41,203 nt of DNA from an uncultured Bacilli bacterium (lineage in GTDB: Bacteria; Bacillota_I; Bacilli_A; RF39; UBA660). A model generated the notes under the pieces. The model did not search any database. It saw nothing but the letters and a program-made list of their open reading frames with translations, and was not told the DNA's origin. The position numbers were made by a program, and so were the translations under genes. The DNA lies in the NCBI GenBank assembly GCA_947625625.1, contig CANQPC010000010.1, positions 1-41,203 of the forward strand, written 5' to 3'. This document shows positions 1 to 41,203 of the stretch, in pieces. Position 1 is the first letter of the stretch, and each line of letters begins with the position of its first letter.

Positions 1-70
1 AATTTCTTTATAAAGTATTGAATTTGTTAATAAGAATGACAGTTATAATTTCAAACTATAATTTTAACCT

Positions 71-105
71 GAAAAAAAAGAAAAAATAATTTCTTTTTTT
101 TTCTT
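71..105 (+). terminator. Candidate A/T-only terminator of an upstream gene
   Basis: An A-rich arm at 71-83 is nearly the reverse complement of the T-rich arm at 90-103, with a T-rich end. The stem has almost no G:C pairs, so it may simply be low-complexity sequence. Nothing else is supported in bases 1-157. Confidence 0.35.
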
Positions 106-118
106 TATATGCTATAAT
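90..118 (+). promoter_or_regulatory. Sigma-A promoter with extended -10 for the secretion operon
   Basis: TATAAT lies at 113-118, preceded by TGC at 110-112 as an extended -10. The -35 position (90-95) is poor. The first gene starts 40 bases downstream, and this is the only promoter seen before the block from 158 to 9540. Confidence 0.6.
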
Positions 119-157
119 GAAAATATAGTAAATTCTTGTCAAATGGAGCTGATATCT

Positions 158-2269
158 ATGAAGAAAAAAAAATATTTATTATTTATAACGCTATTAATTT
201 TATTAATGCCTACAATTAAAGCTAATGCTATTGTTATGTGGATGCAGTGTACTGATAGTGAAGATGGAGCATTAGAATATTATAATGATGTTTCTGGCGG
301 CGAAGAGCTTGCTTATCATAATACCTTTGCAATAGTTAATGGCGATATGAATAGTGTATCTTCAATAAGACATATAATGTATAATCCTAAAGACATTTTT
401 GGAGGCTATGGGCCTACTTTTGCAGTATATAGAGACAAATTGGGAGGCGTTGGAAGCAATTTATCTGGAAATATATGTTGGTATGAATCTTTTTTTCCAG
501 AAGCCGATCAATGTGATTCTGATGATATGCTAATAACTGAAAGTGAAATGAACAATGGTGTGTGCCCTATAGGAGTAGTAGAGCAAGATAAAGATGCTGG
601 AGCTGTTATTGGTGACTTTTTAATTTTTTATGGCAAAAAAATGCCACAGCCAACAAATACTGAATCACTCAATGAGTCAGCATTTGTAATATATGATTTT
701 GAAGATACATATGCAAATAAAAAGTATAAAATCATTGAAGGTTATAGTACTTCTGGATTACATATGTTTGCAACTACAATGCCAAAAAATGACTATAATG
801 AAGAATCTACCGATGAATATGGGGCTTATATTTATAATTTTGTGGGAGGATTTAATGATTCAATTAATAGATGTTATTTTGGAGAAAACAAACCTGATGA
901 TATAAATGATACAGTTGCTGTTACTGGCTATAGCAAAAAGTATATAACGACAACAGCCGCTGTTCAAGTTAAAATAATGTCGCGAATAGGAAGAAAATAT
1001 TTTGATATATTAGGAACACCAGAAGCACGAATGATAAATGGGCATTTTGCAACCGGGGAAACTACTGCAAGCACTGATGATTTGCCTCCAGATGGTTCTT
1101 ATAAATGTAATTTGAAAAATATTGAAGGAACATTAATAAAATCAACTGTAGATGACAAAACTTTAAATAACAAAATTGATGATTGGTATAAAGGAAACAG
1201 TGAAAACTTGTCAATTCTTATAGATACTATTAATTCCTTTTCTCCAGAAGATGAAAACTCTGATTATAAGTACAAGAATCTTATGGAAACAGCAAGAGCA
1301 ATAAGCGATGCAATTGATAATGGAAAAGATTATATTTTTAGTGAAGATTATTCAGCAAGGCAAGTGGCCACAGACTTAAATGCAGCCTATAATGAACTGG
1401 AGCCAATATTGACTGGAGAATTTACTTATAATGCAAAACAAGGAGGATGCGGTGAGGAAAATAATACTACTACGGTTGATCCAATTACATCAATAACGAC
1501 TAACTTTTATTGTGACTTTTTCAAAACATATGATATTACAAAATTATATGGAGAATATCAAGGCCTTTTAACTAATGTTTTCAAAGAAAAAATTGACAAA
1601 ATATTACAAAGTAAAATGAATTCTTCATCAAGCCCTGTTAAATTTAGAAGTATAAGCGATTTGATAGACATCGCAGAGGAATGCACTGTACTACTTGCTA
1701 AAGCAACTAATTATATTAAAAAAAATACTTCAGTTGATGTTGAAGAACTTAATAACAATTATTTGAAACTCATTGAAGAAAGAGGCTATCAGCTTGTTCT
1801 TGATTGTGAATCTTTAATTGGCGAAGACTTACAAGACAGAATTGAAGGATACACAAATATCATCAAAATTGCTATACCAATAATTCTTATTGGATTAGGT
1901 ATTATTGATTTTACTAAAGCAGTATTTGCTGGCGATGACGATCAAATGTCAAAAGCGCAAAAAGATTTCCTTAAAAGATTAGGAATAGCAATACTTATCT
2001 TTTTAGTACCAACAATCGTTAAAATTGTTTTGGGAATAGCAAACAAAGTTTGGACATTTATTGAACCAGATAGTTGTGGAATATTGGAAACAAAATCTTC
2101 TGAAGCTAGTTTCCCAAAAATAGAAAAAGATTGTTATCACTGTGATTCTACTAACGTAACAATGTGGTTTACGCCATCACAAATGATTCAAGATAAGAGC
2201 TGCTCTAGTAAATGGATGATTATTAAGGATTCGGAAAACGATGAACGTTGTAGAGCTGAAACCAAATAA
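158..2269 (+). CDS. Secreted Cys-rich protein with VirB2-like two-helix C-terminal region
   Basis: 703 residues. The ATG at 158 is preferred to an in-frame ATG at 143 because GGAG (145-148) sits at the right distance from it and a signal peptide (MKKKK plus a hydrophobic stretch) follows at once. The large middle part is extracytoplasmic and Cys-containing, and I do not recognise it. Residues about 566-590 and 605-632 form two hydrophobic helices joined by a charged turn (AGDDDQMSKAQKDF), the layout of VirB2/TrbC-type pilin regions. The last 45 residues hold a four-Cys module beginning CYHC at residue 659; it resembles the repeats of the surface protein at 9838-11739. As first gene of a type IV secretion-like operon it may be a surface or channel component. 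The pilin-like reading is inference from topology and position. Confidence 0.6.
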   Translation: MKKKKYLLFITLLILLMPTIKANAIVMWMQCTDSEDGALEYYNDVSGGEELAYHNTFAIVNGDMNSVSSIRHIMYNPKDIFGGYGPTFAVYRDKLGGVGSNLSGNICWYESFFPEADQCDSDDMLITESEMNNGVCPIGVVEQDKDAGAVIGDFLIFYGKKMPQPTNTESLNESAFVIYDFEDTYANKKYKIIEGYSTSGLHMFATTMPKNDYNEESTDEYGAYIYNFVGGFNDSINRCYFGENKPDDINDTVAVTGYSKKYITTTAAVQVKIMSRIGRKYFDILGTPEARMINGHFATGETTASTDDLPPDGSYKCNLKNIEGTLIKSTVDDKTLNNKIDDWYKGNSENLSILIDTINSFSPEDENSDYKYKNLMETARAISDAIDNGKDYIFSEDYSARQVATDLNAAYNELEPILTGEFTYNAKQGGCGEENNTTTVDPITSITTNFYCDFFKTYDITKLYGEYQGLLTNVFKEKIDKILQSKMNSSSSPVKFRSISDLIDIAEECTVLLAKATNYIKKNTSVDVEELNNNYLKLIEERGYQLVLDCESLIGEDLQDRIEGYTNIIKIAIPIILIGLGIIDFTKAVFAGDDDQMSKAQKDFLKRLGIAILIFLVPTIVKIVLGIANKVWTFIEPDSCGILETKSSEASFPKIEKDCYHCDSTNVTMWFTPSQMIQDKSCSSKWMIIKDSENDERCRAETK

Positions 2270-2291
2270 TATGTATTATTTAAATTAAAAT

Positions 2292-2328
2292 AATTTTAGA
2301 GCTAACTATAAATAATAGCTTCTAAATT
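2292..2328 (+). promoter_or_regulatory. Hairpin just upstream of a ribosome binding site
   Basis: Two arms (about 2292-2304 and 2316-2328, cores AGAGCTA and TAGCTTCT) pair with one bulge. AGGAGG follows at 2331-2336. There is no T-run, so it is not a terminator. It could be an mRNA processing or stability element between the first two genes. Confidence 0.35.
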
Positions 2329-2340
2329 AGAGGAGGTATT

Positions 2341-4467
2341 ATGATTTACCATTTAGGATTTTTCTCAGATATTGGCTTTGCTATTCAGCAAGCATGGAGA
2401 ACGTGGAGCTGTAAGTTTGCCGCTGTTTTGTATAATTTTATAGTTGACTTATATAATGTTTTTATGTATGTCGCTAGATCCGAATTTCTCAATGATGATT
2501 TTGTGCAAAACATATACAATAGGGTAGGTATGATACTTGGTATATTTATGGTTTTTCGTCTTACTTTTTCACTTATTCAGTCACTAATAAATCCAGATAC
2601 TATTACTGATGATAAAAAAGGATTTGCTGGAGTTATAAAAAGAAGCGTTATTTCCATAGTACTTTTAGGAATTACACCATCTCTTTTTCGAATGGCTTTC
2701 GATTTACAGAGAATAATAGTTGGAACTGAAAATGACACAAACAACATAATTTATAAATTTATTATAGCCGATGAAACACCAGCTCAGGCTGCAACCTTTG
2801 GTCATAGATTAGCTACTGAGCTATTTTTCCACTTTTATACTCCAAATGAAAATTATGATCTTAATTTAGGAAGTGAAGTAGTTTCCTCTCCTGATGGTGG
2901 AGTAATTATTGCATCTGAAGATTTTGCCAGTATACAAGAAAAAATAGAAAAAGGCGAAGAAGATTTTGGCTTTGCTGTTAACTACTTAAGCCTTATAGAA
3001 GGTGGAGAATATTTAGTAGAATGGAATGAACTGTTTGCTATAGCAGTAGCTTTAGTGGTCATATATTTGTTAATTATTTATTGTATTCAAGTAGCTGCTC
3101 GTGTTATTCAGTTAGCATATCTTCAACTAGTAGCACCTATTCCAATTCTTTCATATATTGGAAGCCCTGAAGGAACATTTCAAAATTGGATTAAGCAGTG
3201 TATGACTACATATCTTGACTTATTTATAAGATTAGCAATAATTTATTTTATTATCGCAGTATCCGGTATGATCTTAGAAGCTTATGATGATAATAAATTA
3301 TTAACTAGTACAGGCTTACAAAAAGGTGATTCACAACTAATATGGGTTGAAATATTTCTTCTTTTAGGGTTACTAATATTTGGAAAGAAAGTACCTGAAC
3401 TATTAAAAGAGTTATTCCCTAGTGCAGGAGGAGCGGCTAAGTTGAGCCTTTTCAAATCACCTAAGGGATTACTTCAAGACTTTAAGAATACTCCGCTTGA
3501 TTGGGGAAGAAGAGCAATAGGTTGGGGTGGAAAAAAAGCCATCAATTTTACTGATCGAAAAATACATCATCTACCAAAGCCAAGAAACAAAGTTCAGCAA
3601 TGGTTAGATAAACAAGCTCCAGGACATGCAGAAGCAGTAAAGAATAAATATGAAATAAATGATAGAGACGAATTGTTAAAAATGGGTGCAGATATTAATA
3701 ATAAGCATGGACGTTACGATTCAAATGGAAAATGGCAATTAAGTGACGAAGCTTTTTCAAATGCAGAATTTAGAAAAAGTTGGAATGCAGTTAATGCAGC
3801 AAAAGCAGATGAAAAAGCTGCAAGACAAAAATTGGAAGGATTGCAAAGAGATGCAGCCCGTGGAGTACAAAATGAAGATGCAATTAAAGCAGCAGAAAAA
3901 GAATATAATGCAGCAAATGCTAGATTAGAATATGCAAAACAAAATCATGAAAATAATAGAAAAATATACTCTCGCGATGCCAGAAGAGAAGATGCATCTA
4001 AGTATGATAGCACTATGCATCCAAAACCAGATAAAAAAATATCAAGGCCTGGTTCAACACCTGGTTCTAGTTCAAAACCTGGTTCTGGTTCATCACCTGG
4101 CTCTGGTTCATCACCTGGCTCTAGTTCATCACCTGGTTCTAGACCAACATCAGGATCTAATTCAGGAACTGGTAGTACTTCGTCTGGCTCAGGTACCTAT
4201 TATACTGATTACACGAGCTCATCATCAGATCAAGGAACTAGTAGTACTTCGTCTGGCTCAAATACTTATTATACTAACGACATGAGCTCATCATCTGATC
4301 AAGGAACTGGTGGTACTCCATCTGATTCAGGTACTACTTACACTAATTACACGGGATCATCATTTGACCAAGGAACTAGCGGTACCTCATCTAGTTCAAA
4401 TAATACTTATACTTCAGGTGATTCTACAGATTATACAAATGGAAGTAATGATGATTACTATTATTAA
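2341..4467 (+). CDS. VirB6/TrbL-like polytopic membrane protein with repetitive Ser/Gly/Pro tail
   Basis: 708 residues starting behind a perfect AGGAGG. The N-terminal half is polytopic: clear hydrophobic segments lie near residues 62-80, 98-120, 230-275, 293-317 and 337-357. This layout and the position before PrgI and VirB4 fit the VirB6/TrbL inner-membrane channel family of Gram-positive conjugation systems. Residues about 390-470 are basic and soluble. A probable coiled coil rich in Ala, Glu, Lys and Arg covers about 480-545. The last ~140 residues are low complexity: PGSxSS hexapeptides, then 23-residue repeats rich in Ser, Thr, Gly and Tyr. The tail is encoded by DNA tandem repeats likely to vary in length. 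No enzyme motif is seen. VirB6 assignment rests on topology and neighbours. Confidence 0.65.
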   Translation: MIYHLGFFSDIGFAIQQAWRTWSCKFAAVLYNFIVDLYNVFMYVARSEFLNDDFVQNIYNRVGMILGIFMVFRLTFSLIQSLINPDTITDDKKGFAGVIKRSVISIVLLGITPSLFRMAFDLQRIIVGTENDTNNIIYKFIIADETPAQAATFGHRLATELFFHFYTPNENYDLNLGSEVVSSPDGGVIIASEDFASIQEKIEKGEEDFGFAVNYLSLIEGGEYLVEWNELFAIAVALVVIYLLIIYCIQVAARVIQLAYLQLVAPIPILSYIGSPEGTFQNWIKQCMTTYLDLFIRLAIIYFIIAVSGMILEAYDDNKLLTSTGLQKGDSQLIWVEIFLLLGLLIFGKKVPELLKELFPSAGGAAKLSLFKSPKGLLQDFKNTPLDWGRRAIGWGGKKAINFTDRKIHHLPKPRNKVQQWLDKQAPGHAEAVKNKYEINDRDELLKMGADINNKHGRYDSNGKWQLSDEAFSNAEFRKSWNAVNAAKADEKAARQKLEGLQRDAARGVQNEDAIKAAEKEYNAANARLEYAKQNHENNRKIYSRDARREDASKYDSTMHPKPDKKISRPGSTPGSSSKPGSGSSPGSGSSPGSSSSPGSRPTSGSNSGTGSTSSGSGTYYTDYTSSSSDQGTSSTSSGSNTYYTNDMSSSSDQGTGGTPSDSGTTYTNYTGSSFDQGTSGTSSSSNNTYTSGDSTDYTNGSNDDYYY
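4048..4150 (+). repeat. 18-bp tandem repeats encoding PGSxSS units
   Basis: About five to six copies of an 18-base unit (core CCTGGTTCTGGTTCATCA) with point differences, in frame in the VirB6-like gene. Whole-unit gain or loss would keep the frame. Confidence 0.85.
4165..4440 (+). repeat. 69-bp tandem repeats (three full copies plus a decayed fourth)
   Basis: Units start at 4165, 4234, 4303 and 4372, exactly 69 bases apart, each opening with GGAACT. Each encodes 23 residues of the pattern GTxxTxSxSxTYYTxxxSSSxDQ. The fourth copy is diverged. Confidence 0.88.
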
Positions 4468-4491
4468 AATATAAAAGGAGTGTGATATTAG

Positions 4492-4815
4492 ATGAATGGC
4501 TATTTAGTACCAGCTAATGCTAAAAGAGGTACATTAATATTTAATGTATTTAAACCATTTGATTTGATTATGTTTGGAACTGGAATTTTAATAACTCTGT
4601 TATTATTAGTAACGGTAAATTCTAATGATACTGTAGTCGTATTACTATCGTGTTTGCCAGTTGCCATTACCGGATTCTTAGTAATTCCTATTCCAAATTA
4701 TCATAATGTATTAGGTGTTATTCAAAGTGTCTTTAACTATATTTCAGAAAGAAGAAATTATATATGGAAGGGTTGGTGTTTCTATGAAAAGCTCGGAAAC
4801 GAAGAAAAAAAATAG
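4492..4815 (+). CDS. PrgI-like small membrane protein (VirB3 position)
   Basis: 107 residues with AGGAG 11 bases upstream of the ATG. Two hydrophobic segments occupy about residues 25-42 and 47-66, then a short cytoplasmic tail containing ISERRNYIW. Length, two-helix topology and position directly before the VirB4-type genes match PrgI/TrsC-like proteins of Gram-positive type IV secretion systems, which fill the VirB3 role at the inner membrane next to VirB4. Its 3' end overlaps the next gene by 32 bases, which suggests translational coupling. Confidence 0.72.
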   Translation: MNGYLVPANAKRGTLIFNVFKPFDLIMFGTGILITLLLLVTVNSNDTVVVLLSCLPVAITGFLVIPIPNYHNVLGVIQSVFNYISERRNYIWKGWCFYEKLGNEEKK

Positions 4816-5347
4816 TTCAAAATTTACTGAAGATTGGCTACCTATAAATTCTATATCTAATGGAAGCATTTTATTAGATAACAAATTAAAAGTAACCGGA
4901 GTGAAGATAAAGCCAAGAAATATCTTTATTCTAGATGGATATACTCAAGATAATGTTATTATTTCTTTAAAAAACTTCTATAATACTATTGACTTTGAAT
5001 TTTGGCTTATATCTGCCGATCGTCCTGTTGATTTAAATAATTACTTAGCTAGATTACAATTATTACATAGTCAAACATCGAGTCCAGCCATTCGTAAATT
5101 AATAAATCAAGATATCGACAAAGCTAATGACTTTATGAATAATAATATAACCGATACTGAGTATTATATTTTATTCAAAGAAAAGAATGATGATTTAATT
5201 CAAAAGAGACTTCGAACATTAATAACCGGCTTAGCTAATGCTGGTCTTGAGTCCAAACAAGTATCTAATGATGACTTAAGAATAATTTTAGATAATTTCT
5301 TAAATAGTGGAATGACAACTAATTTTGGGACGGTGATTTCGCAATGA
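4784..5347 (+). CDS. TrsD-position protein, possibly a detached VirB4 N-terminal domain
   Basis: 187 residues from the ATG at 4784 (GGAAGG at 4766-4771). An ATG 69 bases upstream in the same frame lies deep in the preceding gene and is less likely. It is soluble, with no signal peptide, membrane segment or nucleotide-binding motif. Alternating strand- and helix-like stretches (LDNKLKVTGVKIKPRNIF, then a helical middle) fit the ferredoxin-like N-terminal folds of VirB4/TraC proteins. Its stop overlaps the VirB4 start (ATGA at 5344-5347), so the two are translationally coupled. In staphylococcal trs-type systems a protein of about this size (TrsD) lies between the PrgI-like TrsC and the VirB4-like TrsE. 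I infer equivalence from order and size. Confidence 0.6.
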   Translation: MKSSETKKKNSSKFTEDWLPINSISNGSILLDNKLKVTGVKIKPRNIFILDGYTQDNVIISLKNFYNTIDFEFWLISADRPVDLNNYLARLQLLHSQTSSPAIRKLINQDIDKANDFMNNNITDTEYYILFKEKNDDLIQKRLRTLITGLANAGLESKQVSNDDLRIILDNFLNSGMTTNFGTVISQ

Positions 5348-7128
5348 ACTTAAAAAGTGAATTAGCACCTAAAGGATTACAATTTAATCCATCAGATTTT
5401 GTTATTAGTGATAAATATGCTACGATTCTAACTGTTATATCTTATCCTAGATATATTGGAACTGGTTACCTAGCTAATTTAACTAATATGTCTGGTGTAA
5501 AATTAGTTATTAAACATATTCCTCTTCCTTTTACTGTTTTAGCCAAGATGCTAAATAAAGAGATAGCGGACTTAAGAGGTAGATATCAGCAAGAAAAAGA
5601 TCGTACTATTCAAGAGAGAATTAGACAAGATGTTGATTCATTAGAATACTTTATTCAGCAGTTTACTGCTTCTCAAGCTAAAACTTTTGATTTTCAAATG
5701 CATATTATGGTAACTGCAGATACTAGAGAATCATTAGAAATGAAAAAGGTAAGTCTTAAAAACTACTTAGATGCTATGCAATTAAAGGCAATACCATTAA
5801 GATTTGAACAAGAGAGAGTATTAAAATCTATTCTCCCCATTTTTGATAAACAACCAATCGAAGAAAGAATAGGAACTCCTATGCCTTCTCCAACAATGGC
5901 CGCTATGTATCCATTTATTTTTGATAGTATTAAAGATGATGGTCTATCAACTCTTTTAGGGGTAGATTTTTCTGGTGGAGTAGTTTTATTTAATCAATTC
6001 CAATATCAAATTAGAAAAGAAAGTAATCGTAATAATGCTAATATGATTATTTTAGGTACATCTGGTAGTGGTAAATCGACCGCCGCTAAATTAATTCTCC
6101 GAAGCCATATCCGCAATGGTTATCAAATTGTAGCGGTTGATCCCGAAGGTGAAATTAGTGAAATGACTACTATGTATGGAGGAGATGTTATCGACCTTGG
6201 TAAAGGTGGAGAATACGGTATGGTAAATCCTTTAGAAGTAGTTTTAGATGCCGATGAAGAAGAAATAAAAAATGGTTTAGGATACACTGCTTTAAATAAG
6301 ACTCTTCAATCTTTAAAAGCCTTTATGAAATACTATTCGCCAGATATTGAAGAGGACGTTCTCGCTTTATTTAGTGAAGTTGTTCAAGATACTTATGCAA
6401 GGTTTGGTATCACCTTCACATCTGATTTTTCTAAATTTACTTCAAATGATTATCCAACATTTGGCGATGTCTACGTAACAGTTACAAGTAAATTAACATC
6501 TATGACTGTAAAGACTCATGAAAGAGATGTTATGGAAAGACTAGAGCTTAAATTACGACCATTAGTTAGAGAATTAAAATATTACTTTAATGGACATACT
6601 TCTATCAATACCGAAAGTGATTTTCTAGTATTTAACATTAAAGAATTAATGAATTCGGATGTTAATATTCGAAATGCTCTATTATTTAATGTCCTTAAGT
6701 TTGCTTGGGGATTATGTTTAAACCCTAATGTTAATACTGTTTTATCTGTTGATGAAGCCCATGTTTTACTAGGGGCTAAAAACGAATTAGGAGCTGAATT
6801 CTTAGCTCAAGTTCAAAGACGAGCAAGAAAATATAATACTGGAACAATTATCATAACTCAGCAGCCTTCAGACTTTGTAGCGGATGGTATCTTAATGCAT
6901 GGTAAAGCTATTTTTGATAACTCATCATACTACCTAGTAATGGGACTAAAAAAACAAGCTGTTGAAGATTTATCGATGTTAATAGATTTAAATGATAATG
7001 AAAAAGAAAGCATCAAAAGATTTAGTCAAGGAGAAGCATTGTTCGTTTGTGGTAATCGAAGAATGCAAATTAATGTTATTGTAACTGAAGAAGAATTGGA
7101 ATCATTCGGTTCAGGTGGTGGATTGTAA
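5344..7128 (+). CDS. VirB4-family conjugation/secretion ATPase
   Basis: 594 residues. The N-terminal ~200 residues are the VirB4-type domain that contacts the membrane components. The RecA-like motor domain has Walker A GTSGSGKST at residues 238-246 and Walker B LSVDEAH with D470-E471. After it comes the segment RRARKYNTGTIIITQQPSDF typical of VirB4/TrsE ATPases. The protein powers assembly or substrate transfer of a type IV secretion channel at the cytoplasmic face of the membrane. All ATPase motifs are intact, so the machine is probably functional. It starts in an ATGA overlap with the upstream gene. At 594 residues it is of TrsE size, short of the ~800-residue VirB4 proteins. Confidence 0.92.
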   Translation: MNLKSELAPKGLQFNPSDFVISDKYATILTVISYPRYIGTGYLANLTNMSGVKLVIKHIPLPFTVLAKMLNKEIADLRGRYQQEKDRTIQERIRQDVDSLEYFIQQFTASQAKTFDFQMHIMVTADTRESLEMKKVSLKNYLDAMQLKAIPLRFEQERVLKSILPIFDKQPIEERIGTPMPSPTMAAMYPFIFDSIKDDGLSTLLGVDFSGGVVLFNQFQYQIRKESNRNNANMIILGTSGSGKSTAAKLILRSHIRNGYQIVAVDPEGEISEMTTMYGGDVIDLGKGGEYGMVNPLEVVLDADEEEIKNGLGYTALNKTLQSLKAFMKYYSPDIEEDVLALFSEVVQDTYARFGITFTSDFSKFTSNDYPTFGDVYVTVTSKLTSMTVKTHERDVMERLELKLRPLVRELKYYFNGHTSINTESDFLVFNIKELMNSDVNIRNALLFNVLKFAWGLCLNPNVNTVLSVDEAHVLLGAKNELGAEFLAQVQRRARKYNTGTIIITQQPSDFVADGILMHGKAIFDNSSYYLVMGLKKQAVEDLSMLIDLNDNEKESIKRFSQGEALFVCGNRRMQINVIVTEEELESFGSGGGL

Positions 7129-7166
7129 AATAATACAATAACCTTAAAGTCTGGTGGTGAAGCAAA

Positions 7167-8570
7167 ATGAAAGAAAATAGTTATAAAGAACAAAATAAAG
7201 TTAAAAATGATGAAAATCCTATTAAAAAGCCAAATACTCCAATGCGAGGAATTCCCAATCAAGAATCACCTAATTCTAGTAATGATGAAAAACCAGACAA
7301 TAATGTTGAAGATTCTAAAGAAAATTCAGAGACTCCTGCTTCACAAGAAAGTCCTTCCTCTTTAGAAAATAACGGAAGTGATGAAAATAATTCTGAAGCC
7401 GAAGCCACTATCAAAATGCCAAAAAGCGTAAAAAAACTTTTAATAGCGGCTATTGCTGGAATTATAAGTTTAATAATGCAAATAATTATCTTTTTAATTG
7501 TCTTATTCTTACCAGTTTTGTTAGTCCTTGGAATAGTAGGGTCTATCTTTGGTAACGATTCTGGCATATCAAGTTCACCATTTAATGGAGGAATCTATAC
7601 TCAGGTTAATTCTTCTTATTGGTGGCCTGTAGCTACAGCCGAAGATGGATTGGACTATGATGATGGAGAGCCAGTTACTGTCAGTATAAGTTCTGAATTT
7701 GGAAGTCGTACTGATCCAATAACTGGTGCTGAAAATGATAATCATCAAGGAATAGATATAAGTGTAGCTGGCTATGGCAATGGTGAAGTAAATATTATTG
7801 CTGCTAGAGATGGAACAGTCATTTATCCAACTTCTAGTTCTCCATTAAATTGTTCATCTGATGGTTCAGACACAAGCTGTGGTGGTGGATATGGTAATTA
7901 TGTAAAGATCCAGCATGATGATGGTAGCATTACCTTATATGGCCATCTTTATGCCAACACAATTACTGTTAAAGAAGGAGATACCGTAAAACAAGGACAA
8001 GTTATTGGCAAAATGGGAAGTAGTGGAAGCAGTACGGGAACACATTTACATTTTGGTATAGAAGTTAATGGTGCTTTTGTTGACCCATTAAACTACATTT
8101 CACCATCAGATACCAGACCCAATGTTCATAATAGCGGTTTATATGTAAGTGGTGATTCTAATAAGCAATCTGTATGTCTAACTCTTCAAAACAGTGGTTT
8201 ATCTCAAAACGGTATTGCGGCAATAATGACAAACATGAGTCATGAAAGTGGTTTTGAACCTACCGCTTTAGGAGATAATGGAACTAGTTATGGTCTTTGC
8301 CAGTGGCATAATGAAAGATATGATGATTTAAAGAATACTTGTCAGAATGACTATAGTACAATAGCTTGTCAAATAGAATATTTGCTCCATGATCTAGAAA
8401 GTTATTCTGGTTTATATAATGACCTTAAAGAAGGCTCTTTATCAGCCGAAGAACTGACATATAATTTTTGCTTTTCTTTTGAAGTCCCTGCAGACACTGA
8501 AAAAACTTGTAATTCTAGAACAAATGAAACTAAAACTTATAGTAGTTATGTTTATAGTGGATGTCAGTAA
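7167..8570 (+). CDS. Membrane-anchored M23 (LytM) endopeptidase fused to phage-type lysozyme domain
   Basis: 467 residues. An acidic, Ser/Asn-rich cytoplasmic N-terminus (1-88) is followed by one membrane segment (about 90-128). The M23 domain covers about residues 170-315. Zinc ligands are H193 and D197 in NHQGIDIS and H295 in THLHFG, with H293 as the other active-site His. The C-terminal ~145 residues (NGIAAIMTNMSHESGF, then YGLCQW) match the phage-tail lysozyme family, with E360 as candidate catalytic acid. This two-enzyme layout is typical of the VirB1-like wall hydrolases of Gram-positive conjugation systems, which open peptidoglycan for the channel. Start choice: GGTGGTGA precedes the ATG. 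A walled host is implied. Confidence 0.9.
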   Translation: MKENSYKEQNKVKNDENPIKKPNTPMRGIPNQESPNSSNDEKPDNNVEDSKENSETPASQESPSSLENNGSDENNSEAEATIKMPKSVKKLLIAAIAGIISLIMQIIIFLIVLFLPVLLVLGIVGSIFGNDSGISSSPFNGGIYTQVNSSYWWPVATAEDGLDYDDGEPVTVSISSEFGSRTDPITGAENDNHQGIDISVAGYGNGEVNIIAARDGTVIYPTSSSPLNCSSDGSDTSCGGGYGNYVKIQHDDGSITLYGHLYANTITVKEGDTVKQGQVIGKMGSSGSSTGTHLHFGIEVNGAFVDPLNYISPSDTRPNVHNSGLYVSGDSNKQSVCLTLQNSGLSQNGIAAIMTNMSHESGFEPTALGDNGTSYGLCQWHNERYDDLKNTCQNDYSTIACQIEYLLHDLESYSGLYNDLKEGSLSAEELTYNFCFSFEVPADTEKTCNSRTNETKTYSSYVYSGCQ

Positions 8571-8583
8571 AGGAGATTTTATA

Positions 8584-9540
8584 ATGAAGATATCTAAAAG
8601 TGAAATAAAAACATTAATTATTATATTATTAATATGTGCTATTTGTACTATTTTAGTATTTTTTCTAAGTATCAAAAGTAATAGTGATAGATTAGCAGCG
8701 GTAACAGAATATAATACTTTCTTTTCTGCAAATAAGTATGCCAATAATTATTTAAATTATCTCTCTAATAGAAATAACGCATCTATTTACAATTTAATAT
8801 ATAAAGATTATATAGAAAAAAATAATGTAACAGAAGACAATATCTTAAATACTGTTGACATATATACTGATAGCCTTTCTTTAAAAATAAAAAGCATGGA
8901 TTATGTAGAAATAAAAGATAATTATGCCTATTATATACAAGGTAGCCTTATTCAAAATAATTATGATTCCAAAGAGACAATAAAAGATAATTTTCAAATA
9001 TTTGTTTTAACTGACTTTAATAATTTAACATTTGCAGTATATCCACTTAAAAATAATGATAATTATAAGAAAATTATCGATAACATTAAAGAAATCAATA
9101 TACCAAAAAATAGTACTAATGCCATGACTAAAACAGCATCAATAACTAAAGATGAAGTATGTATTCTATATTTATCAGATTTTGTTGATAAATTATTCAA
9201 TGATTTAAACTCTTCATACACTATGCTTAATGATAATATGAAAAAGCTTTATCCCAATATAAATTCTTATCAATCATATATTGAAAGTAAAATTAACAAG
9301 ATAACAACAGGAATAGATAGTTGTAAAGTAGAAAGTGGATCTGATGGTAGAACATATTCTGTAATTGATAAAAATAAAAATAGATACATCTTTAACGAAA
9401 GTTCAATATTAAATTATAAAGCCGAAATATATTTATATGAAGATATAGCAACTGAAAGCAATAATACTGACAATTCTGTTGATAATACAGCAGAAAATTC
9501 ATCGAGTAGCTCTGAAATTCCAGATAATCAAAATGAATAA
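8584..9540 (+). CDS. Single-pass membrane protein, candidate VirB8/TcpC-like component
   Basis: 318 residues from ATG 8584, chosen for AGGAG at 8571-8575; a longer in-frame reading would run back inside the previous gene. A short cytoplasmic N-terminus is followed by a membrane segment (about residues 8-29), then an extracytoplasmic part. That part shows two similar halves, each a helical stretch followed by strands: about 40-170 and 195-290. The tail is Ser/Asn/Glu-rich. One N-terminal helix plus two NTF2-like lobes is the architecture of VirB8-like proteins such as TcpC. The location in the operon agrees, but I recognise no diagnostic motif, so this is an inference. Another extracytoplasmic channel protein is the alternative. 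Confidence 0.5.
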   Translation: MKISKSEIKTLIIILLICAICTILVFFLSIKSNSDRLAAVTEYNTFFSANKYANNYLNYLSNRNNASIYNLIYKDYIEKNNVTEDNILNTVDIYTDSLSLKIKSMDYVEIKDNYAYYIQGSLIQNNYDSKETIKDNFQIFVLTDFNNLTFAVYPLKNNDNYKKIIDNIKEINIPKNSTNAMTKTASITKDEVCILYLSDFVDKLFNDLNSSYTMLNDNMKKLYPNINSYQSYIESKINKITTGIDSCKVESGSDGRTYSVIDKNKNRYIFNESSILNYKAEIYLYEDIATESNNTDNSVDNTAENSSSSSEIPDNQNE

Positions 9541-9607
9541 AAAAGTTTAAGTTATGAATCTTAGTGAGAATAACATCATGAAATTTTAGCAAATATTCAA
9601 AAAATAC

Positions 9608-9636
9608 TTGCAACAAGTAATAATTTTTGCTATACT
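9608..9636 (+). promoter_or_regulatory. Strong sigma-A promoter for the leader ORF/surface protein unit
   Basis: TTGCAA (9608-9613), a 17-base spacer, then TATACT (9631-9636), with TGC as extended -10. It starts a separate transcript between the VirB8-like gene and the surface protein gene. Confidence 0.8.
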
Positions 9637-9672
9637 TAATATGAAAATAGATAGAAGGAAGGTGACTCTCTC

Positions 9673-9765
9673 ATGAATAAAAGAAGTATTAACTATAAGT
9701 TAACATGGGGGGGGGCAATTCTTAGTAAAAAAACAATTCAAAGTAAAAATAAGATTATGAAATAA
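9673..9765 (+). CDS. 30-residue leader peptide or mini-gene containing a run of nine Gs
   Basis: ATG 9673 follows AGGAAGGTG at a good distance, 36 bases downstream of a strong promoter. The reading frame begins MNKRSINYKLTWGG, crosses the G run and ends at TAA 9763-9765, inside the 5' arm of a terminator hairpin. With nine Gs it encodes 30 residues. With eight it would end at a TGA (9758-9760) also in the hairpin arm. With ten it would stop early at TAG 9723-9725. The sequence resembles no family I know. Promoter, ribosome site and terminator argue that it is expressed. It may act as a regulatory leader peptide instead of a functional protein. Confidence 0.55.
   Translation: MNKRSINYKLTWGGAILSKKTIQSKNKIMK
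9707..9715 (+). repeat. Homopolymeric G9 tract (candidate slippage site)
   Basis: Nine consecutive Gs in an AT-rich background; the next longest run I noticed is five. It lies inside the 30-codon ORF. Such tracts are classic sites of replication slippage. Confidence 0.92.
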
Positions 9766-9803
9766 GTTATATTAGTTATAACTATTTTTTCATAATTTTT
9801 TTT
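9754..9803 (+). terminator. Intrinsic terminator between leader ORF and surface-protein gene
   Basis: ATTATGAA (9754-9761) pairs with TTCATAAT (9789-9796), and AGTTATA (9765-9771) pairs with TATAACT (9777-9783), with an internal bulge and a 5-base loop. Eight Ts follow. No promoter is seen between it and the next gene at 9838, so that gene needs read-through. Confidence 0.72.
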
Positions 9804-9837
9804 ATTTTAATGATAAGAGTTGAAAGAGAGGTATAAG

Positions 9838-11739
9838 ATGAAAAAGTTAATTGAAAAGGTTAAAAGTAATAAGATAAAATCATTTGGAATAATTTTGTCT
9901 TCGTTTTTGGTAGGATTTTTAGTAGTAAATTTATTTACTAATATTACACAAAATACTTATGCAGTACAATATACTTGTAGTAATGGTTGGTATCTAACTG
10001 ATGCTACAAAGGGGAAATGCTGTCCTACTAGTGAATTCCTTCTTTATGACATTAATACATGCCAAGTAATACTATCAAAGACTATAACAGAGCAAAAATG
10101 CAAAGGCTATGGTGGAGTGTGGCTGGCAGGAGCACAAAAGTGTAGTGTACCTTCAAAAAATGCTACAGTTTCCACTGCCACGAAAAAATGCTATCAATGT
10201 GGAAGTACTTACTATTGGGCAACTAGTCCACCTAGTAGTAGCGGATGTGTCTATCTTTCTGGTGTAACACAAAATAATTGTTCAGCCGCAAAACAACAAA
10301 AAAAATGTTATCAGTGTGGAAGCACTTATTATTGGGCAACTAGTCCACCTAGTAGTAGCGGATGTGTCTATCTTTCTGGTGTAACACAAAATAATTGCTC
10401 AGCATCAAAACAGCAAAAATGCTATAGATGCAGCGATCCTTATGGTGGTTGGTATTATACGTGGGCGACTAGTCCACCTAGTAGTAGCGGATGTACATGG
10501 AATAGGAATATAACAAGCCAAAGTGGCTGCCAAGTTAAGCACTTACAAGCATCCTTTATTGCAACCAATAATGGAGCAGTAGTAGCAAATAATGGAACAG
10601 TTCCAAGTACAATTCAGTCTTGTACTGTTGAGCCCGGTAATACAAGTTGTAAAGTAACCGCTCCAAGTGCTAAAAGAGATGGTTATAATTTTGCAGGGTG
10701 GAGTACACAGCAAAACTGTCCTAGTGGCACTGGATTTGCATCGGGAACAATCTCCATAAACTCGAATAAAATTTATTATACATGTTGGAGTACGTCAAAA
10801 GCTACTAAAGAAGATTATAATGATTATCCGACATACGATTCAGGATCATCATCTTCATCTCCATCAGTAACTGCTAATACTAGAAATTTTTACACTATCA
10901 CGTATGATTTAGATGGAGGACATTTCATTGATAATACAACTAGTCGTACAGAAGTTGTAGCGAGCAACAAAAAAATTGGTAATCTAAAAACCAATCCTCT
11001 AAAAGACGGCAAAAAATTTGTTGAATGGCAGGCCGATGGAAAAACATTTGATTTTAGCCAAATGCCAACCAAAAATGTAACTGTAAAAGCAATTTATGAA
11101 GACTTAACCGATGAAGATAAACAGTATTACTGTGAAGACAGTAATTATGTGCTAGATCCATCTAAGAGATTGTGCTATAAAGTAATGGTTCCAGATAATA
11201 AAAAAACATTCAATTATACTACATATACATATGCAGAAAATTCGAGATTTTGCTATGCATATCATTCAGATACAGGAACACCAGGAGGAGTATACTATAA
11301 AACTGGTCAAAATGTTCCTGATGAGGAAAAAGGAAAACAAGGCGAAGAGTATGAAGGCTATAACAAGCAAGAAGCATGGATATCAAAAGATACATGCCAA
11401 ATAGCATCAGAATGTAAAAAGTCATCTAGCGAATCATATAGCGCATGTGAAATAAGGTGGGATGCTATAATATATACAACTACCAATGCTTTAGTAAAAG
11501 AAGAAGAAGATAAATTTGTAGAAGTCCCTGATGATGAACCAGCAGATGATGATGAAAATAAGGAAGATAATGATAGCTCTAATAAAGAAAACAACAATAA
11601 AACTGACAAAGACCTTACATCATCTCCAAAAACAGGAAGTTTTCTAATAATCTTTGCTTGGGTAGTAGGAATAGGTGCTTTAATAGCAGCAGTATATATA
11701 TTGAAAAAAAATTCAAATAAGGTTGAAAAAGACAATTAA
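9838..11739 (+). CDS. Cys-rich repeat surface protein with InlB-like repeat and SPKTG sorting signal
   Basis: 633 residues from ATG 9838 (AGAGG at 9827-9831); a TTG 18 bases upstream is a weaker alternative. A signal segment lies at about residues 12-38. Three CYxC modules start at C118, C157 and C195, two nearly identical (CYQCGSTYYWATSPPSSSGC). Residues ~240-330 and ~352-420 resemble the Listeria-Bacteroides (InlB B) repeat; the second begins ITYDLDGG. A Glu/Asp/Asn-rich stalk follows. The C-terminus has SPKTG (596-600), a hydrophobic helix and a Lys-rich tail, the layout of a sortase sorting signal with S in place of the usual L. It is probably an adhesin or cell-cell contact protein serving the neighbouring secretion machine; function is inferred. 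Confidence 0.75.
   Translation: MKKLIEKVKSNKIKSFGIILSSFLVGFLVVNLFTNITQNTYAVQYTCSNGWYLTDATKGKCCPTSEFLLYDINTCQVILSKTITEQKCKGYGGVWLAGAQKCSVPSKNATVSTATKKCYQCGSTYYWATSPPSSSGCVYLSGVTQNNCSAAKQQKKCYQCGSTYYWATSPPSSSGCVYLSGVTQNNCSASKQQKCYRCSDPYGGWYYTWATSPPSSSGCTWNRNITSQSGCQVKHLQASFIATNNGAVVANNGTVPSTIQSCTVEPGNTSCKVTAPSAKRDGYNFAGWSTQQNCPSGTGFASGTISINSNKIYYTCWSTSKATKEDYNDYPTYDSGSSSSSPSVTANTRNFYTITYDLDGGHFIDNTTSRTEVVASNKKIGNLKTNPLKDGKKFVEWQADGKTFDFSQMPTKNVTVKAIYEDLTDEDKQYYCEDSNYVLDPSKRLCYKVMVPDNKKTFNYTTYTYAENSRFCYAYHSDTGTPGGVYYKTGQNVPDEEKGKQGEEYEGYNKQEAWISKDTCQIASECKKSSSESYSACEIRWDAIIYTTTNALVKEEEDKFVEVPDDEPADDDENKEDNDSSNKENNNKTDKDLTSSPKTGSFLIIFAWVVGIGALIAAVYILKKNSNKVEKDN
10186..10530 (+). repeat. Tandem 117/114-bp repeats encoding four-Cys modules
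   Basis: Units begin at about 10186, 10303 and 10417. The first two are nearly identical at DNA level over most of their length. The third shares a central stretch (TGGGCGACTAGTCCACCTAG) but has a different start and end. Near-identity suggests a recent duplication or gene conversion. Confidence 0.88.
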
Positions 11740-11756
11740 AAAAGAAAAGAGAAAAA

Positions 11757-11828
11757 ATAATTAAAAAGAAGCTTTATATGATGTTTCCTAAACAAATTTT
11801 ACATCGATAATTGCTTCTTTTTAATTAT
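11757..11828 (+). terminator. Long perfect inverted repeat after the surface-protein gene
   Basis: A 16-bp perfect stem (11757-11772 with 11813-11828, core AAAAAGAAGC) encloses 40 bases, which contain a smaller GATGT/ACATC stem. The 3' arm carries five Ts. It probably acts as a terminator, with an unusually long loop. Confidence 0.65.
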
Positions 11829-11859
11829 CAAAACACTCAATTAAACAAAAAAATATATG

Positions 11860-11888
11860 TTTACAATTACTCTTATTAATGCTATAAT
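11860..11888 (+). promoter_or_regulatory. Sigma-A promoter for the coupling protein gene
   Basis: TTTACA (11860-11865), a 17-base spacer and TATAAT (11883-11888), with TGC extended -10. It separates the coupling-protein gene from the upstream unit. Confidence 0.85.
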
Positions 11889-11915
11889 ATTGTTAGTTAT
11901 TCGGAGGAAAAATAT

Positions 11916-14213
11916 ATGAAATTAAAAGTAGAAAAAAAAGATTTAATTATATTTAGTATATTTTGTGTTTTTTTATTATATCTCTGTGCTATTGGAGTAT
12001 TAAATACTTCGAGTATAGTAAGTGAAGGAAAGTTTTATGGCCTTTTACCATTTCGTGCTTTTACTTCAAAATATATAGGAATGACATTACTACTTTTTCT
12101 TGCCGCTATTGTGGGATTGTTTTTTTCCGTAAAATCTTATATTTTTGACCATGAAAAAGGCTTTGGCTTTTCAGTTGGAGCAAAGAAAGAAAAAGGATAT
12201 TCTAGATGGTCTACTGATAGCGAATTCAAAAAAGGGTTAACTGTTGTAAATATCAAAGATGAACAAATTCCCGGAGCTGGAATAGCATTATATAGTAAAA
12301 AAGGAAAAATGTGGGTTGATGATGGCGAAGACCACTACTTAGTTATGGGTGCTACTGGTTCTGGTAAATCAGTAATCGTTGCCAAGCCAATGATAAAGTT
12401 ATTGGCTAAACATAACGAATCGATGATTTTAACCGATCCAAAGGGTGAATTATATGAAGAGACAGCGGAGCTATTAAAGTCTGAAGGCTATAACATTATT
12501 ACTTTAAATTTTAGAGATCCTGGCCGTGGAAATGCTTGGAATCCTATGAGTTTACCTTATAATTTATATAAAGAAGGAAATCAAGATAAAGCCATCGAGC
12601 TCTTAGATGACTTAGCTTTAAATATCTTGTACGAAGAGAAATCTAGTGGTGATCCATTCTGGGAAAAGACAGCGGCCGATTATTTTACCGGATTATCTTT
12701 AGGACTATTCGAAGATGCAACTCCCGAACAAGTAAATTTAAGTAGTATAAACCTTATGAGTAGTCTAGGTGAAGACCGCTTTGGTGGCCCTAATAATAAT
12801 TACATTAAAGAGTATTTTAATGATAAAGATCCATCTAAACCAGCATATATTAATGCTTCTGGTACTGTCTTTACTGCCGATGAAACTAAACAGGGTATTA
12901 TTGCTACTTTCAAACAAAAAATAAAACTATTTTCATCACGTGAAAATTTGTCAGAAATGCTTGCTTATAGCGATTTCGATATGCATGATATTGGAAGAAA
13001 AAAGACAGCCGTTTTCTTAATCGTTCAAGATGAAAAAAAGACTCTCCATCCTCTTGCCACTATCTTTATTAAGCAGTGCTATGAAACTCTTATTGATGTC
13101 GCTCAAGAAAGTGGTGGAAAGCTTCCATTTCGAACTAATTTCATTCTAGATGAGTTCGCCAACATGCCACCACTTAAAGATGTAACAACCATGGTTACCG
13201 CTGCTCGTAGTAGATTAATAAGATTTACTTTTATTATTCAGAACTTCGCTCAGCTAACCAAAGTTTATGGCAAAGAAGATGGCGATACTATTCGTGGTAA
13301 CTGTAATTTACTATATCTAATAAGTAGTGAAATAGCCGCTCTCGAAGAAATAAGTAAAATGTGTGGTGAAGTAAAATCTAAAGAGAAAGATAAAACAGCT
13401 TCGACTCCTCTCGTTACCGTAAGTGATCTTCAAAGATTAAGTAAGTTTGAAATAATTGTTTTGCGTCGAAGATTGTTTCCATATAAAACAAGATTTCAAA
13501 CCGATTTCGAAGTCGATTGGGGAAGAACATATCCCAAAGCTTCTCCCGAACCAAGAGAAAAAAGAGAACTTCAACTATTTAACATCAAAGATTTCGTAAA
13601 AGCCAAAAAAGAAGAAAAAATGCAGCAAATGCTCGGTGGAAATGGTGGCGCACCATCAGGAGGAGCAGGATCATTAAATCCTTTCGGTGGAGTAAGTAGT
13701 CCATTTATGGGAGGCAATCCATTTGCCTCAAGTCAGAGTCCTTTCCCCGGTAATCCATTTGCTGGAGGAATGCCTGGAATGATGGGAGGAAGTTCTAGTC
13801 CTCTATCACCCCCTAGTAGCGGTCCATCATCTGAAACATTCAACATTGATGATTTAGTTAAGAAAATAGATGCCAAAATAGCGGAAATTGAAAAAGAAGA
13901 AGAACAAGCTAGAGAAGAAGCCACTAATAATCCAGCTGGAGCTTTTAACGAATTAATACCAAATAACAAAGTAGAAGTTCCCGCAAATGCCGAAAAGCAA
14001 GTTATTAGCCCTCTAATTCCTGAAGAAAAAAATATCATTAATGAAGTACCAGCAAATAACGTTATTGAAAATAACAGTAATGAAACCCCAGTAAGTAATG
14101 ATATTAAAAACATCAGTAACGAAGTTCAAACAAGTAACAATGTTAACAATAATTTGTATGAAGATAACACTGATGATGATGCTTTCTTTGATGACTTCTT
14201 CTCTGATGAATAA
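11916..14213 (+). CDS. VirD4/TraG-family type IV coupling protein
   Basis: 765 residues behind GGAGG. Two N-terminal membrane segments (about residues 8-28 and 46-70) anchor it. The motor domain has Walker A GATGSGKS at 145-152, the motif TDPKGELYEET just after it, and Walker B FILDEFANMP with D412-E413. These are the VirD4/TraG/TcpA-class motifs of the ATPase that recruits DNA-protein or protein substrates to a type IV channel. The C-terminal ~200 residues are low complexity: Gly/Pro/Met/Phe-rich (GGNPFASSQSPFPGNPFAGG), then a coiled-coil stretch, then Asn/Glu-rich sequence ending in acidic DDDAFFDDFFSDE. That tail may bind substrates. The gene has its own promoter and terminator. Confidence 0.92.
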   Translation: MKLKVEKKDLIIFSIFCVFLLYLCAIGVLNTSSIVSEGKFYGLLPFRAFTSKYIGMTLLLFLAAIVGLFFSVKSYIFDHEKGFGFSVGAKKEKGYSRWSTDSEFKKGLTVVNIKDEQIPGAGIALYSKKGKMWVDDGEDHYLVMGATGSGKSVIVAKPMIKLLAKHNESMILTDPKGELYEETAELLKSEGYNIITLNFRDPGRGNAWNPMSLPYNLYKEGNQDKAIELLDDLALNILYEEKSSGDPFWEKTAADYFTGLSLGLFEDATPEQVNLSSINLMSSLGEDRFGGPNNNYIKEYFNDKDPSKPAYINASGTVFTADETKQGIIATFKQKIKLFSSRENLSEMLAYSDFDMHDIGRKKTAVFLIVQDEKKTLHPLATIFIKQCYETLIDVAQESGGKLPFRTNFILDEFANMPPLKDVTTMVTAARSRLIRFTFIIQNFAQLTKVYGKEDGDTIRGNCNLLYLISSEIAALEEISKMCGEVKSKEKDKTASTPLVTVSDLQRLSKFEIIVLRRRLFPYKTRFQTDFEVDWGRTYPKASPEPREKRELQLFNIKDFVKAKKEEKMQQMLGGNGGAPSGGAGSLNPFGGVSSPFMGGNPFASSQSPFPGNPFAGGMPGMMGGSSSPLSPPSSGPSSETFNIDDLVKKIDAKIAEIEKEEEQAREEATNNPAGAFNELIPNNKVEVPANAEKQVISPLIPEEKNIINEVPANNVIENNSNETPVSNDIKNISNEVQTSNNVNNNLYEDNTDDDAFFDDFFSDE

Positions 14214-14229
14214 ATAAAACAATATTAGT

Positions 14230-14260
14230 CCTTTAAGAAAAAACTTAAAGGCTTTTTTCT
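14230..14260 (+). terminator. Intrinsic terminator of the coupling protein gene
   Basis: CCTTTAAG, a six-A loop, CTTAAAGG, then a run of Ts. It closes the secretion region. Confidence 0.88.
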
Positions 14261-14323
14261 TTATCTATATTTATCAAAAATTAATCTTTTTTGTGTTTAT
14301 TAACTTTTCATCACATTAATATT

Positions 14324-14329
14324 TATAAT
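14324..14329 (+). promoter_or_regulatory. Candidate -10 for the rhodanese-yunB unit
   Basis: TATAAT stands 21 bases before the rhodanese ATG. The -35 region is weak (TTAACT about 18 bases upstream). Confidence 0.45.
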
Positions 14330-14350
14330 ATATTATAGTGAGGTGTAAAT

Positions 14351-14635
14351 ATGAATACAATTAGTTTTGCTAATTTAAAGATGTTAGATAATCCTATCAT
14401 AATCGACATCAGAGATAATTATTCATATAACATTTCTCACATCAAAAATTCTCTAAACATCCCTTATTATAATTTATTAAATAATTATTCTCATTACTTA
14501 AATAAAAATAACACGTATTACTTATACTGTGAAGAAGGTAAACAAAGTTATGAAATAAGTAAAAGACTAAATTCTTTTGGCTATAATACCAAATCTATTG
14601 AAGGAGGTTTACTAGCGGTTAAAATGTATAATTAA
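14351..14635 (+). CDS. Single-domain rhodanese-like sulfurtransferase
   Basis: 94 residues, start preceded by GAGGTG. The rhodanese fold is recognisable from IIIDIRDNYSY near the start, SHIKNSLNIPYY, and the active-site loop CEEGKQS with catalytic C60 before GGLLAV at the end. Single-domain proteins of this type carry sulfane sulfur as a Cys persulfide. Its substrate cannot be told from sequence. It lies upstream of yunB and sufB. Supplying sulfur for Fe-S assembly is a tempting idea, but a terminator (15410-15443) and a separate promoter separate it from sufB. Confidence 0.85.
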   Translation: MNTISFANLKMLDNPIIIDIRDNYSYNISHIKNSLNIPYYNLLNNYSHYLNKNNTYYLYCEEGKQSYEISKRLNSFGYNTKSIEGGLLAVKMYN

Positions 14636-14660
14636 TTAGTCTAATGACATATATTTTAAT

Positions 14661-15410
14661 ATGAGAATGAATCTGAAACGTCAGAAAAAAAAGAAAAAGA
14701 AAATATTGAAGATTGTCATCATGATTGTTATCTTACTAACCATTATGATTATCGTATTTATAAAGCACTATTCCCAAAAATCTTTACCAATTCTTCTTTC
14801 TTATGCCGAGACTGAAACCAAAAAATTAACTATTCTAATTATTAATAAAGCAGTGACAAAGGAAATTAGTAATATTGAAACTGACGAATTATTCAATATT
14901 ATTTATAGTCCCGATGGAGATATTCAAATGGTCGATTTTAATTCCCAAAATACCACTAAAATACTGAGTATGATGACCTCTCTTGTCGAATTAAATTTAA
15001 GAGCCATTGAAGAAGGAAAGATAGATATGCTAGAACTTCCCGATAATAGTCTCGAATCTTATAACATGGATTTACTAGCTAAAGGAATAGTTTTCGAAAT
15101 ACCTCTAGGAGTAGTAACAGATTCAAGTCTTCTTTATAACTTAGGACCTAAAGTTCCCGTTAGATTATCTTTAATCGGTGATGTATCGACGAATTTTAAA
15201 ACTGAAATAGAAGAATACGGTATTAACAGTGCCCTTTTAAAATTAATGATCGATATCGAAGTGACAACTAGAATAATTCTTCCCGTAGTAAGTGATGAAA
15301 TAACAATTGATTGCAGTATTCCCATAGCTATCAAAATCATTCAAGGAAAAATACCAGAATATTATATAAATGGTTTGACAACAAGATCCAATATGATAGA
15401 AGAAAAATAA
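14661..15410 (+). CDS. yunB: Sporulation protein YunB
   Basis: 249 residues. A very basic N-terminus (residues 1-15) precedes a membrane anchor at about 16-34. The rest is extracytoplasmic. The pattern of YunB is clear: EIEEYGINSALLKLMIDIEV, then RIILPVVSDEITIDCSIPIAIKIIQGKIPEYY at the C-terminus (the family has NxxLxEhxhxhxxxxQVhhPF and PhxxxVIQGxhP). In Bacillus subtilis yunB is expressed in the mother cell and needed for normal sporulation; its biochemical role is unknown. No convincing ribosome binding site precedes the ATG, and the gap to the rhodanese gene is only 25 bases, so translation may depend on the upstream gene. Presence suggests a sporulating host or a relict of one. Confidence 0.82.
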   Translation: MRMNLKRQKKKKKKILKIVIMIVILLTIMIIVFIKHYSQKSLPILLSYAETETKKLTILIINKAVTKEISNIETDELFNIIYSPDGDIQMVDFNSQNTTKILSMMTSLVELNLRAIEEGKIDMLELPDNSLESYNMDLLAKGIVFEIPLGVVTDSSLLYNLGPKVPVRLSLIGDVSTNFKTEIEEYGINSALLKLMIDIEVTTRIILPVVSDEITIDCSIPIAIKIIQGKIPEYYINGLTTRSNMIEEK

Positions 15411-15443
15411 CTGTCTATAAGTTTGTCAATAGATAGTTTTTTT
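15410..15443 (+). terminator. Intrinsic terminator after yunB
   Basis: ACTGTCTAT (15410-15418) pairs with ATAGATAGT (15429-15437) with one G:T pair, followed by Ts. The stem starts at the last base of the stop codon. Confidence 0.82.
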
Positions 15444-15444
15444 C

Positions 15445-15473
15445 TTTACTTATATTTTTTTTTCATATATAAT
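15445..15473 (+). promoter_or_regulatory. Sigma-A promoter for sufB-amidase
   Basis: TTTACT (15445-15450), 17-base spacer, TATAAT (15468-15473), directly after the preceding terminator. Confidence 0.75.
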
Positions 15474-15498
15474 AAGGGTATAAAAAAGGTGATAACAC

Positions 15499-16812
15499 AT
15501 GAAGCTAACAAGTGAAGTAGTAAAAAAAATATCCCGTATCAAAAACGAACCAGAATGGATGCTAGATTTTCGTCTAACTGCCCTAGATGCTTTTAATAAA
15601 AGTACCAATCCCCATTTTGGACCTAAACTAGAAATTGACTATGATAGTATCAATTATTACAAAGAAAGAGAGAATAACCTTACCGATAATTGGAATAATA
15701 TATCTTGTGAGGTTCGCAATATTTTTGATGATTTAGGAGTTATATCAGCTGAAAAAAAATATTTAGATGGAATGGGTGCTCAGTATGATAGCGAAGTAAT
15801 CTACCATAATATGAATAAAGAATTAAAAGAGAAGAATGTTATCTTTTTAGATACTGATACTGCTTTACAAAAGTATCCTGATCTTTTCCAAAAGTATTTT
15901 AACACGCTAGTTAAATATAACGAAAATAAATTCACGGCTCTAAATGGTGCCGTTTGGTCTGGTGGAACTTTTATTTATATACCACCTAATACTAAATTAG
16001 ATCGACCTCTTCAAAGCTATTTTCGAATTAATAGCAAAAATATGGGTCAGTTTGAAAGAACTCTAATAATAGTAGATGATAACAGTAGTCTCCATTATAT
16101 CGAAGGATGTACCGCTCCTACCTATACCGAAGATTCCCTTCATGCGGCTGTTGTTGAAATCTTTGTCGGAAAGAATTCCAGTTGTCGCTATACGACAATT
16201 CAAAACTGGTCTTCTGATGTTTACAATTTAGTTACCAAAAGAGCCATTGTCGAAGAAAACGGTTTGATGGAGTGGATTGATGGTAATATCGGATCTAAGA
16301 CTAATATGAAATATCCATGTTGTATTTTAAAAGGCGATTATGCTCGTGGTAGCTGCATAACTATCGCGGCCGCTGGTAAAAATCAAATTCAAGATAGCGG
16401 TGCTAAGATGATTCATCTAGGTAGACACACTAAAAGTAATATCGTATCCAAATCCATAGCCTCTCAAGGTGGAAATGCTACCTATCGAGGTGAAGTAAAA
16501 ATTACCAAAAGTGCCATCGATTCTAGAGCATCAGTAAAATGTGATACTCTAATATTAGATGAAATATCCAAAAGCGATACCATTCCTACCAATATCGTAA
16601 ATAATACCAGTTCCTTTTTAGAACATGAGGCCACTGTATCAAAAATATCTGAAGATAAATTATTTTATCTGATGACTAAAGGAATCAGTAAAGAAAAAGC
16701 TAAAGAGCTAATTATTATGGGCTTTGTCGGAGCTTTCCGCGAAGAATTACCAATGGAATATGCAGTAGAATTAAATAGACTACTCGCATTAAATATAGGA
16801 GAAAACGGATGA
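15499..16812 (+). CDS. sufB: Fe-S cluster assembly scaffold protein SufB
   Basis: 437 residues, slightly shorter than the usual ~465. SufB signatures include WSGGTFIYIPP, the repeat DNSSLHYIEGCTAP, the beta-helix core (MEWIDGNIGSKTNMKYPCCIL), SRASVKCDTLILDE, LEHEATVSKISEDKLFYL and the terminal ELPMEYAVELNRLLAL. SufB with SufC and SufD builds and transfers Fe-S clusters in the cytoplasm. The position I align with E. coli C405 is not Cys, as I recall also for Bacillus SufB. Here it is preceded by Ile where Bacillus has Glu (from memory, unverified). No sufC, sufD, sufS or sufU lies within the window, although these usually flank sufB. The ATGA overlap at 16809-16812 couples it to an amidase gene, an unusual partner. 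Fe-S clients here include the oxidoreductase at 21330-24704. Confidence 0.92.
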   Translation: MKLTSEVVKKISRIKNEPEWMLDFRLTALDAFNKSTNPHFGPKLEIDYDSINYYKERENNLTDNWNNISCEVRNIFDDLGVISAEKKYLDGMGAQYDSEVIYHNMNKELKEKNVIFLDTDTALQKYPDLFQKYFNTLVKYNENKFTALNGAVWSGGTFIYIPPNTKLDRPLQSYFRINSKNMGQFERTLIIVDDNSSLHYIEGCTAPTYTEDSLHAAVVEIFVGKNSSCRYTTIQNWSSDVYNLVTKRAIVEENGLMEWIDGNIGSKTNMKYPCCILKGDYARGSCITIAAAGKNQIQDSGAKMIHLGRHTKSNIVSKSIASQGGNATYRGEVKITKSAIDSRASVKCDTLILDEISKSDTIPTNIVNNTSSFLEHEATVSKISEDKLFYLMTKGISKEKAKELIIMGFVGAFREELPMEYAVELNRLLALNIGENG

Positions 16813-18092
16813 AAAAAATTATAATAGCACTTATTTCACTTATAGTATTATCTTTTGCCGGTTATTTTGTATATGTAAATTATTTAAAAGAAGAAATACC
16901 TAAAATAATACCCGAAAAAGAAGTAGCAAACATTACAGAGTATTATATCTATGGAAATCATTTAAATATTAAAGGAAATATCGAACTAGATGATTTTAAT
17001 TATACTAGTTTCGTATTGACTTTACATAGTAAAAAAGATAAAGATATCGAACTCAAAACCGAAGAAGATGGAAGAAGTATCAATTTCTATCTTTCAGAGT
17101 ATATAAATGATGGCTTATACTTAGATGATATCGAAAGAGGAACATATAATCTCTTCTTAAAGTTAACTTATCCAAACAAAGAAAAGCCCGAAGAAGAAAT
17201 CGTAAAATATTATTCTCTTCAAAATAATACCACTTATAATGAGACCGAATATTACACACTATCTAAGTATAATAACAAAATTACCATAAACACCGATAAA
17301 GACTATCAGACCCTTACTCTAAACGTCAAAGAGAAAGATGATAATTTAGATGTATACGATATAACGATTGACCCCGGTCATGGTGGTATGGATGGCGGAG
17401 GCTCATATAACGGTTATAAAGAAACTGACTTTACTATTGATATCGCTGAAAAAGTCAAAGAAAAATTAGAAGCATCCGGTCTAAAAATTAAACTCACACA
17501 TTCTAAAGGAGAGCTAAGTAGAAATGATTTATTAGACGAATACGGTGAGAATGGAAGGGCCGTCATTCCAAATAAAGTAAAATCAAAATATACTTTTTCT
17601 ATTCACATCAATAAAAACGAAGCAAGTAGCGTCCATGGCGTAGAAGTCTACACTCCATCTGATATAAATTATGATTTAGCCAAAAGTTTAGCGGAAAATA
17701 TCGTAAATTATACCGGCGTAGATTATTCATCAAACCGTCTATATAAAATGTATAATGGTGTTTATACTCACAATTTTACTGAATATGAAATATCATCTTC
17801 GATCGAAGACTATCAAAAGAAAAACTATGAACCTTATGAAATAACTGAAAAGTCTAATTATTTATATATGATAAGAGAAACTGGAGGATTCATGACAGGA
17901 GCCTATGTCGATGATAGAAATTCCGAAAAAGTAGGCATTAACCCATATTATAATAGCAATGTTGGAAACGAAACATATTTAATGGAGTTATGTTACTTAT
18001 CTAACATTGATGATACAAATATTTTAAAAGAAAAAATAGATGAATTCGCTACTGCTATCGCTGATGCTATTAAGACTCATTTAAATATATAA
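16809..18092 (+). CDS. N-acetylmuramoyl-L-alanine amidase (Amidase_3 family)
   Basis: 427 residues, exported with an uncleaved signal anchor (about residues 5-24). Residues ~35-180 are an Asn/Glu-rich beta-type region I do not recognise, possibly wall-binding. The catalytic domain starts at DPGHGGMDGG, with zinc ligand H191. Further ligands are the Glu in YKETDF and the His in FSIHINKN. The catalytic Glu is in YLMELCYLSN near the C-terminus. The enzyme cleaves the amide bond between MurNAc and L-Ala of peptidoglycan, outside the membrane. Spore amidase CwlD belongs to the same family, and yunB is close by, but no feature separates a spore role from cell separation. It overlaps sufB by four bases and depends on its promoter. 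Confidence 0.88.
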   Translation: MKKIIIALISLIVLSFAGYFVYVNYLKEEIPKIIPEKEVANITEYYIYGNHLNIKGNIELDDFNYTSFVLTLHSKKDKDIELKTEEDGRSINFYLSEYINDGLYLDDIERGTYNLFLKLTYPNKEKPEEEIVKYYSLQNNTTYNETEYYTLSKYNNKITINTDKDYQTLTLNVKEKDDNLDVYDITIDPGHGGMDGGGSYNGYKETDFTIDIAEKVKEKLEASGLKIKLTHSKGELSRNDLLDEYGENGRAVIPNKVKSKYTFSIHINKNEASSVHGVEVYTPSDINYDLAKSLAENIVNYTGVDYSSNRLYKMYNGVYTHNFTEYEISSSIEDYQKKNYEPYEITEKSNYLYMIRETGGFMTGAYVDDRNSEKVGINPYYNSNVGNETYLMELCYLSNIDDTNILKEKIDEFATAIADAIKTHLNI

Positions 18093-18157
18093 TATGTCAA
18101 ATTTGTGTCAAGTAATCAATTTATAAAAAAAACATTTTTCAACAAAATTTTTCCCAT

Positions 18158-18196
18158 AAAAAGAATTTTTGTAATATTCTAAAATTCTTTTTTTTC
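18158..18196 (+). terminator. Intrinsic terminator of sufB-amidase operon
   Basis: AAAGAATTTT (18160-18169) pairs with AAAATTCTTT (18181-18190), with an 11-base loop and a long T-run. Confidence 0.8.
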
Positions 18197-18241
18197 CCTC
18201 TTTATATAAATCTAACTCCTTAAAAAAGCATTTTTAGCCAT

Positions 18242-18271
18242 TTGTCATCACCTTTCTCCCTATGTTATATT
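18242..18271 (+). promoter_or_regulatory. Sigma-A promoter for ssb
   Basis: TTGTCA (18242-18247), 18-base spacer, TATATT (18266-18271) with TGT extended -10. The ssb ribosome site AAGGAGG follows at 18281. Confidence 0.65.
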
Positions 18272-18291
18272 CACTAGCGAAAGGAGGTATT

Positions 18292-18663
18292 ATGGTTAAT
18301 CAAATTGTTTTAGTAGGACGAATTGCTAGGGCACCAGAAACCAAAGTCACCGAAAATGGTAAAAAGTATGCTACTCTAACACTTGCTGTTCCCCGCAACT
18401 ACAAAAATGTTAATGGCGAGTATGATACAGACTTTTTAGATTGCACTCTCTGGGCCGCTGTTGCCGAATCAACTAGTGAATATTGTCAAACTGGAGATAT
18501 GATTGGAGTGAAGGGACGCATTCAATCTAGAATTGTCGAATCACCAGAAGGCACGAAGCGAAGAAAAACAGAAATAGTCGCAGAAAAAGTTACCTTCCTG
18601 ACATCTAATTCATCTCGCAAGCCCAAAAATGAAATAGTTGAAAAAAACGAAGCAGATTCATAA
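18292..18663 (+). CDS. ssb: Short single-stranded DNA-binding protein
   Basis: 123 residues from ATG 18292, chosen because AAGGAGG lies directly upstream; an in-frame ATG at 18262 falls in the promoter. The OB fold runs MVNQIVLVGRIARAPE to ~residue 105 with DFLDCTLW and the aromatic strands typical of bacterial SSB. After the fold only ~18 residues remain, ending NEADS. The acidic C-terminal tip of replicative SSB (DDDIPF-like), which recruits partner proteins, is missing. Size and tail resemble SsbB (YwpH)-type accessory SSBs of Firmicutes linked to transformation or plasmid transfer. It lies alone, not between rpsF and rpsR. A full-length SSB is therefore expected elsewhere in the genome. 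Confidence 0.88.
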   Translation: MVNQIVLVGRIARAPETKVTENGKKYATLTLAVPRNYKNVNGEYDTDFLDCTLWAAVAESTSEYCQTGDMIGVKGRIQSRIVESPEGTKRRKTEIVAEKVTFLTSNSSRKPKNEIVEKNEADS

Positions 18664-18672
18664 ATCTGCTTC
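18649..18672 (+). terminator. Hairpin overlapping the end of ssb
   Basis: GAAGCAGATT and AATCTGCTTC form a perfect 10-bp stem with loop CATA. The 5' arm encodes the last residues and the stop codon lies at the loop/3' arm. The T-run is poor (TTATCGTT). Confidence 0.7.
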
Positions 18673-18740
18673 TTATCGTTCATAATAAGAATAACAAAAT
18701 AATCAAAAAATTTTTATCATCAATTAATTTAAAAAAAAAT

Positions 18741-18789
18741 AGTTAACAAATAGTTAAATATCTATACAATTTCAATATTTTGTTATAAA
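18741..18789 (+). promoter_or_regulatory. Promoter region of the XRE regulator with repeated TAGTTAA
   Basis: TATAAA at 18784-18789 is preceded by TGT (extended -10). Upstream, TAGTTAAC and TAGTTAAA occur eleven bases apart (18740-18758), a possible autoregulatory operator. Both points are tentative. Confidence 0.4.
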
Positions 18790-18842
18790 ATAATATTAAC
18801 AAGGAGATAACTCTTTAATAATTAATATAAGGTGGTAAAAAT

Positions 18843-19202
18843 ATGATCGGCAAAAGAGTAAAAGAATTAAGAATTGAAAAGGGACTATCACAACAAGATT
18901 TAGGAATAGCTATCGGAGTAACTAAAGTATCTATCTGTGGTTATGAAAATGGAACCCGTATACCAAGTCTTGAAAACCTTGTCAAAATAGCGGATGCTTT
19001 AGCGACGACTACAGATTATTTACTAGGAAGAGAAGTACCAATTGTCAATGAAGAGAGTAAGTCTTATATTGGCTCTATTTCTTATGAAGATGTTTCTCTA
19101 ATTCTCGAATTAAGGCATTACCCTAATATCTATAACAAGTTACTTAAAGATGTCAAAAGGTCTGCCAGTATAATTAATAAAAGACTAATAACTAAAAGTT
19201 AA
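18843..19202 (+). CDS. XRE-family helix-turn-helix transcriptional regulator
   Basis: 119 residues, start preceded by AAGGTGG. Residues 1-65 are a classic Cro/CI-type HTH: GKRVKELRIEKGLSQQDLG, the recognition helix region VTKVSICGYENGTR, then SLENLVKIADALATTTDYLLGR. The remaining ~50 residues are helical and may mediate dimerisation. It stands 21 bases before asnS with no promoter or terminator between, so the two genes are probably co-transcribed. Repeated TAGTTAA motifs upstream could be its operator. A further AAGGAGAT at about 18800 has no start codon in reach and looks vestigial. The target regulon cannot be inferred. Confidence 0.85.
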   Translation: MIGKRVKELRIEKGLSQQDLGIAIGVTKVSICGYENGTRIPSLENLVKIADALATTTDYLLGREVPIVNEESKSYIGSISYEDVSLILELRHYPNIYNKLLKDVKRSASIINKRLITKS

Positions 19203-19223
19203 AACGAGAAGGAAGGTATATAT

Positions 19224-20597
19224 ATGTTAGATATTAAAGATTTATATGAAAAAGATTATGAAGGACAACAAATATCCGTTAGCGGTTGGATTAGAAATCA
19301 TCGTAAGCAGGCCCATTTTGGCTTTATCGACTTATCGGATGGTACTTACTTTAAAACACTACAAGTTGTCTATGATGACAGTTTAAAAGATTTTGCAGAG
19401 ATAACAAAATTAAAATTAGGTTCTGCAATTACCGTAACTGGAAAACTAATAGCTTCTCCCAAAGAAGGTCAAAAGTTTGAGTTAAGCTTAGAATCATTCG
19501 TCTTAGAAGGCGATTGTCCTGATGACTATCCACTCCAAGCTAAAGGAAGACCAACTAGAGAGTTCCTAAGAGAAATAGCTTATTTAAGACCACGAACAAA
19601 TCTTTTCAATGCAACTTTTAGAGTAAGAAGTGTAGCGGCTTATGCCATTCACAAGTATTTTCAAGAAAGAGGCTATGTCTATTTCCATGCTCCCTTGATA
19701 ACTTCTTCTGACTGTGAAGGAGCAGGAGAAATGTTCCAAGTAACCACTCTCGATTTAGATAAAGTTTCTCAAAGCGGTAAACTAGATTATACCAAAGACT
19801 TTTTCAGTAAGCAAACTTCACTTACCGTATCGGGACAGCTAGAAGCTGAAACTTTTGCTCTTGCCTATAAAAAAGTTTATACTTTCGGACCAACTTTTCG
19901 TGCTGAAAATTCCAATACCAAAACTCATGCCTCTGAATTTTGGATGATTGAACCAGAAATTGCCTTTTGTGATTTAAATGGTGACATGGATATCATGGAA
20001 GATATGCTAAAGTATGTTGTTAAATACGTTTTAGATAATTGCTCTGTCGAAATGGAATTTTTTGACAAATTCGTCGAAAAAGGACTAATTAATAAATTAA
20101 CTAAATTAGTAAATAGTAATTTTGTCAGAATCGATCACGAAGAAGTAATCAAAATATTAAAAGAAGCCAAAGTAAAGTGGGAATTTGCTCCTGAATATGG
20201 TAAAGATATCGCCAAAGAACACGAAAAGTACATTACCGAATACTTTGATGGACCAGTATTTATCAAAAATTGGCCTAAAGATATTAAAGCCTTTTATATG
20301 AAACAAAATGAAGATGGAAAAACTGTTGCTGCCGTCGACTTAGAAGTTCCCGGAGCAGGAGAGCTAATGGGCGGAAGTCAGAGAGAAGAAAATTATGATA
20401 AATTAGTTTCTCGTATGAAAGAAGTAGGAATTGCTCCCGAATCTATGGAATGGTACTTAAATCTAAGACGTTTTGGAGGATGCACTCATTCCGGCTTTGG
20501 AATGGGCTTTGAAAGATTGATAATTTATCTAACTGGCGTTGATAATATTCGTGATGTAATTCCATATCCCCGAACACCAGGAAACTGTGAATATTAA
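19224..20597 (+). CDS. asnS: Asparaginyl-tRNA synthetase
   Basis: 457 residues. The N-terminal OB-fold anticodon-binding domain (1-~110, ISVSGWIRNHRKQAHFGFIDL) is followed by the class II catalytic core. Motif 2 is FGPTFRAENSNTKTHASEFWM and motif 3 is GFGMGFERLIIY, with the terminal VIPYPRTPGNCEY. The residues NTKTHASEFWM and the absence of the bacterial AspRS insertion domain identify AsnRS rather than AspRS. The enzyme charges tRNA-Asn with asparagine directly, so the host has asparagine-specific charging. No T-box leader precedes it; it follows the XRE regulator by 21 bases and ends in a terminator. Length agrees with the family. Confidence 0.95.
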   Translation: MLDIKDLYEKDYEGQQISVSGWIRNHRKQAHFGFIDLSDGTYFKTLQVVYDDSLKDFAEITKLKLGSAITVTGKLIASPKEGQKFELSLESFVLEGDCPDDYPLQAKGRPTREFLREIAYLRPRTNLFNATFRVRSVAAYAIHKYFQERGYVYFHAPLITSSDCEGAGEMFQVTTLDLDKVSQSGKLDYTKDFFSKQTSLTVSGQLEAETFALAYKKVYTFGPTFRAENSNTKTHASEFWMIEPEIAFCDLNGDMDIMEDMLKYVVKYVLDNCSVEMEFFDKFVEKGLINKLTKLVNSNFVRIDHEEVIKILKEAKVKWEFAPEYGKDIAKEHEKYITEYFDGPVFIKNWPKDIKAFYMKQNEDGKTVAAVDLEVPGAGELMGGSQREENYDKLVSRMKEVGIAPESMEWYLNLRRFGGCTHSGFGMGFERLIIYLTGVDNIRDVIPYPRTPGNCEY

Positions 20598-20598
20598 A

Positions 20599-20628
20599 AA
20601 ATTAAGAAAAAACTTAATTTTTTTTTTA
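20599..20628 (+). terminator. Intrinsic terminator of asnS
   Basis: AAATTAAG, a six-A loop, CTTAATTT, then a T-run. Confidence 0.85.
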
Positions 20629-20647
20629 CCTAAAATTACCATGTTAT

Positions 20648-20675
20648 TATTACCCATTATTGGTAATACTATAAC
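20648..20675 (+). promoter_or_regulatory. Palindromic operator candidate overlapping the lipoprotein promoter
   Basis: TATTACC, seven bases, GGTAATA (20648-20668) is a perfect 7-7-7 inverted repeat. The candidate -10 TATAAC (20670-20675) follows immediately, so a bound dimer would cover the -35 and spacer. A further ATTACC half-site lies at about 20636-20641. Confidence 0.55.
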
Positions 20676-20692
20676 TGGAAAGGAGTAATTTT

Positions 20693-21232
20693 ATGAAAAA
20701 AACTTTATTTTTACTAGCAGTAATAGCTATCTTATCAGGATGTGGAAGTGATGAAACACTAACTTGTACTACTGATAACACTCTAGGAACTATCACTTCC
20801 AATTCAACTTATCGAATTGATTATCGAAATGATGAAATTCGAAAGTTAACTATTACTTATGAGTATAAAGATAAACATACTGACGGAGTAGGAACAGGCA
20901 CAGACGGAACTACTGATGATACTGATACCGACGACGATGGAATAATTGATGGAGTTGTCGGAGAAACATTAGATGACGTCGTAACAGGAATTACTGATGG
21001 CATCTTAGATATCGCCGGTATCAGAACGAGACATGATAATCGTTTTGGAACATTTACCAATACTGATGGTTTCATGAGAACCGTTGATACCGATAACGAT
21101 ACAGATTATAAAGTTACATACACTTACGATTTAACTAAACTATCAGATGATGATTTAGCTACTTTTGGAATCAGTAAAGATTTAAATACTCAGAAAACAA
21201 CTTATACAAATCAAGGCTTAACTTGCAAATAG
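20693..21232 (+). CDS. Lipoprotein with Asp/Thr/Gly-rich insert
   Basis: 179 residues, start preceded by AAAGGAG. A lipobox (LSGC, lipidated C17) ends the signal peptide. The mature part has two beta-rich pieces: one up to ~residue 60 (TYRIDYRNDEIRKLTITYEY) and one at the C-terminus (YKVTYTYDL). Between them is an insert rich in Asp, Thr and Gly (DTDTDDDGIIDG). That insert resembles calcium-binding DxDxDG loops, but metal binding is not shown. The beta-rich pieces faintly recall small DUF1307/YehR-type lipoproteins, which I cannot confirm. It forms its own unit between two terminators, with a palindromic operator candidate at its promoter, so expression is probably regulated. Confidence 0.75.
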   Translation: MKKTLFLLAVIAILSGCGSDETLTCTTDNTLGTITSNSTYRIDYRNDEIRKLTITYEYKDKHTDGVGTGTDGTTDDTDTDDDGIIDGVVGETLDDVVTGITDGILDIAGIRTRHDNRFGTFTNTDGFMRTVDTDNDTDYKVTYTYDLTKLSDDDLATFGISKDLNTQKTTYTNQGLTCK

Positions 21233-21245
21233 TTAAGTTTTTTTA
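21217..21245 (+). terminator. Intrinsic terminator overlapping the lipoprotein stop codon
   Basis: CTTAACT (21217-21223) pairs with AGTTAAG (21231-21237), followed by seven Ts. The stop codon lies in the hairpin. Confidence 0.85.
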
Positions 21246-21265
21246 ATAACTTCCCAAGACAAATA

Positions 21266-21294
21266 TTGTTATTTGATAATATTTATGTTAAAAT
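21266..21294 (+). promoter_or_regulatory. Sigma-A promoter for pyruvate:ferredoxin oxidoreductase
   Basis: TTGTTA (21266-21271), 17-base spacer, TAAAAT (21289-21294); the TGT preceding it lies one base off the usual extended -10 register. Confidence 0.65.
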
Positions 21295-21329
21295 TATTAT
21301 GATAAATAAAAATAGAAAGAGGGATTGTT

Positions 21330-24300
21330 ATGGCAAATTATAAAACGATGGATGCTAATGAAGCCGTTGCTAGAGTAGCCTATAAATTTATTGAAGTAGC
21401 AGGTATTTATCCAATTACTCCAGCTTCTCCAATGGCCGAAAAAGTTGATGTTTTAAGTAGTAATAATGAAATAAATTTTTGGGGAAATAAGGTAAAAGTA
21501 GTAGAGATGGAATCAGAATCTGGAGCAATTGCCATGGTTCATGGTTCCCTTCAAAGTGGTATTTTAGCCGGTAGCTTTACTGCCAGTCAAGGTCTTCTTC
21601 TTATGATACCCACTCTTTACAAATTAGCGGGAGAAATGTTACCAGGTGTCATTCATGTCGCCGCTCGAAGCTTATCTACTCATGCATTAAGTATCTTTGG
21701 AGATCATCAAGATATTTATGCTACAAGACAGACAGGAATCTGCCTATTATCTTCATCTTCTCCCGAAGAAGCTTATCATATGGCAATGATAGCGCATCTT
21801 TCTAGTATCAAATCATCATTACCATTTATTCATTTCTTTGATGGCTTCCGAACTAGTCACGAAATCGATAAAATAAAAGAGATAGATCTTTCCAAAATAG
21901 AAACCCTAATCGATAAAAAAGCCCTAAAAGAATTTCGTGAAAGAGGTATGCAAAATAGTCATCCCAATATCAGAGGAACCGCTCAAAATGATGATATCTA
22001 TTTTCAAAATACCGAAGTTCGAAACAAATATTATGATGATGTTATCGATAATGTAAGTTACTATATGAAAAAAATAAACACAATAACTAAAAAAGATTAC
22101 AGTTTATTTAACTATTATGGCGATAAAAAAGCCACTTCGATAATTGTCGCCATGGGATCAGTTTGCCAAACAATTGAAGAAACCATAGATAAATTAAATA
22201 GAGAAGGCTACAAAGTAGGATTAGTAAAAGTTCATCTCTATCGTCCATTTAGTATTAAACATTTACAGGAAGTAATTCCAAGTACTGTTAAGACACTAGC
22301 GGTCTTAGATCGTACCAAAGAACCCGGTTCCAGTGGTGAACCATTATATTTAGATGTCGTAAATGCCCTCAAAGATAGAGATATCAAAGTAATCGGTGGA
22401 CGCTATGGACTATCTTCTAAAAATACGACTCCTGCCATGATAAAAGCTGTTTATGATAATCTGATGACAACGCAAAAAAATAACTTCACTATTGGAATCG
22501 AAGATGATGTTACCGGATTAAGTCTTGAAATTGATAGTAACTTTAAACTAGATAATCACAGCTTTGAACTTCTAATATATGGCTACGGCTCTGACGGTAT
22601 GGTATCGACTTCCAAAGATATAATCAAGATAATTGGTGATAATTCCAATAAATACGTTCAAGGCTATTTTCAATACGATTCCAAAAAATCCGGTGGTGTA
22701 ACGAGAAGCCATATTCGTATCTCATCTTCCGAAATAAAAAGTACTTATTATATCGATAATCCAAGCTTCATAGTAGTATCGAAAGATACCTATATGTATA
22801 AGTATGATATCTTAGATAATTTAAAAGATAAAGGAATTCTATTCTTAAATACTAATTTAGACGAAGAAAGATTAATCAAATCACTTCCCAATAAAGTAAA
22901 GCACCTTCTAGCTTTAAAAAAAGCAAAATTCTATACTATTGATGCCTATAAATTAGTAAATGAATTGGGACTCAAAAACAAAATTAATACTTGTATGGAA
23001 ACATGTATTTTTGAAATAATGAATTTATATGATATGAAAAAAATAATCAATATCATGAAAGACAACAATAATACTAGATTTGCCTCTAAAGGTCAAAATA
23101 TTATCGATATTAATAATAAAGTAATAGATAATTCTCTCAAGTATTTAAAAGAAATAAAAATAGATCCATCTTGGATCGAATTAGAATATAAAGAAAATAA
23201 AAAATTAACTCCTTTGGAAACAATTAATCTTCTAAAAGGTGATACTCTTCCTGTAAGTGCTTTCCTTCCTCATAAATCTGGTATCTTTGAAGCAGGAACG
23301 ACAAAATTAGAAAAAAGAAACATTGCCGAAAATATTCCCAATTGGCTTCCTGAAAATTGTATCGAATGTAATCAGTGTGCTTTCGCTTGTCCTCATGCTG
23401 TTATAAGACCGTTTCTTTTAGATAAAAAGGATGAAAAAATTCAGAGCATTCCATCACTTATCCCTAAAGATAAAGAATTCACTATTGGCATAAATTACGA
23501 GCAGTGTACTGGCTGCGGTCTTTGTGCAGTAACTTGTCCCGGCAAAGGTGGAAATAAAGCTCTCGAAATGATTCCCAACACTAAAAGTGATAAAGATTTT
23601 GACTATTTAATCCAAAATAATGCCAATAACAGTTATAAAGCCAATATATTAAATGTCAAAAATATCAGCTTTAAAGAACCAAAATTTGAATATTCTGGAG
23701 CTTGTGCCGGATGTGGAGAAACACCATATTTAACTAATTTAACGAGAGTATTTAATGACAACTTAATAATTGCTAATGCCACCGGTTGTTCTTCCATTTA
23801 TGGTGCCTCTGCTCCTAGTATGCCTTACAGCGTACCTTGGGCTAGCTCCCTATTTGAAGATAATTCCGAATACGGCTATGGTATCCTAACTGGAATTAAT
23901 TTAAAGAGAGATAAAATAAGAAAGTATATGCAAGAATATCCAAGAAATAAAATCTTTAAAAAATGGTTAGATAACAGCGAAAATTATGAAATATGTCAAG
24001 AAGTAAAAGAACAAATTGATTATAAAAAACATCCATATCTTTTAGATATGAAAGATTATATCGTTCCTAAAAGTATGTGGATCGTCGGAGGAGATGGCTT
24101 TGCTTACGATATTGGCTATAGTGGTCTAGACCATATTTTATCTAAAAATGAAAACATCAATATTTTAGTTCTCGATACCGAAGTATATTCAAATACTGGC
24201 GGTCAAGCCTCTAAGTCATCAAATTTAGGTTCGATAGCATCATTTGCTTCCAAGGGAAAAGAAACTTATAAAAAAGATTTAGCCAGAATAGCCATGTGTT

Positions 24301-24704
24301 ATCCTCATGTCTATGTAGCCTCTACTAATATTGGCTACAATAAAGAACAATACCTTAAAGTTTTAGATGAAGCTTCTAAACATAATGGCCCATCACTTGT
24401 TATAGCCTATAGTCCATGTATCGAACATGGAATAAAGACAGGTATGGAGCATTCCCAATCTAATGCTTATCTAGCAAGTAAGTGTGGTTACTTCTTAACA
24501 TTTAGATATCATCCCGAAGATAAAAAATTACTTTTAGATTCCCAAGAACCCGATTTTTCCAAATACGAAGATTATCTCATGACTGAAAATCGTTTTGCTA
24601 ATTTAAAGAGAGTAAATAAAGAAAATGCTAGTCAAATTTTAGAAGAGCAACAAAAGTGGGCTATTGATAGATATAATTACTATAAAAAATTAAGTGAAGA
24701 ATAG
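21330..24704 (+). CDS. nifJ: Pyruvate:ferredoxin (flavodoxin) oxidoreductase
   Basis: 1124 residues, a little shorter than the usual ~1170. It is the fused single-chain form. Domain I starts with AYKFIEVAGIYPITPASPMAE. The ferredoxin domain has CIECNQCAFACP (C677, C680, C683, C687) and CTGCGLCAVTCPG (C726, C729, C732, C736). The thiamine diphosphate domain has CAGCGETPYL (C792, C795), ATGCSSIYG, GGDGFAYDIGYSGLDH and YSNTGGQASKSS. A late Cys in SPCIEHG supplies the last ligand of the third cluster. The enzyme oxidises pyruvate to acetyl-CoA and CO2 and reduces ferredoxin or flavodoxin; it is oxygen-sensitive, which indicates an anaerobe. Three [4Fe-4S] clusters make it a client of Fe-S assembly. 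Confidence 0.96.
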   Translation: MANYKTMDANEAVARVAYKFIEVAGIYPITPASPMAEKVDVLSSNNEINFWGNKVKVVEMESESGAIAMVHGSLQSGILAGSFTASQGLLLMIPTLYKLAGEMLPGVIHVAARSLSTHALSIFGDHQDIYATRQTGICLLSSSSPEEAYHMAMIAHLSSIKSSLPFIHFFDGFRTSHEIDKIKEIDLSKIETLIDKKALKEFRERGMQNSHPNIRGTAQNDDIYFQNTEVRNKYYDDVIDNVSYYMKKINTITKKDYSLFNYYGDKKATSIIVAMGSVCQTIEETIDKLNREGYKVGLVKVHLYRPFSIKHLQEVIPSTVKTLAVLDRTKEPGSSGEPLYLDVVNALKDRDIKVIGGRYGLSSKNTTPAMIKAVYDNLMTTQKNNFTIGIEDDVTGLSLEIDSNFKLDNHSFELLIYGYGSDGMVSTSKDIIKIIGDNSNKYVQGYFQYDSKKSGGVTRSHIRISSSEIKSTYYIDNPSFIVVSKDTYMYKYDILDNLKDKGILFLNTNLDEERLIKSLPNKVKHLLALKKAKFYTIDAYKLVNELGLKNKINTCMETCIFEIMNLYDMKKIINIMKDNNNTRFASKGQNIIDINNKVIDNSLKYLKEIKIDPSWIELEYKENKKLTPLETINLLKGDTLPVSAFLPHKSGIFEAGTTKLEKRNIAENIPNWLPENCIECNQCAFACPHAVIRPFLLDKKDEKIQSIPSLIPKDKEFTIGINYEQCTGCGLCAVTCPGKGGNKALEMIPNTKSDKDFDYLIQNNANNSYKANILNVKNISFKEPKFEYSGACAGCGETPYLTNLTRVFNDNLIIANATGCSSIYGASAPSMPYSVPWASSLFEDNSEYGYGILTGINLKRDKIRKYMQEYPRNKIFKKWLDNSENYEICQEVKEQIDYKKHPYLLDMKDYIVPKSMWIVGGDGFAYDIGYSGLDHILSKNENINILVLDTEVYSNTGGQASKSSNLGSIASFASKGKETYKKDLARIAMCYPHVYVASTNIGYNKEQYLKVLDEASKHNGPSLVIAYSPCIEHGIKTGMEHSQSNAYLASKCGYFLTFRYHPEDKKLLLDSQEPDFSKYEDYLMTENRFANLKRVNKENASQILEEQQKWAIDRYNYYKKLSEE

Positions 24705-24732
24705 TCTGAAAAATAATTGTTTTCATGACTAT
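24701..24732 (+). promoter_or_regulatory. Hairpin after the oxidoreductase gene, without a T-run
   Basis: ATAGTCTGAAAA (24701-24712) pairs with TTTTCA and GACTAT (24720-24732) with one bulged T, forming a 12-bp stem that includes the stop codon. No T-run follows, so a processing or partial attenuation element is more likely than a terminator. Confidence 0.5.
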
Positions 24733-24770
24733 GTGTGTCTTGAACGAAGTGAAAGGAATGTGTGGTTAAT

Positions 24771-24926
24771 ATGAAAGAAGAGATCATTCTAGATGAAAAG
24801 AAAGTTACAATCACAACTAAATTACCAAAAGAAGCTCTAGCGGATAACAATTTAAAAATTTTACTTGATGAAACAATTGACTTAAAAAATGTTGTAAAGG
24901 AAATTAATAGCAATGACAAAAAGTAA
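24771..24926 (+). CDS. 51-residue small acidic/basic protein
   Basis: The ATG at 24771 follows AAAGGA at about 24752-24757. The reading frame encodes 51 residues (MKEEIILDEKKVTITTKLPK... ending NSNDKK) and stops at 24924-24926, overlapping the next gene by 14 bases. The composition is charged with regularly spaced hydrophobics, consistent with a strand-strand-helix mini-domain, and no membrane segment. I do not recognise a family. The overlap and the ribosome site support translation coupled to the 449-residue protein downstream. Confidence 0.6.
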   Translation: MKEEIILDEKKVTITTKLPKEALADNNLKILLDETIDLKNVVKEINSNDKK

Positions 24927-26262
24927 TCAAAGAGAATTATTCTTAAAATATTTAGCTAAAATCTATCTCTATAACCCTGATTTACCAATTACCGAAGATA
25001 CAATTTATGATGAATTGACAGCATTTAATATCGAAAACGAAAAAATTAGAGGAATTATTCCCAAGAGTTTAGTAGGTATTCAAGTAAAATTAAATAATAG
25101 TTTTCCTAAAAATAGTTTTACCAATGAATACTATTGGGCTCTAGAAAACCGAAATGAACTAAAAGATAAAGAATTCTATGAAACTATTCAAAGAGGAATC
25201 GAATTGCATGTTGCCGTTAATCCTGAAGATTTATATCAAATATCTGAAAAAATATTTAAGTATATGTTCGAAGAAAATATCACAATGCAGTGTAGAATAT
25301 CTAAAGTAATGCGAAATGATGCTCTAGTTTTAAAGGTTGCCACTACAAAAGAAGCTCAAAAAATAATCAGTTTTATAAAGAAACTAAATTATAGTACGCA
25401 AATAAATCCTAATCCTTTTCTTCTAACTACTAGTGATTCTAGAGTAGCTATAGCTAAAGATGGTAGCCTATCTTATAATAGAGTTTTATCAAAGCTAATA
25501 AAAGCATATTTTACAGTTTCTCAAAATACCAAGGGGCTAGCTAATGTAACAGCCAAAGGCTTTAAAAACTTTTGCCAAGCCGAATTAAGTCTATTACGTG
25601 ATGATAAAGATTCCCATCATCTTAGAACTTATGATATAAAAAATCCACAAGAATATAATGACTTTCTTATCGTTACTGAACAAATTATCAAAAATATCGA
25701 TAATGAGTTAACAGAGGAAGAACTATTTCAATATGATACTGGTCTTTCATCATCTCGAGATGTTCCTACTAAGACCTTTTATACCAAAGAAGAAGAACAA
25801 AAAATATTATACATTCTCGATAGATTAAGCAATTATTATGGTATCGAAGATGCTCACAGAATAATTATCAAATATATTGATACTGGAAATATTAGCTATT
25901 TTACGAGAAGAGATAGTATAAGAAGAATAGTATTAGAAAACTTTTCTCCTCAAAGACTAAAAGAAATTCTTACTATAATGGGGTACAATGCTCTTGTATC
26001 AGCTTCTGATATAACCCTTCAAAAGTACAATTACGAGCAGCTTAACTATGCTATAAATAATATGTTTACTGAAGGAAAAATAGATGGCTTTACTAATAGA
26101 GATAATGCCCGTAGTTATCTTGGAATGGTTGGAATTCCCAAACTTCTAAGCGAAGCCTTAGCCGAAAGAGCAGGTAGCAAAGGAGTAGAATTGACACCAG
26201 AGACCATTTCCAATATTATTATTGATGAAATAAACGAAGGCATAAATAAAAAATCTAGATAA
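24913..26262 (+). CDS. Unrecognised 449-residue cytoplasmic protein
   Basis: No signal peptide and no membrane segment. The ribosome site AAAGG lies inside the preceding 51-codon gene. Residues ~1-95 look helical. Residues ~98-200 (IELHVAVNPEDLYQISEKIF, then CRISKVMRNDALVLKVA and a later LTTSDSRVAIAKDGSLSYNR) alternate strands and helices, suggesting a compact alpha/beta domain. The second half is mainly helical, with IEDAHRIIIKYIDTGNISYF and GYNALVSASDITLQKYN. The last part has NRDNARSYLGMVGI. It also contains many Asn, Lys and Glu typical of the genome, with no sign of foreign composition. I know no family or function for it. It sits between the oxidoreductase and gpsB and ends in a good terminator. 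Confidence 0.8.
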   Translation: MTKSNQRELFLKYLAKIYLYNPDLPITEDTIYDELTAFNIENEKIRGIIPKSLVGIQVKLNNSFPKNSFTNEYYWALENRNELKDKEFYETIQRGIELHVAVNPEDLYQISEKIFKYMFEENITMQCRISKVMRNDALVLKVATTKEAQKIISFIKKLNYSTQINPNPFLLTTSDSRVAIAKDGSLSYNRVLSKLIKAYFTVSQNTKGLANVTAKGFKNFCQAELSLLRDDKDSHHLRTYDIKNPQEYNDFLIVTEQIIKNIDNELTEEELFQYDTGLSSSRDVPTKTFYTKEEEQKILYILDRLSNYYGIEDAHRIIIKYIDTGNISYFTRRDSIRRIVLENFSPQRLKEILTIMGYNALVSASDITLQKYNYEQLNYAINNMFTEGKIDGFTNRDNARSYLGMVGIPKLLSEALAERAGSKGVELTPETISNIIIDEINEGINKKSR

Positions 26263-26300
26263 TAGGTCATCACAAAAATATAATTTATAATATCGACAAA

Positions 26301-26340
26301 AATGGTAGAAATTAGCTCAAATTTTTACCATTCTTTTTTT
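26301..26340 (+). terminator. Intrinsic terminator before gpsB
   Basis: AATGGTAGAAATT (26301-26313) pairs with AAATTTTTACCATT region (26319-26332) with one G:T pair, followed by seven Ts. Confidence 0.85.
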
Positions 26341-26367
26341 GACAAAAAAGTCTATTTATGATAGAAT
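26339..26367 (+). promoter_or_regulatory. gpsB-rnpB promoter 1
   Basis: TTGACA (26339-26344), 17-base spacer, TAGAAT (26362-26367) with TGA extended -10. The -35 shares bases with the T-run of the preceding terminator. Confidence 0.82.
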
Positions 26368-26396
26368 TATAATTGCTCTAAAAAGAGATTCAAAAG

Positions 26397-26425
26397 TTGA
26401 CAAAATATTCTTTTTTTGAGATAAT
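26397..26425 (+). promoter_or_regulatory. gpsB-rnpB promoter 2
   Basis: TTGACA (26397-26402), 17-base spacer, GATAAT (26420-26425) with TGA extended -10. It lies in tandem with promoter 1; transcription from here would leave a short leader before gpsB. Confidence 0.82.
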
Positions 26426-26446
26426 TTTAATATAGAGGTGATTTGA

Positions 26447-26773
26447 ATGTATAAAGATAAAATTACTTTAACTATGCAAGATATTTTAGAAAAAGAATTT
26501 AAGATTGATGCTAGAGGCTATCGTCTACAAGAAGTAGATAAGTTTTTAGATATTATTATCAAAGATTATAATGAATATGATAATATTATAAGAAACCTCG
26601 AAAGAGATAAGAAAGCACTGCTGGAAGAAAATAGTAATCTTAAAAATGAAGTGCGAAACTTAAAATCTAACATAGAAGCTGCTAAAGTAGGCGAAAAAGA
26701 AATTACTAACATCGATTTACTTCGAAGAATTTCTCAGTTAGAAAAAATAATTTTAGGAAAAGAACAACAATAA
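26447..26773 (+). CDS. gpsB: Cell-division regulator GpsB (DivIVA-like)
   Basis: 108 residues, close to the Bacillus protein in length. The N-terminal membrane-binding DivIVA domain is clear: LTMQDILEKEFKIDARGYRLQEVDKFLDIIIKDY. A coiled coil (about 40-75) follows, and the C-terminal oligomerisation segment is TNIDLLRRISQLEKIILG. GpsB shuttles between septum and lateral wall and docks penicillin-binding proteins and other division proteins. The gene directly precedes the RNase P RNA, as in B. subtilis. Its stop codon coincides with the first base pairs of that RNA, so both are probably made from the two tandem promoters upstream and the RNA is released by processing. Confidence 0.93.
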   Translation: MYKDKITLTMQDILEKEFKIDARGYRLQEVDKFLDIIIKDYNEYDNIIRNLERDKKALLEENSNLKNEVRNLKSNIEAAKVGEKEITNIDLLRRISQLEKIILGKEQQ

Positions 26774-27119
26774 TTTATCTGGGTAAATGCTGCATGTAAA
26801 TGTAGAGGAAAGTCCATGCTCGCACTATCTGCGATGATAGTAGTGTTTGTGCTTAGGGAAAAAATAACCTAAGGCAGGAAACTGACGGCTCTTCTTTTAC
26901 CTAAAGAACTTCCACGGTAAAAGAAGTATAAAAGTGCCACAGAGACGATACCATTTAGAAATAAATGGAATGAAACGAGGTAAACCCCACAAGCGAGAAA
27001 CCCAAATTATGGTAGGGGAATCTCTGCGAGAGAATCAAATCTCAATGAGAATGACATAGTCATAGATAAATATTTACCGCCTAGTAATAGGTACAGAACA
27101 TGGCTTATAAGATTAATTA
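26771..27119 (+). ncRNA. rnpB: RNase P RNA, Bacillus type (class B)
   Basis: About 349 bases. The catalytic RNA that trims tRNA 5' ends shows the universal signatures: GAGGAAAGTCCATGCTCGC near the 5' end, GCCACAGAGACGA, GAAACGAGGTAAACCCC, and the 3' ACAGAACATGGCTTATA. The terminal helix P1 is formed by TAATTTATCT (26771-26780) with AGATTAATTA (27110-27119), one mismatch, which sets the ends. The overall layout and gpsB synteny fit class B. The 5' arm of P1 includes the gpsB stop codon. No separate promoter is obvious inside gpsB, and no strong terminator follows before the rodZ-like gene. Confidence 0.95.
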
Positions 27120-27134
27120 TTATTAAGGAGATTT

Positions 27135-27605
27135 ATGAAAAATATTGGATTAACACTAAAAAATAAGAGGGAAGAAAGTGGTCTTTCTATTGAAGAAGTA
27201 GCGGAAGATCTGAAAATGAGACCTTCGCAAATAGAAAGCATCGAGGAAGGCCGAACCGAAGATTTCAAAGATGTATTCTATCTTAAATATTTTCTTCGTG
27301 ATTATGCCAAATATTTAGGATTAGATAGTGAAAAGATACTAGATGAATTTAGTGAATATCTATTTGATATAACATCTAAAATACCCGTCGGATTAATAGA
27401 TAAAGCCAAGAAAGAAAAGAAAAAAGAAAGTAAAGATCAAAAGTCACCATATACCAAAGAGACTAAGAGAGTACTAAATCCTACTAAATTAGTAATTGGC
27501 ATAATAGGTCTCATAGTACTTATAATAATAGGTTATGTTATTATAAGTAATTATCAAGGTGATGATTTTAGTAGTAATAATATAACTTATAGTATAAGGA
27601 GATAA
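27135..27605 (+). CDS. RodZ-like HTH membrane protein (YmfM-type, short)
   Basis: 156 residues with AAGGAGA upstream. Residues 1-75 are the RodZ-type helix-turn-helix (LTLKNKREESGLSIEEVAEDLKM, then FYLKYFLRDYAKYLGLD). A Lys/Glu-rich linker leads to one membrane helix (about 117-138). Only ~18 residues lie outside, so the periplasmic beta domain of full-length RodZ (DUF4115) is missing. RodZ links MreB to the wall elongation machinery. In B. subtilis the counterpart ymfM precedes pgsA, as here (six bases apart), which supports the assignment. Confidence 0.85.
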   Translation: MKNIGLTLKNKREESGLSIEEVAEDLKMRPSQIESIEEGRTEDFKDVFYLKYFLRDYAKYLGLDSEKILDEFSEYLFDITSKIPVGLIDKAKKEKKKESKDQKSPYTKETKRVLNPTKLVIGIIGLIVLIIIGYVIISNYQGDDFSSNNITYSIRR

Positions 27606-27611
27606 TAATAT

Positions 27612-28205
27612 ATGAATAAAGCAAATAGAATAACTATATCACGTATTATAATGTCTATCATTATCATATGTTTGATGTTATTTCCTTTCGACCAATTAGG
27701 TTTAGAATTTCCGAGTTACTTATTGAAGGGACGAATACTTATCGATTTAAAGTACATAATAGTAGGAATTCTTTTCATAATAGCCTCTCTAACTGACTTT
27801 TTAGATGGCTACGTAGCAAGAAAATATAATATGGTAACTGACTTTGGCAAGATGATCGATGCCATATCTGATAAATTACTTACCAATTCCGTCCTCATCA
27901 TCCTAGCGGCAACCGGTAAAATATCAACTTTCATTCCCGTCGTAATAATTACGCGTGATATCGTTGTCGATTCAATTAAAATGGTCGTTGGAAATAAAGG
28001 AGAAGCAGTCGCAGCCATCGGAATAGCTAAAGTTAAAACTGCTACTTTGATGACCGGAATAATATTAACCTTATTTTATAACTTACCATTTGAATTAATA
28101 CCACTTAGAATATCTGATTTTCTACTTGTTTTAGCTACAATATTATCTGTAATATCAGGAGTTAAGTATTATATTATGGCAAAACCATATCTTCAAGATA
28201 GATAA
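27612..28205 (+). CDS. pgsA: CDP-diacylglycerol-glycerol-3-phosphate phosphatidyltransferase
   Basis: 197 residues, polytopic, start behind GGAGATAA. The CDP-alcohol phosphotransferase signature D-G-x2-A-R-x8-G-x3-D-x3-D is complete: D65-G66, A69-R70, G79, D83 and D87 (within DFLDGYVARKYN and FGKMIDAISDK). The enzyme makes phosphatidylglycerophosphate, the precursor of phosphatidylglycerol, in the membrane. Several hydrophobic helices flank the motif, as usual. Location after rodZ and upstream of recA repeats the B. subtilis order ymfM-pgsA-cinA-recA, except that cinA is replaced by an unknown gene. Confidence 0.94.
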   Translation: MNKANRITISRIIMSIIIICLMLFPFDQLGLEFPSYLLKGRILIDLKYIIVGILFIIASLTDFLDGYVARKYNMVTDFGKMIDAISDKLLTNSVLIILAATGKISTFIPVVIITRDIVVDSIKMVVGNKGEAVAAIGIAKVKTATLMTGIILTLFYNLPFELIPLRISDFLLVLATILSVISGVKYYIMAKPYLQDR

Positions 28206-28236
28206 TATAATATATATGAAAAAATATTAAAAATAG

Positions 28237-28266
28237 AAAGTCTCATAATTTTATGAGTCTTTTTAT
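28237..28266 (+). terminator. Intrinsic terminator of pgsA
   Basis: CTCATA, loop, TATGAG core with flanking AAAG/CTTT and a T-run. There is one T:T mismatch in the stem. Confidence 0.78.
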
Positions 28267-28292
28267 AAAATATATTAAGAGGTGACCTAATC

Positions 28293-28970
28293 ATGAATAG
28301 CAATTTAAATATCTTAGCAGTTCAAGACTCCTTTTCCGATTTAATTAAGGCAGTAGATAATATAAAGACCGATAACGATTTAATTTTATATACTAACATA
28401 ACTGATAGACTTCAAATAGGAGATAATAGAGTAACCTCTAGACGCTTTAATACCGTTCTATATAGTGAAGAAAATGATATTATAATTATGCTTATGAAAA
28501 ACGGGCAAGCTACCGCTGATAATATGCGATTATTATTAGATAGTAAGAATATGAGATATAATGAAGTTTGCTTTGACTACTACGATACTTTTGAAGATAT
28601 CGAAGATGAAATTCCCGAACTATTTTTTGCAAGGGACATGAAAAGTCTCGAGGAAGCTTTCGAAGATAGTGTTAAAAAAAATAATAATACTTGTGAATGT
28701 TTCCCCACTTTACTCGGAAGATTATATTTAGATTATCAGTCGACATATAATCGCAATTGCTACAAAATTGACGGAAGATTTTTTCGAGGTGTAATAGAAT
28801 TTAACGATAAAATAATTTTATTAGTTAGCACAGCTTACGAAAAAAATTTCGATTTCTATCAAATAATTGAGTTAGCCAAAAAGCACAATATTATTTGTAA
28901 TATTTTAGAAGATTCAAAATTTAATATTTCTAAAAAGCCATATATTAAAAAGAAGAATTATCAAGATTAA
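28293..28970 (+). CDS. Unrecognised 225-residue protein between pgsA and recA
   Basis: Start preceded by GAGGTGA. It is cytoplasmic, with no signal or membrane segment. The N-terminal half alternates strands and helices (NILAVQDSFSDLIKAVDNI, DLILYTNITDRLQI, TVLYSEENDIIIMLMKNGQ). A central acidic piece (YDTFEDIEDEIPELFF) precedes a CECFPTLLGRLYLDY segment and a C-terminal beta-rich part (RFFRGVIEFNDKIILLVSTA). Two Cys lie close together at CEC. I do not know the family. It occupies the slot held by cinA in Bacillus but shows no CinA motif. Its end forms part of a terminator stem and no promoter was recognised upstream. Confidence 0.78.
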   Translation: MNSNLNILAVQDSFSDLIKAVDNIKTDNDLILYTNITDRLQIGDNRVTSRRFNTVLYSEENDIIIMLMKNGQATADNMRLLLDSKNMRYNEVCFDYYDTFEDIEDEIPELFFARDMKSLEEAFEDSVKKNNNTCECFPTLLGRLYLDYQSTYNRNCYKIDGRFFRGVIEFNDKIILLVSTAYEKNFDFYQIIELAKKHNIICNILEDSKFNISKKPYIKKKNYQD

Positions 28971-28990
28971 CCAGTAATTCTTTTTCTTTT
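28953..28990 (+). terminator. Intrinsic terminator overlapping the 3' end of the pre-recA gene
   Basis: AAGAATTA (28953-28960) pairs with TAATTCTT (28975-28982), then T-rich sequence. The stop codon is inside the loop. Confidence 0.75.
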
Positions 28991-29002
28991 TTACAAAAAA
29001 AG

Positions 29003-29016
29003 CGAACAAATGTATC
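29003..29016 (+). promoter_or_regulatory. LexA/DinR SOS box of recA
   Basis: CGAACAAATGTATC agrees with the Firmicutes SOS consensus CGAACRNRYGTTYC at 13 of 14 positions; the one mismatch is A for T at position 12. It ends nine bases before the recA -35, so LexA bound here would repress recA until DNA damage. Confidence 0.75.
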
Positions 29017-29024
29017 AAAAGCTA

Positions 29025-29053
29025 TTGACAACCATTTAAAAGTATTGTAAAAT
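29025..29053 (+). promoter_or_regulatory. Sigma-A promoter of recA
   Basis: TTGACA (29025-29030), 17-base spacer, TAAAAT (29048-29053). Confidence 0.87.
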
Positions 29054-29092
29054 GTATTTGTAATTAAGGAAAGTACAGAAGGAGAGGAAATA

Positions 29093-30154
29093 ATGGCAAA
29101 AACAGTTGAAAAAGATACAGCACTAGCTCAAGTATTAGCAGATATAGAAAAACAATTCGGTAAAGGAGCAATTATGCGATTAGGAGAGCAAGAACATAAA
29201 GAAGTAGAAGTATCTTCTAGCGGTTCACTAAGCTTAGATATAGCTCTAGGAGTAGGTGGCTATCCTAAAGGAAGAATAATTGAAATATATGGACCAGAAT
29301 CTTCTGGTAAGACGACATTTGCATTACATGCAATTGCTGAAGTACAAAAAGAAGGAGGAAGAGCAGCATTTATAGATGCAGAGCATTCACTAGATCCAGT
29401 TTATGCTCATAATTTAGGAGTCAATACTGATGAATTATTATTATCTCAGCCTGATACTGGAGAACAAGCTCTCGAAATATGTGATGCATTAGTAAAAAGT
29501 GAAGCCGTTTCGATAATCGTTATCGACTCTGTAGCGGCTCTTGTTCCCCAAGCTGAAATTGATGGCGAAATGGGAGATGCACATGTTGGACTTCAGGCGA
29601 GACTTATGAGTCAAGCATTGAGAAAATTATCTGGTTCGATAAATAAAACAAAAACTATCGTCATCTTTATTAACCAACTTCGTGAAAAAGTTGGAATAAT
29701 GTTTGGCAATCCTGAAACGACACCTGGAGGAAAAGCTCTAAAATACTATTCTTCTGTTCGACTAGATATTCGAAGAGGTGAACAATTAAAGCAAGGAGCA
29801 GATGTTATTGGAAATAAGACAACTATAAAAGTTGTAAAGAATAAAGTAGCTCCTCCCTTTAAAACAGCCATTGTTGATATCATGTATGGTAAAGGAGTTT
29901 CTAAAGAGGGAGAATTATTAGACCTAGCTTCAGAAATAGGTATTGTTGAAAAAAGTGGTGCATGGTATGCCTACAAAGGTGATAAGATAGGTCAAGGAAA
30001 AGAAAATGCTAAAATTTTCTTAGAAGATAATAAACCTCTAGCGGAAGAGATTGAAAATCAAGTTCGCCAGCATTATGGTATCGGCAGTAATAAAAAAACT
30101 AAATCTAATAAAAAAGATCCTGATAAAGAAGATAAAAAAGAAACAAAGGAATAA
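29093..30154 (+). CDS. recA: Recombinase RecA
   Basis: 353 residues, the normal length. Start behind AAGGAGAGG. Key elements are the catalytic [14 protein letters not shown], Walker [11 protein letters not shown] at 67-76, Walker [12 protein letters not shown], the loop [19 protein letters not shown], and [22 protein letters not shown] including DNA-binding loop 2. The Lys/Asp/Glu-rich C-terminal tail is typical. RecA forms filaments on single-stranded DNA, exchanges strands and stimulates LexA self-cleavage. An SOS box precedes the promoter, so it is probably LexA-regulated. The gene is a single unit, its terminator stem overlapping the stop codon. Confidence 0.98.
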
Positions 30155-30172
30155 CAAAAATATTCCTTTTTT
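30145..30172 (+). terminator. Intrinsic terminator overlapping the recA stop codon
   Basis: AAAGGAATA (30145-30153) pairs with TATTCCTTT (30161-30169), with more Ts following. Confidence 0.88.
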
Positions 30173-30218
30173 CATTTCTTTCTTAAAGCAAATAGTTATT
30201 GATAAATAAAATGACATA

Positions 30219-30247
30219 TAGATATTTCTTATTACATGTGTTAAAAT
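30219..30247 (+). promoter_or_regulatory. Candidate promoter of the lipid kinase gene
   Basis: TAAAAT (30242-30247) with TGT extended -10. The -35 (TAGATA, 17 bases upstream) is weak. The start codon follows 19 bases later. Confidence 0.5.
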
Positions 30248-30266
30248 ATAGATGGTGATATAAAAA

Positions 30267-31193
30267 ATGAAAAAGTGTATCGTAATATATAATCCCAATT
30301 CCGGAAAATATAATAAATCTAAAACTCTTCCTAAGATAGAACAAATATTAAATAAATATAACTATGATGTAACAATTATAAAAACAGAATATCAAGGTCA
30401 TGCCACGTCGATAGTAAAAGATTGTAGTAAGTGTGATCTCCTTCTTTCCATAGGGGGTGATGGTACCTTTAATGAAGTGATGACCGGAAATTTTTTAAGA
30501 AAAGAAAGGCTTGTTCTTTGTCATTTGCCCTCTGGTACGACAAATGATATTGGAGCTATGTGGGGTTATGGTAAAAACATTTTAACTAATCTCGAATTAG
30601 CTCTTAAAGGAGAAATTAAAAGAATCGATATTTGTACTATTAATGATCGTCCCTTTGTCTATTCGGCAGGATTTGGAAAATTTATGAATATCCCATATGA
30701 AACTCCCAGAAATCTAAAGAAGAGATTAGGACATCTTGCATATTTAAAAGAAGGTTTTATTGACTTCTTTCATAAAGTAAAATTATATGATGTAACTTAT
30801 GAAGTAAATGGCGAAGAATATCGTGGTCTACTTTCTTTTGCCTTATTAACTAATGCTAACCGTGTAGCGGGAATAAATAATTTTTATAAAGATATAAAAT
30901 TAAATGATAACCGTTTCGAAGTCCTTCTCTGTAATATCACTAAATTACGAGATATTATAAAAACGCTATACTTTTTTGCTATTTATGATGCTAGTAAAAT
31001 ACCTGGTTTTTACTTTTATAAAACCGATAATTTAAAAATAAAATTTCATAGTGAATTAAAAAAGCCTCTCTGTATTGATGGAGAACCATTAAATGATCTT
31101 TCAGGAGAATATAATATCAAAATAGATCATGACGTCCATGTCCTAATGCCATCTAAAAATATTAAACATTTATTTGTTGAAGAAGATAACTAA
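30267..31193 (+). CDS. Diacylglycerol kinase-family lipid kinase (DgkB/YegS type)
   Basis: 308 residues. Nucleotide-binding elements are IYNPNSGK at the N-terminus, GGDGT at 63-67 and LPSGTTNDIG. The C-terminal beta domain ends with the conserved CIDGEP. The family transfers phosphate from ATP to diacylglycerol or related lipids at the membrane surface. In Gram-positive bacteria DgkB recycles the diacylglycerol left by lipoteichoic acid synthesis. Which lipid is used here cannot be read from sequence. Only a weak ribosome site (GGTGA) precedes the ATG. It is a single-gene unit between recA and alaS. Confidence 0.88.
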   Translation: MKKCIVIYNPNSGKYNKSKTLPKIEQILNKYNYDVTIIKTEYQGHATSIVKDCSKCDLLLSIGGDGTFNEVMTGNFLRKERLVLCHLPSGTTNDIGAMWGYGKNILTNLELALKGEIKRIDICTINDRPFVYSAGFGKFMNIPYETPRNLKKRLGHLAYLKEGFIDFFHKVKLYDVTYEVNGEEYRGLLSFALLTNANRVAGINNFYKDIKLNDNRFEVLLCNITKLRDIIKTLYFFAIYDASKIPGFYFYKTDNLKIKFHSELKKPLCIDGEPLNDLSGEYNIKIDHDVHVLMPSKNIKHLFVEEDN

Positions 31194-31211
31194 AAAACTA
31201 TCTTCTTTTTC
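31180..31211 (+). terminator. Intrinsic terminator overlapping the lipid kinase stop codon
   Basis: AAGAAGATA (31180-31188) pairs with TATCTTCTT (31199-31207), followed by Ts. Confidence 0.82.
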
Positions 31212-31256
31212 TTTCTATCTCAAAATAGTAACCCTTTAAAAAGAACCACAAAAACA

Positions 31257-31285
31257 TTTACTTCCTTTCAATAATTTGATATAAT
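31257..31285 (+). promoter_or_regulatory. Sigma-A promoter of alaS
   Basis: TTTACT (31257-31262), 17-base spacer, TATAAT (31280-31285) with TGA extended -10. Confidence 0.82.
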
Positions 31286-31302
31286 TATAAAGAAATATAT
31301 CT

Positions 31303-31323
31303 GTAGTAATAATAAATTACTAC
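31303..31323 (+). promoter_or_regulatory. Perfect hairpin in the alaS leader
   Basis: GTAGTAAT, loop AATAA, ATTACTAC: an 8-bp perfect stem about ten bases after the predicted transcript start. There is no T-box sequence in the leader. It may stabilise the mRNA or be a control site. Confidence 0.55.
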
Positions 31324-31358
31324 ATAAATTAAATATAAAAGAGAAAGAAAGTGAAAAA

Positions 31359-34052
31359 ATGAAAAAACTAACTGGTAATGAAATAATAAAAATGTATTTA
31401 AATTTTTTTGGTGAAAGAGGCCATACTATCGTCGAATCATCATCTTTAATACCCGATAATGATCCAACTATTTTGTGGATTAATGCCGGTGTAACACCAT
31501 TAAAAAAATATTTTGATGGTACGATTGTTCCCAAAAATAAGAGATTAACTAGCTGTCAGAAGTGCATTAGAACCGGAGATATTGATTCCGTTGGGAAAAC
31601 CGCTAGACATCACACTTTTTTTCAAATGCTTGGAAACTTCAGTATCGGAGACTATTTCCGTACTGATGCCATTACTTGGGCTTTTGAACTTTTAACTAGC
31701 CCCAAATATTTTGCTATCGATAAAGACAAATTATATGTAACAGTCTACCCAAACGATAAAGAAACATACGATTTATGGGTAAGCTTAGGTATTAAAGAAT
31801 CACATATCGTCAAGTTAGAAAACAACTTTTGGGAAATAGGCCCAGGACCATCGGGACCAGATACTGAAATTTTTTATGATCGTGGTGAAAAATATGATAA
31901 AGAAAAGAAAGGTATCAAACTATTAGAAACTGAAGAAGAAAATGACCGTTATATCGAAATATGGAACAATGTTTTCAGCCAGTACAATGCCATTGAAGAC
32001 CTACCTAGAGAAAAATATCCCGAATTGCCAAGTAAGAACATCGATACCGGTATGGGTGTCGAGAGAATGGCCTGTATTCTTCAAAATACCGAGACTAATT
32101 ACGAAACCGATCTCTTTATGCCAATCATCAAAGAAATCGAAAAAATTTGTCATTTACCATATGTAGGACAAATGGAATTCAAAGTAATAGCGGACCATAT
32201 TAGAACTTTAACTTTTGCTATATCAGATGGAGCAGTATTTGAAAATGTCGGAAGAGGTTATATTTTACGAAGACTTTTACGAAGAGCAGTACGTATGGGT
32301 AAAAAATTAAATATTGGAAAAGAGTTTTTAGCCTCTCTCGTCGATGTAGTCGTAGATAACTATAGTGAAATATACCCCGAACTTGTCGGAAGTAAAAATA
32401 GAGTTAAAGAATTAATAAATGAAGAAGAATTACTATTCCAAAAAACTCTTCTATCAGGAGAAAGAAGATTAGAAGAATTATTTAATAATAAAGATAAAGT
32501 CATCAGTGGTAAAGATGCTTTCAAACTATATGATACCTATGGATTTCCAATTGAATTAACCGTTGAAGCCGCTCGTGAAAAAGGCTTCACTGTCGATGTC
32601 GAAAGCTTTAGCAGTTATATGAAAGTTCAAAAAGAATTAGCTAGAAAAAATCGTAAAGTAGAAAATAGTATGAATTTACAAAATGATTTACTTATGAACT
32701 ATCGTGAAGAAAGTAACTTTATTGGCTATGAAAAACTAGGATCAGAGACAGAAGTTCTCGAAATAATGAAGGACAATGAGTTCGTTTCCTCATCTAGTGA
32801 AGATTGCTATCTTTTCTTAAAAGATAATCCATTCTATGCTGAAAGTGGAGGCCAAGTATCTGATTCAGGCTATTTAAAAAATGACAACTGTCGTCTCGAA
32901 GTATTAGATGTCATTAAAGCTCCTAACGGACAACACTTACTCTATGTCAAAGTAATAAAAGGAACTGTAAAAAAAGGTGATAAAATTCTAACTCATGTTC
33001 TAAAAGATAAACGAGAAAGTATCATGAGAAATCACTCGTCAGTTCATTTACTTCAAAAATCCCTTCAAGAACTTCTCGGTAACTCAATTCATCAAGCCGG
33101 ATCTAAAGTTGATGAAAAAGTTCTTCGTTTTGATTTCAATTATCATGGAAAACTATCAGATGAATTAATATTAAAAGTTGAAAATATGGTTAACGAGAAA
33201 ATAGCGGCTTCTTATGCTACTAAAATCGAATATATGAGTTTAGATGAAGCCAAAAAGAAGGGAGCTATGGCCTTATTCTCAGATAAATATGGAGATATCG
33301 TCAGAGTAGTAACCATCGGCCCATCGATCGAACTATGCGCTGGAACCCATGTAAATAATTCCAAAGACATCAAAAAATTTGCCATAGCATCGGTCGAAAA
33401 TAAAGGAGCAGATACTTATCGTGTAACAGCCGCTACCGATAAAAATATACCTATCGTTTTAGAAGAAGAAGTAAAAAGATATAACGATCAAATGCTAAAC
33501 ATCTTAAGTAAAGCCAAAAAAATTATTACCGAAGCTAAAAGCCTAGATATCGATTTAACATTTAATTTCAATGTTTCAAATGAAACACCATATAGTTATC
33601 GAGACATAGTTATCAATAAAAATGAATTAGAGAGTCTTCAAAAAGAAATAAAGAAACTTGAGAAAGAATTTAAAGATAAGAAAGATCAAAAATCCGTTTC
33701 TGACTTAACTAGTTTCCTTGAAGTAAAAGAAGAAATAAACGGTATAACAGCAATAATAAGTATTACTAACAATTACGAAATAACTGTTTTAAAACAAATT
33801 GTTGCAGCACTTAGTAATCAAGTCGAGAATAGCTTCATTCTTCTCGTTAACTTAAATGAAGATAAGTCTGTTAATTTTATAGCTAAGACGACATCTAATC
33901 GTGTCGATTGCGGGCAAATAGTTAAAGATCTAGCGGTCAAATGTCTCGGCAATGGTGGAGGATCTAAAACATTCGCTCAAGGTGGTGGAACTGACGGAAG
34001 CAAAATTGTCGATTATTTAGTAGAAATTAAAGAAAAATTAAACAGTATATAA
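31359..34052 (+). CDS. alaS: Alanyl-tRNA synthetase
   Basis: 897 residues, in the usual range. The class II core opens with MYLNFFGERGHTIVESSSLIP and TARHHTFFQMLGNFSIGDYF. The editing domain has the zinc site HSSVH (H559, H563) and CAGTH (C660, H664). The coiled-coil and C-Ala domain follow, with GNGGGSKTFAQGGGTDG. The enzyme charges tRNA-Ala and clears Ser and Gly mischarging. The ribosome site is poor (AAAGAAAG), and GTG nine bases upstream is an alternative start. It has its own promoter and a leader hairpin, and runs 25 bases ahead of an HD-domain gene with which it is probably co-transcribed. Confidence 0.97.
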   Translation: MKKLTGNEIIKMYLNFFGERGHTIVESSSLIPDNDPTILWINAGVTPLKKYFDGTIVPKNKRLTSCQKCIRTGDIDSVGKTARHHTFFQMLGNFSIGDYFRTDAITWAFELLTSPKYFAIDKDKLYVTVYPNDKETYDLWVSLGIKESHIVKLENNFWEIGPGPSGPDTEIFYDRGEKYDKEKKGIKLLETEEENDRYIEIWNNVFSQYNAIEDLPREKYPELPSKNIDTGMGVERMACILQNTETNYETDLFMPIIKEIEKICHLPYVGQMEFKVIADHIRTLTFAISDGAVFENVGRGYILRRLLRRAVRMGKKLNIGKEFLASLVDVVVDNYSEIYPELVGSKNRVKELINEEELLFQKTLLSGERRLEELFNNKDKVISGKDAFKLYDTYGFPIELTVEAAREKGFTVDVESFSSYMKVQKELARKNRKVENSMNLQNDLLMNYREESNFIGYEKLGSETEVLEIMKDNEFVSSSSEDCYLFLKDNPFYAESGGQVSDSGYLKNDNCRLEVLDVIKAPNGQHLLYVKVIKGTVKKGDKILTHVLKDKRESIMRNHSSVHLLQKSLQELLGNSIHQAGSKVDEKVLRFDFNYHGKLSDELILKVENMVNEKIAASYATKIEYMSLDEAKKKGAMALFSDKYGDIVRVVTIGPSIELCAGTHVNNSKDIKKFAIASVENKGADTYRVTAATDKNIPIVLEEEVKRYNDQMLNILSKAKKIITEAKSLDIDLTFNFNVSNETPYSYRDIVINKNELESLQKEIKKLEKEFKDKKDQKSVSDLTSFLEVKEEINGITAIISITNNYEITVLKQIVAALSNQVENSFILLVNLNEDKSVNFIAKTTSNRVDCGQIVKDLAVKCLGNGGGSKTFAQGGGTDGSKIVDYLVEIKEKLNSI

Positions 34053-34077
34053 TAAAAAATAGTAGGAGGTAGACTTT

Positions 34078-34824
34078 ATGTATGGAGAAAATAGAGAAAA
34101 ATTAACATGTATAATGGATAAACATAAAGTCCCTCTCGAAGAAAGAGAATCTTTATTAGATATCATCATGCCTATTTTTAGTCATGCTGAATTTCAAAAA
34201 AGAATGGCATCTCCATATTTTCATCATGATACAGTAACTTTAGGTGAACATATTCTCGAAGATGCCATTGTAACATATAACTTATCTAAAAAATATCTTC
34301 TTAAGAAAAATGATTCTTCCTATAATATTTCCTTAGCTATCAAAATAGCTATGTTGCACGATTTATATACTTATCCATGGCAAAATAATAAAGAACATCG
34401 AAGTATGAAATTCTATAATAAGCATGGCTTCGTTCATCCTATCGAGTCAGTTATCAATTCTATTTATTGGTATCCCGATTTATTCAAGAATAGGGAAGAC
34501 GCCCTTAAAATAATTGATGGTATTACTCATCACATGTATCCTCTTCCTGCCAGACGCTATGATAGAAAACATCTTCAAAAATTAGAACTAAATAACTATT
34601 ATTTAATTGATAAAATTGATAAAGACCTCGAATCAATTCTAATTACCACTTCAAATAAAGCTTCAGTAGGTCCTTTTTCTTTCCGAAGAAGAGTATGTAT
34701 CGAAGGAAGAATAATGCGAAAAGCTGATCGCCGTGTTTCTTATGATAATTTTAAAAAAGGAAAAAACATCCATTCTGTTTTAGCCCTTATAACAGGAAAA
34801 AACATTAGTTTAAAATTAATGTAA
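34078..34824 (+). CDS. HD-superfamily phosphohydrolase-like protein
   Basis: 248 residues behind TAGGAGG. It is helical and cytoplasmic. The metal-binding HD pair is H94-D95 in AMLHDLYTYPW, with an upstream His in TLGEHILEDA and a downstream HGFVHP, followed by ITHHMYPLP. These match the spacing of HD-domain hydrolases acting on nucleotides or phosphate esters. The substrate is unknown. It follows alaS by 25 bases and RNase J has its own promoter, so alaS and this gene form one unit. Confidence 0.82.
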   Translation: MYGENREKLTCIMDKHKVPLEERESLLDIIMPIFSHAEFQKRMASPYFHHDTVTLGEHILEDAIVTYNLSKKYLLKKNDSSYNISLAIKIAMLHDLYTYPWQNNKEHRSMKFYNKHGFVHPIESVINSIYWYPDLFKNREDALKIIDGITHHMYPLPARRYDRKHLQKLELNNYYLIDKIDKDLESILITTSNKASVGPFSFRRRVCIEGRIMRKADRRVSYDNFKKGKNIHSVLALITGKNISLKLM

Positions 34825-34826
34825 AT

Positions 34827-34855
34827 TTGCAATTTTAAAGATTTTTTGATATAAT
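34827..34855 (+). promoter_or_regulatory. Sigma-A promoter of the RNase J gene
   Basis: TTGCAA (34827-34832), 17-base spacer, TATAAT (34850-34855) with TGA extended -10. The -10 context TTTGATATAATTA is identical to those of alaS and whiA. Confidence 0.85.
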
Positions 34856-34891
34856 TATCGAAGTCTTTTACTTTAATGAAAGGAGGTAAAA

Positions 34892-36541
34892 ATGAGTAAA
34901 ATAAGAATGTTTTCATTAGGTGGATTAGATGAAAACGGAAAAAATATGTTTGTTATCGAAATAGGAAAAGATATTTTCATTTTTGAAGCTGGATTAAAAT
35001 ATGCTGATGAAATGACTCTTGGTATAGATTACATTATTCCTAATATAAGTTATTTAAAAGAAAATGTTAAACGTATAAAAGGAATTTTTTTAACTCACGG
35101 ACATGAAGAAAATGTTGGTGCTCTATCAGATATCATCCCCGTTTTAGGTAAAATTCCTATATATGGAGGAAAATATACTTTAGATACAGTCAAAAGACAA
35201 ATCGAGTCATATAGCCCTAAAGATTTTAATCTAAAAGAAATTAAAGCTCACGTTCCTTTTGAAGTAGGAAAAATAAAAATATTCCCTGTCAGCTTATCAC
35301 ATTCCGCTCCTGATAACTTTGGCTATGCCATTTATACTGATGATGGAGTAATCTTTTATGCATCCGATTTTGTCATTGATCCATTAATGAAAGGACCATA
35401 TAAGACTGACATCGGAAAATTAGCTTATATCGGAAAACAGAAAGTATTATGTTTATTAACTGAATCAGTATATGCTGATTTACCAGGCTTTACTTCTCCT
35501 AATAATCGTATTTCTAGTCTTATCAGAGAGACTTTAAATACAGCAGAAGGAAGAATTATCTTTTGTGTTCCAAGTTCCCATTTATATCATATTCAAGAAT
35601 TATTTAATGAAGTAAAAGAGAGCAATCGAAAAATTATCATAATGGGTAAAAGACTAAAAGGAATAATCGACGAAGCTGTTGAAAATCATTATTTAATTGT
35701 TGATCGAGATATTATAGGAGATTTATCTAATATAAATGATAAGAATGCTGTTATCTTAAGTTCTAGTGAAAAAGAAAATCCTTATCACAATATTATTCGT
35801 ATAGTAGGTGGATATGATAAATTTATCAAGTTAAATGAAGAAGACACTGTCTTTCTAGCAACTCCTATTTACGAAAATAGAGAAAAAACTTTTTATCATA
35901 TATTAGATGAAGTATCTAAAACAGGAGCTAATATTGTAACACTATCTCCTAAAAAGAATCTAACTCATCATGCTTCTTCCGAAGATTTGATGGTTATGAT
36001 AAACTTGATGAATCCTAAATATTACTTTCCAATAAGAGGAGAATACAAAAATCAAGTTCAAAATGCTGAAGTTGCTTCCCTTGTCGGAATACCTAGTGAA
36101 AATATCATTCTCAAAGAAAACGGTGACGTTGTAACTTTTGATAAAGGAATTCTCAAAGACACTTTTGAAAAAGTCCCATGTGGTGATGTTTTAATTGATG
36201 GAAATTCTTCTGATGATATTGGCGAAGTTGTTCTAAAAGATCGTGAAATATTATCAAATAATGGTATTATGATTATTTCTGTAACTTTAAATAGAGAAAC
36301 TAAGAAAATAATATCTGGCCCAGAAATCTTAACTAGAGGATTTGTTTATGTTAAAGATTCGTATGAATTAATCAAAGAAATTAAAAAAATATCTGAAGAT
36401 ATTATTATTCAAAATACCGCTAATACCAAGTATATAGAATATAATAAAATTAAAAATACCATTCGTGATGAATTATCTAAATATTTAATTAATCAAACAG
36501 GTAATAAACCTATGATAATTACTGTAATTCAAGAAATATAA
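34892..36541 (+). CDS. RNase J-family protein with degenerate metal site (J2-like)
   Basis: 549 residues, the RNase J length, starting behind AAAGGAGG. The family fold is clear: beta-lactamase core, beta-CASP region (RIIFCVPSSHLYHIQELF) and C-terminal domain. The metal-ligand motifs are altered. HxHxDH reads HGHEEN (H69, H71, E73, N74), GDF reads SDF (D159 kept), GHAS reads HHAS and HGEY reads RGEY (R382). H137 in SHSAPD is kept. Active RNase J1 uses those His and Asp residues to hold two zinc ions for endo- and 5'-3' exoribonuclease activity. Loss of several suggests an inactive or weak subunit, like RNase J2, that partners an active J1 encoded elsewhere. The motif comparison with J1 is from memory. 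Confidence 0.88.
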   Translation: MSKIRMFSLGGLDENGKNMFVIEIGKDIFIFEAGLKYADEMTLGIDYIIPNISYLKENVKRIKGIFLTHGHEENVGALSDIIPVLGKIPIYGGKYTLDTVKRQIESYSPKDFNLKEIKAHVPFEVGKIKIFPVSLSHSAPDNFGYAIYTDDGVIFYASDFVIDPLMKGPYKTDIGKLAYIGKQKVLCLLTESVYADLPGFTSPNNRISSLIRETLNTAEGRIIFCVPSSHLYHIQELFNEVKESNRKIIIMGKRLKGIIDEAVENHYLIVDRDIIGDLSNINDKNAVILSSSEKENPYHNIIRIVGGYDKFIKLNEEDTVFLATPIYENREKTFYHILDEVSKTGANIVTLSPKKNLTHHASSEDLMVMINLMNPKYYFPIRGEYKNQVQNAEVASLVGIPSENIILKENGDVVTFDKGILKDTFEKVPCGDVLIDGNSSDDIGEVVLKDREILSNNGIMIISVTLNRETKKIISGPEILTRGFVYVKDSYELIKEIKKISEDIIIQNTANTKYIEYNKIKNTIRDELSKYLINQTGNKPMIITVIQEI

Positions 36542-36549
36542 AATAAATA

Positions 36550-36582
36550 AAATTAGCTTGTCATAAATGAGCTAATTTTTTT
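36550..36582 (+). terminator. Intrinsic terminator of the RNase J gene
   Basis: AAATTAGCT (36550-36558) pairs with AGCTAATTT (36570-36578), followed by Ts. Confidence 0.88.
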
Positions 36583-36640
36583 ATAAATTATCACATTTAT
36601 CGAAAAATTCTTCCGAACATTAAAATAAAAAATAGATATA

Positions 36641-36669
36641 TTGACACTAACTTTTCATTATTATATAAT
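36641..36669 (+). promoter_or_regulatory. Perfect-consensus sigma-A promoter upstream of the lipoprotein operon
   Basis: TTGACA (36641-36646), exactly 17 bases, TATAAT (36664-36669). It lies about 120 bases before the lipoprotein gene, creating a structured leader. Confidence 0.85.
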
Positions 36670-36699
36670 TATTTTAACATTAAAAGATATGAAACAAGA

Positions 36700-36721
36700 G
36701 AATAAAATTCAACTTTTATTC
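36700..36721 (+). promoter_or_regulatory. Hairpin in the leader of the lipoprotein operon
   Basis: GAATAAAA (36700-36707), six-base loop, TTTTATTC (36714-36721). An A-rich/T-rich pair lies further on (about 36725-36750). They may form a weak attenuator or small-RNA end before the second promoter. Confidence 0.45.
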
Positions 36722-36760
36722 CTAAAAATAAAAAAAACTATTTTCTTTTACAGTATTTTT

Positions 36761-36769
36761 TGTTATAAT
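36761..36769 (+). promoter_or_regulatory. Second promoter (extended -10) of the lipoprotein operon
   Basis: TGT followed by TATAAT (36764-36769), 17 bases before the ATG; the -35 (TTTTCT at 36741-36746) is weak. Confidence 0.6.
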
Positions 36770-36785
36770 GTAAAAGAGGAAAAAT

Positions 36786-37430
36786 ATGAAAAAAACAATT
36801 ATGTTATCACTAATATTATTACTTTGTGTTGGATGTATGCGAATAGATAACGTTGAAAATTATAGCATAATAATAGATGACATCATCACTAGCGGTACTA
36901 AAAAACCAAATACTACTTCAATGGGATATAAATATTATCTTCCTCTCGGAGTATCTAAAGTATATGATAAAGATTATAATCAAAAATTAAAAATGAACGA
37001 TAATGATATATATTTATATGCTGATATTGTTAGCTATTATTATCGTAATTCACTTAATTTTAACGAGCAAGATGATACTAGTTATTACTATCAAAAATTA
37101 AGTAATGCTGAAAAAATAGGATACATCAAAATAACCGAAACTGAAAAAAATTCATATTTCATTAAGATAGTATATAACTATGCCAAAATAGAAGCCTATA
37201 GTTCTAAAGAAGATATCAATGATATTTTGACAAATAGTATGATTATTTTAGATAGTATCGATTATAATGATAATCTAATTGAAAAATTATTAGAAAATGA
37301 ATACTATTCTAGTGTTGATAAAGAATATCAAATAGATAAGCCAGAAGATTCCGAAAGTAGATTTTCTGAATATCTAAGTGAATATGTTCAAGAAGATGAT
37401 AATGTGGCACCGGAACTACCAGAATATTAA
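36786..37430 (+). CDS. Lipoprotein of unknown function
   Basis: 214 residues, start preceded by AGAGGA. The signal peptide ends in a lipobox (CVGC, lipidated C17). The mature protein is Tyr/Asn/Asp/Lys-rich with alternating strands, including YYLPLGVSKVYDKDYNQKL, NDIYLYADIVSYYYRN and GYIKITETEKNSYFIKIVYNYAKIEAY, then an acidic tail ending in PELPEY. The central part could be a small alpha/beta fold on the outer face of the membrane. I know no family. It heads a run of four closely spaced genes with an acidic protein and ytxG/ytxH-like genes, which hints at a shared envelope role. Confidence 0.75.
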   Translation: MKKTIMLSLILLLCVGCMRIDNVENYSIIIDDIITSGTKKPNTTSMGYKYYLPLGVSKVYDKDYNQKLKMNDNDIYLYADIVSYYYRNSLNFNEQDDTSYYYQKLSNAEKIGYIKITETEKNSYFIKIVYNYAKIEAYSSKEDINDILTNSMIILDSIDYNDNLIEKLLENEYYSSVDKEYQIDKPEDSESRFSEYLSEYVQEDDNVAPELPEY

Positions 37431-37444
37431 AAAGGAGCGAAAGT

Positions 37445-38479
37445 ATGAAATTTTTAGATAAGATAAAAGATTTATTTACTGATGAAGAAGAAGTTATCGA
37501 AACTCAAGAAATTGAAGTTGAAGAAAACGAAGAACATAAACTTCCTACTTTTATGAGAAATAAAATTGAAGAAGAAGAAAAGAGAGAAGAGAAAAAAGAA
37601 ACACGTACAACTAATGAAGAAAATCTAAGTGACCGTGAAATAGTCAAAACTCGTAGCGGTAATAATTTTTCTTTTCCAATTGATATGGATGAACCTGATC
37701 ATCTTATCACTAATCCACAATACAGCAACCAAAATGTTTTATCGAGGGAAGTTCCAAAACATCAAGTTGAACCATATTCCAAGAAAGAAGAACCATTACC
37801 TAAAAGATTTAGACCAACTCCCGTAATATCTCCAGTATATGGAATTCTCGATAAAAATTATACCAAAGATGAAGTAAAAGTTCAGGATGAAAATTCTTAT
37901 GAAATTCAAAGGCCATCACGTAAAGTTGACTTTGAAACCGTTCGTAATAAAGCTTTTGGTAGTTTAACAGATGATATAAAAAATAATTTATGTGAAAATT
38001 GTGAATTATATCAAGAAGTAAAAATTATCAAAAATGCTGACCGTAAAGTTAACGAAGAAATGAAAGATAATCTTTTGTCTGACATGACCGAAGAAGAACC
38101 ATCTGATGTCTCTTTAGGTACTGCCGAAGAAAATTACTTTGATTTTGGCGTTAGCTACGAGCAACCCAAAGTCAAAGAAGCTCCCGCTACTGTTGTCAAT
38201 ATTGATGAAGTCGAAGTAAATAACGATATAAAAATAATTAATCACAACGATGAAGAAAGCACTGCTGAAAAAATAGAAGTAAAAGAGCCAGTAGAAGAGC
38301 CAAAGCCAGCTAAATCTCCTAAAAATAAAAAACTAGAAGATACTAAAGAATTTGAAAAAATAAATCATGAACCAGATGATTCTAAAGAGGCTGACACTTC
38401 TAATGAAATCCCTTTAGAAGAAATAGATAATGATATCTTTAATTTAATAGATTCAGTATATGATGAGGAGGAAAAATAA
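37445..38479 (+). CDS. Glu/Lys-rich, mostly disordered protein with a conserved-looking core
   Basis: 344 residues behind AAAGGAG, overlapping the next gene by one base (TAATG). The start MKFLDKIKDLFTDEEE is an amphipathic helix that could bind the membrane. Most of the protein is charged and low complexity. One ordered island around residues 115-150 reads RFRPTPVISPVYGILDKNY, and a further RPSRKVDFETVRNKAFGSL lies after it. A CENCELYQEV segment near 180 holds two Cys. I do not recognise the family. The N-terminal amphipathic helix plus disordered linker resembles some cell-division or envelope scaffolds, but that is inference only. Confidence 0.72.
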   Translation: MKFLDKIKDLFTDEEEVIETQEIEVEENEEHKLPTFMRNKIEEEEKREEKKETRTTNEENLSDREIVKTRSGNNFSFPIDMDEPDHLITNPQYSNQNVLSREVPKHQVEPYSKKEEPLPKRFRPTPVISPVYGILDKNYTKDEVKVQDENSYEIQRPSRKVDFETVRNKAFGSLTDDIKNNLCENCELYQEVKIIKNADRKVNEEMKDNLLSDMTEEEPSDVSLGTAEENYFDFGVSYEQPKVKEAPATVVNIDEVEVNNDIKIINHNDEESTAEKIEVKEPVEEPKPAKSPKNKKLEDTKEFEKINHEPDDSKEADTSNEIPLEEIDNDIFNLIDSVYDEEEK

Positions 38480-38748
38480 TGACCGCTAGCGAAGTTTTAC
38501 CAGTAATACTTTATATTTTAGGTGCTATATTGCTTGTTGCTTTAATAGTATTAACTGTAAAGTGTATTATTACAATGAATAAAATTGAAAAAGTAGTTGA
38601 TAATATTACTGTTAAAGTAAAGACTTTAGATGGCGTATTTGAGATTATCGGTGTTGTAACTGGAAAGTTTACTTACATTACCGATCGCATTATTGATTCA
38701 GTATCATCATTAATAGAAAAAATATTTAAAAGAAAGGAAGAAAAATAA
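38479..38748 (+). CDS. YtxG/DUF948-like small membrane protein
   Basis: 89 residues. One N-terminal membrane helix (about residues 7-29, VLPVILYILGAILLVALIVL) is followed by an amphipathic helical tail (IEKVVDNITVKVKTLDGVFEII) and a basic end. That layout fits DUF948 proteins such as YtxG. The start codon overlaps the previous stop, and the next gene begins two bases after its stop. The ytxG-ytxH order is also found in Bacillus, where these genes belong to the general stress response; no sigma-B promoter is visible here. Confidence 0.68.
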   Translation: MTASEVLPVILYILGAILLVALIVLTVKCIITMNKIEKVVDNITVKVKTLDGVFEIIGVVTGKFTYITDRIIDSVSSLIEKIFKRKEEK

Positions 38749-38749
38749 A

Positions 38750-39148
38750 ATGAGTAAAAAAGGATTGGGAAAATTTGCTTTAGGAGCAGGACTAGGAGCA
38801 GGATTAGCACTTTTATTTGCTCCACAGAAAGGGTCAGATTTAAGAAGACAAATTAAAAGAAAAATTGATGAATTTATGGATGATGTCGACAAAATGACCG
38901 TAGGAGATATCAAAAAAGAATTTACTGAGAAAGTTGATAAATTAAAGAAAGAACTAGATGATTTAGACAAAGAAAAAGTTTTAAAAATAGCTAAACAAAA
39001 AGGTGAAGATTTAAAAAAAGAAGCCGATGAATTAGTAAAACTTGCTAAGAGTAAAGGTACACCAGTACTAGAAGGAATAGCGGAAGACTTAAAGCAAAAA
39101 ACTATTTCCGTAGCTAAAGAAGTAATTGAAAAATTAGAAGAAAAGTAA
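38750..39148 (+). CDS. YtxH-like protein
   Basis: 132 residues. The N-terminus has the YtxH signature: a short Gly/Ala-rich hydrophobic segment (FALGAGLGAGLALLFAPQKG), then SDLRRQIK. The remainder is a charged, heptad-like helix rich in Lys, Glu and Asp (about residues 30-130). YtxH-like proteins are small envelope-associated stress proteins of unknown biochemistry. It directly follows the YtxG-like gene and ends at a terminator, closing the four-gene unit that begins at 36786. Confidence 0.82.
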   Translation: MSKKGLGKFALGAGLGAGLALLFAPQKGSDLRRQIKRKIDEFMDDVDKMTVGDIKKEFTEKVDKLKKELDDLDKEKVLKIAKQKGEDLKKEADELVKLAKSKGTPVLEGIAEDLKQKTISVAKEVIEKLEEK

Positions 39149-39168
39149 TCCGAAGTGATTATTTTTTT
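39146..39168 (+). terminator. Intrinsic terminator after the ytxH-like gene
   Basis: TAATC, loop CGAAGT, GATTA and seven Ts. It includes the stop codon; the stem is short. Confidence 0.65.
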
Positions 39169-39195
39169 CTATTAAAAAGAGAGGATGATAATATA

Positions 39196-39945
39196 ATGAA
39201 AGCTTTAATAACTGGAGCATCTTCAGGAATGGGAAAAGAGATGGCAAAATACTTACTAAGTTTAGGATATGAGTTATTTGTCGTATCTAGAGACAAAGAA
39301 GACCTAGATGAAATATATAAAGAAAACCAAGAAAAAGTTACAACCATATCGTGTGATTTAACTAAAAAAGAAGAATGCATAAAATTATATAAAGATCTTA
39401 AAAAAGAAAATATTGATATTTTAATAAATGATGCCGGATTTGGAGATTCTGGTAACTTTACAGAGACGAGTCTTGATAAAGAATTAGATATGATTGATTT
39501 AAACATTAAAGCTTACCATATTTTAACCAAATTATTTTTAAGAGATTTTGTTAAAAGAGACTATGGTCGAATTTTAAATGTCGCTTCGATGGCAGGCTTT
39601 ATGCCCGGTCCATATATGGCTACATATTATGCTACTAAAAATTATATAGTCAGTTTATCACTTGCTATTTATGAAGAACTAAAAAAAGATAAATCCAACG
39701 TAAAAATATCTATTTTCTGCCCCGGACCTGTTTCCACTAATTTCAGTAATGTAGCTAACGTAAAATTTCATATTCCATCATTAAACAGTCATTACGCCAG
39801 TAAATTAGCTATCGATGGTATGTTTCAAGATAAGTTAATAATTGTTCCACCTAATATGAAATTAAATCATGTTTTGTCAAAAGTTGCTCCCACTAAACTA
39901 GTTTTAAGTGTCAATTCCTTAGTTCAAAATCATGTAAGTAAATAG
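39196..39945 (+). CDS. Short-chain dehydrogenase/reductase
   Basis: 249 residues with GAGAGGATG upstream. It is a classical SDR: the nucleotide-binding TGASSGMG at 6-13, CDLTKKEE, INDAGFGDSG, catalytic S131 in NVASMAGF, and Y144 with K148 in YYATKNY. PGPVSTNF follows. The residues SRDKEDL after the second strand (Arg in the cofactor loop) suggest NADP(H), which is inference. The subfamily resembles uncharacterised DltE/YqjQ-type SDRs, and the substrate is unknown. No promoter was recognised between the preceding terminator and the gene. Confidence 0.9.
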   Translation: MKALITGASSGMGKEMAKYLLSLGYELFVVSRDKEDLDEIYKENQEKVTTISCDLTKKEECIKLYKDLKKENIDILINDAGFGDSGNFTETSLDKELDMIDLNIKAYHILTKLFLRDFVKRDYGRILNVASMAGFMPGPYMATYYATKNYIVSLSLAIYEELKKDKSNVKISIFCPGPVSTNFSNVANVKFHIPSLNSHYASKLAIDGMFQDKLIIVPPNMKLNHVLSKVAPTKLVLSVNSLVQNHVSK

Positions 39946-39992
39946 GAATCTATTAAATAAGAAAATATTAAATAATTATCAATAAAAATATA

Positions 39993-40025
39993 AAAATTCT
40001 ATCATTTGATAGAGTTTTCTTTTTA
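39993..40025 (+). terminator. Intrinsic terminator of the SDR gene
   Basis: AAAATTCTATC (39993-40003), loop ATTT, GATAGAGTTTT (40008-40018) with one T:G pair, then Ts. Confidence 0.88.
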
Positions 40026-40029
40026 TATT

Positions 40030-40038
40030 TGATATAAT
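40030..40038 (+). promoter_or_regulatory. Extended -10 promoter of whiA
   Basis: TGA followed by TATAAT (40033-40038). There is no good -35. The context TTTGATATAATTA is shared with alaS and the RNase J gene. Confidence 0.65.
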
Positions 40039-40081
40039 TAATGTGTGAAGTTAGTTATCAGAAAAAAGGAAGTGATTAGCT

Positions 40082-41008
40082 ATGAGTTTTACAGCGGAAG
40101 TAAAAGACGAAGTAACAAGATTAGATACAACTCGTCTTGAAAATATATCAGAATTATCCGCTATTGTAAGATTATCTTCTACTATTGGAAAAAATATTGA
40201 TATAGTAATTGAAAATAATGCAGTTGCAAGAAGAATATTTAAACTGATAAAAGAAATCTATGATATATCACCTAGCATAACTGTCCGCAATAAAAAATTA
40301 GGAAAAGGACTCACTTATATTTTAACTATTCAAAGTAAAGTACCTGATATATTGAATGACTTATCAATATTAGATAGCGGCAATTACCTTAATATTCCTA
40401 AAGAATATGTAATATCTGATGAGGAACAATTACGAGCTTATCTTCGTGGAGTCTTTCTAGTATCTGGTTCAGTAAATGATCCTAAAACATCAAGGTATCA
40501 TTTGGAATTTATTCTAGATACTAAAGAATATTCTGAATTTGTAAGTAAGCTTTTAAACTCTTATAATCTAAATAGTAAGATAATTAAAAGAGAAAAAAAC
40601 TATACTGTATACATTAAAGAAGCCGAGAAAATATCAGATTTTTTGAGAGTAATTAAAGCTTTTTCAGCAGTTATGTACTTTGAAGATATTCGAATATATC
40701 GCGATCATAAAAATATGACTAATAGATTAAATAACTGTGAGCAAGCTAATATCGATAAAGTATTTTTAACCGCTGCTAGACAAGTCAAAGATATTGAAAA
40801 ATTATATGAATTAGATATGGTTGATTTATTAGATGAAAAACTTCGAGAAGTAATCGAATATCGAATGAAATATAAAGAAAGTTCTCTTCAAGAATTAGCT
40901 GATATTATTTCTTTAGAAACGGGCGATAACATAACAAAGTCAGGCTTGAATCATCGTTTCCGTAAAATAAGAGAAATTGTTGAAAAATTAGAAAATAAGC
41001 AAAGCTAA
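40082..41008 (+). CDS. whiA: Sporulation/cell-division regulator WhiA
   Basis: 308 residues, the usual length, start behind AAGGAAG. The N-terminal part (MSFTAEVKDEVTRL) and the middle are the LAGLIDADG-like domains without nuclease residues (LRAYLRGVFLVSGSVNDPKTSRYHLEF). The C-terminal helix-turn-helix has NIDKVFLTAARQVKDIEKL, YRMKYKESSLQELADI and TKSGLNHRFRKIREI. WhiA binds DNA and supports cell division in Firmicutes; in actinobacteria it is needed for sporulation. In Bacillus it follows yvcJ and yvcK, which are absent here: it has its own promoter and stands alone. Confidence 0.95.
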   Translation: MSFTAEVKDEVTRLDTTRLENISELSAIVRLSSTIGKNIDIVIENNAVARRIFKLIKEIYDISPSITVRNKKLGKGLTYILTIQSKVPDILNDLSILDSGNYLNIPKEYVISDEEQLRAYLRGVFLVSGSVNDPKTSRYHLEFILDTKEYSEFVSKLLNSYNLNSKIIKREKNYTVYIKEAEKISDFLRVIKAFSAVMYFEDIRIYRDHKNMTNRLNNCEQANIDKVFLTAARQVKDIEKLYELDMVDLLDEKLREVIEYRMKYKESSLQELADIISLETGDNITKSGLNHRFRKIREIVEKLENKQS

Positions 41009-41126
41009 TTAACAAATAAGTATCAATGTATCAATAAAGATATATTTATGTTTGCTAGCATGAATAACCATAATCATAAGTAAAATAAGGCTTTACAGAC
41101 AAAATGAAAAAAACATCAAATTATGG
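41009..41126 (+). other. Non-coding gap after whiA
   Basis: No open frame of note, no convincing terminator and no tRNA is seen in this AT-rich stretch. Transcription from whiA may continue into it. Confidence 0.5.
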
Positions 41127-41155
41127 TTGACTGTTTAACCAATAATATATATAAT
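41127..41155 (+). promoter_or_regulatory. Strong sigma-A promoter reading out of the window
   Basis: TTGACT (41127-41132), 17-base spacer, TATAAT (41150-41155). The transcript would begin near 41162 with GGTAAA (41165-41170) able to pair with TTTACC near 41193-41198. The downstream gene lies outside the window. Confidence 0.8.
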
Positions 41156-41203
41156 TACAACGTGGTAAATGCATAAGGTGTTTCTCTCTTTTTTACCGAT
41201 ATT

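Follow-up and report, generated by a model that had tools for sequence, protein, structure and literature searches.

The window, a 41,203-nucleotide stretch of an uncultured Bacilli bacterium (contig CANQPC010000010.1), contains a surface-protein gene preceded by a compact element (9608-9803) in which a promoter, a short leader ORF carrying nine consecutive Gs and a predicted terminator follow one another. This anatomy can be read directly from the DNA:

9608-9636, + strand: promoter TTGCAA-17-TATACT with an extended −10 (TG), recognized from the sequence and from the promoter pattern of other copies
9653-9665, + strand: ribosome-binding site of the leader ORF, AGAAGGAAGGTGA, near-invariant among copies
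9666-9675, + strand: CTCTCTC spacer and ATG, complementary to CATGGGGGGG, with pairing to the G tract possible
9673-9765, + strand: leader ORF of 30 codons with nine Gs (ATG 9673-9675, stop 9763-9765), the long phase and the state of the assembly
9689-9703, + strand: palindrome TTAAC-N5-GTTAA immediately 5′ of the G tract, its arms constant and its loop variable among genus copies
9707-9715, + strand: G9 tract, the proposed slippage site (G6 to G11 in other copies)
9723-9725, + strand: early stop codon used at 10 Gs (OFF phase), from the stop position computed for each G number
9751-9803, + strand: predicted intrinsic terminator, a hairpin (9751-9799) overlapping an 8-T tract (9796-9803), with the leader stop within the 5′ arm region
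9826-9831, + strand: ribosome-binding site of the surface-protein gene, GAGAGG, read from the sequence
9838-11739, + strand: surface protein of 633 aa with a signal/TM segment, a Listeria-Bacteroides (InlB-type) repeat and a C-terminal SPKTG plus TM segment
11765-11824, + strand: probable terminator 3′ of the surface gene, AAAAAGAAGC...GCTTCTTTTT, read from the sequence

A sequence-only reading of this DNA had proposed that a strong promoter, a ribosome site and a 30-codon ORF with nine Gs lead into a terminator whose 5′ arm holds the ORF's stop codon, ahead of a surface-protein gene with no promoter of its own. The ribosome site and the leader ORF are present as it described them, and the G tract within the ORF is the sole run of eight or more Gs in the window, where shuffles average 0.06 matches. 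The promoter lies at the stated position; it scores 9/12, and with 19 promoter-like sites in this AT-rich region vs 17.0 ± 4.6 in shuffles, 9608-9636 taken alone does not rise above chance. What makes it credible is that TTGNNN-17-TANNNT recurs in nearly all other copies of the element, similarly spaced upstream of the GGTGAC in the ribosome site. The hairpin, with its eight Ts and the leader stop in its 5′ arm, folds at about −14 kcal/mol (z = −4.5 vs shuffles); a consensus terminator scan missed it because the stem has fewer than three G-C pairs, and this mostly A-U stem is, judged from folding, a putative terminator. The absence of a separate promoter for the surface gene is borne out, as no promoter-like site was found on the + strand from 9637 to 9838. 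Transcripts from the T4SS genes ending at 9540 could also read into the element, where they would meet the same hairpin.

The element seen in the window occurs at least 13 times in this 1.16-Mb genome. Searched as DNA against the genus, 9541-9900 gave 12 further strong matches in the same genome and nine in a congeneric one (G003); copies were gathered region by region. Several contigs end within the module, as repeats would lead one to expect, and the copy number, which includes some copies cut by contig ends, is thus a minimum. In order, the module comprises the promoter, AGAAGGAAGGTGACTCTCTC-ATG and a short stretch of codons, then TTAAC-N5-GTTAA, a 3-base gap and 8 or 9 Gs, and finally a more variable part that ends in hairpin and T-tract; the gene comes after it. 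Among this genome's copies, 24-26 bases separate the promoter end from GGTGAC, and since this spacing is kept despite unrelated flanks, the promoter belongs to the module. Ten of the genome's 11 runs of eight or more Gs lie inside the module, the remaining one at C1:108320. The module occurs in 6 of 11 congeneric genomes, in which a reversed control pattern gave zero matches, and in larger genome samples it is almost confined to the genus, with one match in another genus (G230); related modules are present in two more Bacilli MAGs, Candidatus Onthousia faecigallinarum and CALVJC. A mobile-element origin was rejected, the module having no similarity to plasmids or phages. Copies in the genome G002 look locked, with the tract interrupted as GGTGGGGGG in one (L230) and the leader start changed from ATG to ATT in another (L081). 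Leaders in G010 (L071, L072, L073) carry an extra long hairpin, GTGGTAACAT...ATGTTATCAC then Ts, around the leader start codon, and its 5′ arm differs among copies.

For each copy we computed the leader stop at n − 1, n and n + 1 Gs and compared it with the hairpin position, calling a phase long when the leader extends at least 50 nt beyond the tract and short when the stop falls within 25 nt. Of 24 copies, 22 showed a single long phase and two short ones, compared with about 5 of 24 expected from dinucleotide shuffles; the 24 copies were hand-chosen and are related, hence not independent, and 12 were counted as roughly independent. When each lineage and type contributes about one copy, the rule holds in 10 of 12, against a null of ~0.2 each. 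An earlier clustering for the frame statistics merged nearly all copies, had a non-significant test of its own and gave way to the 24-copy set. Two copies break the rule, L051 and that of the window. The latter has two long phases, n = 8 and n = 9, which end in the 5′ part of the stem (stops at 9758-9760 and 9763-9765), and one short phase, n = 10 (9723-9725), which leaves the hairpin free; recomputation returned the same three stops that the sequence-only reading had given. The long leader ends inside the hairpin in the window copy, L051 and the G003 type and runs through it in the other copies; its stop overlaps the next gene's start as ATGA in L085 and G230 and lies just past the next gene's ATG in L052. 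Tract lengths differ among near-identical copies (8 or 9 in this genome, 6 and 8-10 in G003, 8-11 in G010), variation that is observed between copies and species and is to be read with the proviso that G-run lengths in assembled MAGs may be wrong. These differences between copies fit slippage. By the stop-position rule, this genome's complete-tract copies divide about evenly: window, L051, L052, L054 and L059 are predicted to be ON, and OFF is predicted for two copies each in L053 and L056 and, from its sequence type, for L055.

The lower stem of the hairpin (AAGACTATGAA / TTCATAGTCTT) is conserved, with 92% of cells paired across copies vs 26-48% when slid. Two of its pairs have changes on both sides, a number reached by 133 of 500 shuffles; with few changes in the alignment, the shuffle controls are only moderately supportive of covariation. 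Within the genus, the TTAAC-N5-GTTAA palindrome keeps its arm sequence and spacing while its loop and the encoded amino acids vary, and this constancy of the arms points to a role at the DNA or RNA level. Pairing of the spacer and start codon (9666-9675) with the G tract gives a fold z of −3.8 and is comparable in some relatives and missing in others. We speculate that, in this species and some relatives, this pairing could link translation of the leader with early loading of ribosomes; it could also complicate leader translation. Neither the palindrome nor the spacer/G-tract pairing is common to all lineages.

In the literature searched, the only matching mechanism we found is that of S. gallolyticus pil1/pil3, which makes this the one species with a proven example of phase variation via a leader-peptide attenuator. 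As in the module, a promoter, a leader ORF with an unstable repeat, a premature stem-loop terminator and a surface-structure gene are combined at these loci (PMC3894217), and the repeat number modulo 3 places the leader stop either ahead of the terminator or inside it. In pil1, two phases are long and one short, described with 21, 23 and 22 repeats (Danne et al. 2014, PMC3894217); the window copy shares this arrangement, whereas in most module copies one phase is long and the other two are short. The repeat is a pentamer in S. gallolyticus (GCAGA, 22 copies) and a G homopolymer here, and the two pilus loci there contrast with at least 13 dispersed copies here, which stand before unrelated gene types. 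The mechanism is experimentally proven in S. gallolyticus, whereas here the DNA sequence suggests it: the element has the promoter and ribosome site before a short leader ORF and the unstable repeat inside the leader, and in silico also the premature intrinsic terminator between leader and gene and the modulo-3 shift of the stop to within or beyond it. With these sequence-level defining features of pil1, the element appears to work like pil1. The union of repeat-tract phase variation and leader-peptide attenuation, previously offered as an inference, is an already published mechanism (Danne et al.), and what is new here is a homopolymer-based, dispersed form of the known phase-variable leader-peptide attenuator principle.

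Other systems share parts of this design. Pilus switches of Bifidobacterium breve, a gut commensal, control surface structures by G10-G11 slippage (PMC9187656), but there the structural gene itself contains the tract and is split by it, with no leader ORF and no attenuator. In trp-type attenuation the position of the ribosome on a leader ORF also decides terminator formation, whereas the element here has neither sensing codons nor an antiterminator helix and its input is a DNA sequence state. Promoter-spacer homopolymer switches also set surface-gene transcription by homopolymer length, but act at initiation.

We consider it probable that the element is a phase-variable attenuator, providing per-gene phase variation by translation-dependent antitermination; for its logic, S. 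gallolyticus gives direct experimental precedent. Transcription would start from the promoter at 9608-9636, ribosomes would load on the leader ORF, and DNA polymerase slippage would alter the number of Gs. In the long phase, the ribosome would reach the 5′ arm of 9751-9799 and block the hairpin, such that RNA polymerase continues to 9838 (ON); in the short phase, the ribosome would be off at 9725, the hairpin would form and transcription would end in the T-tract (OFF). The window assembly (n = 9) would be ON, and with a separate module at each of at least 13 loci, each gene could switch alone. We infer that slippage occurs in the population, that transcription terminates at the hairpin and that ribosomes drive read-through; that diverse sequences and species keep one phase reaching the hairpin and others stopping early supports the combined slippage and attenuation logic that had been put forward for this locus. 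This genus of uncultured Bacilli thus appears to use the switch as a portable cassette, each locus with its own G tract, and independent switching of surface genes could give many combinations. The stop position relative to the terminator is readable from DNA, so ON and OFF states should be callable from metagenomes and surface variation becomes testable.

The long leader might instead bring ribosomes to the next start by translational coupling, the hairpin mattering mainly for translation and not transcription. The ATGA overlaps of L085 and G230 would suit such coupling, as would the L052/L053/L056 type, in which the long leader ends within a few bases of the next start. In the window copy, L051 and the G003 type, however, the leader's stop falls within the hairpin, still tens of bases 5′ of genes that have their own ribosome site; the feature common to the copies is reaching the hairpin, not reaching the start codon, and T-tracts lie 3′ of the hairpins. 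We regard coupling as an unlikely explanation on these grounds. Long G runs can also slip in transcription and translation, and the palindrome could then be a stimulatory stem-loop, with a mixture of leaders in each cell setting a constant, leaky read-through that is not heritable. Near-identical copies differ in tract length, which means that the DNA itself varies, and the three-phase stop design suits a DNA-encoded switch; non-heritable slippage as the main explanation is accordingly very improbable to us, some added slippage being still compatible with the attenuator.

The two remaining explanations are, we think, scarcely credible. If the leader peptide itself were the functional product, switched by the G tract, its good ribosome site and the conserved start MNKRSIN..L.WGGG in this species would make sense, but the peptides encoded after the tract differ by lineage whereas the stop holds its place relative to the hairpin, and the palindrome-arm bases are kept while the encoded amino acids change. 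An ordinary amino-acid-sensing attenuator with a fixed tract, for example for glycine, would account for the consecutive GGG glycine codons of the long phase; against it, we saw no alternative antiterminator helix and no Rfam family match, the genes encode surface proteins, and neither tract length nor frame is constant. A riboswitch or other known cis-regulatory RNA was rejected, as a comparison of 9400-10000 with Rfam 15 returned nothing up to E = 1.

The genes 3′ of the module mostly encode single surface proteins. The window protein matches Pfam Flg_new (E = 5.9e-14), and the L074 gene encodes the same repeat domain and a similar C-terminal end; others encode DUF285 leucine-rich repeat proteins and an LRR_4 protein. 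The N-termini of several more module-led proteins read like TasA/SipW-type signal segments, and these proteins had no Pfam match. No pilus operon was found behind the module, a pilus target being a trait of the first example that we do not treat as part of the mechanism's definition; the genes there mostly encode single surface proteins and, in one case, an EssC-like ATPase. This FtsK/FHA ATPase gene follows the module in G003 (L070:1150-5000), and a type VII secretion locus would thereby become phase-variable. In six related species, the gene that precedes the window copy directly adjoins virD4, which has a conserved promoter of its own; neither a leader nor a surface gene separates the two. 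The window copy and its gene were presumably inserted into a conserved T4SS operon or lost in the other species, and we favour insertion.

A scan of the genome collection for the palindrome plus a G tract returned 72 stretches, ~26 of them in one planctomycete, ~8 in Bacteroidales and several in a poribacterium. The planctomycete has other G-tract copies without the strict left arm, and its palindrome is therefore partly a product of the search pattern; in viral contigs the motif matched once, as did a scrambled control. For these two reasons we do not claim a cross-phylum palindrome. That TTAAC-N5-GTTAA is a dedicated slippage-promoting (or protein-binding) element travelling with G tracts, with different outputs by phylum, is doubtful; its outputs would be attenuator leaders here, prepilin-like gene 5′ ends in the planctomycete, promoter regions in Bacteroidales and methylase-like genes in the poribacterium.

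The G10 tract of L061 (G000:C1 about 108310-108350; C1:108320) lies in the spacer of a TTGACT-17-TATAAT promoter 5′ of a prepilin-like gene (GFTLIELLAVIVILAIIA), so that the genome with the module also seems to have a phase-variable switch of the classic promoter-spacer kind. The planctomycete MAG Rs511_bin15 (L079, L083, L087 and other JAITST loci) has ~26 motif-bearing G7-G13 tracts near ORF starts; these ORFs lead into FTLVELLVVIAIIG prepilin-like (DUF1559-like) sequences, with tract length setting the frame, and likely form a large phase-variable pilin-like family. In Bacteroidales (L078, L084, L094, L106, L130, L135), TTAACNAAATGTTAAAATGGGGGGGG lies just 5′ of a likely promoter before secreted-protein genes, making promoter-region phase variation possible, and this 26-base string recurs in the planctomycete with one base different. 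In the poribacterium (L099, L116, L126, L139), G8-G10 tracts follow TTAACTATTGGTTAA beside or inside several genes resembling DNA methylases, which are possibly phase-variable.
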